Shown here one piece after another: positions 1 through 64,000 of a stretch of DNA of 64,000 nt (within the stretch, counting starts at the first letter, position 1; the number at the start of each line of letters is the position of its first letter). Origin of the DNA: Mammaliicoccus sciuri. GTDB taxonomy: Bacteria > Bacillota > Bacilli > Staphylococcales > Staphylococcaceae. The notes beneath the pieces were generated by a model. The model was given only the letters and a program-made list of their open reading frames with translations, was not told the origin of the DNA and did no database searches. Position numbers and translations under genes: made by a program. The stretch covers positions 1,798,001-1,862,000 of the forward strand of contig NZ_CP094824.1 in the NCBI RefSeq assembly GCF_025561425.1, given 5' to 3'.

Positions 1-2023
1 CTTCAATACGGATATCTTTAGCTGCTAATGCCATTTTAATGTCATCTTGTAAAGCAGTAATTCTAGATACTTTAACACCTTTTTCAACAGATAATTCAAA
101 CCTCGTTACAGTAGGTCCTTGTATCATATTTACTACATGTGCAGGCACATTAAAATGATAAAAAGCTTCATCAAGTTCTTTTTTCTTTTCCTCTAACCAT
201 TCACTATTATCTTCTTCCTCGACAACATCATCTAATATAGATACTGGTGGAAGTACATAAGATGGTCCTTTACGTTTAACAGCTTGGTTAGACGCATTTT
301 GTTCGTTTTGAGTTTCACTTTCTTTTTGTTGTATGTTTGATGTTTGTGTCTTGTTGATATTTGATGAACTTTTAAATGCTTGATGTTTACGCTTATCTGA
401 AGGTGTCATCATCACGTTAAATGGTGAAGATTTTCTTACAGACTTAGGCTTCAAGATAGGTTCGTGAGAAGGCGTCTCTTTAGGTTCTTCAGGTTGTTGA
501 ACCGGGTCCTCTATTTCTATAGGAGCGTTATTTGTTTCTTCTTCAGCAATAACATTATCCGCTTCTTCTGTTTCAGTATCACTTTCCACATCTAAATCAT
601 CAGATTCGAATAAGCTTTCATCTTTATCTTCTTCAGTTTCGTCAAATGTTAATACATCTTCAGCATTATCGATTGTATCTATTTCTTCAGCTTCAGAATC
701 AGAATCTTCTTCTTCAAAATAAATATCATCTTCGACAAATTGTTCTGATTGTGTAATGGATGCATCATCGTCTTCTTCAAGAGAATCATGCGTATCGATT
801 ATTTCTGAAGGTTCGATAACTGCTTCATTAGAATCATCATTATCTTCTTCAAAATGCTGTATTGCTTCAGCTTCAGTACTATCTTCAGCATTATGAGTTT
901 CTTCAACTTCATTACTTGATTCCACTTCTTCAACGATTTCATCAACATTGTCTTGTTGAATGTCATCTTCTGTATCATCAAAATCCAAGTCTATCTCTTT
1001 AAATTCATATGTAGTTAAATCATTGACATCTGGTTGTAACGCATTAGAATTAGCCGTCTCTTCTTGTAAATCGCTTGTTTCATCTTGATGTATGTCATTT
1101 TGTAATTCATCGTGTATCGCTTCTTGTTCATCTTCCACGTCTTGATAATCTTTTGAATCATTTTTAATATATGACGCTTGTTGTTTTAAATAATAGTCTT
1201 GATTTTTAATTTGTGACTTTTTCTGTTCTGAATCAAGACTGTTAAGTTCTTGTTCTCTTTTTTCTCTTAAAGCTTTTTCAAATTGTTTTTTCTTTTGAAG
1301 TTTCTTCTCGCGTTCTTTTCTAATTTCAGAAACAATTTGTGAAGCATAAATATTTTCAATGTTAATCGTATTGTCCGTCTTTGAATAAGTAGGGACATCT
1401 CGTACGATTTCACTACTTTGTTTACGTTTATTTTCTTTTTCAGCATCATTTTCAGTAGATTTAGCTGAATGATCTTTCAAACCACTATTAGGAACTTCTT
1501 TTTGCTTTCTCATACCGAATATTGCTGAAGGCACTTCAGAAGCTTTAAATTTTGGCTGATGTAAAGCATTCAATCTTTCTTCAAATTGATAGTCATCATT
1601 ATGACGTTTACTGTTGTCGTAGCGTTGAGAAGATTGTTTACTTTTCGTACCGTAATGATGTGTGACATCCTGGTCATAACTTCTTGACCTCTTAGCAGGT
1701 TCATATGAATCCACATTACGATTTCTTCTACGTCTTCTTCTATTCGTAGGAAAAGAAGCTGAGCTTTCATCATAAAATCTACTATCATGATATTTCTCTT
1801 CTCGTTGACTTGATTCATTATCATGTTGATGATGCTCTTGACTTGATTGCTCTTCATATTCCATTTGTATTGGAAATCTAAATTTGCCTTTAGGTCTTCT
1901 ATAAATTTCTTCATTAGTTGAATCTTCATCTGGATGATGATCAAAAGACACTTGATCGCTTTTTTGCTTTTCATTTTTTTGTTCATTTTTCGATTGCCAG
2001 AATATATCATCAAACCAACTCAT
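1..2023 (-). CDS. sftA: DNA translocase SftA (FtsK/SpoIIIE family), 5' part only
   Basis: About 674 codons are visible and the gene runs off the left edge. The ATG at 2023 begins MSWFDDIFWQ, and YRRPKGKFRFP follows near residue 40, as in staphylococcal SftA. No transmembrane segment is present, which fits soluble SftA and not membrane-anchored FtsK or SpoIIIE. A long Asp/Glu-rich linker fills roughly residues 300-520. The FtsK beta domain starts near residue 587 (SYVLPPVSILD), with GPTVTRFEL near 634 and LAAKDIRIE at the edge. The Walker motor lies outside the window. SftA is known to clear chromosomal DNA from the closing division septum. It follows ytpR directly and is probably co-transcribed with ytpQ and ytpR. 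Confidence 0.93.
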   Translation of the reverse strand, partial: MSWFDDIFWQSKNEQKNEKQKSDQVSFDHHPDEDSTNEEIYRRPKGKFRFPIQMEYEEQSSQEHHQHDNESSQREEKYHDSRFYDESSASFPTNRRRRRRNRNVDSYEPAKRSRSYDQDVTHHYGTKSKQSSQRYDNSKRHNDDYQFEERLNALHQPKFKASEVPSAIFGMRKQKEVPNSGLKDHSAKSTENDAEKENKRKQSSEIVRDVPTYSKTDNTINIENIYASQIVSEIRKEREKKLQKKKQFEKALREKREQELNSLDSEQKKSQIKNQDYYLKQQASYIKNDSKDYQDVEDEQEAIHDELQNDIHQDETSDLQEETANSNALQPDVNDLTTYEFKEIDLDFDDTEDDIQQDNVDEIVEEVESSNEVEETHNAEDSTEAEAIQHFEEDNDDSNEAVIEPSEIIDTHDSLEEDDDASITQSEQFVEDDIYFEEEDSDSEAEEIDTIDNAEDVLTFDETEEDKDESLFESDDLDVESDTETEEADNVIAEEETNNAPIEIEDPVQQPEEPKETPSHEPILKPKSVRKSSPFNVMMTPSDKRKHQAFKSSSNINKTQTSNIQQKESETQNEQNASNQAVKRKGPSYVLPPVSILDDVVEEEDNSEWLEEKKKELDEAFYHFNVPAHVVNMIQGPTVTRFELSVEKGVKVSRITALQDDIKMALAAKDIRIE

Positions 2024-2030
2024 AGGTTCA

Positions 2031-2636
2031 CTACCTTTCGTCTTCAAAGAATGGTGTTCCTACAGTATAACTATCATCTAATACCATTATACCTTTTTCT
2101 TTTGGAGCACCTTCTAAATCAAGTTCTTTCATTGAACAAATCATACCGCTAGAAGGAACACCACGTAATTCTGCATCTTTAATAATCATTCCACTAGGCA
2201 TTACCGCTCCTACTTTAGCAACAACAACTTTTTGACCTTGATCAATATTTGGAGCGCCACATACAATTTGTAATGTTTCATTACCAACATCAACTTTACA
2301 TACTGATAGTTTATCTGCATCAGGATGTTTTGATTTTTCAGATACGTATCCTACTACAAACTTAGGAGATAAATCAACGTCTAATTTATAATTAATATTA
2401 TTTTTCTCTAGTAAGTCTTGAATACTATTAATGTGTTTCTCTTCAACTTTAATATTGCCATTGCCTTCTATTTGAACATATTTAGAAGCATTGAATATAT
2501 TCAATCCAACAATTTTATCTTCGCTTTTGATAATTGTTAAATCATTTTGAAAATCATATTCTAATCCTTCAGTTATAGGTTCTAAAGTAACCATTAATAC
2601 GTCGCCAACACCATTTTTATTATAAAATAAATTCAT
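2031..2636 (-). CDS. ytpR: YtpR family tRNA-binding-domain protein
   Basis: 201 aa. The N-terminal ~85 residues are a small alpha/beta part. From about residue 90 there is an EMAP-II-like tRNA-binding OB fold: [50 protein letters not shown]. The same fold forms the N-terminal extension of PheT, but no synthetase core is present, so this is the free-standing YtpR type. It probably binds tRNA-like RNA; its cellular role is not established. A GGAG lies 8 nt before the ATG. It sits between ytpQ and sftA with short gaps, as in other Bacillales. Confidence 0.9.
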
Positions 2637-2648
2637 TTCTCCTACTCC

Positions 2649-3527
2649 TTACAATCTTTTTTGATTATTTTTCATTTTTTTAAATATTTCTCTATTTTTT
2701 TCTAAACGCTCAATAACTTCTTGGTTTCTCTTACGAGAGTGATTTTTACCTAAAATAAATATTGGTTCTAAAGGTTTATCAGGTGTATAAGAGAATGATA
2801 ATGATGTTATTGGCACTAAGCCATTTTGGAAGAATTGCATCGTTATTTGCGCTACAATATCATATCCAATTTCATTTTTAATATCACAAATCACCAATAC
2901 ATCTTGATGAGGTGTAGCTAATAACATTTCACCTTCAATATTTTGATAAACATCTTTTAAGAATGTTTGATTGAGAATACGTGAAGCATCATATCCATCA
3001 TTCGTGTTAATGAAGTAGAATGTGTTGCCTTGAACTTCATCAGACTTGTAAGTTGTTTTTCTCTTTTTAATATTGAATAACGCTTGCTCTTTAATTTGTT
3101 CTTTCGTTAAATTAAGTTCACTGAGCATAGACTCATCTATTAGCCTATAAGTATTTCCTAAATCAAGCGCATAATATATATTTGTTTCAGCTGTATGTTC
3201 ATCAATGACAAAAGGTATACCTTCTTTAGTTTCTTTATGAAAACTAGTAGACCTTATGACAGGCAAAATCTCAATTTTATTAATTTCTTTATTAGTTTCA
3301 TCTTGCATTGCATTTATTGTTTCAGTGACGTAATAAACAATTTCGTCTATTGTTTTATTACCGTTATTTTTATATTTAGCAATAATCGGAGCTAATTTAA
3401 CTGAAAGCCCTTTTTGATTATCCGTTCGTTCAATTCTTAAACTTTCATTTTCCCTATCAAACTTAAAATTTGCATCTAAAGTTTTCAATCGGTCTTTTAA
3501 TAAATCTCTCATTTGAAAGACATTCAT
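2649..3527 (-). CDS. ytpQ: YtpQ family protein (DUF1444)
   Basis: 292 aa from the ATG at 3527 ([10 protein letters not shown]). The frame opens at 3536 on a GTG lying inside the GGAGTG ribosome site, so the ATG 8 nt further is the better start. There is no signal peptide or membrane segment. It belongs to the conserved cytosolic DUF1444 family, whose biochemical role is unknown. Visible conserved stretches include LPVIRSTSF and, near the C-terminus, [18 protein letters not shown]. It is first in the ytpQ-ytpR-sftA run, with a terminator between it and ytpP. Confidence 0.88.
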
Positions 3528-3621
3528 ACTTAACACTCCTATTTTTATACCTCCATATAGTTTACAACAAATCGCAGTTATGTAACAGTGATAAACATAT
3601 TTAAATGAAGTTAAATAAAAT

Positions 3622-3675
3622 AAAAAAGCAGGTAATTCGAAAATAAAAGAAACTTTTTTCGACCTGCTTTTTTAT
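3622..3675 (-). terminator. Terminator between ytpP and ytpQ
   Basis: AAAAAAGCAGGT pairs with ACCTGCTTTTTT across about 28 bases, and an inner TTCGAAAA/TTTTTTCGA pair extends the stem. Reading on the minus strand it ends in a T-run, so it closes the pfoR-like/ytpP unit. The hairpin is nearly symmetrical. Confidence 0.85.
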
Positions 3676-3681
3676 ATAAAT

Positions 3682-3996
3682 TTAATTATTTAATCCATCA
3701 ATAAATGCACTAATTTGTGGAATTGTTTTTCTTTCTTTACCAACGTATCTATCAAGTTCTTGACCGTTGTTATAAGCGATAAAACTTGGAATGCCCATAA
3801 CATCAACTTCTTGGCATAAATCAATAAATTCATCACGATCTACTGATACAAATTGATATTGATTGTATTTCTCTTCAAGACCTGGTAAATCTGGATCTAT
3901 AAAATGACAATCCGGACACCAAGATGCTGTGAACATAAATATTGTTGGTTCGTTAATCAATGATTTGTATTCTTCGATTGACGTTAATTGTTTCAT
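3682..3996 (-). CDS. ytpP: Thioredoxin family protein YtpP
   Basis: 104 aa single thioredoxin fold. The active site is FTASWCPDCHF at residues ~22-32, a CPDC variant of the usual CGPC. VDVMGIPSFIAY supplies the conserved cis-Pro. It is cytosolic, with no signal peptide, and likely acts in thiol-disulfide exchange or low-molecular-weight thiol chemistry. The ATG overlaps the TGA of the upstream membrane protein (ATGA), so the two are probably translationally coupled. An AGGAAG ribosome site is present. Confidence 0.9.
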   Translation of the reverse strand: MKQLTSIEEYKSLINEPTIFMFTASWCPDCHFIDPDLPGLEEKYNQYQFVSVDRDEFIDLCQEVDVMGIPSFIAYNNGQELDRYVGKERKTIPQISAFIDGLNN

Positions 3997-5009
3997 TTCT
4001 TTGCACTTCCTATCATTAATGTTTGTTGACCATCTTTAATTATATGATACTTCTTCAATAAATGATAAACAAATAAACTGATTACAGCTGGTAATAAGAA
4101 ATGGAAGAATGCAATTTGTAAGTATACTTCTGCCGTACTACCCATTGTTTTAATCGTCATAATTTGCCCTACAAGTCCACTTGAACCCATTCCAGCACCA
4201 GCAGCATTATTTTCCATTGGCCAAAAGACTGTCATGATTGGTGCTACGACAATACTTGCTACGATTGGCGGTATTAATATAAAAGGCTGCTTTAAATAAT
4301 TTGGAATTTGAAGTTTACTTGTACCAATACCATGAGCAATAACACCTGAAATACCGTTATCTTTATAGCTTGTTACTGCAAAGCCGACCATATGACAACA
4401 ACCACCTATCGTAGCTGCTGCTGCCGCTGTTCCACTTAAGCCAAGCATTAATGCTAAAGCTGCACTTGAAATTGGACTACTTAGTGTAATTCCAACTATA
4501 AGGCTGACGAATATACCCATTAATAAAGGTTGTTGATCCGTACTTAATTGTATCCAGTTTCCTAATACTTTCATAAATGCATCGATAAATGGCGCTATAA
4601 ACTTTGCAATAGCTGCACCTATAAATAATGTTAAAATCGGTGATAAAATAATATCTATTTTAGTTTTGCCTGAATATAATCTTCCGAGTTCACTCGCAAA
4701 TACTGAAGATAAATAACTACCTACAGCGCCACCTTGTTCATATCCATACATTCCTGTTACAGCAGTTGTAAATATAATGAGTGGTGATGCGCCTAAACCA
4801 TAACTCACTGCTACCCCTACCCCAGCTCCAGTTAAAGTTTGAGCTAACTTACCTATTTCTATCATCATTGAAGTATCAAAATATGTATTTAATGATTGGC
4901 CTAAAGTTTCAATAATAAGTCCAACAATTAATGTACTAAACAAACCTAAAGCCATATAACTTAATCCATCTATAATTGTTCGATTAAAAAAAGATTTTAC
5001 GCGTTCCAT
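3993..5009 (-). CDS. PfoR-type / PTS EIIC-like multi-pass membrane protein
   Basis: 338 aa from the ATG at 5009 (MERVKSFFNRT), which has a GGGAG site; the longer frame to 5051 runs into the tcy terminator. About nine hydrophobic segments and Gly/Ala-rich loops (GAGVGVAVSYGLGAS, GTAAAAATIGGCCHM, NNAAGAGMGSSG) match the PTS_EIIC_2 / PfoR family. No IIA or IIB partner is nearby, so sugar phosphorylation cannot be assumed; members are annotated either as EIIC transporters or as PfoR-type regulators. Substrate unknown. Its stop overlaps the ytpP start. Confidence 0.8.
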   Translation of the reverse strand: MERVKSFFNRTIIDGLSYMALGLFSTLIVGLIIETLGQSLNTYFDTSMMIEIGKLAQTLTGAGVGVAVSYGLGASPLIIFTTAVTGMYGYEQGGAVGSYLSSVFASELGRLYSGKTKIDIILSPILTLFIGAAIAKFIAPFIDAFMKVLGNWIQLSTDQQPLLMGIFVSLIVGITLSSPISSAALALMLGLSGTAAAAATIGGCCHMVGFAVTSYKDNGISGVIAHGIGTSKLQIPNYLKQPFILIPPIVASIVVAPIMTVFWPMENNAAGAGMGSSGLVGQIMTIKTMGSTAEVYLQIAFFHFLLPAVISLFVYHLLKKYHIIKDGQQTLMIGSAKK

Positions 5010-5046
5010 TTGTTCACTCCCTTTAAAAGGATTATACAATAAAAAA

Positions 5047-5087
5047 TACACATGTCATTATTTAAATTAAAATAATAACATGTGTAT
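5047..5087 (-). terminator. Terminator after tcyABC
   Basis: ATACACATGT pairs with ACATGTGTAT and the stem extends through ATTAT/ATAAT. On the minus strand the hairpin ends in ATTTTTTATTG. It closes the amino-acid transporter operon and lies between tcyC and the PfoR-like gene. Confidence 0.8.
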
Positions 5088-5096
5088 GTTGAAACT

Positions 5097-5825
5097 TTAT
5101 ACTTCTATAACATTTAGAAATTTCTTCAATGCGTCTGTCTTCGGTTGAGTAAACATTTCTTCTGGTTTACCTTCTTCACCAATTAAACCATCGTGAATGA
5201 ATATCATTCTATCAGAAACTTCTCTTGCAAATCTCATTTCATGTGTAACAATGACCATCGTCATACCTTCATTGGCTAAATCTTTAATAACTTTTAATAC
5301 ATCATTCACTAACTCTGGGTCTAATGCTGATGTCGGTTCATCAAACAACATGACTTTAGGGTTCATTGCCAATGCTCTCGCAATCGCCACACGCTGTTGT
5401 TGACCACCAGATAAAGCATGAGGTCTTTGGTCTTTAACACTTTCTAATCCTACTTTTTCTAAAAGTTGAAGTGCTTCGTCATATGCTTTTTGTTTATTTA
5501 CTTTTTTAACAGTAACTAAACCTTCCATAACATTTTCAATTGCTGTTTTATGTGGAAACAAGTTGTAATTTTGAAACACCATACCAGATTGTTTACGGAC
5601 TTTAATTTGTGACTTCTTATTATCTGCTGTGTATGTTTCGCCATTAACAACTACAGTCCCTTCAGTCGGAATTTCTAATGCATTCATCATTCTCAATAAA
5701 GTTGTCTTACCAGAACCTGATCTTCCAATTAAAGTAATCACTTCACCTTTATCTACTGAAAGATTAATCCCTTTGATGACTTCTTTATCATTAAATGATT
5801 TTTTAATATTTTGAAGTTCAATCAT
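5097..5825 (-). CDS. tcyC: Polar amino-acid (probably cystine) ABC transporter ATPase
   Basis: 242 aa. Walker [11 protein letters not shown] at ~34, Q-loop [10 protein letters not shown], signature [10 protein letters not shown], Walker [13 protein letters not shown] and switch His in [10 protein letters not shown] are all intact. It is a GlnQ/TcyC-type ATPase energising uptake by TcyB with lipoprotein TcyA. Its ATG overlaps the tcyB stop (ATGA). The Tcy assignment rests mostly on the binding protein; a glutamine or arginine system is the alternative. It is last in the operon, followed by a terminator. Confidence 0.85.
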
Positions 5826-6541
5826 GAACGATACCCTCTTTCAATATAAGATTCATAGTAAGATTGAATGATTGATATGATAAAACATACAATCCAATAT
5901 AATATCGCTACTAGTAAATAAATTGTTAAGAATTCATAAGTTGTAGAAGCGACTTCTTGCGCTTTTCTAAACATTTCTGCTACTAAAATAAAGCCAAGTA
6001 AAGACGTATCTTTAATCAAGCTTAAGAATGTATTACCTAATGCAGGTACTGAAACTCTAATTGCTTGAGGTAATATAATTCTTTGTACAGTTTGTTTATA
6101 ATTCATACCAATCGAGTATGCCGCTTCAGTTTGACCTTTCGGAATAGACATAATTCCACCTCTTAAAATCTCAGATGCGTATGCACCTACATTAAGAGAA
6201 AGACCAATGATCGCAGCTATGACAGGTGACAAAGTCAATTGATTGTCTGCATTTCCTGTTGCCAATCTACCAATCTCAGGGATTCCGTAAAAGATAATGA
6301 ATAATTGAACAATCATCGGTGTACCACGAATGATTGAAACATAAAAACGTGCAATCCCTTTTAGAACTTTACTACTTGATATACGCATTAATGCTGTAAC
6401 TAATGCCAAGATTAAACCAAGCACAAAAGTAACTAAAGTAATAGGAATAGAATATTTAACTAGACCCTCTAACATCGGTAGAAATGCTTGTTTGGCAGCA
6501 TTTAATGCATGAAGTTGCTCATCATTTAGGCTCTGAAACAT
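5822..6541 (-). CDS. tcyB: Polar amino-acid (probably cystine) ABC transporter permease
   Basis: 239 aa from the ATG at 6541 ([10 protein letters not shown]); a TTG three codons upstream is also open. It has three to five transmembrane segments of the HisM family. The EAA coupling loop for the ATPase is visible as [25 protein letters not shown] near residues 140-165. The start lies about 20 nt inside the end of tcyA with no strong ribosome site, which suggests translational coupling. It forms the membrane channel of the three-gene importer. Confidence 0.85.
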
Positions 6542-7301
6542 TAGCGCCAAACCATTTCTTACTTATTTTTTCTAATTCGCCATTATCTTTTAAAGTTTTT
6601 AGACCTTTATTAAAATCTTTAATCACTTTGTCATCTTCTTTTTTACTAAATGTAAATGCAGATTGACTTTGTTCAGCATCACCTTCAATTGCTTTTATTT
6701 TAGCGTTAGGTTTTTGCTTTTTATAATCTAAATATGAAATATTATCATTGAAAGTACCTTCAACACGATTTGATTGTAATAAATCCATCGCTTGGTTGAA
6801 GCCATCTACTTTTGTAATATCTGCACCTTTTGATTTTGCAAGTTTACCATAGTTAGATGTTAAAGTTTGAGCTAATTTTTTACCTTTAACGTCGTCGAAT
6901 GATTTAATGTCTTTATTATTCTCATTTACTACTAATACACCATTTGAATAAGTGTATGGATCTGAGAATTTATATTTTGCTTTTCTTTCGTCATTGATAC
7001 CAACTTGGTTAGCAATCATGTCAAAACGTCCTGAATCTAACCCAGCAAACATTGAATCCCATTGTGTTTCTTTAAATTCAACTTTGTAACCCATTTCTTT
7101 AGCAACTGCTTTTGTTACTTCTACATCATATCCAGTTAACTTATCATTTTTATCATGGAAGCTAAATGGTGAATACGTACCTTCTGTACCTACTACAATT
7201 GTTTTATCATCTTTCTTACTACTTTCTTTCTTGTCGTTGCTGTTTCCACATGCAGCTAACACAACAATTAATGCAATAATTAAAAATATACCCTTTTTCA
7301 T
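6522..7301 (-). CDS. tcyA: Cystine-type ABC substrate-binding lipoprotein
   Basis: 259 aa. The signal peptide ends in lipobox VLAAC (Cys ~18), so it is tethered to the outer face of the membrane. A Lys/Ser-rich linker follows, then the SBP_bac_3 fold: VGTEGTYSPFSF, LTGYDVEVTKAVAKEMG, and NQVGINDERKAKYKFS near residues 110-125. These match TcyA-type cystine binders. An SBP of this class can also bind other polar amino acids, so cystine is an inference. GAGGGG precedes the ATG. It is first in tcyABC. Confidence 0.85.
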   Translation of the reverse strand: MKKGIFLIIALIVVLAACGNSNDKKESSKKDDKTIVVGTEGTYSPFSFHDKNDKLTGYDVEVTKAVAKEMGYKVEFKETQWDSMFAGLDSGRFDMIANQVGINDERKAKYKFSDPYTYSNGVLVVNENNKDIKSFDDVKGKKLAQTLTSNYGKLAKSKGADITKVDGFNQAMDLLQSNRVEGTFNDNISYLDYKKQKPNAKIKAIEGDAEQSQSAFTFSKKEDDKVIKDFNKGLKTLKDNGELEKISKKWFGANVSEPK

Positions 7302-7388
7302 ATATACACCCCTCTATTCTTAGTATCCAAATCGGAATAAACATATTTTAGACCGAATTAAAACTACTGTCAATTACTAAAATCTGGA

Positions 7389-8465
7389 CTATTTAAATTT
7401 CAAATATTCAATCTTTTCTGAACTTAAATTTAACACGATTTCATTGAGCAATAATTTTGCACTTTCATAATCTCTTGGGTCATATATAGCTTTACTTGTA
7501 TGGATATATCTAGCACAAACACCGATTACCGCAGTTGGGATACCTGTTAGAGCTTTATGGATTTCTCCACCATCTGTACCACCTGGTGATTGGAAGTATT
7601 GATGATTAATTTCTTTTTCTTCAACCATTTCAATTAAATAATCTCTCATTCTTTCAGATAAAATCATCGTACGATCTAAAATTCTAATTAATACACCTTT
7701 TCCTAAAGCACCTGATAAGCCAACGTGTCCTTTCATATCATTTGCAGGTGAACAATCTACAACTAATGCTAAATCTGGTTTGATTAAATTCACACTTGCT
7801 GAAGCACCTCTTAAACCAACTTCTTCTTGAACATTTGCGCCTACATATAAATCAACATCAAGCTCTTCATCTTTAACTGCTTCTAATAATTCTAATCCAA
7901 CTAAACAACCATATCTATTATCCCATGCTTTAGCGAGTATTCTATTCTCTGTTAGTTGTTCAAAATTCGTACTTGGAACAATTGTATCACCAATTTTAAT
8001 GCCCATTTCTTTTAATTGATCAATACTTTCTGCACCAACATCTAAAAGCATATCTTCAATAGAAACACCTGACTCTTTACCAGTTCTAAAATGTTTAGGG
8101 ATACTGCCAACTACGCCGTTATAGTATTTACCGTCACGCGTTTTTAACTGTAGTGTTTGTGATAGCCATACGTCTGATGACACACCGCCAAGTGGTGTGA
8201 ACTTTAACATACCCTCTTTTGTCATTTCAGTAACCATAAAGCCAATTTCATCCATATGAGCTGCTACTAATACTTTAGGTGCATTTTCTTTTTTAGATTT
8301 TTTCACACCATAAATACTGCCCATATTATCACCAATAATTTCATCAACAAATGGTGCCATTTTTTCTTTTAAATATTCACGTACTTCATTTTCAAATCCA
8401 GGTACAGCATGTAATTCTGTTAATTCTTTCATTCTATTAAGTGTTTCTTGTCTAATTTTTGTCAT
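7389..8465 (-). CDS. ytoP: M42 family metallopeptidase (glutamyl aminopeptidase type)
   Basis: 358 aa, the usual family length. Metal ligands and catalytic residues can be placed: AAHMDEIGFM (His and Asp), AWDNRYGC (bridging Asp), QEEVGLRGA (catalytic and ligand Glu), VVDCSPAND (Asp) and RYIHTS (His). It is a cytosolic dinuclear aminopeptidase that trims peptides and probably forms the large tetrahedral oligomers known for the family. Good AAGGAG site. It is single-gene and divergent from the small exported protein at 8545. Confidence 0.9.
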   Translation of the reverse strand: MTKIRQETLNRMKELTELHAVPGFENEVREYLKEKMAPFVDEIIGDNMGSIYGVKKSKKENAPKVLVAAHMDEIGFMVTEMTKEGMLKFTPLGGVSSDVWLSQTLQLKTRDGKYYNGVVGSIPKHFRTGKESGVSIEDMLLDVGAESIDQLKEMGIKIGDTIVPSTNFEQLTENRILAKAWDNRYGCLVGLELLEAVKDEELDVDLYVGANVQEEVGLRGASASVNLIKPDLALVVDCSPANDMKGHVGLSGALGKGVLIRILDRTMILSERMRDYLIEMVEEKEINHQYFQSPGGTDGGEIHKALTGIPTAVIGVCARYIHTSKAIYDPRDYESAKLLLNEIVLNLSSEKIEYLKFK

Positions 8466-8544
8466 TGTAAATCTCCTTATTGAAATATTTATCTATCATT
8501 CATTCTTTGTGTTAAACTTAAATTAAATAGAAGGAGGCATGGTC

Positions 8545-8859
8545 ATGCAGAATAATAAGTTCCGCTTTTTCATTATATTATTGTCCGTTTTTACTGGTTT
8601 AAGTATTGTTGCTTCTATCGTATATGCCAAGCAATATAAACCATACAGTTGTGAAGAAATACTTAAACAAGTCAAAGCACAATTTAATAAGGTTGAAGCC
8701 TCTTATATATTACATATCCCAAAGACCTACCAAAAATTCGGCATTGAAACTAAAGTTGTGCATGGTGGTATTACCGTTAATAATGATGGTAAACAAGTAC
8801 ACTATGAATTTATAGCCGATGCCTTTAATGGCCAAGTCATTGATATATTTGAAATTTAA
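8545..8859 (+). CDS. Small exported protein, possibly PepSY-like
   Basis: 104 aa. AGGAGG lies 8 nt before the ATG at 8545, but directly against the ATG at 8539, so 8545 is preferred. One N-terminal hydrophobic segment (FFIILLSVFTGLSIVASIVYA) acts as signal or anchor. About 75 outer residues follow; VVHGGITVNNDG, then VHYEFIADAFNGQVIDIFEI near the end, resembles a PepSY-type beta strand and helix. Function unknown. It is divergent from ytoP and ends in a strong terminator. Confidence 0.7.
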   Translation: MQNNKFRFFIILLSVFTGLSIVASIVYAKQYKPYSCEEILKQVKAQFNKVEASYILHIPKTYQKFGIETKVVHGGITVNNDGKQVHYEFIADAFNGQVIDIFEI

Positions 8860-8873
8860 TAAGCTTAAAAGAT

Positions 8874-8911
8874 GAGTCTGAGTGATTAATTTAAACCTCA
8901 GACTCTTTTTT
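8874..8911 (+). terminator. Terminator between the small exported protein and patB
   Basis: GAGTCTGAG and CTCAGACTC form a perfect 9-bp stem, followed by TTTTTT on the + strand. The genes converge here, and the hairpin may also slow minus-strand transcripts of patB. Confidence 0.9.
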
Positions 8912-8923
8912 ATGACTGAAACA

Positions 8924-10123
8924 TTATTCAATTTCACCATGATCAAGTGCGTCGAATGATTTTTTAATAGATTCTAAACCGCTTCTTAATTTTTCTTCAC
9001 TACAAGCTAAATTCATTCTGAAATGATAACTTTCTCCAAGCTCGTACGAATGGCCAATGCCTGTTGCAAGTTTACCTACAGATTGCAATGCTTTTTGAAC
9101 ATCACTTTCTACGTAACCACTTTTAGAAAAGTCTATCCAAGCTAAATATGTCGATTCAGGTTTAATGAATGATAACTGATCAGACATTTCATTTTTAATA
9201 AATTCATCTAAGATGTTCATATTCTTCTCGATATGCTCATTTAATTGATCTACCCATTCACCTGCTTCATTATAAGCTACTTTAACTGCTTCTACAGCCA
9301 ATGTATTTGCAGCAGACAATCCATAATATGTTGCCAATTTACGATTGAATTGTAATGTGAAATAGCGATGTTTTGTAATCATATAACTACTTGCTAAACT
9401 CGCTAAGTTAAATGTTTTACCTAATCCAGTAACAACAAGAATCGGAGAATCTAACGTCATTTCATTCGTCATAGAATAGAATCCATTTTCACTTCTCACA
9501 AAATCCATATGAATTTCATCAGAAACAATAAAGACATCATGTCTTTCACACACATCCTTCATAAATGCACATTCTTCTTTTGTCCAAACTTTACCTGTTG
9601 GATTATGAGGATTACACAGGACTAACACTTTAACATCATCACGTGCTGCCATTTCTTCAAATTGTTCTTTATCCAACTCATAACCGTTATCTGTCGCTAC
9701 TAATGGCGATTCAACTGCCACTCTTTTATTACCTTCAATTAAATTTAAAAAGGCATTATATGAAGGCGTATGAATTAACACACCTTCACCTTCTTTAGTA
9801 AATTCACGTATCACTTCAGTTACCGTAAATAAAATACTTGGCACATAATATATATCATTCTTTTGGATGTTCACAGAAAATCTTGTTTTGTACCAATTTT
9901 TAATCGCATTTAAATATGCTTCTTGCTTCCATACTAAATAACCGAAATGCGCTTGATCCAATTTATTTTTCAAATGGTTAATAATAAAATCAGGTGTCTT
10001 AATATCCATATCAGCAATCCAAAATGGTTCTAAGTTCTCATAATCATAAACTTTACGTTGTCCATCATATGCTACTGTTGCTGTTCCCCTTCTATCAATC
10101 ACTTCATCAAAATTATATTTCAA
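8924..10123 (-). CDS. patB: PatB/MalY-type PLP aminotransferase (cystathionine beta-lyase)
   Basis: 399 aa, fold-type I PLP enzyme. It starts at a TTG with GAAGGGATG upstream. Family landmarks: PFWIADMDIKTP near residue 35, CNPHNPTGKVW, VSDEIHMDF (Asp for PLP) and the PLP lysine in TGLGKTFNLASLASS around 235. MalY/PatB enzymes are C-S beta-lyases that split cystathionine or cysteine conjugates. The start overlaps the end of ytnP by 11 nt, so the two are co-translated. Not far away is a cystine importer, which fits a sulfur-amino-acid theme. Confidence 0.87.
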   Translation of the reverse strand: MKYNFDEVIDRRGTATVAYDGQRKVYDYENLEPFWIADMDIKTPDFIINHLKNKLDQAHFGYLVWKQEAYLNAIKNWYKTRFSVNIQKNDIYYVPSILFTVTEVIREFTKEGEGVLIHTPSYNAFLNLIEGNKRVAVESPLVATDNGYELDKEQFEEMAARDDVKVLVLCNPHNPTGKVWTKEECAFMKDVCERHDVFIVSDEIHMDFVRSENGFYSMTNEMTLDSPILVVTGLGKTFNLASLASSYMITKHRYFTLQFNRKLATYYGLSAANTLAVEAVKVAYNEAGEWVDQLNEHIEKNMNILDEFIKNEMSDQLSFIKPESTYLAWIDFSKSGYVESDVQKALQSVGKLATGIGHSYELGESYHFRMNLACSEEKLRSGLESIKKSFDALDHGEIE

Positions 10124-10955
10124 TTAAATCATCCCTTCTCATTTCTTCTTTAATTCCCTTCGTTTGTTCATCTAGTTTAAGCGCAAAATAATTGGCATCA
10201 TGATAGAACACGAACCAATAATCTTCTTTAATATATCTCTGTAAAAGTCTTTCCTTAGCATTAATAGAATCCATTGGATAATCATCATAGGCTGTAACCC
10301 ATAAAGGGTTCAAATGAGCTAATGTAGGCAAGATATCGGCCATATGCACAGCTTTCATGCCATTACTTTCAATTTCAATGACACTATGACCAGCGCTATG
10401 ACCACCAGTATGTATCATTTTAATGCCTGGAAAGATTTCCATCGAATCTACAAATGTTACAACTTGATGTTCAATACCTTTATAATTTTGTTCCCAATAT
10501 GTAGCACTACTTCTTATATTTGGGGCTCTCAATTCATTCCATTCAATTTGTGATGTATAAATTGTTGCATTTTTAAATACTGATTGACCATCTGCAGTTG
10601 TGAGTCCACAAGCATGATCAAAATGCATATGAGACATCAATACAATATCAATATCATCAATGGTTAAATTAAATTGCTTTAATGAGTTACTAATATCACT
10701 TTCATAAGTTGTACCATAGTTTCTTTTTTGTTTGTCTGTTAATTTACCATTACCTATCCCAGCATCAATTATAATATTGTGTTCATCTGTTTGAACGAAT
10801 ATTGGATGTGTTACGAGAGGTATTTGATTTAGTTCATTAGGCGGATATTTTTTAGTCCACAATGCTTTTGGAACAACACCGAACATTGCACCACCATCCA
10901 TTTGAGTAATACCACCTTGTAATGGACATAATTTAAATTCACCTATATTTAACAA
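10113..10955 (-). CDS. ytnP: YtnP-type metallo-beta-lactamase-fold hydrolase
   Basis: 280 aa from TTG at 10955, which has GGAGGGG about 7 nt upstream; the longer frame to 10970 would start inside that site. The metal motif is intact: MSHMHFDHACG (HxHxDH) at ~110, HTGGHSAGH, VHMADILP and FYHDANY. The family includes lactonases reported to degrade quorum-sensing acyl-homoserine lactones, but substrate here is unproven. It leads a two-gene unit with patB. Confidence 0.83.
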   Translation of the reverse strand: MLNIGEFKLCPLQGGITQMDGGAMFGVVPKALWTKKYPPNELNQIPLVTHPIFVQTDEHNIIIDAGIGNGKLTDKQKRNYGTTYESDISNSLKQFNLTIDDIDIVLMSHMHFDHACGLTTADGQSVFKNATIYTSQIEWNELRAPNIRSSATYWEQNYKGIEHQVVTFVDSMEIFPGIKMIHTGGHSAGHSVIEIESNGMKAVHMADILPTLAHLNPLWVTAYDDYPMDSINAKERLLQRYIKEDYWFVFYHDANYFALKLDEQTKGIKEEMRRDDLIEI

Positions 10956-11045
10956 GAAATTCCCCTCCAATCATTTATTATTGTATCACTATTTAGAGTA
11001 ATGAACATCTTTCATGATTGCTACAACACATTAGTTAATAATGGC

Positions 11046-11083
11046 ATAAAAAAAGAAGTTAGAATCATAACGATTCCAACTTC
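11046..11083 (-). terminator. Terminator after trmB
   Basis: GAAGTTGGAATC pairs with GATTCTAACTTC on the minus strand with one mismatch over a 5-nt loop and is followed by TTTTTTT. It abuts the trmB stop codon. Confidence 0.85.
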
Positions 11084-11084
11084 A

Positions 11085-11720
11085 TTATTTAAAGCTTGCT
11101 TCCATACGATAGATTCTAAAACCTCTACTAGAGAATTTATCTTCATATTCAGTACGGATACTATCTTCAGGCTCTTCTTCATGTAAATTCAAATTAATAT
11201 AATCAAATGACATACCATATTGAGACATACTTTCTAAACTATACTCAAATAATCCTTGATTATCTGTTTTGAAATGTATTTGCCCATCTTTTTTCAAAAT
11301 GTGCTGATAAATTTCTAAAAAGCTAGAAAAAGTTAATCTTCTTTTAGCATGTCTTGTCTTTGGCCATGGATCTGAAAAGTTCAAATAAATTCTAGAAACT
11401 TCATTTTCAACAAAATACTCTGTTAATAATTTAGCATCTTGATTAATCAATTTAATATTGTTTAATTCCATTTCTTTAACTTTTTCAAGAACACGGACCA
11501 TAACATTTTTATCTTTTTCAATTGCTACGTAATTGATATTAGAATTTTGTTTAGCCGTCTCAGTAATAAATCTACCCATACCAGTTCCGACTTCAATATG
11601 AATGGGTTGATCTTTATCAAACCATTCCGCCATCTTATATTGATGATTAAGATCTACATCTACTATATTGGGATGATCCTTTAAGAAATCGTCAGCCCAA
11701 GGTTTATTTCTCATTCTCAT
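11085..11720 (-). CDS. trmB: tRNA (guanine-N7-)-methyltransferase TrmB
   Basis: 211 aa. SAM-dependent Rossmann methyltransferase that makes m7G46 in tRNA. SAM site [12 protein letters not shown] at ~41; [12 protein letters not shown]; the family hallmark [17 protein letters not shown] at ~118-134; and C-terminal [12 protein letters not shown]. Length is normal. GGAGT lies 9 nt before the ATG. The ytmP-like gene is 14 nt upstream on the same strand, so the two are likely one transcript, as in other staphylococci and bacilli. Confidence 0.95.
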
Positions 11721-11733
11721 TCAAAGTTACTCC

Positions 11734-12525
11734 TTATATAAATACATTTCTTGTCATCACTTCATTTAAGAAGTGTAACCAATCATTCATATCTTTATAA
11801 CGTTTTTTCTCTTCATACCATTCTACCATTGCGATAGCTTGAATCAATGTATACCACTTCATACGTTTCTTTAAATCGTGCGTATCGTTAATGCCATACA
11901 TACTTAGCCAATCTGACCAATCTTTCTCATCAACATAAGTATATAAAATCATTCCGATATCAATAGCTGGATCTGCAATCATTGCACCTTCCCAATCTAC
12001 TAAGAAAAGTTCATCTTGATCAGATAAAAGCCAATTATTGTGATTCACATCTCCATGTATGACTGTATAGAACCTACTGTCTAGAGTTGGCATGTTATCT
12101 TCTAAATATAACAATGCCTTTCTCACAGTGCGGTTAGACAATACATGTCGTGACAATGAGCTGTTAATTTTATTAAATAAAATCTCTGGATGCATAGGTT
12201 TCATTTTCATACGTTTAAGCATATTTAATAATTGTTTAGAAGAATGTATTTTTTTAAGAAGTTTGGCAACACGGTTAGAATTCATTTCATCTTGGACTAA
12301 CTCTCTACCATTTTTCCAATGTTGTGCAGTTACAACTTCTCCTGTTTCAATTCTTTTTGTCCAAACTAATTTCGGCACGATACCTTCAGCAGATAATGCT
12401 GTTAAGAAAGGACTTGAATTACGTTTTAGGAAGAGCTTGCGGCCATCTTGTTCTGCCATATATGCTTCACCAGATGCACCACCTGCTGAGTCTAATGTCC
12501 ATCCTAATTGATAAAAATGTTCCAA
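11734..12525 (-). CDS. ytmP: YtmP-type phosphotransferase (APH/choline-kinase fold)
   Basis: 263 aa from TTG at 12525, with GAGGTGG upstream. The open frame extends to 12585 but those codons lie inside a terminator hairpin. The aminoglycoside/choline kinase fold is recognisable: SAGGASGEAYMAEQDGRKLFLKR (ATP loop and Lys), VIHGDVNHNNWLL (catalytic Asp and Asn, ~170-182) and FLVDWEGAMIADPAIDIG (metal Asp). Substrate unknown. It precedes trmB in the same unit. Confidence 0.85.
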   Translation of the reverse strand: MEHFYQLGWTLDSAGGASGEAYMAEQDGRKLFLKRNSSPFLTALSAEGIVPKLVWTKRIETGEVVTAQHWKNGRELVQDEMNSNRVAKLLKKIHSSKQLLNMLKRMKMKPMHPEILFNKINSSLSRHVLSNRTVRKALLYLEDNMPTLDSRFYTVIHGDVNHNNWLLSDQDELFLVDWEGAMIADPAIDIGMILYTYVDEKDWSDWLSMYGINDTHDLKKRMKWYTLIQAIAMVEWYEEKKRYKDMNDWLHFLNEVMTRNVFI

Positions 12526-12554
12526 CCTATCCACCTCACTTTCAATAAAAGAAA

Positions 12555-12590
12555 AAGAAAAAGACTCAAGAATATTCTTTTTCAAGAGTC
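12555..12590 (-). terminator. Probable terminator after dat
   Basis: GACTC and GAGTC flank the palindrome AAGAATATTCTT. On the minus strand the hairpin is followed by TTTTTCTTTTTC. It lies about 200 nt after the dat stop; the stem has mismatches, so it is weaker than its neighbours. The space 12591-12788 shows nothing else I recognise. Confidence 0.6.
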
Positions 12591-12788
12591 ATATTTTAAT
12601 CTTAAAAATTTTTGTTTAATTTTTGTAATTTTAGTGCGCTTGATTTAAATTTTATTATCTTTCGGTTAAGATTTCAACCTCATAAATGAAAACTTTCGAG
12701 TATTTTGAACCTATTCATATACAATAAGTCTTATAAATTCAGTATCCACTTGAATTACTTAAGATATTAAAATTACACTAAAAAATTT

Positions 12789-13637
12789 TTATGATTTTGA
12801 CTCTATATAATTATTAAATGCATTTTGTAATTGCTTCGTAATTTGTCCGACTTTTCCGTCACCTATTTTTTGATCATTTACTTTCACAACTGGCATTACT
12901 TCAATAGATGTACTTGAAATAATCACTTCATCTGCATCATTTAAGAAATCTAATGTAAATGATTCTTCAATAAATGGAATATTTAGATCTTCGGCTAATT
13001 CTTTTATAACACGTCTCGTAATCCCGTTAAGGATTAAATTATTTGCAGGATGTGTATAAATTTTGCCATCTTTAATCGCATAAACGTTACTTGAACTACC
13101 TTCTGTAACTGTTTCGCCTCTATGCATGATTGCTTCAGCTGCATCGTTTTGTGTAGCTTTCTCTTTTGCTAACACGTTACCTAATAAGTTTAAGCTCTTA
13201 ATATCACATCTCAACCATCTGATATCTTCAACTGTAATAGCTTTGACACCATTTTCTAATTCGTCGTATGGTCTGTCATAGCTTTTAGAGAATGCTGAGA
13301 ATACAGGCTTTGTACTCGCATCAGGAAACGGATGGTTTCGAGGTGCAACACCACGTGTCACTTGAATATATACGCCACCATTTACAACATTATTCTTTGC
13401 TGCTAATTCTTTTGTTACTTCTGTTAAACCTCCAACAGAATACGCGTCTAAATTAAGTCCGATTTCTTTCGCACTTCTAAATAATCTTTCATAGTGCTCT
13501 TTAGATGTGAATACTTTACCATCATATATACGTATGTATTCGTATATGCCATCACCAAAGTTATAACCTCTATCAGAATAGCTAACCTTACTTTCAGATT
13601 CATCAACAAACTCATCATTTATATAAATATAACTCAT
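12789..13637 (-). CDS. dat: D-amino-acid aminotransferase
   Basis: 282 aa, fold-type IV PLP enzyme. [36 protein letters not shown] is the classic N-terminus (shown in part: [13 protein letters not shown]). The PLP lysine is in [15 protein letters not shown] at ~145, and [13 protein letters not shown] follows. It interconverts D-alanine and D-glutamate, feeding peptidoglycan precursors. Start and pepV stop overlap (ATGA), the usual staphylococcal pairing. Confidence 0.93.
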
Positions 13638-15052
13638 TCATCATCACCCTTTACACAGACATTGTATATAGCTTCTAAATAAATTGCAGTTGCATTAAAT
13701 AATTGTTTTTTTGTGATATATTCATTTTTTTTGTGCATTAAATCTTCAGAATCTTTAAACATGGCACCGAATGCCACACCTTTATCTAAGTTTCTAGCAT
13801 ATGTCCCACCACCAATTGTATACGGCTCGGATTGATCACCTGTTTGATTGCGATATGCTGATAATAGTTTTTCAATGAATGGATCATTTTTATCTACATA
13901 ATGTGGAACTTGGTGTTTATCCATTTCAATGTCGAAGCCTTTTTCTTTCACTTCTTCAGAAAAACGAGACATTGATTGGTCGAAATTAAAGCCTTCTGGA
14001 TATCTTAAATTAATACCAAATTGACCACCATCTACATCTGTATAACTCATAATACCTGTATTAGTCGTCACTTCACCCATTTCTTCAGTAGCAAATTTCA
14101 TACCCATTTTTTCACCTTTTGGAGAATCAACTAAATATTCATTTGCAAATTTTACGTATGAGCTCGCGTATTTATCTAAATTTAATTCATTTAAGAATTG
14201 AATAAGGTATAAACCAGCATTCACACCTAATGTAGGATCCATACCATGAGCTGATTTACCGTGAACAACGATGTTTAAGAATCCTTCATCAATTGTTGTT
14301 TCGCCTTCAATCTCATGTTCATTTAAAAATGATTCAAATTTCTGTACAACATTTGTCATTTGTTCTTTGATAAGTAATTTAGCTTGTGCAGTATCAGGTA
14401 CCATATTGAATCTTTCACCTGAGAAGAATGCTTTCAGTTCTACTTCAGGCTCATCATTATCTTCCACATATCCAGATTGAACGATGTTAAATGTTACAAT
14501 CCCTTTTTCTCCATGGATTAGAGGGAATTCTGCATCTGGTGCAAAACCAACTGAAGGCATTTCTTCAGTTTCAAAATAACGATCTGTACATTTCCAATCA
14601 GATTCTTCGTCAGTACCTACAATAATATGTATTCTTTTTTTCCATTCGACTTTCATGTCTTCAAGTATCTTAACGGCATAGTATGCTGCTATTGTTGGTC
14701 CTTTGTCATCAAGTGTACCTCTCGCAATAATTGCATCTTCTGTTTCTACAGGTTCAAACGGATTAGAATCCCATCCAGCACCTGCTGGCACAACATCAAC
14801 ATGGCAAAGTATACCTAATAAATCGTCACCTTTACCCGCTTCAATTCTACCTGCAATATTGTCTATATCAACATGAGAAAATCCATCTCTTTCACCTAAC
14901 TTGTACATATAATTTAACGCTTCTTTCGGACCTGGTCCAACTGGCGCATCGTATGTACTTGCTGCATCATCTCTTACACTTTCGATGCTTAGTAGCCCCT
15001 TTAAATCATTTATAATATCTTCTTCATATTCTTTAACTTTATTTCTCCACAT
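13634..15052 (-). CDS. pepV: Dipeptidase PepV (M20 family)
   Basis: 472 aa. Two-domain M20 metallopeptidase. Zinc ligands: [12 protein letters not shown] (His, Asp), GTLDDKGP (bridging Asp), [10 protein letters not shown] (catalytic Glu and ligand), FAPDAEFP (Asp). The lid domain lies in the middle (~180-370), with KSAHGMDP. The final [10 protein letters not shown] is typical of PepV. It cleaves dipeptides, and in lactobacilli has beta-Ala dipeptidase activity. Start at [10 protein letters not shown] with AGAGATGA upstream. It leads the pepV-dat unit. Confidence 0.92.
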
Positions 15053-15244
15053 CGAAAATCATCTCTTTCTTAACTTGAATAGTTATCTATATAATACATG
15101 ATATTTTTGTAAATATAAAATAGAATTACCGATAAATTTTTAATTTTTTATGCGAAAAGTTATTTCCTTTTACGTACGACTAAAATCTTATATATAATTA
15201 TTTTTTTGAATCTTATTATTTCCCGACATGACAAAAGTTGTTAA

Positions 15245-15280
15245 CAAAAAAACTAGGACAAATAAGTTGCCCTAGTTTTA
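15245..15280 (-). terminator. Terminator after the YtxH-type gene
   Basis: AAACTAGGGCAA pairs with TTGTCCTAGTTT with one mismatch, and TTTTTTTG follows on the minus strand. Confidence 0.85.
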
Positions 15281-15305
15281 GCCAATATTGACCATAAGAA
15301 GAAAA

Positions 15306-15731
15306 TTATTTCTTCAAGTCTTCTTCTGTAACAACTCTTAAATTGTTGTTGGCTGTTCCGCCTTCATCATCAAATTTAGCTTCTCTTTGTTCAGTTGGCT
15401 CTTGATTTTCTTTTTTTAGACGAGATTTAGCATTTGATGCATAACCTTTTGGATCTTCTTTTGCTTTTTGGAATTCATTTTTTGCTTTTTCTTTAGCTGA
15501 CTCTTTATAAGAAGTTGGATCTTCTTTATATTTTGAGTACTCGTCTTGTGCTTTACCTTTTAGTTCATTTGCTTTTTGTTTAGCATTTTCTTTGTAATTC
15601 TCTGGATCTTCTTTATATTTCCCGTATTCATTTTTTAATTTATCTCGATTTTCTTTTTTAGATAAGACAACTGCTGCTGCAGTTCCCCCTAATACTACTA
15701 ACGTTCTAAATAATCCTGCTTTTTTAGCCAT
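15306..15731 (-). CDS. YtxH-domain protein with KEDP helical repeats
   Basis: 141 aa. A short hydrophobic N-terminus (LFRTLVVLGGTAAAVVLSKK) is followed by a highly charged helical region. A motif of about 23 residues recurs three times: KYKEDPENYKENAKQKA, KYKEDPTSYKESAKEKA, KAKEDPKGYASNAKSRL. The last ~35 residues are acidic and probably disordered. YtxH-type proteins are membrane-associated and often stress-induced, but no biochemical role is known. GAGGTGG site. It stands alone between two terminated units. Confidence 0.8.
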   Translation of the reverse strand: MAKKAGLFRTLVVLGGTAAAVVLSKKENRDKLKNEYGKYKEDPENYKENAKQKANELKGKAQDEYSKYKEDPTSYKESAKEKAKNEFQKAKEDPKGYASNAKSRLKKENQEPTEQREAKFDDEGGTANNNLRVVTEEDLKK

Positions 15732-15794
15732 TTGTATCCACCTCTATTTAGTTAATAGTTATTATATTACCCAAAGGAAATCTTTCTAAACATT

Positions 15795-16505
15795 TTAAAC
15801 AGATAAATTTAAAAGTTTAAAATCTTCTTCTAACAAATGTCTATACTCACCAAGTTCTAAACGTTTATCAAGTTCTAAATCAGCAATTTGAACGCGTTTT
15901 AAATAAGTCACTTCACAACCAATCGCATGAAACATTCGCTTAACTTGGTGAAATTTGCCTTCGTAAATCGTAACGTAAGCTATCGACTCTTCTCCATTTT
16001 CTATAATTTTTAATTCACTTGGAGAAGACGTAAAGTCACCTAAATCAATGCCTGCTTTAAAAATATCTATTGCATCATCTGAAATATGTCCAGATACTTC
16101 AGCATAATACTTTTTAGCGACTTTTTGTTTTGGACTCATAAGTTGATGGGAGAATTTACCATCATTTGTTAAAAGTAATAAACCTTCTGTATCTTTATCT
16201 AAACGCCCAACCGGGAATAAGTCTAAATGCATATATTCTGGGACAATATCAATGACTGTTTCATGTTCATCATCTTCAGTTGCTGAAACGAATCCTGCTG
16301 GCTTATTCATCATTAAATAGACAACTGGTTCATATTCTATCGGAATATCATCGAATGTTATAACATCTTCTTCTGGATTAATATGCATTTCTGGTTTCTT
16401 AACGATTTCATCATTAACGGAAACAAGATTTTTCTTTAGAAACTTTTTAACTTCTTTTCTTGTTCCGATACCTGAATTTGCTAAAAATTTATCTAATCTC
16501 ATCAT
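15795..16505 (-). CDS. RsuA/RluB-family pseudouridine synthase
   Basis: 236 aa. N-terminal S4 RNA-binding domain (MRLDKFLANSGIGTRKEVKKFL), then the catalytic domain with VGRLDKDTEGLLLLTNDG around residue 100; that Asp is the nucleophile. KYYAEVSG and FHQVKRMFHAIGCEV complete the family pattern. It makes a pseudouridine in rRNA; whether 16S or 23S cannot be read from the sequence. A second ATG sits at 16502. The start overlaps the end of the flippase gene, so the pair is coupled. Confidence 0.88.
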   Translation of the reverse strand: MMRLDKFLANSGIGTRKEVKKFLKKNLVSVNDEIVKKPEMHINPEEDVITFDDIPIEYEPVVYLMMNKPAGFVSATEDDEHETVIDIVPEYMHLDLFPVGRLDKDTEGLLLLTNDGKFSHQLMSPKQKVAKKYYAEVSGHISDDAIDIFKAGIDLGDFTSSPSELKIIENGEESIAYVTIYEGKFHQVKRMFHAIGCEVTYLKRVQIADLELDKRLELGEYRHLLEEDFKLLNLSV

Positions 16506-18139
16506 TTACACCACTTAATTTTGCGTCTAATTTTTGCAGTTAAATCACCTAAAAATTCATCTGCTAAACGTGAACGCATTGTTAAATAACCATATACAAT
16601 TACACCTACACATCCGCCTACAATAAGTGTGATAAGCGCACCTAATTTAGATGTTGGATCAATAATTAATGACACAATAAAGTAACTTAACTCGACGAAT
16701 AACACCATGATTATAGTATAGAAAGTAATTCTTAACGTATGGTAAATTGTGATATTAAATTTAAAGTCTGCATATTTATATAGAACTACACAATTTAAGA
16801 TAACAGCTACTAATAATGCGATTGCCGTACCAATAACAGCACCTAACGTATGGAATAACATAATTAGTGGTAAGTTTATAACTGCTTTAATAACCAATGA
16901 AGTGATAACGATCCATACTGTTAAGGCTTGTTTATCAATACCTTGTAACATTGAAGCTGTTACAGATAATAATGCGATTAAAATACTAACTGGCGCATAC
17001 CAGAATAATATTTCTGTACCCATTGGATTATAACTATAGAACACGTTATATAAAGGCTGTGCTAATACCATAATGCCAAGAGATGCTGGAACTGTTAAAT
17101 ATAATAATACGCCTAATGATTTTCTAATTTGATGATGCATTGCATCAATTCTACCTGAATTGTAAGTATTCGTTATAAATGGCACTAAACTTATTGCAAA
17201 TCCTGCTGCAAGAGATGTTGGAATCATAACAATTTTATTAGTTGTCATACTCAGCATTGTGAAATAAATATCTTGTAATTCACTGCCTACCCCCGCCATC
17301 GCTAACCCAGTATTATGTGTAAACTGGTCGATTAAGTTTATAATCGGGAAACATAAACTTACTATTACAAATGGAATACTGTATTTAATAATTTCTTTAT
17401 ATATTTTGATATACGACACATCAATATCGCTAGTATCTTGTTCAACTTCTGCTTTTATTAAATGTCTTCTCTTCATCCAAAAATAAAGTAAAGTCAGTAA
17501 TGCGATAATTGCACCGATACCAGCAGCAAATGTTGCAACTTGGTTGGCCATTAACACAGTACCATCCATGACATTTAATACGATATAACTTCCGCCAAGT
17601 ATAAATGCGATACGTGCTACTTGTTCAGTTACTTCAGATACAGCTGTAGGACCCATTGAATTAAATCCTTGGAAGATCCCTCTCCATGTTGCGAGTAATG
17701 GAATAAATAATACTACAAAACTTATTGTTCTAATAACAGTTGTAATATCTTCTATACCCCAACCACCTTCTATACCACCTTTATTTGCTAAAGTTAATTG
17801 AGCAATAGTTGGTGATAAGAAATAAAGTAATAAAAATCCGATAAATCCTGATACCGTCATAACTAAAAAGCTTGACCGGTACAATTTTCTACTTACTTTA
17901 TAAGCACCTAATGCGTTATATTTAGATACATATTTCGCAGCTGCTAAAGGAACGCCCGCAGTTGCTATTGTTATCATGATTGTGTATGGTTGATAAGCAT
18001 ATGTAAATGGGGCAAGATTTTTTTCATCGCCTATAATAGCGTAAAAAGGTATTAAATAAAGAATACCAATTACTTTTGTTATTAAAATACTTGCAGTAAG
18101 TAGGAAGGTTCCCCTTACTAGCGCTTTACTTTCTGACAT
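16502..18139 (-). CDS. murJ: MOP-superfamily lipid II flippase MurJ (YtgP type)
   Basis: 545 aa with about 14 transmembrane segments. N-terminal RGTFLLTASILITKVIGILYLIPF and the segment PLAAAKYVSKYNALG match the YtgP/MurJ branch, which carries lipid II across the membrane in staphylococci. The C-terminus is basic (KIRRKIKWCK). AGGGATG precedes the ATG. The end overlaps the pseudouridine synthase by 4 nt. Exporters of teichoic-acid or capsule precursors are related, but length and synteny favour MurJ. Confidence 0.88.
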   Translation of the reverse strand: MSESKALVRGTFLLTASILITKVIGILYLIPFYAIIGDEKNLAPFTYAYQPYTIMITIATAGVPLAAAKYVSKYNALGAYKVSRKLYRSSFLVMTVSGFIGFLLLYFLSPTIAQLTLANKGGIEGGWGIEDITTVIRTISFVVLFIPLLATWRGIFQGFNSMGPTAVSEVTEQVARIAFILGGSYIVLNVMDGTVLMANQVATFAAGIGAIIALLTLLYFWMKRRHLIKAEVEQDTSDIDVSYIKIYKEIIKYSIPFVIVSLCFPIINLIDQFTHNTGLAMAGVGSELQDIYFTMLSMTTNKIVMIPTSLAAGFAISLVPFITNTYNSGRIDAMHHQIRKSLGVLLYLTVPASLGIMVLAQPLYNVFYSYNPMGTEILFWYAPVSILIALLSVTASMLQGIDKQALTVWIVITSLVIKAVINLPLIMLFHTLGAVIGTAIALLVAVILNCVVLYKYADFKFNITIYHTLRITFYTIIMVLFVELSYFIVSLIIDPTSKLGALITLIVGGCVGVIVYGYLTMRSRLADEFLGDLTAKIRRKIKWCK

Positions 18140-18258
18140 AATTTCATCCCTATCTAATTTACTTTTAAATTTAATAATAACAGGTTTATTTCCATTCTAC
18201 TACTTTTTTAAAGACACATTATTCGTTAAAATATTATTACATCGACTTATGGAGGTAA

Positions 18259-19520
<1,262 letters not shown>

Positions 19521-19565
19521 AATTCTTTAGCATGCATATAGTTTGGTGTTTGTTATGTGGTGTAA

Positions 19566-19600
19566 GTAGTTACAAAACTACTTGGAATTGTTACTAACTC
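19566..19600 (+). repeat. Diverged single class-B hairpin unit
   Basis: AGTTACAAAACTACTTGGAA then TTGTTACTA keeps both arms of class B (TTACAAAACT and TGTTACTA) at the array spacing, with a changed centre. Between the frameshifted flavoprotein and its terminator. Confidence 0.55.
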
Positions 19601-19628
19601 TAAACAATATTATACTCACACATATTTT

Positions 19629-19660
19629 AAGGCTGAGACATTTAAAAATGTCTCAGCCTT
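19629..19660. terminator. Bidirectional terminator, flavoprotein and rhodanese
   Basis: AAGGCTGAGACATTT and its complement ending TCTCAGCCTT make a ~13-bp stem between convergent genes. Confidence 0.9.
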
Positions 19661-19673
19661 ATCTATTTCTTCA

Positions 19674-19985
19674 TTAAACTCTTTTGTTTTCTAAACCATC
19701 GTCGCCCCACTCATTCATGCCGCCTTCTACGTTCACTGCATCAATGTCGTGGTCATTTAAATAATCAACTACTCGAGCACTTCTAACGCCACCTGCACAT
19801 ACAATATAATATGTTTGGTCTTTATTGAAATGATTTAATTCATCTGGAATTTCTCCCATTGGAATATGTTTAGCGCCAGGGATTACACCTAATGCTACTT
19901 CATGATCTTCTCTCACATCAACTATATTAATTGGACTATTAGATGTAATTTTTTCTGCTAATTCTGTTACTGTAATTTCTTTCAT
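19674..19985 (-). CDS. Rhodanese-like single-domain protein
   Basis: 103 aa from the ATG at 19985; a GTG one codon earlier is also open. AGGAG lies 10 nt upstream. NIVDVREDHEVALGVIPGAKHIPMGEI and the active-site loop VCAGGVRSARV (Cys near 65) match cytosolic rhodaneses. It carries persulfide sulfur or acts in thiol stress; partner unknown. It follows leuS on the same strand after a 19-nt gap, so it may be read through from the T-box-controlled transcript. Confidence 0.88.
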   Translation of the reverse strand: MKEITVTELAEKITSNSPINIVDVREDHEVALGVIPGAKHIPMGEIPDELNHFNKDQTYYIVCAGGVRSARVVDYLNDHDIDAVNVEGGMNEWGDDGLENKRV

Positions 19986-20006
19986 CACTAGAACACTCCT
20001 AATCGA

Positions 20007-22391
20007 TTAATTTGCTACGATATTAACTAACTTTTGTGGAACTGCAATCACTTTACGAACTGTTTTACCTTCAATCGCTTCTTTGATTTTTTCATTATCC
20101 ATCGCTATTGCTTCCATTTCATCTTTCGATAAATCTTTAGAAATTTTAATCTTGTCTTTTAGTTTACCGTTAACTTGGATAACAATTTCTATTTCGTTAT
20201 CTACTAGTAATGACTCATCAAATGTTGGCCATTCTTCATAAGATAAAGTATCGTTATGACCAAGTTTTTGCCATAATTCTTCAGAAATATGTGGTGCAAT
20301 TGGTGATAACATTTTAACAAAACCTTCAGCATATGCTTTATTGATTTGATCTTGTTTATAACAATCATTAATAAATACCATCATTTGACTGATTGCAGTA
20401 TTGAAGTTTAGTGTATCGAAGTCTTCAGTTACTTTCTTAACTGTTTGGTTATACACTTTGTCTAGGTCTGGTGTTTCATTTTCAACGACCTTATCCGTAA
20501 TGTTCCCTTCTTCTGTAACAAATAAACGCCATACTCTATCTAAGAAACGACGTGAACCGTCTAGTCCATTTTCGCTCCATGCAATTGCTGCATCTAAAGG
20601 ACCCATGAACATTTCATATAGACGTAATGTGTCTGCACCATGAGAACGTACAATATCATCAGGGTTAACAACATTACCTTTCGATTTACTCATTTTTTCA
20701 TTACCTTCACCAAGAATCATACCTTGGTTAAATAATTTTTGGAAAGGCTCTTTAGTTGGTACTACACCGATATCGTATAACACTTTATGCCAGAATCTTG
20801 AATATAATAGATGAAGCACTGCATGTTCTACACCACCGATATATAAATCTACTGGTAACCAGTGTTTAAGTTTTTCTGGATCAGCTAATTGTTCATTGTT
20901 ATGCGGATCGACATATCTTAAATAATACCAACAGCTTCCTGCCCATTGTGGCATCGTATTCGTTTCACGACGACCCTTCATGCCAGTTTTAGGATCTACA
21001 ACATTAATGAATTCGTCGATATTAGCTAAAGGTGATTCCCCTGTACCTGATGGTTTAACTTGATCTGTTTCAGGTAGGATTAATGGAAGTTCTTCTTCAG
21101 GAACTGTTGTCATTGTACCATCTTCCCAATGAATAACTGGGATTGGTTCACCCCAATAACGTTGTCTACTAAATAACCAATCTCTTAATTTATAACTTAC
21201 TTTTTTATGACCGATACCTTTTTCTTCAAGTAATTCAATCGCTTTAGGTACCGCTTCTTCTTTTGTTAAGCCATTTAATACATCTGAATCAATCATTTTT
21301 CCATCTTCATCATATACTGTGATGATATCTAAATTGAATTTCTCTGCAAACTCAGCATCCCTTTCATCATGTGCTGGAACTGCCATAACTGCACCTGTTC
21401 CATAACTAATTAACACATAATCGGCAACCCAAATCGGCATTTTTTTACCAGTGAATGGGTTTGTTGTAAATGCACCAGTGAATACACCACTTTTATCTTT
21501 TGCTAAATCTGTTCTTTCTAAATCAGATTTACGAGAAGCTGCTAATTTATATGCTTCAACTGCTTCTTTTTCATCTTCAGTTGTAATTAAATCTACTAAT
21601 GGATGTTCTGGAGAAAGTACAGCAAAAGTTGCACCATAAATTGTATCAGGACGAGTTGTAAATACTTCAAATGATAAATCTGTATTATCAATATTGAATT
21701 TTAATTCAGCACCTTCAGATCTACCAATCCAGTTTCTTTGCATATCTTTAATAGATTCAGGCCAATCTAATTCATCTAAATCTTCTAATAAACGATCTGC
21801 ATATTCAGTAATTTTTAATACCCATTGTCTCATTGGTTTACGAACAACTGGATGTCCTCCACGTTCTGAAACACCATCAACAATTTCTTCATTAGATAAT
21901 ACTGTACCTAATGCTGGGCACCAGTTTACTGCTACTTCATCAACATATGCCAATCCTTTATTATATAATTGAATGAAAATCCATTGCGTCCATTTATAGT
22001 AATCTGGGTCAGTTGTATTCACTTCTCTATCCCAGTCATATGAGAAACCTAGCTCTTGAATTTGTCTTTTAAAAGTCGCAATATTTTTAGCTGTAAATTC
22101 TTTAGGGTCATTCCCTGTATCGATAGCATATTGCTCAGCTGGTAAACCAAATGCATCCCAACCCATTGGGTGAAGTACATTGTAACCTTGCATTCTTTTA
22201 TATCTTGAGACGATATCTGTAGCTGTATAACCCTCAGGATGTCCTACGTGTAAACCAGCGCCAGATGGATATGGAAACATATCTAAAGCGTAGAATTTCT
22301 TTTGTCCAAGATTATCGTTAGCTTTAAATGTTTTGTTAGCTGCCCAAAAATCTTGCCATTTCTTTTCAATTTGTTGATGATTATAATTCAT
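20007..22391 (-). CDS. leuS: Leucyl-tRNA synthetase
   Basis: 794 aa from the ATG at 22391 ([13 protein letters not shown]), with AGGAGG upstream. The frame to 22478 would run through the leader terminator. HIGH motif: [18 protein letters not shown] at ~40-57. CP1 editing domain follows with the threonine-rich [16 protein letters not shown] and [14 protein letters not shown] is in [13 protein letters not shown] near 570. C-terminal tRNA-binding domain ends [15 protein letters not shown]. It is class I, charges tRNA-Leu and edits misacylated tRNA. It is regulated by the upstream T-box. Confidence 0.97.
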
Positions 22392-22419
22392 TTGTTCGTT
22401 CCTCCTATAAAATAAAAAA

Positions 22420-22615
22420 AAGCCATCCCAACCATCATAACAGTTGGGACGACTTGAATAAATATGCCGCGGTACCACCCAGAATTCACAATTAAGTGCT
22501 CTTCATTTATATGGTTTAAGATTGCTTTTAATAAATAATAAATCGTTCGTAAGTTCACTTAATGGATATCATCAGTTCACAGCACCACTGACTCTCTTAA
22601 GATTCGCATTAAAGC
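22420..22615 (-). promoter_or_regulatory. T-box riboswitch of leuS
   Basis: The minus strand shows the conserved T-box GGGTGGTACCGCGG (22467-22480), preceded by a stem I region with AGTCAGTGGTGCTG. A terminator hairpin follows at about 22423-22455, with GTCGTCCCAAC paired to GTTGGGATGGC and eight Ts. The likely specifier loop reads GAACTTACG, containing the leucine codons CTT and TTA. Uncharged tRNA-Leu should stabilise the antiterminator and switch on leuS. Confidence 0.93.
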
Positions 22616-22682
22616 AACTTTACTTATATACATCCTAATATTATTCAATTTCAATATATTTTGCAAGTCTTATTTATTAATA

Positions 22683-23858
22683 TCATGTATCTTGCTTTGA
22701 AATACCTCTATCATAAATGTATAAGAAGTAATAACCTGTTAAAATAAGTAATATCATACTGTAAAACATCATTTTCATATCAAACATATCAACTATTACG
22801 CCACCTACAACCGGCCCGAATGCTTTCCCTATTGTTGAAGATGCGTTTACAATACCTTGATATGCACCCATTCTGTCTTTAGGTGCTAATTTATTTGCGA
22901 TTGCAGGTACTGCTGGCCATACAAACATTTCTCCAAATGTTAAAATAACCATCCCTACAACAAACATTGTAAATTGCTCAGCAAAGCTTGTAATCACATA
23001 ACTTAATATAAAAATCGTCAGACCTATAAACATTTGTAATTTCAATTTCTCTTTAAATCTATTGATAAATGGCGCAATTAAAGGTTGCCCTGCTAATATC
23101 AATACACCATTTATTGTCCAAAGGAAACTATATTGTTTCAAGGAAATACCAACTGACTGAGTATAAGTTGCAATTGTCGTTTGCCACTGAACATAACCGA
23201 TCCAACATAAACTAAACATAACACATAGAAGCATAAGTGCAGTGAATTTACTTTTATCTTTAACTTGCATAGCACTCGTGATGCCTTCATCATTTTTCAA
23301 ATGAATATCTAAATCTATGTTGTAATATTTTAACGCTATTATGATAAACACGACATATAGTAGTAAGTTCGCCATAAAAATATAATTAAAGCTAAAGTCC
23401 GCTACAAATCCACCTGCTGCAGCCCCAATAGAAACACCTAAGTTTTGTGCAAGATAAATTGCATTAAATGTTGTACGTCCTCCGTTTGGCCAACTCGCAG
23501 CAGCCATTGCATAAATAGCTGGTACAATCACGCCTCCACCGAAACCAAGTATCACAAGCCAAAATGGATACCATGGCCAATCATTTAAAAAGTTTAATCC
23601 GATTAAACTTAAAATATTTAATATAGAGGCAAAAATAATAGAACGAAACCCACCAATTTTGTCGAACAAACTTCCGCCTAATAAATTCCCGATTACACTC
23701 CCGAATGCATTAATCATTAAAACGATACCAGCTGTACTTAAACTCTTACCTAACTCTTCATTCATATATATTGTATTAAGTGGCCATAAGAAACTTGATC
23801 CTGTAATATTGATCGCCATTCCTATGATGAGCATTTTAACAATTTTCGGCATTCTCAA
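22683..23858 (-). CDS. MFS transporter (multidrug-type, 12 TM)
   Basis: About 391 aa if translation starts at TTG 23858, or two codons later at ATG 23852; GAGAGGGGG lies upstream. The longer frame to 23924 lacks a ribosome site. Twelve hydrophobic segments, with the MFS loop GGSLFDKIGGFRSI at ~60 and a central charged loop (KNDEGITSAMQVKDKSK) near 200. Family members export drugs or carry small solutes; no substrate can be read. It lies upstream of leuS and diverges from ytqA. Confidence 0.8.
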   Translation of the reverse strand: MRMPKIVKMLIIGMAINITGSSFLWPLNTIYMNEELGKSLSTAGIVLMINAFGSVIGNLLGGSLFDKIGGFRSIIFASILNILSLIGLNFLNDWPWYPFWLVILGFGGGVIVPAIYAMAAASWPNGGRTTFNAIYLAQNLGVSIGAAAGGFVADFSFNYIFMANLLLYVVFIIIALKYYNIDLDIHLKNDEGITSAMQVKDKSKFTALMLLCVMFSLCWIGYVQWQTTIATYTQSVGISLKQYSFLWTINGVLILAGQPLIAPFINRFKEKLKLQMFIGLTIFILSYVITSFAEQFTMFVVGMVILTFGEMFVWPAVPAIANKLAPKDRMGAYQGIVNASSTIGKAFGPVVGGVIVDMFDMKMMFYSMILLILTGYYFLYIYDRGISKQDT

Positions 23859-23977
23859 GGATTTCGACCCCCTCTCAAATTTTGTCAATTTTAATAGTCT
23901 AAACCTTTTTCTGCAAAAGTTCAATATTATATGTTAAAATGCTTTAGATAAGTTTGTAGAACAGGATGTGAAATATA

Positions 23978-24937
23978 ATGACAGAACAATTCCGTTATGC
24001 ATTTGATAACAAGAGATATCATACATGGAATTATCATTTAAGAAATAAATTTGGTGAGAAGATTTTTAAAATAGCATTAGATGGTGGATTTGATTGTCCA
24101 AACCGTGACGGCACAGTAGCACATGGCGGTTGTACATTTTGTTCAGCAGCCGGGAGCGGTGACTTTGCAGGTAATCGTGCAGAACCAATCCATGTACAAT
24201 TTAAAGAAATTAAAGACAAAATGCATGAAAAATGGTCTGAAGGAAAATATATCGCTTATTTTCAAGCTTTTACAAATACGCATGCGCCAGTTGAGGTATT
24301 AAGAGAAAAATACGAAGCTGCTTTATCAGAAGAAAATGTAGTCGGACTATCAATTGCGACAAGACCAGACTGCCTACCAGATGATGTTGTAGAATACTTA
24401 GGAGAATTAAATGAAAGAACTTATTTATGGGTAGAACTTGGTTTACAAACTGTACACCAAGAAACATCTGATTTAATTAACCGTGCTCATGATATGAAAT
24501 GCTATTACGAAGGTATCGCTAAATTAAGAAAACACAATATCAATATATGTACACATATCATTAACGGTTTACCTGGTGAAGATTACGATATGATGATGGA
24601 AACAGCGAAAGAAGTCGCACAAATGGATGTTCAAGGCATTAAAATTCATTTATTACACCTACTTAAAGGTACACCAATGGTTAAACAATACGAAAAAGGT
24701 ATGCTTGAATTCATGACTCAAGACAATTATACGCAACTCGTATGTGACCAATTAGAAATTTTACCGGAAGAAATGATCATTCATCGTATTACAGGTGATG
24801 GCCCTATCGATTTAATGGTTGGCCCTATGTGGAGTGTAAATAAGTGGGAAGTCCTCAACGCTATAGACAATGAACTTAAAGAACGTGGCACAATGCAAGG
24901 ATCTAAATTCAAGAAAGCAGAACAAGTTCAAAAATGA
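23978..24937 (+). CDS. ytqA: TIGR01212-type radical SAM protein YtqA
   Basis: 319 aa. The 4Fe-4S cluster motif is the atypical CPNRDGTVAHGGCTFC near residues 38-53 (Cys-x14-Cys-x2-Cys). Elp3-like features follow: SIATRPDCLPDD, WVELGLQTVHQET, HIINGLPGEDYDMMMET. Function unproven; YtqA is paired with the methyltransferase YtqB across Bacillales, suggesting a joint role in tRNA modification. The stop overlaps the ytqB start (ATGA). Confidence 0.9.
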   Translation: MTEQFRYAFDNKRYHTWNYHLRNKFGEKIFKIALDGGFDCPNRDGTVAHGGCTFCSAAGSGDFAGNRAEPIHVQFKEIKDKMHEKWSEGKYIAYFQAFTNTHAPVEVLREKYEAALSEENVVGLSIATRPDCLPDDVVEYLGELNERTYLWVELGLQTVHQETSDLINRAHDMKCYYEGIAKLRKHNINICTHIINGLPGEDYDMMMETAKEVAQMDVQGIKIHLLHLLKGTPMVKQYEKGMLEFMTQDNYTQLVCDQLEILPEEMIIHRITGDGPIDLMVGPMWSVNKWEVLNAIDNELKERGTMQGSKFKKAEQVQK

Positions 24938-25491
24938 TTGTTCAAGGAATCTTACCATTCGCAAGAGATTTAATAACAACACATATAACGGACAAAAGTA
25001 TCGTAGTTGATGCAACATGTGGAAACGGAAACGATACACTTTTCCTTGCTAATCAAGTTCCAAACGGAGAAGTATATGCGTTCGATATACAAGAAGAAGC
25101 CATTAAAAATACTAAAATCAAAACAGAAACATTTAGTAATATCCATTATTATCAAACAGGTCATGAAAATGCAGCACCTATAATAAAAGAACGTCATCAA
25201 CAAATAGATGCCTCAATATTTAATTTAGGATATTTACCAAAAGGCGATAAACATATTACGACGAATGCACCGACAACAATTAAAGCAATTGAAAGTCTAT
25301 TCGAAATGACAAGTAAAAATGGCATCATCGTATTAGTCGTATATCCAGGACACCCAGAAGGACAGATAGAATCTAACGAAGTCATCAATTATGTAAGTTC
25401 AATAGATCAACAAACAGCACACGTACTCCACTATCAATTTATAAACCAAAAAAACAATCCACCATATATACTAGCAATAGAAAAAAGATAA
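24934..25491 (+). CDS. ytqB: Class I SAM-dependent methyltransferase YtqB
   Basis: 185 aa. SAM motif VVDATCGNGNDTLFLA near 26-41, VYAFDIQEEAI for motif II, and the family stretch FNLGYLPKGDKHITT at ~97. It is an rRNA-MTase-like fold (TrmM-type in later literature on the YtqAB pair), probably tRNA-directed. It is coupled to ytqA and followed by a strong terminator. Confidence 0.88.
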   Translation: MIVQGILPFARDLITTHITDKSIVVDATCGNGNDTLFLANQVPNGEVYAFDIQEEAIKNTKIKTETFSNIHYYQTGHENAAPIIKERHQQIDASIFNLGYLPKGDKHITTNAPTTIKAIESLFEMTSKNGIIVLVVYPGHPEGQIESNEVINYVSSIDQQTAHVLHYQFINQKNNPPYILAIEKR

Positions 25492-25508
25492 GAATGAGTA
25501 AGATGAGT

Positions 25509-25540
25509 AAACGCAAACCTTGGATTAGGTTTGCGTTTTT
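25509..25540 (+). terminator. Terminator after ytqB
   Basis: AACGCAAACCT and AGGTTTGCGTT form an 11-bp stem with a 6-nt loop and a T-run. The same stem sequence recurs in the hairpin at 25766. Confidence 0.92.
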
Positions 25541-25765
25541 TCATGTGTGAGATTGGAGGTTCTTGGATATATTCGGTAGTTAAGCTGTGACTTGGTTCAT
25601 CTCTTGGCTTTATTCAGCACTTAAGCCATGACTCGTGTGTTTATTACCTCTTTAACTCACATGTTTTCCCACCCTTAAACTGCTCACTCATTTTTTAACC
25701 TTCTTCTTACTTAATCCCTGCAGTCCAAACCTACATACCTCCCCAAAATTCTTCAAAAACGACAA
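25541..25765. other. Non-coding space between ytqB and rot with two diverged direct repeats
   Basis: No credible gene. TCTTGGATATATTCGGTAGT-TAAGCTGTGACTTGG (from 25561) and TCTTGGCTTTATTCAGCACT-TAAGCCATGACTCG (from 25602) are direct repeats 41 nt apart with about two thirds identity. The remainder is pyrimidine-rich. Confidence 0.55.
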
Positions 25766-25794
25766 AACGCAAACCTGCTCATCAGGTTTGCGTT
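25766..25794 (-). terminator. Terminator after rot
   Basis: AACGCAAACCTG and CAGGTTTGCGTT (shown in both arms) form a 12-bp stem with a short loop, immediately beyond the rot stop codon. The T-run on the minus strand is short (GTTTTGTCG). Confidence 0.8.
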
Positions 25795-25795
25795 A

Positions 25796-26203
25796 TTATA
25801 TGTTACATGTATTAACGATTGACTCAAATTGTTTTTCAAAATGTTCTTTTCTATTCTTGATTTCTTCACAAGCGAAATCGATTATTGCATCTTTCTTGTC
25901 TTCGAAATCTTTATTCACTTCAACGATTACTGTTCTTTCGTCATTCTCTGGGCGTACTTTCTTAATCCACCCTTTTTTCACAAGGTTATTGTATAATCTT
26001 GTTCGTTTGTATGGCTTAATATCTATATAACCATCCAACTCTTTCAAACTCATTGATCCATTATTCCATAACATGATTAATGTAAGAAACTCTTCTTTTT
26101 CTATATCAAACTTTTCTTCGATTTTATAAAAAATAATATTTATATTTTTTTGAATATCATCTAATAGAATTAAGTCACTTACGTTATTTACTTTCTCTGT
26201 CAT
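25796..26203 (-). CDS. rot: SarA-family transcriptional regulator Rot
   Basis: 135 aa winged-helix protein of the SarA/MarR group. The recognition region MSLKELDGYIDIKPYKRTRLYNNLVKKGWI (in part: KPYKRTRLYNNLV) and wing VRPENDERTVIVEVN (~80-95) are characteristic of Rot. In S. aureus Rot represses toxins and is itself controlled by RNAIII; those details are not shown here. TTGGAGG precedes the ATG. Position between ytqB and putA/rib agrees with the S. aureus order, which supports orthology over other Sar paralogues. Confidence 0.85.
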   Translation of the reverse strand: MTEKVNNVSDLILLDDIQKNINIIFYKIEEKFDIEKEEFLTLIMLWNNGSMSLKELDGYIDIKPYKRTRLYNNLVKKGWIKKVRPENDERTVIVEVNKDFEDKKDAIIDFACEEIKNRKEHFEKQFESIVNTCNI

Positions 26204-26284
26204 AAACTCGCCTCCAACGTTCTCTATATGTGTTATATACCCGATATAGTAACGTTTAAGCTTATTTGTATGATATTTTACAAA

Positions 26285-27103
26285 TTATTCTGTTTCATCA
26301 TCTATTAATAATCCTACATAGTGAATGCGATTATTCATAAATGAAATGATATATTTCATAACATTTTCGCGTTCTGGTTCATTATGTACTTCATGATTAA
26401 GACCATGCCAAGCTTTGAAATATAATTCGTTTGTATTGATTGTTTTACCAATTTGTCGAATTGATTCTGTATCGACTATTTTATCTTCTGTACCTAGCAT
26501 AAGTAATGTAGGAATTGGAGATATGTGGTGAATATTTTCCATTGTTGCTTTCATTGTTTCTAAAATGGTCTTGTACCAGTGATAACTCACTTTATTTAGC
26601 ATTAAAGCATCTTTATTCGTATCATCTATTACTTCTTTATTTCTTGTTAAGCTTTCTACTTTAATACCTGTATCAAATTTAGCATCTTTCGCAACTGTAC
26701 CGAAACTTGAAGCTAAGAAATTACGTCTTGTTGAAATATTTTGTTGAAAAGCAACTAACGGTGAAATCAATAGTACGCCTTCTACTTTTAAATCTACTTT
26801 TTCTAATAAATTAAGAAGAATAAGTCCACCTAGACCAACACCTAATGTAAATACTGGTAAGTGATATTCTTCTGCAATAGATATCCATTCAAGTACCTGC
26901 TCATGGTATTCTTCAAATTTATCAACATGTCCTCTATATACACGGGAAGTTTGTCCTTGCCCTTTTAAGTCACCCATAATAACGTGGTAACCTTCTCTTC
27001 GTAGCTTAGTGATTACGTATGCGTATCTTCCTGTATGTTCTAGCATATTATGTACAATTACTATAATTCCTTTAGCTTCTTTCTCAGTTTCCCATTTCCA
27101 CAT
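26285..27103 (-). CDS. Alpha/beta-hydrolase, lysophospholipase-like, nucleophile Ser replaced
   Basis: 272 aa, COG2267-like. GLRG-type oxyanion region IVIVHNMLEHTGRYAYV, then MGDLKGQGQTSR. At the nucleophile elbow (~110), where GxSxG is expected, the sequence is LGVGLGGLILL, with Gly in the serine position. The other triad members appear present: LGTEDKIVD (Asp) and WHGLNHEVHNEP (His). It may be a non-hydrolytic relative or use another residue. AAAGGAG site. It lies next to rot. Confidence 0.8.
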   Translation of the reverse strand: MWKWETEKEAKGIIVIVHNMLEHTGRYAYVITKLRREGYHVIMGDLKGQGQTSRVYRGHVDKFEEYHEQVLEWISIAEEYHLPVFTLGVGLGGLILLNLLEKVDLKVEGVLLISPLVAFQQNISTRRNFLASSFGTVAKDAKFDTGIKVESLTRNKEVIDDTNKDALMLNKVSYHWYKTILETMKATMENIHHISPIPTLLMLGTEDKIVDTESIRQIGKTINTNELYFKAWHGLNHEVHNEPERENVMKYIISFMNNRIHYVGLLIDDETE

Positions 27104-27187
27104 AATATATTACTCCTTTTACCTATATAGCTACTTTTTTGTTAAACTTAGTATAACAAAATTTTTCAAAAGAATGGAGAATCTTGA

Positions 27188-27697
27188 ATGATTAAATCTT
27201 TTAAAGGTCAAAAACCACAAATCGATCAAAGCTGTTATATTGCTGAAAATGCAACTTTAACTGGTGATATTACGATAGGCCCAAAAAGCTCAGTATGGTT
27301 TAACTCAGTTATTAGAGGAGATGTTGCCCCTACAATTATTGGTGAGGGTGTTAATATCCAAGATTTATGTTGTTTACACCAAAACCCTAACCAACCACTT
27401 ATAATAGAAGATTTTGTAACTGTTGGTCATAAAGTGACATTACATTCTAGTATTATTCGTAAACATGCGTTAATCGGAATGGATTCAACGATTCTTGATG
27501 GTGCAGAAATTGGAGAATATGCATTTATCGGTGCTGGGTCACTCGTTCCACCAGGTAAGAAAATCCCACCACATACGTTAGCGTTTGGTCGTCCTGCAAA
27601 AATCATTAGAGAACTAACAGAAGATGACTATAACGAATTAAAAAGAATCAATGCATCATATATTGAAAAAGCTAAGATTTATAAAGCAGATCAATAA
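27188..27697 (+). CDS. Gamma-carbonic-anhydrase-like hexapeptide protein
   Basis: 169 aa left-handed beta-helix protein (YrdA/PaaY type). Repeats are visible from ~15: ATLTGDITIGPKSSVWFNSVIRGDVAP. Metal ligands in family positions: CCLHQNP (His), FVTVGHKVTLHSS (two His). C-terminal helix follows LAFGRPAKIIREL. Some members are carbonic anhydrases, others have no known activity. TGGAGA site. Its terminator is split by the insertion sequence that begins 18 nt downstream. Confidence 0.88.
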   Translation: MIKSFKGQKPQIDQSCYIAENATLTGDITIGPKSSVWFNSVIRGDVAPTIIGEGVNIQDLCCLHQNPNQPLIIEDFVTVGHKVTLHSSIIRKHALIGMDSTILDGAEIGEYAFIGAGSLVPPGKKIPPHTLAFGRPAKIIRELTEDDYNELKRINASYIEKAKIYKADQ

Positions 27698-27770
27698 ATC
27701 AAAACCACCCGTTTAGGTACTGCACCCCTAAAGTTAGAGTAAAAAAACTAACTTTAGGGGGTGTTTTAAT

Positions 27771-28322
27771 ATGACAAAATATAGTGATGAATTTAAGTTG
27801 AAAGTTGTAAGAGATTATCTAGATGGCCATTATGGTTATCGAAAATTAGCTAAAAAATATAATATACCTGATAAAATTATTATACGAACATGGGTAAAAG
27901 CCTTTCAATCATTCGGTGTAGATGGCATTAAAAAGAAACAGAAAAAGACAGTTTATTCTGTTACATTCAAAATAAATGTATTAAACTATATGAAAAGAAC
28001 AGGCGATTCCTTCCAAGATACAGCGATTAAATTTGGCCTAAATACCCCATCTATTATTGTGCGATGGAAAAAGATATATGACAAAGAAGGTGTGGAAGGA
28101 CTCGAAAAGCCGAAAGGACGACCTCCCATGAAAAAGAAGAAACAGAAGAAATCTAATCAAAACCTATCACGAGAAAAAGAGTTAGAGCTAGAAAATGAAA
28201 ATCTTCGATTAGAGAATGCTTATTTAAAAAAGTTGAACGCTTTTCGAGAGAATCCGAGTGCCTTTCTAGAAAAGCACAAGCAGCAGTGGCATTCGAACTC
28301 AAAGAAGAAGGATTCAAATTAA
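27771..28322 (+). CDS. IS150-type OrfA (helix-turn-helix)
   Basis: 183 aa. Two helix-turn-helix segments: YGYRKLAKKYNIPDKIIIRTWVKAF (~20-45, given in part as KLAKKYNIPDKII) and FQDTAIKFGLNTPSIIVRWKK (~80-100, core KFGLNTPSIIVRW). A leucine-zipper-like stretch, ELELENENLRLENAYLKKL, lies at ~138-156. The slippery heptamer A-AAA-AAG at 28226-28232 would allow a -1 shift into OrfB to make the OrfAB transposase. It binds the IS ends. Confidence 0.92.
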   Translation: MTKYSDEFKLKVVRDYLDGHYGYRKLAKKYNIPDKIIIRTWVKAFQSFGVDGIKKKQKKTVYSVTFKINVLNYMKRTGDSFQDTAIKFGLNTPSIIVRWKKIYDKEGVEGLEKPKGRPPMKKKKQKKSNQNLSREKELELENENLRLENAYLKKLNAFRENPSAFLEKHKQQWHSNSKKKDSN

Positions 28323-29149
28323 AAGATATCTTAGTAAAGGTTGGTATACCAGAAGCAACCTATCATTACCATGCCAAACAATTACAAAAGGAAGATTTAG
28401 ATAAAGGTTGGAAGAAAAAGATCATTGAACTTTTTCAAAAACACAACGGTAAATACGGCTATCGTCGTATATATTTAGCTTTGAGAAATCAAGGTTATCT
28501 CATTAACCATAAGAAAGTACAACGAATTATGCGAGAACTAGGATTAAAATGTCAAAAATACACACGTAAATCACGCTATCAATCATACAAAGGTACAGTT
28601 GGTAAAGTGGCTAAAAATCGCTTGAATCGTAGATTCCATACATCTATTCGACTTCAAAAATTAGTGACAGATATCACTGAATTTAAATGTGCTGAAGAAC
28701 AAAAATTATATCTCAGCCCTATTATGGATTTATACAATGGGGAAATCATTTCTTATGGTATATCCAGAAGACCAACATTAGACTTAGTACTTCAATCATT
28801 GGATAAAGCAGTTACAATCATTAAGCATGAAGCACCATATCGTACGACGATACATTCTGATCAAGGTTGGCATTATCAGCATAATGCATGGATTAGAAGA
28901 TTATCGGAACAAAGGATTTATCAAAGTATGTCACGTAAAGCGACGTGTGCGGATAATGCTTCTATGGAGAATTTCTTTGGCATCATGAAGCAGGAAATGT
29001 ATCATGGAGAAGAACTTGTTAACTATGAAACATTAAAAAGAAGAATTGAGGATTACATCTATTGGTATAACAATGAACGTTTGAAATTAAAATTGGCTGG
29101 ACGAAGTCCAGTACAATACCGAACTCAATCCAGCCAATTAATAGCATAA
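28286..29149 (+). CDS. IS150-type OrfB (DDE integrase domain)
   Basis: 287 aa in the -1 frame relative to OrfA, opening at GTG 28286 inside the orfA end. HTH_21 domain GKYGYRRIYLALRNQGY, then the rve integrase core. DDE residues: VTDITEFK (Asp), IHSDQGWHY (Asp), NASMENFFGIMKQE (Glu). It is probably made as the OrfAB fusion through the slippery site at 28226. No disruption seen, so the element looks competent. Confidence 0.93.
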   Translation: MAFELKEEGFKLKDILVKVGIPEATYHYHAKQLQKEDLDKGWKKKIIELFQKHNGKYGYRRIYLALRNQGYLINHKKVQRIMRELGLKCQKYTRKSRYQSYKGTVGKVAKNRLNRRFHTSIRLQKLVTDITEFKCAEEQKLYLSPIMDLYNGEIISYGISRRPTLDLVLQSLDKAVTIIKHEAPYRTTIHSDQGWHYQHNAWIRRLSEQRIYQSMSRKATCADNASMENFFGIMKQEMYHGEELVNYETLKRRIEDYIYWYNNERLKLKLAGRSPVQYRTQSSQLIA

Positions 29150-29293
29150 TGGAAACTCTAACTTTGGGGGGTCACTACCTTAACGGGTGGTTTGTTCTGC
29201 GGCTATAAGCCTCTATTACTGACCAGCCCTAAAAGGGCACTGAGAAGATCAGCCAAATGTACTACTTTCCCAGCAACCCTTAAAAGGGTTGTT

Positions 29294-29772
29294 TTATTTT
29301 TTCTTCTTTCGAGTTTCTTCCCCAGTAAAAGGATCTATGTACTCTATCATTGTTAACTGTTCTGCTACTATATCCTCTTGTAATTGATTTCTTATATAAT
29401 TTTCTATCACTTTTTATTTCTACCAACTGTATCTACATAAAATCCTTTACACCAAAATTTTCTGTTACCATATCTATACTTTAAATGGGCATGTCTATCA
29501 AATATCATTAAGCTGCTCTTACCTTTTAAATAACCTACAAATTGAGAAACACTTAACTTTGGTGGAATGCTAACTAACATATGAATATGATCTTTACATG
29601 CTTCAGCTTCTATTATTTCTACACCTTTTCTTTCACACAATTGTCTTAAAATAATACCAATATCTCTTTTAATTTTCCCATAAATAATTTGTCTACGATA
29701 TTTTGGTGCAAACACAATGTGGTACTTACAATTCCATTTTGTATGTGCTAAACTGTTTGTGTCTGATGACAT
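29294..29772 (-). pseudogene. IS200-type transposase TnpA, C-terminus out of frame
   Basis: The intact frame gives 121 aa: HIVFAPKYRRQIIYGKI, then the HUH motif KDHIHMLVSIPP at ~60-71 and FVGYLKGKSS. It stops at 29407. Shifting frame at the run of five Ts (29411-29415, As on the coding strand) restores KVIENYIRNQLQED and EYIDPFTGEETRKKK to a stop at 29294, about 159 aa in total. The restored part holds the Tyr-x-x-x-Gln helix that supplies the nucleophile in Y1 transposases, so the truncated product should be inactive. Confidence 0.82.
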
Positions 29773-29845
29773 TTAATGCATCTCCTCGTGTTGTTAATTT
29801 TGGTTGGCTGACCAAATATTATTCTAGCATGTAGAGATGCATTTT
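29773..29845 (-). promoter_or_regulatory. Ribosome-site-sequestering hairpin upstream of tnpA
   Basis: On the minus strand AATGCATCTC (about 29832-29841) is complementary to GAGATGCATT (29774-29783), which carries the GAGGAG ribosome site just before the ATG. Pairing would hide the start. IS200 elements are known to limit transposase synthesis in this way. Confidence 0.65.
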
Positions 29846-29910
29846 TTAATACAACGGTGAAACCATACTGTACCATACGCATAGCGTATGGTTTTAATTT
29901 CACAAATAAT

Positions 29911-29947
29911 AAAAAGGATTGAGACACGATGTCCCAATCCTTTTTCA
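29911..29947 (-). terminator. Terminator after the 111-aa membrane protein
   Basis: AAAAAGGATTGAGACA and TGTCCCAATCCTTTTT pair with one mismatch; it abuts the stop at 29948. Confidence 0.88.
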
Positions 29948-30283
29948 TTACGCTATTTTAAATTTGCTATGCATAAACGGTAATTTTACGACGATATAAG
30001 CGATAATTATTTCATAAAACATTGAGAAGAACTTCTCAAAGAAGAAGAAAACATTCTGAACTAATATTGTGCCTATACCTGCCCCACTAAATTGGTAGTT
30101 AACGAGCAAGAAATTATCCATAATATTTAAAGCAATAATTGTTATAAAAACTGTCCATGACTTTTTAGTCATCATCGCCACTAAAATTGCTATAATACCA
30201 ATCACAATCGGTTCAAAAATAAACAATTGTACGAAACTATCTAAAGGTTTCCCAAACATATAAAATGCCATATCCCTAAACAT
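29948..30283 (-). CDS. Small multi-pass membrane protein, unrecognised
   Basis: 111 aa with about three to four hydrophobic segments (FEPIVIGIIAILVAMM, WTVFITIIALNIMDNFLL, GTILVQNVFFFFEKF, EIIIAYIVVKLP). AAAGGAG precedes the ATG. No catalytic motif or family I can name with confidence. It has its own terminator and lies next to the IS cluster. Confidence 0.75.
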   Translation of the reverse strand: MFRDMAFYMFGKPLDSFVQLFIFEPIVIGIIAILVAMMTKKSWTVFITIIALNIMDNFLLVNYQFSGAGIGTILVQNVFFFFEKFFSMFYEIIIAYIVVKLPFMHSKFKIA

Positions 30284-30495
30284 CCCGATTTCTCCTTTAC
30301 AGTCATTTCTAATACATTCATTATATCACGACAAACGAGCTATAATTATTAAGATACTTTAAAGATTCATCGCTTTCCTTAACATAAAATTAACATTAAT
30401 AGCCATTAAATCTTTACATTGAATTAGCAATCAATTCATATTGTCGTGTTACTTTAAAGATGTAACATAAGACGCCTTTAAAGGAGCATGATAAA
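30284..30495. other. AT-rich space between divergent small genes
   Basis: It should hold the promoters of the 111-aa membrane protein and the 43-aa peptide gene. GTTAC-TTTAAAGAT-GTAAC at about 30451-30469 is a short inverted repeat that could be an operator. No open frame with a ribosome site. Confidence 0.4.
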
Positions 30496-30627
30496 ATGCA
30501 TTTCTTTAAAAAAATAATTATTTCTTTGTTTATATTCACATTTCTACCACATGCAATTAGCATAGCAGCAGAACCCATTTCACCAAACTATGAGCAAGTC
30601 ACTTCATCATCAACCACTACCCCATAA
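30496..30627 (+). CDS. Small secreted peptide precursor (43 aa)
   Basis: Translation from ATG 30496 gives MHFFKKIIISLFIFTFLPHA, then ISIAAEPISPNYEQVTSSST, then TTP. AAAGGAG lies 7 nt upstream. Two lysines, a 15-residue hydrophobic core and IAA before Glu form a convincing Sec signal, leaving an 18-19-residue Ser/Thr-rich tail. A strong terminator follows 38 nt after the stop, which supports a real monocistronic unit. I do not recognise a family; a signalling or surface peptide are only possibilities. Confidence 0.6.
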   Translation: MHFFKKIIISLFIFTFLPHAISIAAEPISPNYEQVTSSSTTTP

Positions 30628-30664
30628 TAAACAACAAATCGAAATTTAATAACTAGAAAATTAG

Positions 30665-30698
30665 AAAGAAACTGATTAAGACGATCAGTTTCTTTTTA
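30665..30698 (+). terminator. Terminator after the 43-aa peptide gene
   Basis: AAAGAAACTGAT and ATCAGTTTCTTT form a 12-bp stem with a 7-nt loop and TTTTT. Confidence 0.93.
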
Positions 30699-30700
30699 AA

Positions 30701-30780
30701 TATTGCTATACTAATTATGGCGTGTGGTGACGGAAATAAAGCACCAAACAAATATGGAGAAAGTTCTAAATACGATTAAG
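30701..30780 (+). pseudogene. Possible remnant of a small lipoprotein gene
   Basis: One frame reads FLNIAILIMACG followed by DGNKAPNKYGESSKYD and a stop at 30778-30780. IMACG resembles a lipobox, but no ATG or ribosome site precedes it other than the Met within the lipobox itself. It may be the 3' piece of a lost lipoprotein gene, or chance. Confidence 0.3.
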
Positions 30781-30876
30781 ATTTAATTGTTCGAATCCAT
30801 TATACAAATCATTTAAACGATATTAATATAAGTGTATATAATTTCTAATTTCGGACAAAATATTGTCAATATTATG

Positions 30877-30905
30877 GAACGCCTTACGGGGGCGTTCTTT
30901 TTCGT
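30877..30905 (+). terminator. Isolated strong terminator upstream of putA
   Basis: GAACGCC and GGCGTTC with a 7-nt loop, then TTTTT. It has no complete gene directly before it, so it ends either a lost gene or a short untranslated RNA. Confidence 0.85.
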
Positions 30906-30947
30906 GTCAGAATTCATAATTAGTATAATTTTAGATTATATTAAAAA

Positions 30948-30961
30948 TGTAAACGCTTAAC
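30948..30961 (+). promoter_or_regulatory. Candidate cre (CcpA) site upstream of putA
   Basis: TGTAAACGCTTAAC matches the cre consensus TGWAANCGNTNWCA at 12 of 14 positions, 63 nt before the putA start. Proline catabolism is known to be glucose-repressed through CcpA in S. aureus, which makes the site plausible. Confidence 0.45.
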
Positions 30962-31023
30962 TAAATTTGTATTTCCATGATAAAATAAATTAAATGAACA
31001 TATATATTTAAGGAGGACTTGCT

Positions 31024-32028
31024 ATGCCTGTCGTAAAAGATTTTTTTATTGCATTATCTAACAACAAATTCATGAATGAATCAGCTAAGAAAATGGGTCC
31101 TGCACTAGGTGCAAACAAGGTCGTAGCGGGCGTTGATATTGATTCAACAATCGATACAGTTGAAAGATTAAATATGAAGGGAATTTCATGTACGTTAGAT
31201 AATTTAGGGGAATTCGTAACATCACGTCAAGAAGCTTTAGAAGCTCAACAAAATATTGTTGAAATTATGCGAAGAAACTACAATGCTAATATTGATGCGC
31301 ATGTATCTATTAAACTTACACAATTAGGACTTAATATAGATAGAGAGTTTGCTTATCAAAATACGAGAGAAATTTTGTTAAAAGCTCATGAATACGGAAA
31401 TACATTTGTAAACATCGATGCTGAAAAATATGAAGATTTAGTAGGAACTACTGAGATAGTAGATAAACTTAAAGGTGAATTCAAAAATGTAGGTACAGTT
31501 ATTCAAGCATACTTATTTGATGCTATGAATATTATGGATAAATACGATGATGTACGTTTACGATTAGTAAAAGGTGCATATAAAGAAGCACCACATATTG
31601 CTTTTCAAACTAAAGAAGAAATTGACAAAAATTATATTGCATTAATTGAAAAAAGATTATTAACTGCTAAAGCATTCACTTCAATTGCAACACACGATCA
31701 TAATATAATTAATCATGTAAAACAATTTGTTAAAGATCATAACATCTCAAGAGATTCATTTGAATTCCAAATGTTATATGGTTTTAGAACTGACTATGCA
31801 TATCAAATCGCTAATGAAGGTTATAACTTCTGTATGTACGTACCATTTGGGGAAGATTGGTTCGGTTACTTTATGAGAAGATTAGCAGAAAGACCTCAAA
31901 ATATTAATTTAATGTTATTAGATATCTTTAGTGAAAAGAATAAAGGAAAAATCGCTATCGGAGCTAGTGTATTAGCTGGCTTAACCCTATTAGGTATTGG
32001 CGGCATTGCTAAAGGTAAGAAAAAATAA
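31024..32028 (+). CDS. putA: Proline dehydrogenase
   Basis: 334 aa monofunctional PRODH (beta/alpha barrel, FAD). Barrel landmarks: GISCTLDNLGEFV, VSIKLTQLGLNID (~95), VRLRLVKGAYKE (~180), IATHDHNII, FQMLYGFRTDYAYQ and C-terminal YFMRRLAERPQN, which carries the proline-binding arginines. It oxidises proline to pyrroline-5-carboxylate. A C-terminal hydrophobic stretch (IAIGASVLAGLTLLGIGGIA) then KGKKK may anchor it to the membrane near its quinone acceptor; this is inference. TAAGGAGG site. Confidence 0.93.
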   Translation: MPVVKDFFIALSNNKFMNESAKKMGPALGANKVVAGVDIDSTIDTVERLNMKGISCTLDNLGEFVTSRQEALEAQQNIVEIMRRNYNANIDAHVSIKLTQLGLNIDREFAYQNTREILLKAHEYGNTFVNIDAEKYEDLVGTTEIVDKLKGEFKNVGTVIQAYLFDAMNIMDKYDDVRLRLVKGAYKEAPHIAFQTKEEIDKNYIALIEKRLLTAKAFTSIATHDHNIINHVKQFVKDHNISRDSFEFQMLYGFRTDYAYQIANEGYNFCMYVPFGEDWFGYFMRRLAERPQNINLMLLDIFSEKNKGKIAIGASVLAGLTLLGIGGIAKGKKK

Positions 32029-32035
32029 CACATAA

Positions 32036-32061
32036 GAAGCCAGGACGCTTGTCCTGGCTTC
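32036..32061. terminator. Bidirectional terminator, putA and rib operon
   Basis: GAAGCCAGGAC and GTCCTGGCTTC form a perfect 11-bp stem with a GCTT loop between convergent transcripts. Confidence 0.92.
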
Positions 32062-32068
32062 ATTGGTT

Positions 32069-32539
32069 TTATATTTGTGTTTCGATATTTTTAAGTAAGT
32101 TTGCCATTTCAATTGCAGCTAAGGCAGCATCTCCACCTTTATTACCTGCTTTTGTTCCTGCTCTTTCAATCGCTTGTTCAATTGTTTCTGTCGTTACGAT
32201 TCCAAATATTACAGGTACTTCCGTTTCATCGTTTACTTTAGAAATACCTTTCGCAACTTCATTACATACATAATCATAATGAGTAGTCGCCCCTCTAATG
32301 ACACAGCCTAATGTTACGACTGCATCGTATTTGCCTGACTTCGCTAACTTTTTAGCAACTAAAGGAATTTCATACGCCCCAGGTACATATGCGACATGAA
32401 CATTTTCTTCATCAACGTTATGTCTGATTAAAGTATCTTGAGCTCCATCTAATAAACGACCTGTTATAAAATCGTTAAATCTACTCACGACGATTGCTAC
32501 TTTTAATTGTGATCCATCCATTTTACCTTCAAATTTCAT
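32069..32539 (-). CDS. ribH: 6,7-dimethyl-8-ribityllumazine synthase
   Basis: 156 aa. [17 protein letters not shown] at ~16, [15 protein letters not shown] at ~50, [17 protein letters not shown] with the catalytic His near 88, and [26 protein letters not shown] match the lumazine synthase core. It joins the DHBP product of RibBA with the RibD product. Last gene of ribD-ribE-ribBA-ribH. Confidence 0.96.
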
Positions 32540-32559
32540 TTTAAAAACTCCATTCTATT

Positions 32560-33709
32560 TTATATTAAATGACCCATTTCATGCTTTTTAGTATTGATAT
32601 ATGATGCATTTGTTTCGTTCGGTTCAATGACAACTGGAACTCTATTAGAAACATGTATACCTAAATCTTGTAATTGATTAAATTTATCTGGATTATTACT
32701 GATGAGTTGTATTTCTTCTATATTAAAGTATTTCAAAATCTGACTCGCTTCAGTATAATCTCTTAAATCCGCTTCAAAGCCTAAAGCTTCATTAGCAGTA
32801 ATCGTGTCATATCCTTGTTCAATAAGTTCATATGCTTTAAGTTTATTGATCAGACCTATTCCTCTACCTTCTTGAGGTAAGTATAAAATCATACCACCAT
32901 GTTCTTGAATGTATTTCATTGAATATTCAAGCTGTTCTCCACAATCGCATCTAGCACTATGGAAAATATCACCTGTCACACATTCAGAATGTATACGTAC
33001 ATTCATACCATTTTTGATTTCTCCTGAACTAATGACAATATATTCTTTATCGTCTAATTGAGATGTAAAGCCGTACATATCGAATTCACCGTATGAAGTT
33101 GGTAATTTAACTTTAGATTCAAGATGTATAATTTGATCATGGTGTTTTCTATACTTTACAAGTTCATCAATCGTTATCATTAACAAACCATGTTTACGTT
33201 TAAATTGATATAAATCATCTCGACGAGCCATCGTGCCATCATCATTCATAATTTCACAAATAGCACCAGCTGGTTTCGCTCCAGAAAGTTTCGCTAAATC
33301 AACACAAGCTTCTGTATGACCTATTCTTTCAAGAACACCATTGTCTTTAGCTATTAATGGAAATACGTGACCTGGTTGAACAAATGCTCTTGGTGACGTT
33401 TCATTTATTAATGCTTTAATCGTATCTGCTCTTTCAAAAGCACTAATCCCTGTCGTACTTGATGCATGATCAATACTTACAGTAAATGCAGTCTTATATT
33501 TATCACCCGTTTCAGTCATCAATTTCACTACTAATCGGTGCACAGATTAAACCTCTCGCATGTGTAGCCATAAAATTAATCGTTTCAGCTGTTAAATACT
33601 CAGATATAGCGACGAGGTCACCTTCATTTTCTCTATCTTCATCATCTACTACAATAATCGGTTTACCACTTTTAAGTTCTTGTATGGCATCTTCTACGTT
33701 ATCAAACAT
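32560..33709 (-). pseudogene. ribBA: RibBA (DHBP synthase / GTP cyclohydrolase II) broken by an internal deletion
   Basis: The ATG at 33709 starts a normal RibB ([40 protein letters not shown]) that stops after 65 codons at 33512. The remainder continues in another frame from about 33540: [26 protein letters not shown]-type FVQPGHVFPLIA, GHTEACVDLA, then RibA with HSECVTGDIFHSARCDCGEQL (zinc Cys) and LPQEGRGIGL. Compared with family spacing about 20-30 nt are missing near 33525. The only start for the second part is a GTG at 33543 without ribosome site. RibB should be inactive; RibA may be lost too. Confidence 0.85.
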
Positions 33710-33720
33710 GTTATAGCCTC

Positions 33721-34353
33721 CTAAAATCCTAGATTAAGTAATTTCTCTTCGGATAAATTTGAATGATTTTGTCCCGTTGCTTTCTGCACATATTTAAATA
33801 ACAAATCCGTTTCAATATGTACGCTGTCACCTTGTTTTTTATTAACAAAGATTGTACAATCTCTCGTTTCAGGAATTAAATGAATTTCAAATTTTTGAGG
33901 ATATAATTTAAAAATTGTCAAACTAACACCATCAACTGTGATAGATCCTTTATCAATCATTTGATTTAATAAATGCGCTTCTGTAGATATTTCAATAATC
34001 CATTCATCTTGTCTCTTTGAAATATGTTTAATAATGCCCTGACCATCTACATGTCCACTTACAAAATGACCGCCAAATCTTCCGTTCGCTAACATCGCTC
34101 TTTCAAGATTGACTTTGTCATTCATTTTCAAATGTTCTAAATAAGTTACTGAGATAGTTCCAGTAATCACTTCCACTTTAAAAGTAGAACTTGCTTTCTC
34201 AGTAACGGTCAAACAAACACCATTAACAGCAACGGAATCACCTAGTGATAAATCATCCATTATTTCAGTGGCTTCAATTGTTAATGTTTTAACGCCTTGG
34301 TTTGTGCTTGTATTCTTGATTACACCAACTGTTTCAATGAGTCCTGTGAACAT
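33721..34353 (-). CDS. ribE: Riboflavin synthase alpha subunit
   Basis: 210 aa. Two similar lumazine-binding barrels: [12 protein letters not shown]... [11 protein letters not shown] (first) and [10 protein letters not shown]... [12 protein letters not shown] (second). It disproportionates two lumazine molecules to riboflavin. The gap to ribD is 4 nt and to ribBA 11 nt, so it is one operon. Confidence 0.96.
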
Positions 34354-34357
34354 CTTG

Positions 34358-35404
34358 TCACTTCTTTCTTAATGTTATTTTAAGATCTCCACCAATGATT
34401 TCTGTTGATATAATTTCAAATAATTTACTATTGGATAAAGGAACCACATCATGCGTTTGATAATATTGATATTTTCCTTGACCACCAATCATCTTCGGGG
34501 CTTGATAAATAATTAATTGGTCTACTAAGTCTTGTTCAATAAACTGACTTACAAGTTTAGGACCTGCTTCAACCATCACTTGAGCATATCCATCTTCATA
34601 TAAATCTTTCATTATCGGTTTTAAATTTGATAAATCACTCTTCTTAACTTTAATATGTTGATTCTCATAAGTGTGAAATGATTGCGAACTCGTTACAACA
34701 ACGACAGGATTATCTTCATCTTTGAATATTTCATAATCACCTTCAAAGCTTGATTGCTCTGTTAATACAATTCTAGTTGGATTACTTAACTCAGGATTAC
34801 GAGAAGTTAATAATGGATTATCTTCACGAACTGTCATCCCACCTGTCATAATGGCATCATGTTGTGAGCGCAATTTTAATACATCTTGTTTAACTTCTTT
34901 AGAAGTAATCCATTTACTTTCTTTGTAATCTGTCGCAACTTTACCATCTAGGCTTGTAGAAATTTTCAAAGTAATAAAAGGTAATTTCGTTTGTTGTTGA
35001 AGAAAAAAAGCCTCATATAAGTCTTCTGCTCTTTTTGAAGGCTCATGTTTTACATCTATTCCAGCTTCGTACAACATTTCATGACCACTATTTTTAAGAG
35101 AATCATCTTTAACTGCATATACAACTGATTGAATACCATTGTCGATAATCGCTTTGGCGCAAGGTGGTGTTAAACCATAGTGTGAACAAGGTTCTAAAGA
35201 AACATATATTGTTGCACCTTGAGCATCTTCACCTGCCATTTTTAAAGCTTGTATTTCAGCATGTGCTTCACCCTTTTTTAAATGTGCTCCAAAACCTATA
35301 ATTTTATGATCTTTAACAATAACAGCACCAACAGAAGGATTCGTACCCGTCTGCCCTTGTAAACGTTCAGCTAAATCAATTGCAAAATCTAAATATTGAT
35401 TCAT
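34358..35404 (-). CDS. ribD: Bifunctional riboflavin deaminase/reductase
   Basis: 348 aa from ATG 35404 (MNQYLDFAIDLAER), with TTTAGGAGG upstream; the longer frame to 35473 crosses the riboswitch terminator. Deaminase domain: GEAHAEIQAL (zinc His, Glu) and SLEPCSHYGLTPPCAKAI (zinc Cys pair, ~75-92). Reductase domain from ~150: LKISTSLDGKVA, WITSKE, MTGGMTVREDNPLLTSR, VEAGPKLVSQFI. First gene of the operon. Confidence 0.95.
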   Translation of the reverse strand: MNQYLDFAIDLAERLQGQTGTNPSVGAVIVKDHKIIGFGAHLKKGEAHAEIQALKMAGEDAQGATIYVSLEPCSHYGLTPPCAKAIIDNGIQSVVYAVKDDSLKNSGHEMLYEAGIDVKHEPSKRAEDLYEAFFLQQQTKLPFITLKISTSLDGKVATDYKESKWITSKEVKQDVLKLRSQHDAIMTGGMTVREDNPLLTSRNPELSNPTRIVLTEQSSFEGDYEIFKDEDNPVVVVTSSQSFHTYENQHIKVKKSDLSNLKPIMKDLYEDGYAQVMVEAGPKLVSQFIEQDLVDQLIIYQAPKMIGGQGKYQYYQTHDVVPLSNSKLFEIISTEIIGGDLKITLRKK

Positions 35405-35420
35405 TTCTTTACCTCCTAAA

Positions 35421-35460
35421 AATAAAACCCACCGAAAATCACTTTTCGGTGGTTGGGAGT
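35421..35460 (-). terminator. Expression-platform terminator of the FMN riboswitch
   Basis: On the minus strand CCACCGAAAA and TTTTCGGTGG enclose GTGA and are followed by GTTTTATTTTT, 17 nt before the ribD ribosome site. Confidence 0.88.
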
Positions 35461-35550
35461 AAAAATGTATCACGAAATAAGCCTTTTATGAAAAAAGACT
35501 TTAACATTTTAAGTATAACGAAATAAGCGTATAGCATACGCTGTCGTCTA

Positions 35551-35680
35551 TTCTTTCTCCCATCCAGACTATACTGTCGGCTTCAGAATGTTACTGAATC
35601 AGCCATAAATGAAAAATCACTTATGGGTCGCGGGCTATTATACCGCCGGTTGGGAATTCCACCCTGCCCCGAAAGAATAT
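35551..35680 (-). promoter_or_regulatory. FMN riboswitch (RFN element)
   Basis: The minus strand reads TCTTTCGGGGCAGGGTGGAA, then ACCGGCGGT, AGCCCGCGA, TGGCTGATTCAGT and AGTCTGGATGGGAGAAAGA, the conserved RFN boxes in order. FMN binding should favour the terminator at 35421. A palindrome GCGTAT-AGC-ATACGC at 35528-35542 lies between aptamer and terminator and could belong to the switching helix. Confidence 0.95.
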
Positions 35681-35796
35681 ATTATTAAATTATATATCAG
35701 TAATCACTGATGACATCATTCTATACCATATCACTAAGAATTACAATTGAAGAAGTTAAATTTATTTTGTTGTTGTTTGTGTGATGATTTCAAAAA

Positions 35797-36090
35797 AGCT
35801 GATAACGGCGGTCTTGTGAACACTTCTGGTCAAACTTGTTTATAACGATGGTCTTGTGAACACTTTTCGGCCAAACCTGTTCATAACGGGGTTGTTGTGA
35901 ACACTTTCGACCAAACTTGTTTACAACGGGGCTGTTAGTTACAAAAGTCGGCTGAATTGTAACTATAGACCCCCTTATTTACAAAACTCCTCTGAATTGT
36001 TACTATGGACAGCCTTAATTACAAAACTACTCAGAAGTGTTAATACTGGTATTCTTATTTGCACTTTGTATCAAAACTGCTAATAACGCC
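35797..36090 (+). repeat. Hairpin-repeat array I (units A3-B3-C1, 40-bp period)
   Basis: Unit starts: class A (TTGTGAACACTT... AACTTGTT-ATAACG) at 35814, 35854, 35895; class B (TTACAAAACT... TGTTACTATGG) at 35939, 35979, 36019; class C (TTGCACTT... AACTGCTAATAAC) at 36059. Steps are 40, 41, 44, 40, 40, 40. Each unit is an imperfect inverted repeat of about 12-nt arms round a 5-7-nt centre, often CGGCC. No coding potential. It occupies most of the gap upstream of the rib leader. Confidence 0.9.
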
Positions 36091-36111
36091 CCATCACCCA
36101 TACATAAAAAT

Positions 36112-36143
36112 AAGCTTGAGACATCAAACATTGTCTCAAGCTT
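36112..36143 (-). terminator. Terminator after the FAD/NAD(P)-binding gene
   Basis: AAGCTTGAGACA and TGTCTCAAGCTT form a 12-bp stem with an 8-nt loop. Confidence 0.88.
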
Positions 36144-36163
36144 ACATTTCAATTTCCATTATT

Positions 36164-37677
36164 CTACTTCTTTTTTGATTTCGCCTTTTTAACTTTTTTT
36201 CTTTCTTCTAATTCAATATATAAGTCATTGACTGCTCTTACGGATTGATCGACTAATAATGAAACGCCATTTACATCAAAATTTACTCCACTTGTTAATT
36301 GTCCAATTACTTTTAAATTTGGCATTGTACCGAATTTTGGACTAATGACTTCATTTGAATATGGCATGACAAGAATACCTCCAAATGGATGAGCAGCTAT
36401 AATTTGTTTGTTCTCTAAACCTTTAATAAAATGCTCTTCTTCTGTCAGTTCTGATAAATGTTTTTAGGACCAGTCGCATTAATGACATAATGATAACTTG
36501 ATTCTTCTTGTTCACCTTCATACTTAATTCTAAATTTACCGTAATATTTTCGTACATTTTCTAATCCTTCTTTAACGACAATGTCTTCATTTTCAATCCA
36601 TTCAATCAATTGTTTCGCTGAAGATTGAGGCATTGGATTCGCATTACGTTTAAAGTGATGCCCATACTTTTCTAAAAATGTCGACTTATCATCAATTGTC
36701 ATGGCATTCCAAACAGGAATCATATGATGTTTTACTTCTTCAACAAATGATTGAAAATGCCCTACTTCGTCTTCATGTCTTAAATCATATTTCATATTCG
36801 CTACATTATCTTTTTTAAATCGATAAAGCATTTTTTTCAAGTTAATATTTTGATATTCACATTCTTTCGCAAAGAGGTTTTCTATTTCTTTTAATGGTGC
36901 GATACCTTTATGCGTCTTTTTTAATTTTTCTATTGCATCTTTCGTAATATACTTCAAATTAATTTCATGTTTAATACCTCTAACTGTCGGAAATTGAGCA
37001 TGTCTTGATGCTACAGTTATTGGCAGTTGTTTATGATTTTCCATAACAAATCTAATGACATCTATTGAACTAAGTCCTGTTCCAATTATCGCAATATCGT
37101 CATTTTCTTTTACATCACGCAACGCTTTAATAGTTGGATATGGCGATTCAATATAACCTTTTAATCCAGATAAATTATACGGATCTTTATAAGGTAAAGT
37201 ACCAATTGTCAAAAATACATAGTCATATTTTTGACATACCGCTTCATCATCTTCTATATAACAGACATCTATTTTATATTGACCTCTTTCATCTTTAATT
37301 TCTTCGACATAGCAACTATCTACTTTATGCTTATGTACGAATATATTATCGTGTTTATTTAACAAGTCATTTAAAATAGATTTCATATAATGACCGAATA
37401 CTAATCGTGGTAAATATTTCGCTTTTCCATAGTCAAAATCATCATTTTTCTTATACCATTTCTTAAAATCTTTCGTATCATCTGGACTTAAGGACATTTG
37501 ATTAGCTGGTAAGTTAATGAGCAAGCGATCACTATCATTTTGAAATGGCTTGCCCATACCCATATCTTCGACACTATCAAATATATCGACCGTTATTTTT
37601 TTGAATTTTTTATGCTTTGCTAATTGGTTTAACGTACTAACACCAGCAGTTCCCATCCCTATTATAGCTACTTTCAA
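36164..37677 (-). pseudogene. FAD/NAD(P)-binding protein, frameshifted near the C-terminus
   Basis: TTG at 37677 with GGAGGGG upstream starts LKVAIIGMGTAGVSTLNQL (Rossmann). NLPANQMSLSPDD, IAIIGTGLSSIDVIRF (second dinucleotide site, ~190) and YHYVINATGP follow. The frame stops at 36445. Adding one A to the run opposite 36461-36465 continues into KHLSELTEEEHF, AAHPFGGILVMPYSNE and VIGQLTSGVNFDVNG to the stop at 36164, about 504 aa. It resembles the NAD_binding_9 family (FAD-dependent hydroxylase/oxidase-like). Substrate unknown. Likely a sequence error or recent loss. Confidence 0.82.
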
Positions 37678-37929
37678 ATTGTACCCCTCCAAATCTCTCA
37701 ATGCATAATATGCAAAAATCATTCAATTTTATAAATCTATTATACATGTTGAGAACATAACATGTCTTTATATATAACATTAGTCTCATTCACACTTTTT
37801 GTATTTATTCCTTTTTTTAAATAACAATAAACATAAATTACACGTTTTAGGCGATTTTCATAATTATGCAACTAATGTGTTATAATAATAAACGTCATTA
37901 TTATAAATTTCAAAAAAAGGAGAAGTGTT

Positions 37930-39084
37930 ATGTTATCAATCCAAGACTTAACTAAAGTTTATCGTGGCGGTAAAAAAGCCGTTAATAGCATCAATATGGA
38001 AATTCAATCTGGTGAATTCATAGCTTTTATCGGTACGAGTGGTAGCGGGAAGACAACTGCTTTAAGAATGATTAACCGTATGATTGAGCCAACTAGCGGG
38101 ACAATTACGCTTGACGGGAAAGATTTAAGCAAGATGAATCCAGTTAATTTAAGAAGAAATATAGGTTATGTCATTCAACAAATTGGTTTAATGCCACATA
38201 TGACAATACGTGAAAATATCGTATTAGTACCTAAATTACTTAAATGGACTAAAGAAGAAAAAGAGAAAAAAGCTAAAGAACTTATTAAATTAGTAGACTT
38301 ACCAGAATCATATTTAGATTTATATCCATCTCAGTTATCTGGTGGACAACAACAACGTATTGGTGTTGTAAGAGCACTTGCTGCAGACCAAGATATCATT
38401 TTAATGGATGAACCATTTGGTGCGTTAGACCCTATTACGAGAGATACATTGCAAGACCTTGTAAAAACTCTACAACAAAAACTTGGTAAAACCATTATAT
38501 TTGTAACGCATGATATGGATGAAGCAATTAAATTGGCAGATAGAATTTGTATTATGTCTCAAGGTGAAATCATACAATTTGATTCACCAAACAATATTTT
38601 GAAAAATCCAGCTAATGATTTCGTACGCGAGTTTATCGGTCAAAATAGACTTATTCAAGACAGACCTAACATACGTATTGTTGATGATGCAATGAAAGAT
38701 TCAATTGCCATCACTTCTGAGAAGACTATTGACGAAGCTGTTTCAATTATGAGAGAGAGACGCGTAGATACACTATTTATTACAAATGTAAAAGGTAAAC
38801 TTGTTGGATATATTGATATTGAAGATTTAAATGAAGGATATCGTAAAAAATCAGACATTATCGATATTATGCATCGAGATATTTATACAGTTAAGACAGG
38901 TACGATGCTTCAAGACTCTGTTCGTACAATTTTAAAACGAAATGTGAGATTAATTCCTGTGGTTGATGAACAATATTACATAAAAGGTGTTATAACAAGA
39001 GCAAGCTTAGTAGATATTGTTTACGATTCTATATGGGGACAACCTGAAGAAGCAGAAGCAACTGAAAAAAGTGATATAAAATAA
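37930..39084 (+). CDS. opuCA: Glycine betaine/carnitine/choline ABC transporter ATPase OpuCA
   Basis: 384 aa. Walker A GTSGSGKTTA at ~36, Q-loop VIQQIGLMPH, signature [10 protein letters not shown], Walker B ILMDEPFGALDP, and H-loop FVTHDMDEA. Two CBS domains occupy ~255-370 (RVDTLFITNVKGKLVGYIDIEDL and the second VRLIPVVDEQYYIKGVI, in part); in OpuA/OpuC transporters these sense ionic strength. AAAAGGAG site. TATAAT at about 37877 is a candidate -10. First of opuCABCD for osmoprotectant uptake. Confidence 0.95.
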   Translation: MLSIQDLTKVYRGGKKAVNSINMEIQSGEFIAFIGTSGSGKTTALRMINRMIEPTSGTITLDGKDLSKMNPVNLRRNIGYVIQQIGLMPHMTIRENIVLVPKLLKWTKEEKEKKAKELIKLVDLPESYLDLYPSQLSGGQQQRIGVVRALAADQDIILMDEPFGALDPITRDTLQDLVKTLQQKLGKTIIFVTHDMDEAIKLADRICIMSQGEIIQFDSPNNILKNPANDFVREFIGQNRLIQDRPNIRIVDDAMKDSIAITSEKTIDEAVSIMRERRVDTLFITNVKGKLVGYIDIEDLNEGYRKKSDIIDIMHRDIYTVKTGTMLQDSVRTILKRNVRLIPVVDEQYYIKGVITRASLVDIVYDSIWGQPEEAEATEKSDIK

Positions 39085-39097
39085 GGAGTGAAAAATA

Positions 39098-39733
39098 GTG
39101 ATTGAATTCTTACAAGTTAACGGAAACGAACTACTTCAGAAAACACTGGAACACTTCTATATTTCATTATTAGCTTTACTTTTAGCAATGATCGTAGCGA
39201 TACCACTTGGCATTTTATTAACACGAACTAAAAAATTAGCCAAAGTCGTATTATCCATTGCAAGTGTTCTACAAACCGTTCCGTCATTAGCAGTATTAGC
39301 ACTTATGATTCCTTTCTTAGGTGTTGGTAAATTACCTGCCATTTTAGCATTATTTATTTATATCTTATTACCGATTTTAAACAACACATATATCGGCATC
39401 AATAATGTTGATAAAAATGTTAAAGCAGCTGGACTAAGTATGGGTATGACAAAATTCCAAGAAATGTTCATGATTGAATTACCACTTGCTATATCAGTCA
39501 TTATGAGTGGTGTACGTTTATCAAGTGTATATGCAATCAGTTGGGCAACATTAGCAAGTTTCATTGGTGCTGGTGGTTTAGGTGACTTTATCTTTAATGG
39601 ATTGAACTTATACCAACCTGATTTAATTATTGGCGGTGCGATAAGTGTTACATTAATCGCGCTTATTATGGACTTTGTACTTTCTAAAGTTGAACTATGG
39701 ATTACACCTAAAGGGTTAAAAGTTTCAAGATAA
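39098..39733 (+). CDS. opuCB: OpuC permease OpuCB
   Basis: 211 aa starting at GTG with AAGGAG upstream. Five to six membrane segments with the ABC permease loop [20 protein letters not shown] near 110-130. It pairs with OpuCD to form the heterodimeric channel. Confidence 0.93.
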
Positions 39734-39748
39734 GGAGGAAATATAAAC

Positions 39749-40699
39749 ATGAATAGATATTTTAAACTGTTATTGCCTATCATGGCTTTATCTGTCATTT
39801 TATCTGGATGTTCATTACCTTTTCTTGGCGCTTCAGGTGATGAAAACTCAATAAAAATAGGTATGCAAAATACAAGTGAATCACAAATTATGGGACATAT
39901 AGATAAATTGATGATTGAACATGAAGCTAAAAAAGATAACGTAAATGAAAACAACATACAGCTTATCAATAATTTAGGATCATCAACTGTTACATTTAAT
40001 GCTCAAAATAGTGGAGATGTTAACATTTCAAGTGCAAGATATACGGGAACTGATTTAACAGGTGCATTAGGTAAAGACCCTATCACCGATCCTAAAAAAG
40101 CTTTAAAAGTAGTGAGAGATGCATTCGATAAAGATTATGACCAAAAATGGTATGGATCATATGGTTTTGAAAATACTTATGCCATGATGGTTACGAAAGA
40201 AACAGCGAAGAAATACAATCTTAAAAAAGTTTCAGATATGAAAAAAGTAGCAAACAAATTAGAGGCTGGCGTTGACTCATCTTGGATGAAACGTCCTGGA
40301 GATGGATACAAAGCATTTAAAGAAAAATATGGTTTCGATTTTAAACGTACTCGACCAATGCAAATTGGCCTTGTATATGATGCGTTAAAAACAGGTAAAA
40401 TGGACGTTGTATTAGGTTATACAACAGACGGAAGAATTGCGAGCTATGATTTAGTTGTGCTTGAAGATGACTTGAACTTCTTCCCTCCATACGATGCAAG
40501 TCCATTGGTTACAAAATCTTTAATTAAAGAAAAACCTTATGTTGATCGTGCAATGAATAAATTAAGAGGAAAAATCTCAACAGAACAAATGCAAAAATTA
40601 AACTACGAAGCAGATAACAACCTTAAAGAACCTGCTGTCGTAGCTGAAGAATTCCTTAAAAAGCACAATTATTTTGACGATGAAAAGGATGGTGAGTAA
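39749..40699 (+). CDS. opuCC: OpuC substrate-binding lipoprotein OpuCC
   Basis: 316 aa. Lipobox LSGCS (Cys ~22). OpuAC-type fold: IKIGMQNTSESQIMGHIDKLM, SARYTGTDLTGALG, VVLGYTTDGRIASYDLVVLEDDLNFFPPYDASPLV (core DLNFFPPYDA). It binds quaternary amines such as betaine, carnitine and choline outside the membrane. AAGGAGG site, 15 nt after opuCB. Confidence 0.94.
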   Translation: MNRYFKLLLPIMALSVILSGCSLPFLGASGDENSIKIGMQNTSESQIMGHIDKLMIEHEAKKDNVNENNIQLINNLGSSTVTFNAQNSGDVNISSARYTGTDLTGALGKDPITDPKKALKVVRDAFDKDYDQKWYGSYGFENTYAMMVTKETAKKYNLKKVSDMKKVANKLEAGVDSSWMKRPGDGYKAFKEKYGFDFKRTRPMQIGLVYDALKTGKMDVVLGYTTDGRIASYDLVVLEDDLNFFPPYDASPLVTKSLIKEKPYVDRAMNKLRGKISTEQMQKLNYEADNNLKEPAVVAEEFLKKHNYFDDEKDGE

Positions 40700-40701
40700 T
40701 A

Positions 40702-41391
40702 GTGGTTGATAATCATGTATGGTCACAATTAGTCGATTATTATGCAACAAATGGTGGATATATATTTCAACTTTTTCTAACTCATTTACTTATTTCTATT
40801 TATGGTGTGTTATTTGCGGTTATAATAGGTATACCAGTAGGAATTTTCATTGCTAGATATTCTAAATTATCTGGCTTTGTCATTTCACTAGCTAATATTA
40901 TTCAAACGGTTCCAGCACTTGCCCTACTTGCTATACTAATGCTTGTGATGGGTCTTGGTTCAAACACTGTTGTTATGACAGTATTCTTATACGCTTTATT
41001 ACCAATTATCAAAAATACGTATACTGGTATTAATAACGTAAATTCAAGTATTAAAGATGCTGGTAAAGGTATGGGTATGACATCACGTCAAATCTTAACG
41101 ATGGTTGAGCTTCCCCTTTCTTTATCTGTAATGATTGGTGGTATAAGAATCGCGTTCGTTATTGCAATTGGTGTTACTGCAATCGGATCATTTATTGGAT
41201 CGTCTACACTTGGTGATATCATTATTAGAGGTACAAACGCTACAGATGGTACATCATTAATCTTAGCCGGTGCAATCCCTACCGCTTTATTAGCAGTATT
41301 AAGTGATTTATTTTTAGGATATATTGAAAAGAAATTAGACCCAACAAAGAGAAAGCAAAAAGGTCCACAACCTCAAACACTTTCGGAGTGA
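40702..41391 (+). CDS. opuCD: OpuC permease OpuCD
   Basis: 229 aa starting at GTG, 2 nt after opuCC; GGTGAG overlaps the opuCC stop. Six membrane segments and the coupling loop DAGKGMGMTSRQILTMVELP near 120-140. Second half of the OpuC channel. Confidence 0.93.
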   Translation: MVDNHVWSQLVDYYATNGGYIFQLFLTHLLISIYGVLFAVIIGIPVGIFIARYSKLSGFVISLANIIQTVPALALLAILMLVMGLGSNTVVMTVFLYALLPIIKNTYTGINNVNSSIKDAGKGMGMTSRQILTMVELPLSLSVMIGGIRIAFVIAIGVTAIGSFIGSSTLGDIIIRGTNATDGTSLILAGAIPTALLAVLSDLFLGYIEKKLDPTKRKQKGPQPQTLSE

Positions 41392-41397
41392 TATTAA

Positions 41398-41472
41398 ATG
41401 AAATTTATATTTAAAGTAATTGTAGCAACTATTGTTATTTTAATACTTTCACCTAAGAAAAAACTTAAATAA
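41398..41472 (+). CDS. 24-aa hydrophobic peptide at the end of opuC
   Basis: ATG 41398 gives MKFIFKVIVATIVILILSPK then KKLK. CGGAG lies 9 nt upstream, 6 nt after the opuCD stop. A single 16-residue membrane segment flanked by Lys at both ends is typical of small membrane proteins that tune transporters. Too short for proof; a weak hairpin (TTACAT/ATGTAA plus T-run, 41474-41513) follows. Confidence 0.5.
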   Translation: MKFIFKVIVATIVILILSPKKKLK

Positions 41473-41560
41473 TTTACATTAATAACTTATGTAATTATAT
41501 AATTTTTTGCTATTATGAATTGCATAGTGTTAGTATAGTTAAAACAAAGGAGGAAGTAAT

Positions 41561-42408
41561 ATGAAATATAGAATACTTGGAAGTTTATTTTTATCATCAA
41601 CACTTGTTTTAGCAGCATGCGGGAATGGCTCAGATAGTTCAGATTCTGATACAAAATCAGAAAAGAAAGATGACACTAAAAGCTCTAGCCAAGTCGTAAA
41701 AGACTTACAAAGTAGTGCGAAAGATGTTAAAAGTTATCACACTGATAACAAAATCGAAGTTTCTGCTGAAGGCGAAGATAGTCAAACTGTAGAAGTTGGC
41801 ATGGATGTTGATGAAAAAGAAACAGCTAAATTAGATATGGACCAAGCTGGTCAGAAAATGTTGATTTATGTACAAGGTGATAAAATGCTCGCTAAAGTAG
41901 ATGACCAATGGGTAGACTTATCTTCTCAAGTAGAAAATATGAATATCGATAGTTCTCTAGAACAATTAAATTATGAAAAATACGCAAAAACTTTAAGTGC
42001 TTTTAAAGATGCGAAAGCTAAAAAAGTTGACGATGGATATGAACTTACATATGACATCAAAACAAAGAAGATTTCACTAAGTTAGCTAACGCCTCAGGTA
42101 ACAAAAATCAACTAGAACAATTTGAATCTCAAGTTGATAAAGTTAAAGGTAATGCCGTATTAAAAGTAAATAAAGATAATCATATTGATTCATACAAATT
42201 AAATGCTAAATTAACTAAAGATGACGAAACTGCTGATATGAAGACAAACGTCACTTACAATAAGTTAAACGAAATTGATGAAATTAAGATTCCAGATGAA
42301 GCAAAAGACGCTAAGAAAATAGAAGACTTACAAGGCGGATCATCTAGCTCATCAAGCAGTAGTTCATCAAGCAGTAGTTCATCAAACAGTTCAGATAAAG
42401 CATCATAA
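41561..42408 (+). pseudogene. LolA-like/DUF6612-type lipoprotein, frameshifted
   Basis: Strong AAGGAGG and lipobox VLAAC (Cys ~20), then a Ser/Asp/Lys linker and SQVVKDLQSSAKDVKSYHTD, VQGDKMLAKVDDQWVDLS. The frame stops at 42085 (YDIKTKKISLS). With one more A near 42065 it reads EDFTKLANASGNKNQLEQF and DADMK-type strands to a poly-Ser tail ending NSSDKAS at 42408, about 282 aa. Surface lipoprotein of unknown job. It follows opuC but has its own terminator. Confidence 0.82.
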
Positions 42409-42414
42409 ATAGTA

Positions 42415-42447
42415 AAGACTCGAGGTTAATCCCTCGAGTCTTTTTTG
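42415..42447 (+). terminator. Terminator after the lipoprotein gene
   Basis: AAGACTCGAGG and CCTCGAGTCTT with a 5-nt loop and TTTTTT. Its arm recurs at 42815-42846. Confidence 0.93.
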
Positions 42448-42460
42448 ATTTGGATGGGTG

Positions 42461-42780
42461 CGTTGTGAACACTTTTGGCTAAACTTGTTCATAACGGGGT
42501 TGTTAGTTACAAAACTTGGCCGAAGTGTTACTATGGGCCGCCTTAGTTACAAAACTCGGCCGAAATGTTACTATGGACTGCCTTAGTTACAAAACTCGGC
42601 CGAAGTGTTACTATGGACTGCCTTAGTTACAAAACTCGGCCGAAGTGTTACTATGGACTGCCTTAGTTACAAAACTCCTGAGATTTGTAAACAAGGAACT
42701 CGTTATTTGCACTTCTTATCAAATCTGCTAATAACAACACCAGTATTTGCACTTCTTACCAAAACTGCTTATAACGGCAG
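42461..42780 (+). repeat. Hairpin-repeat array II (units A1-B5-C2, 40-bp period)
   Basis: Unit starts: A 42463; B 42507, 42547, 42587, 42627, 42667; C 42707, 42747. The A-to-B step is 44 and every other step is 40. B units at 42547-42666 are nearly identical, suggesting recent duplication; the fifth is diverged after CTCCTGAG. It fills the convergent space between the lipoprotein and sagB. Confidence 0.93.
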
Positions 42781-42814
42781 TCCATTACGTCAATTTCAAT
42801 ACTCCACTCACACA

Positions 42815-42846
42815 AAAAAGACTCGAAACATTTGTCTCGAGTCTTC
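42815..42846 (-). terminator. Terminator after sagB
   Basis: AAGACTCGAAACA and TGTCTCGAGTCTT pair with one mismatch; TTTTTTG follows on the minus strand. Confidence 0.88.
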
Positions 42847-43782
42847 TTATTTACTATTTTCTTCTTGTTTATCTAATTTTTCATCTAATGCTTTGATTGA
42901 AAGTGACTTATCTGTATCTTCGTATTTATATACGATATAGTACTTTCCTTCTGTTTTGAGTTCGTTATAGAAATCTGCTATTATACGTGCATTACTTTGT
43001 GCCCATTTGATATCTGTTGCGTATTGATGTACGCCAGGTTTCTCTGGGTTCCATCTCATACTATATAAGGTGTTTTGTTCTGGGTTTGATAAATAATGAT
43101 CATGTATAAATTTCGCGCCACCTGATATGGCTTTTTGAGGTGTATCCCAGCCTCTTTTTTTAGCGTAATTTGCGCCTGTTCCGATAGGATCACTGTCTAA
43201 AGCGCCGACACCATAAAAGTTATAATACTTTTTACCATCAGATTCTTCTTTAGATTTCGTTACTTTCCCTTTCTCAGTTAACATGACGCCATTTGCTAAT
43301 TCACTTTTGTTATTACCTGTTTCTAATATCGCGTGAGATATTAAATACACTTCATTAACATGCTCTTTCTTAGCAGCATTTAAAAATTCTGTTGTATAAT
43401 CTTCAAGTACTTCTTGATTTCTTAACATATAATGAATTCGTTTTTCTTCAATTCCTTGATACTCTGATAAGTTCAAGAATTGATATACTTGTTTTTTATC
43501 ATTTAAGATTTTTTCTACATCCATTACTTCATATATTTCGCTTCGTGTTGCATTTTTCCAATTGCCTGACTCTGTTGCTACTTGCATTTTCGTATCATTT
43601 TTATATTGTTTATTTACCGCTTTACTTAAAGTTAATGGTACTTCTACACTATCTTCTTGTTTATCTACTTCATAAAATTTCAAATGATCTGAAATCAAAT
43701 AATAAAACAGGCCAACAATAATTAACAAGACTATTGATAATATGACTAAATTTTTAATGGTTTCTAGCCTGGCATTTTTCAT
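42847..43782 (-). CDS. sagB: Membrane-anchored glucosaminidase SagB
   Basis: 311 aa from ATG 43782 (MKNARLETIK), with GAGGTGA; the frame to 43815 lacks a site. One N-terminal membrane segment (LVILSIVLLIIVGLFYYLI). Glucosaminidase (GH73) domain from ~120: VYLISHAILETGNN with the catalytic Glu, YYNFYGVGALDSDP and KRGWDTPQKAISGGAKFI. SagB cuts glycan strands to set their length in S. aureus peptidoglycan, acting with the membrane protein SpdC. Confidence 0.88.
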   Translation of the reverse strand: MKNARLETIKNLVILSIVLLIIVGLFYYLISDHLKFYEVDKQEDSVEVPLTLSKAVNKQYKNDTKMQVATESGNWKNATRSEIYEVMDVEKILNDKKQVYQFLNLSEYQGIEEKRIHYMLRNQEVLEDYTTEFLNAAKKEHVNEVYLISHAILETGNNKSELANGVMLTEKGKVTKSKEESDGKKYYNFYGVGALDSDPIGTGANYAKKRGWDTPQKAISGGAKFIHDHYLSNPEQNTLYSMRWNPEKPGVHQYATDIKWAQSNARIIADFYNELKTEGKYYIVYKYEDTDKSLSIKALDEKLDKQEENSK

Positions 43783-43939
43783 CGTTTCACCTCTGTGTCT
43801 GTAAACCACCATCAATCATAATTTATTACCTAATTTTTACAATTGCATTAAAGTTTACTCTTTATATTCTATAGGATAAGGGCTTATTATTCAAAAATAA
43901 GAATGTTACGTTTTAATTACTATTATATTTCAACAAAAA

Positions 43940-43967
43940 AACAAACATACTTTCAAAGCATGTTTGC
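43940..43967 (-). terminator. Terminator after the 73-aa protein
   Basis: CAAACATGCTTT and AAGTATGTTTG pair with a GA loop, then TTTTTTT on the minus strand. Confidence 0.82.
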
Positions 43968-44189
43968 TTATTTATAAGTTGAATAATTCATAAATATAAA
44001 TGACATTGCTGCTGATCTATTCTTATAGTTATAGTGGCTTAAATTGATTGTACCTTCTTCTTCGCCATTTCTATAATTCATAAATCTGTTTACGTTGTTA
44101 ATCATTACAAAATCTGCGTTATCTCTTATCGTATTCAAGTCATTATTTCTTGCAAAAAAGTGTTCTAAATTTAGATGTTCGTAATCCAT
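43968..44189 (-). CDS. Uncharacterised 73-aa protein
   Basis: AGGAGG lies 8 nt before the ATG, and a terminator follows the stop, so this is a real gene. The product (MDYEHLNLEHFFARNNDL...) is soluble and Asn/Tyr-rich, with no motif I recognise. It lies between sagB and sigS and is divergent from sigS. Confidence 0.7.
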   Translation of the reverse strand: MDYEHLNLEHFFARNNDLNTIRDNADFVMINNVNRFMNYRNGEEEGTINLSHYNYKNRSAAMSFIFMNYSTYK

Positions 44190-44467
44190 ATGATGAGCCT
44201 CCTAATCTTTGCCCCAATAAAACATATGTCCATATATATAACCAAATATACACGTTTGAAGCGAAAATGTAAATCATTTCATTCTATGTTTTTATAAGAT
44301 ATTTTCGAGAAAAAGTCTTTATTTTTCCAAAATAATCTCATAAATTATGTTTTATTTTAAAATTTGTCCGTTTTTTTAATATATAACTGATTTTTAAAGT
44401 GCTTATTTATTATTTACAATGCGTTTATCCGGAAATAACCGTGTGCATGCTCACTAAAGAGGACAAC
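44190..44467. other. AT-rich intergenic space upstream of sigS
   Basis: It holds the divergent promoters for the 73-aa gene and sigS. T-rich tracts are prominent at 44315-44390. No hairpin array, RNA gene or further frame with a ribosome site is seen. Confidence 0.4.
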
Positions 44468-44944
44468 ATGAAACAACACAAATTTGAACATTATTACAAG
44501 CAATACAAAAATATGATTCATTATTTACTGCATCGATATCATATCCAATATGGTTACGAAGATTATTATCAACTGTTATTAATTAAACTATGGACTGAAA
44601 TTGAGCGATACGATTTTTCAAAGACCGCTTCACTAGATAAATATTTATATACGAAATTAAAGTTTTACCTCATTGACTGTATAAGAAAGCAAAGTAAAGA
44701 TTCAAACCGTGTATCACCCACTTCTAATCATGAAATGTTAGATCAAAGCTTCATTGAATCTCATCAATTTGAAACGTTTAGTATGTTAGAGATTTTATCT
44801 CAAGATGAACTTATGTGGCTAAAGCTAACATTACAAGGATTCTCAACCCAAGAAATTGCGGTATATTTAAATAAAAGTGAATCGTCCATTAAGTATTATC
44901 GCAAAAATGCACGTCGTAAATTGAAATCTCATTTTTTATTTTAA
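44468..44944 (+). CDS. sigS: ECF-like sigma factor SigS
   Basis: 158 aa from ATG 44468 (MKQHKFEHYYKQYKN), AGAGGA upstream. Region 2: YGYEDYYQLLLIKLWTEIER, then LDKYLYTKLKFYLIDCIRKQ (~25-80). Region 4 HTH: LTLQGFSTQEIAVYLNKSESSIKYYRK (core GFSTQEIAVYLNKS) near 125-150. This matches S. aureus SigS, which responds to stress and DNA damage. SigH (ComX-like) is longer and different. It is followed by the ComK-like gene. Confidence 0.87.
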   Translation: MKQHKFEHYYKQYKNMIHYLLHRYHIQYGYEDYYQLLLIKLWTEIERYDFSKTASLDKYLYTKLKFYLIDCIRKQSKDSNRVSPTSNHEMLDQSFIESHQFETFSMLEILSQDELMWLKLTLQGFSTQEIAVYLNKSESSIKYYRKNARRKLKSHFLF

Positions 44945-45019
44945 TTACAAATGAATTTTCAAAAATTACAATATTTTTCCCAAAATTTAAGTAACATGTT
45001 ATATAGGGAGGTGTATCAA

Positions 45020-45490
45020 ATGACTTTGATCAACCCTAATATGACATTACTGAAATACGCTGATGATTCAGCTCATAGATTCCAAATCGAATATTTAGAT
45101 CAATCAACCATTTATACCAACCACTCTATCTCCTATCTTATTAACGATGCATTGAAAATTGAAGGTGCTAGTTTAAAATCAAGAGAACGTTACGCCAAAT
45201 ATGTCTTAAATATTTCTAAGCTGCTTCCCATTCTTATCTATGCCACTGAAGATTTCGTATTATTTCCAACAAGTGCTAAATCTAACTACAATTATATGCT
45301 GATTAACAGTAAACACATTGTTCATATAGACGCATACAAACATTACACTAAATTGTTATTAATTAATCAGCATACGAAAGTCATCTATCATGAATATCCT
45401 ATCATCAGTAGGAAACTCGGTGAATCATTAAGACTCATTCAGTTTCAAAAGCATCATCTTAACAGACAGGATCTACCCTCAAATATATAA
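45020..45490 (+). CDS. ComK-like protein behind sigS (EcfX position)
   Basis: 156 aa from ATG 45020, which has GGGAGGTG 8 nt upstream; the frame from 44951 has none. SLKSRERYAKYVLNISKLLPILI, then LFPTSAKSNYNYMLINSKHI (~75-100) lines up by eye with the ComK core (Arg-rich segment, PPIMVDP, FLFPT, WISHVHV). ComK is the competence activator; in S. aureus the gene after sigS is called ecfX and is thought to serve SigS. Both readings are inference. Ends in a strong terminator. Confidence 0.65.
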   Translation: MTLINPNMTLLKYADDSAHRFQIEYLDQSTIYTNHSISYLINDALKIEGASLKSRERYAKYVLNISKLLPILIYATEDFVLFPTSAKSNYNYMLINSKHIVHIDAYKHYTKLLLINQHTKVIYHEYPIISRKLGESLRLIQFQKHHLNRQDLPSNI

Positions 45491-45492
45491 AA

Positions 45493-45526
45493 GCCGTTAC
45501 GCTTTAAAAGTGTAACGACTTTTTTT
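45493..45526 (+). terminator. Terminator after the sigS unit
   Basis: GCCGTTACGCTTT and AAAGTGTAACGAC pair with mismatches over a short loop and end in TTTTTTT. Confidence 0.85.
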
Positions 45527-45532
45527 GTTATT

Positions 45533-46354
45533 CTATATTAACTTACTACTTACGCCTGATAGCAATGCTTGGTATGCACTATTAAAGAATGTCAGCAATA
45601 CTTCATCTCTTCTAATGATACTTTCTAAATCTTCTTCATAGATTAAAAAGCTTCCATCTTTACCATTATATTCAGCATATGATGGTTCTACTTGTTTCAA
45701 GTTGATTTTATCTTGCTTAAAAGGATTAATCTTAATAATATAATAAGGAGACTCTCTATATTTATCTCCAAAGTAATAACAAAGTGATACGGTATATTCA
45801 TCATTACCTTCTACATAAAAAATAGATGTTACATCAAATTTATCCCAAAACAAACCTGTTTTGACATCTTTAATATTTCTTGAATGTAAAAATTGATAAT
45901 GATCATATTGAGCTTGCTGCATTAATCTTAGTGCATGATATGCAGTCTTTGGATTGAAGATTCGTTCTTTATCATCTTCATCTAACGTTTTTTCATATGG
46001 AATATTATATGGCTTCGTATTGATAGTGATATCAATGCCGTTATCATGCAATGTATCAAATATAAAGTGATAATATTCTTGAATTGTACGTCCAGATTTG
46101 ACGATCATAGATTCTTCTTTGTCATCTATTTTAACGATTAATAACTGATCGATTAAATCTAAGTTAATTTCAAATGTATGATTGTCCTTTTTTAATACGC
46201 CTGTAGATAGCCCAACTTGATTGACAGTTAACATGACGTGCTTATATAACGGTTCAGGTGTATTCACAGCTAAACAACATTTCCCCATAATTTGAACAAT
46301 ATATCTTATTGTTGCACGTGTATCACGCCATTCATCAAAATATAACAAGCTCAT
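45533..46354 (-). CDS. DUF5996-type protein
   Basis: 273 aa, cytosolic. WRDTRATIRYIVQIMGKCCLA at the N-terminus and the layout that follows (LNQVGLSTGVL, FEINLDLID) match the DUF5996 family; function unknown. GGGGGTG precedes the ATG. It forms a unit with the membrane protein 25 nt upstream. Confidence 0.7.
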   Translation of the reverse strand: MSLLYFDEWRDTRATIRYIVQIMGKCCLAVNTPEPLYKHVMLTVNQVGLSTGVLKKDNHTFEINLDLIDQLLIVKIDDKEESMIVKSGRTIQEYYHFIFDTLHDNGIDITINTKPYNIPYEKTLDEDDKERIFNPKTAYHALRLMQQAQYDHYQFLHSRNIKDVKTGLFWDKFDVTSIFYVEGNDEYTVSLCYYFGDKYRESPYYIIKINPFKQDKINLKQVEPSYAEYNGKDGSFLIYEEDLESIIRRDEVLLTFFNSAYQALLSGVSSKLI

Positions 46355-46378
46355 CTACAACACCCCCTAGTCAGTAAT

Positions 46379-46834
46379 CTATGAAAATTCTTTAAATCTT
46401 CTTGCGATTAATAAACGCCTTGTAAAGAATGCATTTACCCATTTGATACCTTTATAACCTATAAAAAATAACACAATACCAATGACAAGGTATAAGGCTT
46501 GTAATGTTAATGCTTCACCAATTGGTTTTGTGAAATATAATGTAAATGTCCCTAATATCAACAAAGCAGCAGTTATTAAAATGCCCGCCATTAAGACATT
46601 TCCAAATAATAAACCACCTAACGTAATCACTTTATACAAACTACTTGGTGGTGTTGCTTTATCTATAATTTCTTTTTCTACAAATTCATTCACAAATTTA
46701 CTTGGTTTACCATATTCATCGATTAAATTTTTATCTGCATGATGGTTTAAATTCTCATCCGCTATATGTTTTTCTTTTTTATTGATAAACCAAAGCTTTT
46801 TATAAACAATGGATTTATATTGTTCGTTATTCAT
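46379..46834 (-). CDS. Two-TM membrane protein with helical N-terminus
   Basis: 151 aa. The first ~65 residues are charged, resembling the small DUF1700/DUF1129-type helical heads. Two long hydrophobic hairpins follow (VLMAGILITAALLILGTFTLYF and TLQALYLVIGIVLFFIGYKGI, cores only). GAGGTG site. Role unknown. Confidence 0.7.
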   Translation of the reverse strand: MNNEQYKSIVYKKLWFINKKEKHIADENLNHHADKNLIDEYGKPSKFVNEFVEKEIIDKATPPSSLYKVITLGGLLFGNVLMAGILITAALLILGTFTLYFTKPIGEALTLQALYLVIGIVLFFIGYKGIKWVNAFFTRRLLIARRFKEFS

Positions 46835-46928
46835 TACACACCTCTAAAATTCATTAATATTTTAATTATAACATTAATCAAACTATACGTTGATTATTTT
46901 TCAAAATTGCTATTTTGAAGGAGTGAAA

Positions 46929-47603
46929 ATGATGTTTAAGTTTAATATCAACTTTATTTCACATGAAAATAAATGGATATACCATAATGAAGACGCATCA
47001 ATCATATATGTCACAAATGGTTATATTAATATTTTTTATCATACATCGAATTATTTGATGACATTGAATAAAGGATTTTTGTGCATTGTACCTTTTGATG
47101 AATATAGTTTTATTTATGCAGTTAATGGACAAATATGTATACTTAATATTAATAAATTAATGGTATATACATTAGCTTCAAATATTTATGAATACTTCTT
47201 ACTCAAAAATTTCTATCCCATTATTCAATCTTTCAAATTCGATAAAGTATGTGATCATTTAAATACACTTATCAATCTTGCACCTTATCATAAAGAACAA
47301 TTTACGACGACCGTTTCTACGAATATCATTACGTTATTAGATGATATTAAACCGCCACCCTATTCTGAAAATCCTACTAACGCTACCTATGTAAGTCATT
47401 CCCACCATAATTATTATAGAAGCCGCCATTTGTTTGAAGCTACAGTGGCACTTATCTTCAATACACATCAAACTATTTCAGATATAGCGTTAGAATATGG
47501 CTTTTATGACCAAGCTCATTTTACAAAAGTCTTTAAAAATCACCGAAACATGACGCCGCTTCATTTTAGAAAAAGATATCATGTATATTCACATTACAAA
47601 TAG
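46929..47603 (+). CDS. AraC-family-like regulator with one clear HTH
   Basis: 224 aa from ATG 46929 (MMFKFNINFIS), AAGGAG upstream. N-terminal half is a cupin-like sensor (IIYVTNGYINIFYH). The C-terminus has the AraC second HTH: ISDIALEYGFYDQAHFTKVF and MTPLHFRKRYH. The first HTH cannot be recognised in the Pro/Asn-rich stretch before it (PPPYSENPTNATYV, then SRHLFEATVALIF), so DNA binding may be unusual. The 3' end overlaps the convergent HAD gene by 10 bp. Confidence 0.78.
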   Translation: MMFKFNINFISHENKWIYHNEDASIIYVTNGYINIFYHTSNYLMTLNKGFLCIVPFDEYSFIYAVNGQICILNINKLMVYTLASNIYEYFLLKNFYPIIQSFKFDKVCDHLNTLINLAPYHKEQFTTTVSTNIITLLDDIKPPPYSENPTNATYVSHSHHNYYRSRHLFEATVALIFNTHQTISDIALEYGFYDQAHFTKVFKNHRNMTPLHFRKRYHVYSHYK

Positions 47604-48226
47604 CGATTGATAATTTCTTCAGCCTCTATATTCTTTGCTAAAATATTTAATGAATCAAAATTCAAATCTTCTGTAATTTCATGCGTTATAACGATTACGT
47701 CCATACCAGCATCTATTGCAGCTTGTGCACCATTTGTCGTGTCCTCTATTGCTAAACACTTTTCTGGATCTACTTTAAGATCATGTGCTGCATGAATATA
47801 TAATTCTGGATTTGGCTTAACAAACGCAACATCTTCACGCCCTTTAATAACTTCGACATATTTATCTAATTCTAATCTTTGTACATTAGGCATAATATGC
47901 GCTTTATAACTACTAGTTGCGATACCCATTTTCTTATGATTTTGAATACCATAATCAATTAAATCTTTAACTACTGGTTTAATCGGTAAAGATTTCGTAC
48001 CTTCATAATGATCTTCAAACATCTCTTCTAAAGCCTGTTTTGAACCTAAAGCGTTCAATATTTTATCATTTAATGCTTCTGATACTGATCCGATAGAAGC
48101 TTTATATTCATCTAAACTTATCTTTTCGTTATTCTTTTGTTCAATATGTTTATTTAAAGTGTTAAATAAATTAATTTCTGTATCTATTATTGTACCGTCA
48201 AAATCAAATATGATTGCATCGTACAT
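47594..48226 (-). CDS. HAD-superfamily hydrolase (beta-phosphoglucomutase-like)
   Basis: 210 aa from ATG 48226 (MYDAIIFDFDGTIID); GGAG is 9 nt upstream, whereas the ATGs at 48241 and 48232 lie inside or against it. Nucleophile DFDGT, motif II ATSSYK, motif III Lys in GREDVAFVKPNPELY, motif IV AIEDTTNGAQAA. It is a sugar-phosphate phosphatase or mutase of subfamily I; substrate open. Confidence 0.88.
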   Translation of the reverse strand: MYDAIIFDFDGTIIDTEINLFNTLNKHIEQKNNEKISLDEYKASIGSVSEALNDKILNALGSKQALEEMFEDHYEGTKSLPIKPVVKDLIDYGIQNHKKMGIATSSYKAHIMPNVQRLELDKYVEVIKGREDVAFVKPNPELYIHAAHDLKVDPEKCLAIEDTTNGAQAAIDAGMDVIVITHEITEDLNFDSLNILAKNIEAEEIINRYL

Positions 48227-48247
48227 GTTCATACACTCCATTCTAAA

Positions 48248-48290
48248 AAATAAGAGACTAGGACTATTCTTAATCCCGGTCTCTTATTCT
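48248..48290 (-). terminator. Terminator after the 129-aa protein
   Basis: AATAAGAGAC and GTCTCTTATT form the outer stem and AGGA/TCC the inner; weak T-run on the minus strand. Confidence 0.75.
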
Positions 48291-48292
48291 GA

Positions 48293-48682
48293 TTATAAAT
48301 CTTCTGATTTAAGTGTCAATTCTAAACGATCGATAATGTTCTCTAATTGAATTAAACTAAGTGATTTTTCCTGTACAATGCTCTCTCTATTTGTTGCTAA
48401 ATATTGCACGATATCATGTAATGGGATAATTGAGCCTTTTTGTGTCCCATTCTCTTCAATAATAAATAAGCCATCTGACTCATTTAAGTTTAATTCATCT
48501 TGTTTAACATTAGATAAATCATTCTTAAAATATACTGAACCATGAGGAAAATCTTGATGCTTTCTTTCTTCTAAAGAAATCACTGCATCATGTATATTCT
48601 CTTGATTTAAGCCATTGTAAAATTGATTAATAATTTGAGTACGATTATCGTGATCGTTGAATAATTTTAGGTTTGTTAACAT
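48293..48682 (-). CDS. Uncharacterised 129-aa protein
   Basis: From ATG 48682 (MLTNLKLFND), 7 nt after GAGGTG; an ATG two codons earlier touches the site. Acidic, soluble, no membrane segment. LNESDGLFIIEENGTQKGSIIPLHDIVQYLA (core EENGTQKGSIIPL) looks like a small alpha/beta fold. The C-terminal ~35 residues are helical. I do not recognise a family. Its upstream neighbour is divergent. Confidence 0.65.
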   Translation of the reverse strand: MLTNLKLFNDHDNRTQIINQFYNGLNQENIHDAVISLEERKHQDFPHGSVYFKNDLSNVKQDELNLNESDGLFIIEENGTQKGSIIPLHDIVQYLATNRESIVQEKSLSLIQLENIIDRLELTLKSEDL

Positions 48683-48893
48683 AGTCATTCACCTCATCCC
48701 GTTGCTTATATTTTAACATCTTAAACTGAATATTTAGAGTATTTTATTATTACATTTTCAAGTCATTTATTACATATTTTTTTCGGTATTCACGAAAGCG
48801 TCAAAAATTGCGCCGTTTCCATATTGTAATTAATTTCAAAAAATAATAATGTTAAATAGAAGTTACATATTTATTGAAATAGAGGTTGAGAAC

Positions 48894-50243
48894 ATGAACA
48901 AAAGTTTTAATCCATTGAGACGGTTACATTTTTATGCGGCTTTCTTTATAACTCCTTTATTATTGACACTCTCACTTACTGGTATCGGTTATTTATTTTA
49001 TACAAATGTAGAAAATAATATTTACCACGATGAATTTTTTAAAGATAGCACTACGAAAGGTCATCAATCATTAGATGATGCTATTCAAGAAATTAGAGAT
49101 GTGTATAAAGGATACGACATTCAAAAAATTAGTATTATGGATGAGCCATACAATAACAGAGTTACAATCGGGAATGAAGATGGTGATTCACGCTATATTT
49201 TCTTGGATGAACATAACCAAAGAGTTGCAAATCAAAACGCTAAATATACATATTCCAATGTATTAAGAGAAACACATAGTTCTTTATTTGTTGGTGGTAG
49301 TTTTGTAAATTATTTAGTTGAGTTAGCAGCATGTTGGACAATTTTTATGATTATATCAGGTATTTATTTAACTTTTAAATCAAAAGCATTGAAACCAACT
49401 AAAAAGAAATCATCATTCTTATTTAATAGACGATTACACGCAATTATAGGACTTGTTATTGCAATTCCTATATTCATAATCGTTCTAACAGGCTTACCAT
49501 GGTCAGCACTTATGGGTAAACAAATTAACCAATTTGCTGAAGATTATCCAAAGTTTGGCTATACAGCATTACAAGCTAACCCACCTGAATCAGAAGATAA
49601 TGAATTACCATGGGCAACGCGTACTAAGGAGAAGCCTTCATCTAAAAAAGATCCACATGCCCAACATCACGGTTCTATGAGTAATGTGATTGGTGCAGAT
49701 GGACAACAAAGTTTAGAAAATATTATCGCAAGTGCTGAAGAAAATGGTATTAAAAAGCCATTCTCTATCGTTTACCCTGCTGATGAAAAAGGTGTATTCA
49801 CTGTTTCGAAAAGTAGTAATACAGGTGTTACAGGACTTGACGTTGCACCAAAAGAAGAAACAACAGCATATTTCGATCAATACTCAGGTAAACTATTAGA
49901 TAAAGTAGATTATGATGATTATGGTATTATCGGTAAATGGTTCAGTTTCGGTATACCGTTACATGAAGGTCACCTATTTGGAACTGCAAATAAAATCATT
50001 AACCTATTAGTTTGTTTAGCCTTTATTAGTGGTATTACATTTGGTTTCTTATCATGGATGAAACGAAAGAAATCTAACTCATTTAGCGCACCAATAAGAA
50101 CTAGTAATCAAGTTCCAATTGGACTTATTGTATTCTTAGTTATATTAGGAATCGTAATGCCATTATTCGGATTATCACTAATTCCAGTCGCTATTATTGA
50201 ATTCTTCTTATGGAGACGTCATAATAGATTAAATACAGTGTAA
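48894..50243 (+). CDS. PepSY-domain membrane protein
   Basis: 449 aa from ATG 48894 (MNKSFNPLRRLHFYAAFF), AGAGGTTGA upstream. Four membrane segments (at ~12-34, 145-165, 185-205, 370-430 with two near the end) and PepSY domains in the outer loops (LDDAIQEIRDVYKGYDIQKI). The His pairs RRLHFYAAF, RRLHAIIG and PLHEGHLFG are the family hallmark. Members are called iron-uptake-associated or PepSY_TM proteins; electron transfer to ferric iron is suspected only. Confidence 0.82.
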   Translation: MNKSFNPLRRLHFYAAFFITPLLLTLSLTGIGYLFYTNVENNIYHDEFFKDSTTKGHQSLDDAIQEIRDVYKGYDIQKISIMDEPYNNRVTIGNEDGDSRYIFLDEHNQRVANQNAKYTYSNVLRETHSSLFVGGSFVNYLVELAACWTIFMIISGIYLTFKSKALKPTKKKSSFLFNRRLHAIIGLVIAIPIFIIVLTGLPWSALMGKQINQFAEDYPKFGYTALQANPPESEDNELPWATRTKEKPSSKKDPHAQHHGSMSNVIGADGQQSLENIIASAEENGIKKPFSIVYPADEKGVFTVSKSSNTGVTGLDVAPKEETTAYFDQYSGKLLDKVDYDDYGIIGKWFSFGIPLHEGHLFGTANKIINLLVCLAFISGITFGFLSWMKRKKSNSFSAPIRTSNQVPIGLIVFLVILGIVMPLFGLSLIPVAIIEFFLWRRHNRLNTV

Positions 50244-50248
50244 ATAAA

Positions 50249-50297
50249 AAGCATATCACGCATCTGAAATTAAATTCAGATGAAGCGTGATATGCTT
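50249..50297. terminator. Long bidirectional terminator, PepSY gene and 54-aa gene
   Basis: AAGCATATCACGC and GCGTGATATGCTT form a 13-bp outer stem and ATCTGAA/TTCAGAT an inner one. Confidence 0.93.
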
Positions 50298-50339
50298 ATT
50301 TTATACAAATATTTAAATGCATTCATATATTCATTAAAC

Positions 50340-50504
50340 TCAGCTATTAGCCTCGTCATAATCATTACAAACTGCTTCAAGTAAGTGTCTTAAATCATGA
50401 TCATCCATATCATCTGGAACTCTAACTTTTATAAGATGATTTTTATCAGTAATAACATGAAAATAATGATGGTCATTTTCATATCCTTTTCCTAGTATTT
50501 GCAT
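50340..50504 (-). CDS. Small acidic 54-aa protein
   Basis: ATG 50504, with AAGGGGA 9 nt upstream. Translation starts MQILGKGYENDHHYFHVITD, followed by KNHLIKVRVPDDMDDHDLRH and LLEAVCNDYDEANS. Conserved-looking alternation of strand and helix and an acidic end (pI low) argue for a real gene. A terminator lies beyond the stop. No family recognised. Confidence 0.65.
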   Translation of the reverse strand: MQILGKGYENDHHYFHVITDKNHLIKVRVPDDMDDHDLRHLLEAVCNDYDEANS

Positions 50505-50600
50505 GAATAACATCCCCTTAGATATATATCAAACACTCATATACTAATAGTATCATACTTATTTAATTAATTTTAATATTTGAATTTCATAATAAATTAT

Positions 50601-51458
50601 TTACAAGTTAGGTTCAGGATGTACATAAGACGAATATGCGCCTGCTTCTTTTAATTGATGTTCAACTAAATCACATATATCATGTGCTTCATCTAATGTT
50701 AAATCTTTATCTACAATGATCGTTACATCAAGAAATACACTATTACCATGATAACGCCCTTTTATAGATGGTACGTCTAATACGCCTTCTATATTTTCAA
50801 TTTCTTCTATATAATTATTTAAATCTTTTTCATGAAAACCATCACTCAAAGTGAATATCGATTCTTTAAAAATCGTAAAACCTGTATAAACAATAATAAA
50901 GCCAAGAATGACAGCAAGAATAATATCAATTATAGGTAGACCAAACTGTGTAAATATAAGGCCAATACCGGTACCGATGCTGACTAACGCATCAGACAAA
51001 TTATCTTTTGCTGCTGATTTAAGTGATGTACTTTTAGTCTTAATCGCTAACTTCCAATTAAATAAATATACTAAAATCATAATAATACCACTTATAAAAC
51101 TGACCCATATTGTCAGTGTGCTAGGTTCACTATAGTCACCTTGAACTAACTGAGGAATGTTGTTAGAAATAACTTCTATCCCGACAAACATAATGATAAA
51201 AGATACAATTAAAGTTGTAATATTTTCAGTCTTCATATGTCCATAAGGATGATTCTTATCTGCAGGTTTGACTGAAATCTTCAGCCCTATCAGTACTGCC
51301 ACAGAAACAAATATATCAGTTAAGTTGTTTAAACTATCCGCTTTTAATGCAGCTGAATTATAAGTTGTCCCTACTACATATTTCAAAATAGAAAGAATAA
51401 TATAAGTAACCAAACTTATATATGCGCCACGTTGTGCAATTCTCAAATTATTTGCCAT
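50601..51458 (-). CDS. Cation diffusion facilitator (CDF) exporter
   Basis: 285 aa from ATG 51458 (MANNLRIAQRG), with GGAG 8 nt upstream. Six membrane segments. Metal-site helices carry ALKADSLNNLTDIFVS and AAKDNLSDALVSIG; HPYGHMKTE follows TM2-3. A cytosolic ferredoxin-like domain occupies the last ~85 residues (YHGNSVFLDVTIIVD). It exchanges Zn, Mn, Co or Fe for protons; metal not assignable by eye. Confidence 0.9.
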   Translation of the reverse strand: MANNLRIAQRGAYISLVTYIILSILKYVVGTTYNSAALKADSLNNLTDIFVSVAVLIGLKISVKPADKNHPYGHMKTENITTLIVSFIIMFVGIEVISNNIPQLVQGDYSEPSTLTIWVSFISGIIMILVYLFNWKLAIKTKSTSLKSAAKDNLSDALVSIGTGIGLIFTQFGLPIIDIILAVILGFIIVYTGFTIFKESIFTLSDGFHEKDLNNYIEEIENIEGVLDVPSIKGRYHGNSVFLDVTIIVDKDLTLDEAHDICDLVEHQLKEAGAYSSYVHPEPNL

Positions 51459-51824
51459 TTCTAACACTCCAATTTTTTCACTGAAATATGATTATATAAC
51501 AAAATTTGAGACAAGTTAATGAATTAGTTATCGTAAAATAATATAAATTATTTCGCATATTTACGTTTTAGGCACACCTATATTTCAAGTACATATTCTC
51601 TTATAATATAATATTTATGTATCTAAAAATTTTTAATATAGTTCTTATGATATGTTTTACTATAGACCGCCTTGGTTACACTTCGACCGACTTTTGTAAC
51701 GCCCTAGATTATTTCCTACGATTTGTCAACTACTACGTAGTAAAAAATATTTAAAATTGGCATCACTAAATAAGCCTTTATTATTTAATAATTTTTTCAA
51801 TATGTTATGATTTAGATGAATATA
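51459..51824. other. Intergenic space between the CDF gene and the IS110 element
   Basis: No gene. One hairpin-repeat unit related to class B lies at 51658-51702 (see repeat entry). The rest is AT-rich; it contains the promoter of the CDF gene and the downstream end of the IS110 element, whose tip I cannot fix. Confidence 0.5.
51658..51702 (+). repeat. Single class-B hairpin unit with inverted core
   Basis: The linker ACTATAGACCGCCTTGG is in the same orientation as in the arrays, but the hairpin TTACACTTCGACCGACTTTT-GTAAC matches the reverse complement of class B. Either the hairpin inverted inside its linker or the near-palindrome drifted. Confidence 0.7.
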
Positions 51825-53036
51825 TTATCCGTGTGGAGACAAGTGATAATCATATTCTTTATTATTTATTACGAGATAATGAATGGTTTTAAGTAGTTTG
51901 TTAATGCAAGCTACTGATGCAGTCTTGTGGCCTTTGCCATTAGGCTGCTTTTTTAATTTGTAATAATAGTCGATAATATGATTTTTAAATAACCTTTGAC
52001 CCAACAGAAAATTTTTAATGATTAAGTAAAATAATGATCTAGCATGTTTGTTTCCACGTTTGTTTATTTTATCTTTAAAATGCGTTTTACCAGACTGATA
52101 TCTTTTTATATCAATACCTACATATGCATTCAATTGCTTATGAGAATCAAAGGATTTGATATCACCTAATTCGCCAATAATCATTATGGCAGTTAAATCA
52201 CCAATGCCAGGAATAGATTTAATTATTTTAAATTCTTCAAATTCTTCAGCTAACATTAATAATCTTTGTTTTATAGAAGCATGCCGTTTCATTAGGCTTA
52301 ATAAATCTTCAATCACATAAACTAATTTATCTGTTAAAAATGAATCTTTAGAAACAGAAGGATAACTGACCATAGAGAACTCTACGAGTTTATTTGCATA
52401 TTGTGCTTTCTTTTTCTCTGATAGATTTTTTTCTGTACAACTATTAATTATCTTTTTTAGTTCTTCTATATCATTAGAATCAACAAAGTCCGGATGTGGG
52501 AACTTACTAGCTACTTGTAAAGCCAATTTTGAATATCTGTCCTTAAATAGGTTTTGTAATTCTGGAAAAGTCATATCTAGTAACTGAATCAATTGGTTTT
52601 TTAAGTAATTTTGTTGATTGTTAATTTCTTCATAGTATCTTGTCAGCTCTCTAATTTTTACATACTTTTCTTCCAATAAATTTCTAGAAGGTTTTTTGTT
52701 TATATTTTTAGCTAAAACAGCAAGTTTATGTGCATCAGATTTATCTGTTTTCCAGTTTCTTAAAGAATTAGTTAGTAATTTTGCCTCTAGAGGGTTAATT
52801 ACACAAAACGAAATCTTATTAACGGTACAAAATTTCTCCAATACTTTTGAATATATACCAGTAGCTTCAAACAAGAAATATACTCCTGAGAAATTCTTTA
52901 TATATTTCTTTAGTGAATCAAAACCATTATTATCATGGGTAATTTCAAATTCTTTAACAAATTCATTGTTTGAATAATGTGCAATAAAACTCTTTCCTTT
53001 TCCAACATCTATTCCAAAATATTCGATAAAAACCAC
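51825..53036 (-). CDS. IS110-family transposase (DEDD)
   Basis: 403 aa. N-terminal RuvC-like DEDD domain: YFGIDVGKGKSF (Asp), YFLFEATGIYSKVL (Glu), WKTDKSDAHKLAVLA (two Asp). C-terminal Transposase_20 region: IKSIPGIGDLTAIMIIGELG, ASCADC-type replaced by HARSLFYLIIK, with the usual Ser in KRYQSGKTHF or later. The frame opens with GTG right after AGGA, so the true start is uncertain. No internal stop. IS110 recombinases are now known to use a bridge RNA. Confidence 0.92.
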   Translation of the reverse strand: MVFIEYFGIDVGKGKSFIAHYSNNEFVKEFEITHDNNGFDSLKKYIKNFSGVYFLFEATGIYSKVLEKFCTVNKISFCVINPLEAKLLTNSLRNWKTDKSDAHKLAVLAKNINKKPSRNLLEEKYVKIRELTRYYEEINNQQNYLKNQLIQLLDMTFPELQNLFKDRYSKLALQVASKFPHPDFVDSNDIEELKKIINSCTEKNLSEKKKAQYANKLVEFSMVSYPSVSKDSFLTDKLVYVIEDLLSLMKRHASIKQRLLMLAEEFEEFKIIKSIPGIGDLTAIMIIGELGDIKSFDSHKQLNAYVGIDIKRYQSGKTHFKDKINKRGNKHARSLFYLIIKNFLLGQRLFKNHIIDYYYKLKKQPNGKGHKTASVACINKLLKTIHYLVINNKEYDYHLSPHG

Positions 53037-53265
53037 TCCTAATCTTCTAATTTAAGAAGTTTTAACTTCACTGAACCTTACTTAGTTCATTTTCCTGTAC
53101 ACGATCTCAGTGGACCCAACATACTAAAATCGAATTCATAAGGAGAGTGAAGTTCTCCAGTTTTTATTACGGATTCTTTGACCCTAAAATCTATTCGGAG
53201 TACTTCTCTCTTCTACTATTTCATATTCTTAAAATAACTACCAACGGTAAGATAAAGAATATAAA
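53037..53265 (-). ncRNA. Candidate bridge-RNA-bearing left end of the IS110 element
   Basis: About 230 nt of non-coding DNA lies upstream of the transposase on its strand, as in the IS110 group where this leader encodes the bridge RNA. GGAGAACTTCACTCTCC at 53141-53157 and AACTTCTTAAATTAGAAG-type pairs near 53045-53060 are possible stem-loops. Boundaries and guide loops cannot be set by eye. Confidence 0.4.
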
Positions 53266-53268
53266 AAA

Positions 53269-53310
53269 GTAGCGAAGCTCATCTGCCGTCGTAGATTACT
53301 TCGCTACTAA
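53269..53310 (-). terminator. Second terminator downstream of tal
   Basis: AGTAGCGAAG and CTTCGCTACT form a perfect 10-bp stem with ATCT/AGAT inside, followed by TTTTTT on the minus strand. Confidence 0.88.
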
Positions 53311-53355
53311 TCTTAGTATGTTTTTCTAACCAAACTAAAATACAAAACTAAAAAT

Positions 53356-53385
53356 ACCCAACAAAGTTAGTTAACTTTGTTGGGT
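53356..53385 (-). terminator. Terminator after tal
   Basis: ACCCAACAAAGTTA and TAACTTTGTTGGGT form a 14-bp near-loopless palindrome, with TATTTTTAG following on the minus strand. Confidence 0.88.
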
Positions 53386-53401
53386 TCGATGACCTTCATA
53401 C

Positions 53402-54112
53402 TTATAAAATACTTAATCCGCTTGCTTTAATATCTTTAGCGAATCCTTGTACTGTATCTACAGATAATTCATTAATATCTCTTCCGATGTTTGGTACTTT
53501 TGCTACTACATCTTTTGGACATGTAATGATATCTACGCCAATTTCGTCTGCTTGAATAACATTAAATAATTCACGGCAACTTGCCCATAATAATTTAACG
53601 CCTTCTTTACTATGACAAACTTTTTCTGATTCTTTCATTAATGGTAGTGGATCTACACCTGTATCAGCAATTCTACCTGCGAATACTGAAACATACGTTT
53701 CAACACCTGGTTTTATTGCTTCTACTATTTCTTTAACTTGTTCAATTGTATAAACAGCAGTGACATTAACTTTAACATCACTTTCTGATAATTTTTTAAT
53801 TAAAGGAATCATTGATTCACCTTGTGTATTTACAACAGGAATTTTAACAAATACGTTTTCACCGTATTGTTTTAAGATTTCTGCTTCTTTAGCCATTGTT
53901 TCTATATCATCTGCAAATACTTCAAATGAAATTGAAGCATCTGGTATTGCTTTAACGACTTCTTCAGCAAATGTTTTATAATCCGTTACACCTGCTTTTT
54001 TCATTAAACTTGGATTTGTTGTAAAACCATCAACTTCTTTATTCTGATAGGCTTGTTTCATTTCTTCAATGTCCGCACCATCAGCAAAAACTTGTACTTT
54101 AAGATTACTCAT
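53402..54112 (-). CDS. tal: Transaldolase
   Basis: 236 aa from ATG 54112 (MSNLKVQVFADGAD); the ATG at 54121 abuts the AAAGGA site. Class I aldolase barrel: DGFTTNPSLMKKAG at ~30, ISFEVFADD, NVFVKIPVVNTQG with the Schiff-base Lys at ~92, NVTAVYTIEQV, VSVFAGRIADTG. It moves dihydroxyacetone units in the pentose phosphate pathway. The sequence is of the short TalC/Fsa-like size, but synteny with S. aureus supports transaldolase. Confidence 0.87.
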   Translation of the reverse strand: MSNLKVQVFADGADIEEMKQAYQNKEVDGFTTNPSLMKKAGVTDYKTFAEEVVKAIPDASISFEVFADDIETMAKEAEILKQYGENVFVKIPVVNTQGESMIPLIKKLSESDVKVNVTAVYTIEQVKEIVEAIKPGVETYVSVFAGRIADTGVDPLPLMKESEKVCHSKEGVKLLWASCRELFNVIQADEIGVDIITCPKDVVAKVPNIGRDINELSVDTVQGFAKDIKASGLSIL

Positions 54113-54305
54113 GAATTTCATTCCTTTCTACATGTTGTGCATTTATCGTACCATAATTTGCAATCGCTTACTAAATTATTTGTTTAAAACGACAATATCC
54201 GAGTTATTATAAATGTATTTTGAAGTGCTTTATGGCATAATAAGAATAAATATAAATCAAATAATATTTTTTAAGTAATATAAATTGCTTAGGTGGTGTA
54301 TTTTG

Positions 54306-55157
54306 ATGGCTGATAATATAGAAACAATAAAGCATTTCAAACTATATACGACTGGTTCATTTTTAGGTGACGAAGCAGTCATCAATAATAGTCCTACGAG
54401 CCGAGTTGAACGGTACTATATTTTTTCCTACTATTTAGAAATTAATGATTTCAAAATACTCATAAATACAGGCTTTTCCGAACATGTTAAACCAAGTACG
54501 GATTTAAAAACTTTAAAATTATTTCGTAGACAAGACTATAAAGTGTACGAAACTTTACCAAGTCAATTGTTGAAAGATCAGATACATCCAGATGAGATCG
54601 ATTATTGTATCATTACTAATTTTTCAAGTCATCATCTCGGTTATTTAAACGCGTTTAAAAATGCGACTATCATAACTTCAAGTGAAGCTTATCATGATTT
54701 TATTACACAACAATTTTCCAACAACAATAACCTTCAATTAAGCTTTCATGTTATGCCAGATAACTTTAAAGAACGCATTGAATTTGTAGAAGATTTTGTA
54801 CAAACTGAGCACCCTATTTTGGGTAAAGGATATAAAGTCTTCAATCAAGATGCCTTAGTTAGTTTTGATTTGCCAGGAGCCATGCCAGGTCAATTTGGCT
54901 TAATGATGACATTCTCTAATTTAAAGATTTTTATGTGTAGCGATGCCGCATGGTGCCGTTCAAATATTCAAAAGAATGACCTTCCTACTAAAAGATTGTT
55001 GCGCAATGCATACAACGGCGAACTTTTCATTGAAACCCATTTAAAACTTATTGATTTAAAAGAAAATGCGAATACCTCTCTTTTCATCATTCCTAGTCAT
55101 TGTAAAAAAATGGACGACTTTGAAGAAGTAATGAAATTATTAGATGCAATAAAATAA
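54306..55157 (+). CDS. Metallo-beta-lactamase-fold protein with degenerate metal site
   Basis: 283 aa from ATG 54306 (MADNIETIKHFKLY), AGGTGG upstream. The fold is recognisable (FSYYLEINDFKILINTGFS, IDYCIITNFSSHHLGYL, GQFGLMMTFSNLKIFMCSDAAW, LFIIPSHCKK). Where active members have HxHxDH, this has NFSSHH, so two or more ligands are gone. It is probably not a normal zinc hydrolase. Unknown role; it precedes a membrane protein and crcB1-crcB2. Confidence 0.72.
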   Translation: MADNIETIKHFKLYTTGSFLGDEAVINNSPTSRVERYYIFSYYLEINDFKILINTGFSEHVKPSTDLKTLKLFRRQDYKVYETLPSQLLKDQIHPDEIDYCIITNFSSHHLGYLNAFKNATIITSSEAYHDFITQQFSNNNNLQLSFHVMPDNFKERIEFVEDFVQTEHPILGKGYKVFNQDALVSFDLPGAMPGQFGLMMTFSNLKIFMCSDAAWCRSNIQKNDLPTKRLLRNAYNGELFIETHLKLIDLKENANTSLFIIPSHCKKMDDFEEVMKLLDAIK

Positions 55158-55203
55158 TTTATATGATAACATAAACGATTATACGGAATTTTTGGAGGGC
55201 ATC

Positions 55204-55506
55204 ATGGATAAAGCTAAACGCTATTTTTATATATCAATTATACTTATTATTATTAGTTTATTTTTAAGTGCACAAAACCCACTTTTAGAAACGATGTTTG
55301 GATCTTTAGTTTCACTCGTACTAATAAGTAGTATATTAAACGGTATTTTATTATTAATTGCTGTCTTTACAATTGATAAGTCAATTAAATATCAAACTGG
55401 TAAACACTCAACACTATCAAAATTGAATAAACTATTACCAATTGTATTATTCATCGTCATTTTATATCATATTGTCGTTATAATAAGATTTTTCGGAATA
55501 ATTTAA
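55204..55506 (+). CDS. Three-TM membrane protein
   Basis: 100 aa from ATG 55204 (MDKAKRYFYISIIL); TTTGGAGGG lies 6 nt upstream, while the TTG at 55192 is part of that site. Three hydrophobic segments (~8-24, 34-58, 82-99). No family recognised. A terminator separates it from crcB1. Confidence 0.72.
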   Translation: MDKAKRYFYISIILIIISLFLSAQNPLLETMFGSLVSLVLISSILNGILLLIAVFTIDKSIKYQTGKHSTLSKLNKLLPIVLFIVILYHIVVIIRFFGII

Positions 55507-55507
55507 G

Positions 55508-55533
55508 GGAAACATAATGTTTCCTTTTTTTAA
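55508..55533 (+). terminator. Terminator between the three-TM gene and crcB1
   Basis: GGAAACAT and ATGTTTCC pair over one base, followed by TTTTTTT, then the crcB1 ribosome site GAGGAGG 6 nt later. It may be an attenuator for crcB. Confidence 0.85.
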
Positions 55534-55549
55534 TGAGGAGGTTTATTAA

Positions 55550-55915
55550 ATGGTATATATAGCAATATTTTTAGGCGGTGCTATAGGTGGAGGGTTAAGA
55601 TATTTAGTTTCGTTAATGATCACTAATGATGCTTTCCCGTTCTCCACATTAACAGTTAACGTAATCGGTGCACTTTTAATGGGTATATTCTCTACATATT
55701 TCATTAGCTATTTCAAAGCACATCCAAATCTTAAAAAATTAATAACATCAGGCTTCTTAGGTGCTTTAACAACATATTCATCTTTAAGTTTAGAAACAGT
55801 TGAGTTACTAGAACGTGGACATATATTCCTTGCAGGCACTTATTTACTCGTTAGTTTACTTCTCGGTTTCATATTTATTGCAATAGGTTATAGGAAAGGA
55901 AATGACCAAGCATGA
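55550..55915 (+). CDS. crcB1: Fluoride channel subunit CrcB/Fluc 1
   Basis: 121 aa, four membrane segments. GGAIGGGLRYLVSLM (~8-22), LTVNVIGALLMGIF (pore Asn), GFLGALTTYSSLSLE (TM3 break and Phe/Thr track). It exports fluoride; Fluc subunits form dual-topology dimers, and paired genes give heterodimers. Stop overlaps crcB2 (ATGA). Confidence 0.94.
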   Translation: MVYIAIFLGGAIGGGLRYLVSLMITNDAFPFSTLTVNVIGALLMGIFSTYFISYFKAHPNLKKLITSGFLGALTTYSSLSLETVELLERGHIFLAGTYLLVSLLLGFIFIAIGYRKGNDQA

Positions 55916-56259
55916 CGTTATTATATATTATGATAAGTTCAGGTATAGGTGCTCTTTGCAGAAATTTTGTGAATGAATTCTTCACTAAACTGTATACAAA
56001 TCACTTCCCGGTAGCTACTCTAACTGTTAACGTAATCGGAAGCCTTATAATTGGATTTGCTGCACAATATTTAAATGATGATAGTTATTCATATGCAATA
56101 ATTGCAATAGGCTTTTGCGGTGGATTTACAACATTCTCTACTCACTTTTTAGAAATATATGAACGATACATATTAAAATCATATAAAATGATGACTATTT
56201 ATATCGTATCTACAGTCATACTATCAATCGGAGCATGTTATTTAGGTTATCACTTATAA
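55912..56259 (+). CDS. crcB2: Fluoride channel subunit CrcB/Fluc 2
   Basis: 115 aa, four membrane segments. SGIGALCRNFVNEFF, TLTVNVIGSLIIGFA and GFCGGFTTFSTHFLE are the paired motifs. It differs in charge bias from CrcB1, as expected of partners inserted in opposite orientation. Confidence 0.94.
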   Translation: MTLLYIMISSGIGALCRNFVNEFFTKLYTNHFPVATLTVNVIGSLIIGFAAQYLNDDSYSYAIIAIGFCGGFTTFSTHFLEIYERYILKSYKMMTIYIVSTVILSIGACYLGYHL

Positions 56260-56301
56260 AGGCTCTTACGTAAAAGGTTCATTTATATCTATGACAAAAT
56301 T

Positions 56302-56343
56302 AAAAGGACTGATAAGAATAAATTTTTCTTATCAGTCCTTTTG
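56302..56343. terminator. Bidirectional terminator, crcB2 and aldo/keto reductase
   Basis: AAAGGACTGATAAGAA and TTCTTATCAGTCCTTT form a 16-bp stem with a short AT loop. Confidence 0.95.
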
Positions 56344-56349
56344 TGATTA

Positions 56350-57192
56350 TTATTGACCAGTAAAGACTTCTGGGTCTGGTCCGATTCTTTCGTCTTTATT
56401 TAAAGCATTTAATCTTGAAAGTTGATCTTCTGATAACTCAAAATCAAATACGTTTAAGTTTTCTTCGATTCTGGATGGTGTTACTGATTTAGGAATAACA
56501 ACAATATTTTCATCAATATTCCATCTTATAATAACTTGAGCTGGTGTTTTACCTAACTCATTTGCAACTTCTTTTACAACTTTGTCTTCTAATATTTGTC
56601 CATTCATTAAAGGAGACCATGATTGTGCAACAATTTTTTGTGCTTCTAAATAAGTTCTTAATTCTTTTTGAGTTAAGTATGGGTGACATTCTATTTGATT
56701 AATAACTGGTTTAATAGAAGCTTCTTGTAATAATGATTCTAAATGATGTACGTGGAAGTTACTTACACCAATGTTTTTAATTTTGCCTTCATTATATAAG
56801 TCTTCCATAGCTTTCCATGTTTCTGTGATAAGGTCTTTATCTTGGGCAGGCCAATGAATTAAATATAGATCTACATAATCTAGACCTAATCTTTCTAAAG
56901 ATGCTTCATATGCTGATTGAACATTCTCTCTTCCATAATCAGTCATCCAAAGTTTAGTTGTAATAAATAAATCTTCTCTATTTAATCCTGTTGCTTCTAA
57001 TCCTTCTTTGATACCTTGTCCAACTTTTTCTTCATTGTGATAAGTTTGAGCTGTATCTATATGTCTATAACCACTAATAATAGCGTGTTTAACCGCTTCT
57101 CTACATTCATCGTTATTTTCTACTCTGAATGTTCCTAACCCTAAAGCTGGTATAGAATTGCCATTGTAAAACTCAATTATTTTCTGTGTCAT
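56350..57192 (-). CDS. Aldo/keto reductase
   Basis: 280 aa (beta/alpha)8 barrel. LGLGTFRVENNDECREAVKHA, GYRHIDTAQTYHNEEKVG (catalytic Asp, Tyr), FITTKLW (Lys), DLYLIHWPAQD (His). NADPH site near the C-terminus IVVIPKSVTPSRIEENL. Resembles B. subtilis YvgN-type methylglyoxal/aldehyde reductases. TTAGGAGG site. It lies 28 nt after the aldehyde dehydrogenase, likely one unit for carbonyl detoxification. Confidence 0.9.
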   Translation of the reverse strand: MTQKIIEFYNGNSIPALGLGTFRVENNDECREAVKHAIISGYRHIDTAQTYHNEEKVGQGIKEGLEATGLNREDLFITTKLWMTDYGRENVQSAYEASLERLGLDYVDLYLIHWPAQDKDLITETWKAMEDLYNEGKIKNIGVSNFHVHHLESLLQEASIKPVINQIECHPYLTQKELRTYLEAQKIVAQSWSPLMNGQILEDKVVKEVANELGKTPAQVIIRWNIDENIVVIPKSVTPSRIEENLNVFDFELSEDQLSRLNALNKDERIGPDPEVFTGQ

Positions 57193-57220
57193 TTTACTGC
57201 CTCCTAATTTTAGACGATAC

Positions 57221-58603
57221 TTAAATTAAAATTGAAACAACTTTAGTTTCTAAATATGGTTCAATACCTTCTGAACCACCTTCTCTACCAAATCCACTTT
57301 CCTTCATTCCACCGAATGGAATATGAGCTGCACTTGGTCCGCCATCGTTCCAACCGATTACACCATAATCTAAGTTCTCATACAACTTTATACCATTACT
57401 ATAGTTTTCAGTAAAGAAATATGCTGCCAAACCAAATGGTGTATCGTTTGCTTTTATAATCACTTCATCTAAATCTTTATAAGTTTGAATTGGTGCTACT
57501 GGTCCGAACGTTTCTTCTACCATGATTTTCATATCGTCTGAAACGTCAGATAGTACAGTTGGTGTGATAAAATAACCACCATCTTTATAACTATCTCCTC
57601 CAGTAATCACACGCGCGCCTTTACTTGTTGCATCTTCAATATGAGATTTAATTTTTTCAAAACCATCTGCATTAATAACAGGACCTATATCTGTTGATTC
57701 ATCTTGTCCATCGCCTACTTTTAATTTACTAACTTCTGCTCTAAGCGCATCTTCAAATGCGTCTTTAATAGATTCATGTACGTAAATTCTATTTGCACAT
57801 ACACATGTCTGTCCTGCATTTCTAAATTTAGAAGCAATTGTTCCTTGAACTGCTTTATCTAAATCTGCATCTTCGTGAACAATCAATGGTGCATGACCAC
57901 CTAATTCAAGTGTTACTTTCTTCAATGTTGAACTTGATTGTTCCATTAATTGCTTACCTACAGGTGTTGAACCTGTATAAGTAATTTTTGAAATTAAAGG
58001 ATGCTTTGTGAAAATTGCACCGACGTCTTTACCTGAACCATTTACATATTGGATAACACTTTGATCAAACCCTGCTTCATGTGCAAGATCAACTAATTTC
58101 ATAGTTGTAAGAGGTGTATCTTGTGCTGGCTTACATATAAATGTACACCCTGCTGCTAATGCTGGTGCTGCTTTTCTAGTCATCATTGCTGCTGGGAAGT
58201 TCCATGGTGTTATACTCGCGACAACGCCAACAGGTGCACGTGTAACAATAAGTCGTTTGTTATCAACATGTTCTGGAATGGTTCTTCCATAAGTACGTTT
58301 CGCTTCTTCAGCAAACCATAATATATAATCTGTCGCATATTTAACTTCGCCTAAAGCTTCTTTTAATGGTTTTCCACTCTCTTTTGTCATAATTAAAGCA
58401 ATTTCTTCTTTATTTTCAAGAATCAATTCATACCATTTATATAACAATGCACTACATTCGTGAGCTGGTTTCTTTTTGTATGTTTGAAAAGCATCATGTG
58501 CATGTTCAATCTTGCTGTTAATATCTTCTTCCGTATTGTTTTTAATCGTTTCGATTACTTCACCAGTTGCAGGATTTTTAACTTCAAAATTTTCTTTTAC
58601 CAT
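57221..58603 (-). CDS. Aldehyde dehydrogenase (succinate-semialdehyde-type)
   Basis: 460 aa from ATG 58603 ([15 protein letters not shown]), AAAGGTGG upstream. [23 protein letters not shown] (NAD loop; core TPWNFPAAM), [11 protein letters not shown]-type [23 protein letters not shown] (Glu), [14 protein letters not shown] (catalytic Cys ~260). GabD-like; substrate not certain. First of a two-gene unit. Confidence 0.88.
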
Positions 58604-58662
58604 ACTTATAACCACCTTTTTTAGTATAAAAATAGCGCTACATAAAATGCAGCGCTTAGTTA

Positions 58663-59574
58663 TTACGGGTTAAACTTTTCAATTTCATCCATAATTCTCT
58701 CAAGGTCTTCCACACTATATTGGAATCTACCATGGAATACAAATTTATTAAAGAAATGTTGAAGTTGTTTTTCACCAACTAACACTTTAATGTTAGGGTC
58801 TTGTGAATAATTACTGATAGTTGCTTCACTTACTTCATTTGGATGGAAATAAATAATTGGTGTCGGTGTATATTTAAGTTCTAACTGTCTTTGTAATTCT
58901 TCAGTTGTATTATCAACTTCTTTAACTTCATCAGTATATGAATGGAATGCTGCAGTTTTATTATTTGATTGTTTTTCAAGTAATAATGTTTGTTCTTTGT
59001 TTGGGTTTAAATCCAATGTTTCAAAGACTTGTCCTAATACTGGAAAATCACTAAACTGCTGTTCTGTAATACCGTGATAGATATGACCACTTACTAAATT
59101 AGAGTCAATTACATATATACCCGTTCTTGTTAAGACTAAATGATCAATTTGTCGAACTTTACCTAATGGATCTTTAGGTAAGAAGATATTTGCCATAATA
59201 TGCATATCTTCAGGTCTAATTCTACGTTCATTAACAAGTTGGTCTCTTAACTCTAACAAGTGTCTATCAGTTATATATTCCCCTTCATTCTTAGAAAATA
59301 ACTTTAATGAGTCAATTTCTCTTTCTTTTTGTGAAATTGCTTCTTGATGAGTTTCTTCTTGTTTCGTTAGAACCTTTTTATTTTCAACTCTTTCATGATC
59401 TAACTTTTCTTTATGTTCAGATTTAAGCGTCTCATTTTCTTTTTTATGAGCTTCTTGAATCTTATTCAAAGATTTTTGTTTCTGTTTTAATGAAACAAAG
59501 AATAATATAATAAATAGTATCGCAATAACGATCGCTGCGATTAATCCATAATGAATCGGTTCTAATTGACTCAT
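58663..59574 (-). CDS. Membrane-anchored NERD-domain protein
   Basis: 303 aa from ATG 59574 ([14 protein letters not shown]); GGGAG is about 13 nt upstream, slightly far. One N-terminal membrane segment, a long Lys/Glu coiled coil (~35-100), then a nuclease-related NERD domain: [20 protein letters not shown] (~150-170). DNA processing is inferred for NERD proteins but not shown. Stands alone upstream of array III. Confidence 0.78.
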
Positions 59575-59739
59575 AATTGTAGATCGCTCCCTTTCATATG
59601 TATTAATTCCATTATAGTAAAAATTACAAATAAATTCAGTATATATCATGAAATATATTGATAATATAACGTAATTTCTTATACTTCATACATTTGAGTA
59701 GTTAAACCACACTTTAATAGTAAATATTTTATAAAAATT

Positions 59740-59950
59740 CAGTTCATTATGAACAACTTGACTTAAACTTGTTCATAACGGGGCTCTTGTGAACACTTTC
59801 GCCCAAACTTGTTCATAACGAGGGTCTTGCGAACACTTCTGGCTAAACTTGTTCATAACGGGGGCGTTAGTTACAAAAGTCGCCTGAAGTGTTAATACTG
59901 ATATCCTTATTTGCACTTCTTACCAAAACTGCTAATAACAACCCTACTTC
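59740..59950 (+). repeat. Hairpin-repeat array III (units A3-B1-C1, 40-bp period)
   Basis: Unit starts: A 59747, 59787, 59827; B 59871; C 59911. Steps are 40, 40, 44, 40. The first A unit has TTATGAAC, a better match for its right arm GTTCATAA. Same order and strand as arrays I and II. Lies between the NERD gene and metK. Confidence 0.92.
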
Positions 59951-59970
59951 CACCAAACCTAAAATAAAAA

Positions 59971-60004
59971 CTCTGCATATATCCCGCAAGATTATATACA
60001 GAGC
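59971..60004 (-). terminator. Terminator after metK
   Basis: CTCTGTATATA and TATATGCAGAG pair with one mismatch; TTTTTATTTT follows on the minus strand. Confidence 0.8.
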
Positions 60005-60012
60005 TTCATCAT

Positions 60013-61206
60013 TTATTTTAATAAGTCTTTTAATAAATCTACTTTATCTAATTGTTCCCATGGTAATTGAACATCTGTTCTACCGAAGTGACCGTATGCT
60101 GCTGTCTTTTTGTAGATTGGTTGTCTTAAGTTCAACATTTGAATAATACCAGCTGGTCTTAAATCAAATACTTCTCTTATTTTTTCTACTAATACAGTTT
60201 CTTCTACTTTACCTGTACCAAAAGTATCTATTGAAATGGATACTGGTTGTGCTACGCCAATTGCATATGCTAATTGGACTTCACATTTATCTGCTAATCC
60301 ACTTGCTACTATATTCTTAGCTACATATCTTGCTGCGTATGCTCCTGATCTATCTACTTTAGTAGGATCTTTACCACTGAAACATCCTCCGCCATGTCTT
60401 GCATAACCACCGTATGTATCTACGATGATTTTTCTACCTGTTAATCCAGCATCTCCTTGTGGTCCGCCGATTACGAATCTACCTGTTGGATTAATAAAGA
60501 ATTTAGTTTCTTCATCTAATAATTCTGTAGGTACGATTGGATAGATAACATGATCTTTAATATCTTGTTGAATTTTTTCTAATTCAATTTTTTCATGATG
60601 TTGTGAAGAAATAACGATTGTATCAACTCTTACCGGTTTATCATTTTCGTCATATTCAACTGTTACTTGTGTCTTACCATCTGGACGTAAATATTCTAAA
60701 GTACCGTCTTTACGTACATCTGTTAACCTCTTCGCAAGTTGATGAGCTAAATAACCTGGCAAAGGCATGTATGTTTCAGTTTCATTTGTAGCAAAACCAA
60801 ACATAAGACCTTGGTCACCTGCACCAATTGATTCTATTTCTCTATCTGATAAATCATCTCTATCTTCTAATGCGCAATCTACACCTTGTGCGATATCTGG
60901 TGATTGTTCATCAATAGCAGTTAAAATCGCCATCGTTTGGAAATCATAACCGTACTTCGCTCTTGTGTATCCTATATCTTTTACTGTTTGTCTAACTACT
61001 TTAGGGATATCTACATATGTTGAAGTAGAAATTTCACCTGCAATTAAAGCCATACCAGTTGTTACTGTTGTTTCACAAGCGACTCTTGCTTTAGGATCGC
61101 CTTTTAATAATTCATCCAAGATCGCATCGGAAATTTGGTCCGCAATTTTATCTGGATGCCCTTCTGTTACTGATTCTGATGTGAAGAGTCTTCTATTCTT
61201 TGACAT
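60013..61206 (-). CDS. metK: S-adenosylmethionine synthetase
   Basis: 397 aa. [60 protein letters not shown] (phosphate and metal loops; core [14 protein letters not shown]). It makes SAM from methionine and ATP. AAAGGAG site. Controlled by the SAM riboswitch upstream; divergent from pckA as in other staphylococci. Confidence 0.97.
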
Positions 61207-61255
61207 AAAAAATCTCCTTTAAATAAAGTTGTACGGTCTCTTCCTCAGCGCAAAT

Positions 61256-61421
61256 AAAAAGTGCCTTCTCTCAATAAAGATGTAGAGAGAAGGCACACTC
61301 GTCCATTCGCTCTTATCGTTCAGACAATATTGGTCTGCAAACGGTTTGGCACCTTTCTTTCATTAGAAAGAGGTTGCTGGGTTTCATTGGGTCCATGTCC
61401 CTCCACCACTCAGGATAAGAG
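61256..61421 (-). promoter_or_regulatory. SAM-I riboswitch (S-box) of metK
   Basis: Minus strand: CTTATCCTGAGTGGTGGAGGG, then ACATGGACCCAATGAAACCC (core boxes), GGCAACC-type AGCAACCTCT and AAGGTGCCAA, closing GATAAGAG. The terminator GTGCCTTCTCTC/GAGAGAAGGCAC with TTTTT lies at 61258-61297. High SAM should terminate metK transcription. Confidence 0.95.
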
Positions 61422-61523
61422 AATCCGTCAGAAATGATAATACTAAAGTTTTCATAATATGTCAATGGAACGAAACACATTCAAATTTCTAAAAAAATTT
61501 TATAACAAATTTACTCATTAGTA

Positions 61524-61572
61524 TAGACTATATATTTTAATGTGTTATACTAATTCCATGAAAATGCTTACA
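61524..61572 (+). promoter_or_regulatory. pckA promoter with overlapping cre site
   Basis: TAGACT (61524-61529), 16 nt, TATACT (61546-61551) form a plausible sigma-A promoter. TGAAAATGCTTACA at 61559-61572 matches the cre consensus at 13 of 14 positions and would lie at about +1 to +14, where bound CcpA blocks transcription. pckA is glucose-repressed in staphylococci. Confidence 0.6.
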
Positions 61573-61603
61573 ATATTAATATTAGACATGGGGGTCGTCA
61601 TTT

Positions 61604-63205
61604 ATGGCAATGCAGTCAATTACCGAATCAATCGAACTTTCAAACCTTTTAAAGAAGGACACTACACTACAACAACTTTCTAGAACTGAATTGTACAATC
61701 ACATTCTAGAAGCAGGAGAAGGCGTATTAACAGAATCTGGCGCAATCAGAATGGAAACTGGTAAATACACAGGTCGCTCTCCTAAAGACAAATTTATCGT
61801 TAAAGAGGAAGATACTGAACAAGATATTGATTGGGGAACAATCAACCAACCTATCTCAGAAAGTAACTTTTTAAATTTATATGATCAAGTTATTGACTAC
61901 TTAAACCAAAAATCACAACTTTATGTCTTTAATGGATATGCAGGTGCAGATGAATCATCACGTTTAGATTTACGTGTTATTAATGAGCTACCTTGGCATA
62001 ATTTATTTGCACAGAACATGTTTATTCGCCCAGAAACTAAAGAAGAAGCACTTAATATCATCCCTAATTTCACTGTTATTAGTGCACCAGGATTTAAAGC
62101 TGATCCAGAAAAAGACGGCACAAATTCTGAAACATTCATTATTACTTCGTTCAAACACCGTGTCATACTAATTGGTGGTACTGAATACGCTGGTGAAATG
62201 AAAAAAGGTATATTCTCAGTTATGAACTACTTATTACCTAAAAAAGGTATTATGAGTATGCACTGTTCAGCAAACGTAGGTTATAACAAAGATGTAGCTT
62301 TATTCTTTGGTCTATCTGGTACAGGTAAAACAACTTTATCTGCAGATCCTAATAGAAAATTAATCGGAGACGATGAACATGGTTGGAACGAAAATGGTGT
62401 CTTCAATATTGAAGGTGGTTGCTACGCTAAAACAGTAAGTCTTAGCCGTGAAAAAGAACCACAAATTTACGATGCTATCCGTTATGGAACAGTTTTAGAA
62501 AATATTACCGTAAATCCTAATGGTTCAGTAGATTATGACGACACTTCATTAACTGAAAATACAAGAGCTGCATACCCAATTGATTTTATCGATAATATTA
62601 TTACACCATCAATAGCTGGTCACCCAAATACTATTATCTTCTTAACTGCAGATGCATTTGGCGTATTACCACCTATTTCTAAATTAGATAAATCACAAGC
62701 TATGTACCATTTCTTAAGTGGTTTCACTTCTAAGTTAGCAGGTACAGAAAGAGGCGTAACAAGTCCTCAACCAGTATTCTCAACATGTTTCGGTTCACCT
62801 TTCTTACCATTACATGCGACTGAATACGCTGAATTACTTGGTAAATTAATCGATGAACATAATGTAGACGTTTATCTTGTAAACACTGGTTGGACTGGTG
62901 GCGAATACGGTGTAGGTTCAAGAATGGACTTGAAACATACACGTTCAATGATTCGTCGTGCAATTAGTGGAGAAATTAAGAATTCAGAATTTGTTAAAGA
63001 TGAAATCTTTGGTCTTAATATTCCGAAATATGTACCAGGTGTACCTTCAGAAATATTATATCCACGTAATTCTTGGGTATCTTCTGAAGCATATGACGAA
63101 AAAGCAAAATTACTTGCTAAGAACTTCAAAGAAAACTTCAGTAAATTCGGTGAGTCTTCTGAGCATATTCAAGAAGAAGGCGGATTCACATATAATCGCT
63201 TATAA
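61604..63205 (+). CDS. pckA: Phosphoenolpyruvate carboxykinase (ATP)
   Basis: 533 aa. [18 protein letters not shown] (~45), [18 protein letters not shown], kinase-1a loop [16 protein letters not shown] (~240-255), kinase-2 IGDDEHGWN, and [15 protein letters not shown]. It converts oxaloacetate to PEP for gluconeogenesis. GGGGG precedes the ATG. A second ATG two codons on is possible. Confidence 0.97.
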
Positions 63206-63211
63206 AATACT

Positions 63212-63246
63212 TAAAGAGCTTGGGCCTTATTGGTCCAAGCTCTTTT
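63212..63246. terminator. Bidirectional terminator, pckA and serine hydrolase
   Basis: AAGAGCTTGGGCC and GGTCCAAGCTCTT form a 13-bp stem with one mismatch and TTTT. The hydrolase stop codon lies within it. Confidence 0.88.
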
Positions 63247-63979
63247 CACATTTATACATCCATTCTTTAATTTGTAACAATGTTTGCTTTTCTATTTCTG
63301 GCCTTAAAACATGGCCTTCTCCACATAAATAGATTGTTTGATGATCTACCGCTTCTTGCTTTAAATGTTCTTCTAGATGATATGCCATATTAATATTAAC
63401 TTGCTTATCTTCATCTCCATGAACGATTAATATAGGTGGACTATCTTTATGAATAGATTGCAATGCATTTCTACGTGCATACGCTTCATATTGTTTTTTA
63501 GGATGTCCAACCATTCTTTTTAACATCCCTCTTAGATCAATTCGTTCTTCATACATCATCAATAAATCTGAAACCCCACCCCATATAATATAACTCGTTG
63601 CTTTCACTTTTTGATACGTAAGTAAGCCTTGAATACCACCTCTAGAGAATCCAAGCATATGAACAGGAACATTTGGGTAATGTGACTTTAATATTTCGAT
63701 ACCTTTTATAACATCATGAAGGTCATCACCACAAAATTCATCTCTACCTTCACTACCGTTACTACCTCTGTAATAAGGTGCAAAGACAAGTGTATACTTA
63801 TCTTTAAATTGCGCCATACGACCTGGTCTCACTCTACCTACTTGTCCTTTACCACCACGTAAATATACAACGATGCGATTAACACGTTTATTAGGTGTCA
63901 TCAACATGCCTCTAACTTTCAATCCATCCACTTCATATATCACTTCTTCAGTTAGATGATGATTAAAGAAAACTGGCAT
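63227..63979 (-). CDS. Alpha/beta serine hydrolase (S9 prolyl-oligopeptidase-like)
   Basis: 250 aa. Cap-less hydrolase: VVYLRGGKGQVGR, YYRGSNGSEGRDEFCGDD, nucleophile elbow LGFSRGGIQG (Ser ~115), VHGDEDKQVN (Asp) and GEGHVLRPE (His). Peptidase or acyl-esterase activity is possible. The frame is open to the window edge (DFYSKKK before Met), and no ribosome site is visible, so the true start may lie beyond 64000. Confidence 0.82.
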   Translation of the reverse strand: MPVFFNHHLTEEVIYEVDGLKVRGMLMTPNKRVNRIVVYLRGGKGQVGRVRPGRMAQFKDKYTLVFAPYYRGSNGSEGRDEFCGDDLHDVIKGIEILKSHYPNVPVHMLGFSRGGIQGLLTYQKVKATSYIIWGGVSDLLMMYEERIDLRGMLKRMVGHPKKQYEAYARRNALQSIHKDSPPILIVHGDEDKQVNINMAYHLEEHLKQEAVDHQTIYLCGEGHVLRPEIEKQTLLQIKEWMYKCEKSLDQ

Positions 63980-64000
63980 TTTTTTCTTACTGTAGAAATC

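Follow-up and report, generated by a model that had tools for sequence, protein, structure and literature searches.

Arrays of palindromic repeats paired with a NERD-domain gene: a probable, seemingly undescribed two-part system in Bacilli

The DNA considered here is a 64-kb stretch (64,000 nucleotides; the window) of the 2.92-Mb genome of a close relative of Mammaliicoccus sciuri; the product of its ribD gene is 95% identical to the counterpart in M. sciuri NCTC 12103. An array of tandem 40-bp palindromes in this window, array I, is probably the dispersed, non-autonomous part of a two-part system that consists of a gene for a NERD-domain protein and a cognate repeat array, a seemingly undescribed system of Bacillus-like bacteria. 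The pairing of gene and array is well supported and holds across families of Bacilli, with each gene followed by its own repeat.

Array I and its surroundings

The class profiles place array I at 35814-36094, with seven tandem units in 40-bp register (one of them 41 bp long) in the order A-A-A-B-B-B-C, as the first-pass annotation of this DNA had described it. The array is bounded by a terminator-like hairpin that follows a left-pointing gene, and by the FMN riboswitch leader of ribD. The repeat features of the window are the following.

19567..19596, + strand: lone B unit with convergent genes on either side (profile 20.1 bits)
35791..35813, + strand: degenerate 3' half unit preceding array I; CTGATAACGGCGG looks, by eye, like the 3' half of an A/C unit
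35814..35853, + strand: unit A1, class A (class profile 43.6 bits)
35854..35894, + strand: unit A2, class A, 41 bp (class profile 46.6 bits)
35895..35934, + strand: unit A3, class A (class profile 46.1 bits)
35935..35974, + strand: unit B1, class B (class profile 40.8 bits)
35975..36014, + strand: unit B2, class B (class profile 41.4 bits)
36015..36054, + strand: unit B3, class B (class profile 31.3 bits)
36055..36094, + strand: unit C1, class C (class profile 39.5 bits)
36106..36149, no strand assigned: terminator-like hairpin in the interval between array I and the right-hand gene; inverted repeat with 18-nt arms, 89% complementary, hairpin plus T-run
42462..42780, + strand: array II, A1 B5 C2 (class profiles; TRF period 40)
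51675..51700, - strand: lone B unit (profile 20.2 bits)
59746..59943, + strand: array III, A3 B1 C1 (class profiles; TRF period 40)

Arrays II and III contain the classes of array I in the order of array I. A near-consensus class A pattern, with up to three mismatches allowed, has one match in the window and none in any of 100 shuffles, and the Rfam scan of the window returned the FMN and SAM riboswitches only. Terminator-like hairpins adjoining arrays (36106-36149, 19630-19661 and 42815-42850) have in common, by eye, a core near GAGACA...TGTCTC. Array III is adjoined by a protein that looks NERD-like (58663-59649, - strand), presumably of the S. aureus SmdA type, in which the four-cysteine module described below was not seen.

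The repeat family in the genome and in related species

Further copies are plentiful: the covariance models of classes A, B and C yield, respectively, 38, 82 and 45 rows at E <= 0.01 in the genome of the window, a few of these rows calling one unit twice, and altogether about 160 units are found in 38 intergenic arrays. The units form 39 clusters, that is, 38 arrays once an insertion-split one is counted as single. All clusters are intergenic, as judged from genes called by a purpose-made ORF picker, not from the annotation; 15 lie between convergent and 24 between co-directional genes, and none between divergent genes; in the window, 7 of the 23 gene gaps of at least 100 bp are divergent. In the 21 mixed arrays, the class order is A-B-C in 17 and C-(B)-A in four (at 291, 1540, 1547 and 1932 kb); some arrays are of the B type only, with arms mirrored at one position. 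Units of one array resemble each other more than they resemble units of other arrays in class B (identity 0.877 within vs 0.783 between) and class C (0.914 vs 0.829), but hardly so in class A (0.845 vs 0.837). One A-B-C array (G000:C1:2204791-2206209) is interrupted by a transposase-like gene of 388 codons, which we take to be IS256-like. Among the A-B-C arrays, 14 of 17 are oriented against the presumed direction of replication (binomial p 0.013), with dnaA at base 1 and the terminus assumed at the midpoint, a tendency that is confounded with gene direction.

The first-pass annotation had named arrays at the same loci in relatives as a check, and M. sciuri has them. The M. sciuri genome (G003) has arrays at 24 array sites for which one or both flanks could be aligned and units at eight more that were followed by synteny, i.e. 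at all 32 comparable sites, six of the 38 arrays being unaligned to this genome. An empty M. sciuri counterpart, as a recent jump would leave, was not seen among these 32 sites. Four M. sciuri arrays (L145, L146, L150 and L153) had no match among the array loci of the window's genome; the predicted counterpart of L150 (2551-2563 kb) does not contain the flanks of that locus, so that it gives no empty site. The positions of the arrays are stable at the compared places, and their contents turn over: the copy number differs widely between genomes, with one locus, for example, reading A2B1C9 in the genome of the window and A1B9C2 in M. sciuri. The array of locus I is absent in M. fleurettii and M. 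stepanovicii, and the only empty sites seen (L005 and L006) are too diverged for any target duplication to show.

Among 108 genomes of Staphylococcaceae, the C model (E <= 1e-4, strict filters) found units only in the genome of the window, in M. sciuri and in G004; among eight Mammaliicoccus genomes, the B model (E <= 1e-3) found them in the former two and, with a single marginal hit, in G001. When six other Mammaliicoccus genomes were searched with the C model at a laxer cut-off (E <= 0.05), there were 28 hits in G004, six in G007, one in G005 and none in three; the loci read from this search are arrays of 40-bp units whose arms are related and whose centres differ. Array I had no match in plasmids, array II none in phages and class A none in viral contigs; class B sites were found in 28 viral contigs, one in each, of which, by profile, 26 contain no unit and two (L181 and L184) one B unit each. 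Searches of plasmids and phages, and a pattern-limited scan of viral contigs, likewise gave no match to the NERD protein introduced below. Spread of the repeats by phages, plasmids or viruses was rejected on this near-absence of both units and protein.

The cognate NERD-domain gene

Directly upstream of the gene-linked arrays lies a gene whose product, some 300 residues long, has a NERD (nuclease-related) domain at its N terminus and, further on, four invariant cysteines. All 20 aligned members match the Pfam family PF08378 at E <= 0.1 (the best at 2.5e-19), and two members score 56.7 and 57.5 bits against its model (cut-off 22.1). The residues E37, Q65, D67, K82, Q109, C209, C212, C229 and C232 are identical in 63 of 63 full-length proteins, and E80 is retained in 57; from the domain match and these residues, nuclease activity can be predicted. 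Comparison of one of the proteins with solved structures gave no match, and the profile gave weak hits to zinc ribbons.

Relatives of this protein are encoded in all eight Mammaliicoccus genomes (51 rows, some of which are two halves of one gene). With four rows left out, they make up a sample of 44 places, in which the split gene of the window's genome counts as two places, one with an array and one without. The search of 398 Bacilli genomes found matches in 28 genomes from 18 of 146 genera, the window's genome included, and its best-matching loci supplied the 28 places from other genera. Among the matches listed by a profile search across 398 genomes of the phylum, all full-length relatives come from Bacilli; the matches in other classes extend over the NERD part.

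A tandem array follows the stop codon at 55 of the 72 gene places (30 of 44 in Mammaliicoccus and 25 of 28 in other genera), as judged by a periodicity threshold of 0.62, which was chosen after the largest shuffle value had come out at 0.60. Control ORFs from the same loci have periodic downstream DNA in only 3 of 111 cases (Fisher 1e-27, uncorrected for relatedness). This is the clean control; an earlier count, 40 of 191 ORFs, was void, since an ORF that converges on the gene looks onto the array of that gene. Among the ORFs of the window, three of 60 are followed by periodic DNA, two of them owing to arrays II and III. Upstream of the NERD gene, periodicity was detected at three of 70 places, the strongest case (L296, G334) being one in which a 52-bp periodicity flanks the gene on either side. 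Of the 17 places below the threshold, all but L258 and L265 were read by eye; 11 have at least one palindromic or partial unit, and none was seen at L239 (a split half), L241, L260 or L310. The automatic palindrome test was passed by only 29 of the 55 arrays. The linkage is specific to proteins that combine the NERD domain with the cysteines: arrays were found at none of 21 NERD proteins without the four cysteines, as against six of seven with them (three of the seven were already among the counted places).

Within Mammaliicoccus, the repeat class can be assigned to its gene. A C-type array directly follows the gene in M. sciuri, G004, G007 and, in split form, the genome of the window, and in M. 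sciuri some ten tandem units of the B type come after the class B gene; no class A gene was found among the genes examined in the window's genome and M. sciuri. The array at 1932 kb corresponds to L219 of G004 and L202 of G007. NERD relatives at such places (in the genome of the window, G001, G003 and G004) share 46-68% identity with the protein of G007, and the gene on the other side of the array is 92-94% identical between the window's genome and G004 or G007. More generally, there are several NERD-gene paralogs per genome, with differing repeats behind them, and the 7-mers of the arrays track protein identity (Mantel r 0.33 for 51 loci and 0.42 for 27 Mammaliicoccus loci), with none of 2000 permutations reaching as high.

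Dispersal in another family, and damaged genes

In G343, a member of another family, the array beside the gene gives 74 BLAST rows at about 11 places, the gene-side place included. Three of the dispersed arrays were read; they have periods of 51-52 and lie between ORFs, and the gene before one of them encodes a transporter instead of a NERD protein. Since the gene-linked repeat is dispersed in this genome too, the species of the window is not alone in having such a layout.

In the genome of the window, both cognate genes are damaged. The class C gene (1930-1932 kb) is split by an insertion, which we assume to be IS3-like, and the class B gene (1741 kb) is nearly complete, its last residues and the array having been lost beside unrelated sequence. 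Across 24 paired loci, this genome has 66 B units vs 131 in M. sciuri, with 16 loci lower, three higher and five equal (p 0.004); with six more loci, 21 are lower, three higher and six equal (p 2.8e-4). The paired strings were assembled by hand, with weak B units of the window's genome (10-15 bits) counted and one low-scoring M. sciuri B call in L141 omitted; among the eight added places, L222 has one B unit that was left out of the count, and L224 has none. The counts of C units, 33 with the gene split vs 44 in M. sciuri with the gene intact, do not differ significantly (p 0.23), nor do those of A units (31 vs 26), which have no cognate gene and are, if anything, more numerous in the genome of the window. 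The smaller number of B units where the B gene has lost its end comes from one species pair and is suggestive only.

Periods rise by helical turns

The periods of the 55 arrays are 39 (4 arrays), 40 (8), 41 (17), 42 (2), 51 (4), 52 (15), 53 (1), 61 (3) and 62 bp (1), that is, they are quantised into classes of 39-42 bp (31 arrays), 51-53 bp (20) and 61-62 bp (4), with none in between. The 51-53 class spans eight families and three Mammaliicoccus genes, the 61-62 class is found in two other genera of Staphylococcaceae, and the 39-42 class in two families, with one further 40-bp array in a third. This last array (L328) is G-rich and has a visible 20-bp sub-period, unlike the palindromic arrays. 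Related genes are not independent in these counts; nonetheless, the three period classes recur in distant hosts. One turn of B-DNA takes 10 to 11 bp, and steps of one helical turn point to double-stranded DNA as what is recognised; these whole-turn steps are the main ground for preferring binding of duplex DNA. Of the roles offered by the first-pass annotation, protein-binding sites spaced near four helical turns fit best, as the period increases by whole turns across Bacilli.

Unit design and conservation

The first-pass annotation recognised three classes with little sequence in common and one design. The division into three classes stands; however, by our reading of the column tables, all three fit a half-site near T-R-N-K-W-R-C-A, and on this comparison of sequences they are best seen as relatives rather than unrelated designs. 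Among the distinct units of standard length from the window's genome and M. sciuri (54 of class A, 185 of class B and 76 of class C), the arms hardly vary, and variation is found in the central 8 bp and the spacers. The arms had been described as complementary pairs, which does not fully apply to classes B and C: at arm position 6, T is opposed to T in 76 of 76 distinct C units, and in the 185 B units the same position has T.T in 101 and A.A in 48, as against 34 units with a pair and two with another combination, opposed to what pairing would demand. The variable pair 4 of class B (GC in 94 and AC in 54 of the 185 units) is near the column-count prediction of independence.

Within classes A, B and C, no arm pair is altered on both sides. 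Between classes, the arms differ on both sides at three positions, which sites for a dimeric protein would explain equally well as hairpins. As the arms do not covary within a class, selection on hairpin structure, which had been proposed from the survival of arm pairing between classes, is not supported. Nearly invariant arms around a variable centre are what is seen in dyad sites for proteins where an asymmetry is conserved, not in a covarying hairpin. Several gene-linked classes with unrelated arms have in common, by eye, a motif near AAGACTGA..AAA between the arms.

A two-part system and its proposed mechanism

The first part of the proposed system would be the protein, about 300 residues long, which begins with a NERD domain of the PD-(D/E)XK type and continues through a zinc-ribbon-like module of four cysteines into a C-terminal tail. 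The second would be its cognate tandem array of imperfect palindromes, each unit measuring some 4, 5 or 6 turns of the helix, immediately behind the gene, along with further arrays elsewhere. The protein is envisaged to bind duplex DNA at both half-sites of a unit; the sites of neighbouring units would then lie roughly on one face of the helix, and the nuclease of the protein would cut or nick the DNA in or near the array. Repair via recombination or slippage would then make arrays grow, shrink and homogenise, and could occasionally seed an array elsewhere, which would survive where it is harmless, between gene ends. Array I, in such a scheme, would be an outpost made of B units, cognate to the gene at 1741 kb, C units, cognate to the gene at 1930-1932 kb, and A units, for which no cognate gene was found.

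Whether this amounts to a categorically new selfish or domesticated chromosomal element of Bacilli, in which a nuclease of the PD-(D/E)XK type propagates, expands and homogenises helically phased arrays of its own palindromic site by breakage and repair, with repeated birth of protein-palindrome specificities, is in our judgement an even question. If true, dispersed repeats of Bacilli would have a cognate enzyme, as REPs have RAYT, but with an unrelated nuclease and a whole-turn rule. How DNA is recognised, how arrays grow and how specificity evolves would become directly testable, because nature provides dozens of protein-site pairs, each of them a small gene with its repeats legible alongside. 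Some of the variable-number tandem repeat loci in these genera may also find their explanation here.

Alternative explanations

A nuclease of host defence or DNA processing could be held by the arrays, or the arrays could mark the chromosome as self, with array-less DNA being attacked and the spread of repeats a side effect. The PD-(D/E)XK-type domain, the several paralogs per genome with differing repeats, the stability of arrays between two species at the 32 sites compared and the lack of the protein in plasmids, phages and viral contigs would all suit such a role; however, three of the NERD proteins had no match among the PADLOC families, and the arrays persist although the B and C genes of the window's genome are damaged. 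We regard this explanation as unlikely.

Alternatively, the array might be co-transcribed with the gene, its hairpin RNAs guiding or inhibiting the protein, or being processed by it, in the manner of type III antitoxins. The position directly after the stop codon would be in line with that, and folding of both strands, which the first-pass annotation had named as a check, gave better structures for arrays I and II as RNA than for any of 100 shuffles. Yet an RNA would not be expected to change its period in steps of one helical turn, no covariation is seen between the arms, dispersed arrays occur without the gene, and, in a crude scan, a terminator-like hairpin precedes the array at 34 of 52 facing gene ends (it is absent at 18). 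In type III toxin-antitoxin systems, a nuclease gene lies beside tandem repeats of about 40 bp, and the repeats are upstream of the toxin. The likeness extends to a nuclease gene with a tandem array of units of about 40 bp; the differences concern the side of the repeats (here downstream at 55 of 72 places and upstream at 3 of 70), the enzyme family, the dispersed arrays and the phasing with the DNA helix. Taken together, an RNA function appears quite improbable.

The arrays as passive satellites or BOX-like mobile repeats, formed by composite insertion and replication slippage next to an ordinary neighbour gene, would account for tandem growth (slippage alone yields it), for the avoidance of divergent gene pairs and for a module order with variable counts that recalls pneumococcal BOX as described in parts of PMC3049150, but would leave the gene linkage in many genera, the tracking of the protein by the repeat class and the whole-turn periods unexplained, and is very improbable.

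Comparison with known repeat families

In the literature searched (including passages of PMC3532100, PMC3049150 and PMC3733652, with subscription papers mostly outside its scope), no NERD-linked repeat arrays are named. One of the closest likenesses is to the REP/REPIN elements with RAYT (TnpA-REP), or REPtrons, which, in the passages available (PMC3733652, PMC8266576, PMC3116915), are likewise dispersed palindromic extragenic repeats with a linked gene for a DNA-processing enzyme and a repeat class paired with that gene. Dispersed palindromes cognate to a linked gene are found here for classes B and C (in the window's genome and M. sciuri) and for G343. However, as these passages describe them, RAYTs are HUH Y1 tyrosine transposases (PF01797 type), whereas the gene linked here encodes a NERD protein (PF08378) with four cysteines; a GTAG (or CGTC) tag stands at the end of the REP palindrome, whereas the end columns of A, B and C show no such consensus; and REPs are tagged singlets or inverted pairs, whereas the units here form direct tandem arrays, helically phased and downstream of the gene. 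Since enzyme, tag and unit layout all differ, the system is not a member of the REP/RAYT family; by analogy, it would work like one with an unrelated enzyme of the PD-(D/E)XK type.

The BOX elements of Streptococcus pneumoniae, in the passages of PMC3049150 that describe them, are intergenic composites of A-Bn-C modules, over-represented between convergent genes; a BOX-type order is seen in 17 of the 21 mixed arrays and is reversed in four. In distinction from BOX as presented there, all three classes amplify here and there is a linked gene. Terminal inverted repeats and target site duplications are further features of BOX; the empty sites L005 and L006, which could bear on the duplications, are the diverged ones named above. 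The STAR elements of Staphylococcus aureus are, in the passages of PMC3532100 devoted to them, intergenic direct repeats with variable copy number at stable loci, but they have a different unit, and a linked gene is not named in those passages. The 14-bp STAR motif TDTGTTGKGGCCCM, with up to two mismatches, has one match in the window (53110-53123), outside the arrays, with 1.4 expected by chance. Identity with STAR was rejected on the absence of the motif from the arrays, and the searches, as the first-pass annotation had surmised, brought up no named staphylococcal element of this kind.

The suggestion of REP-like units moved by an IS200-type transposase holds as an analogy as far as the repeats are concerned, but the partner is a NERD-domain gene, not IS200. 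IS200 as the mover was rejected, the PF01797 genes being multicopy IS200 and fragments thereof with ends that, by eye, are unlike the units; IS200 was the one resident IS compared in this way as a possible parent of MITEs. The genome of the window (G000:C1) yields ten PF01797 rows, corresponding to about nine IS200 copies or fragments, one of which lies near 29413-29739 of the window.
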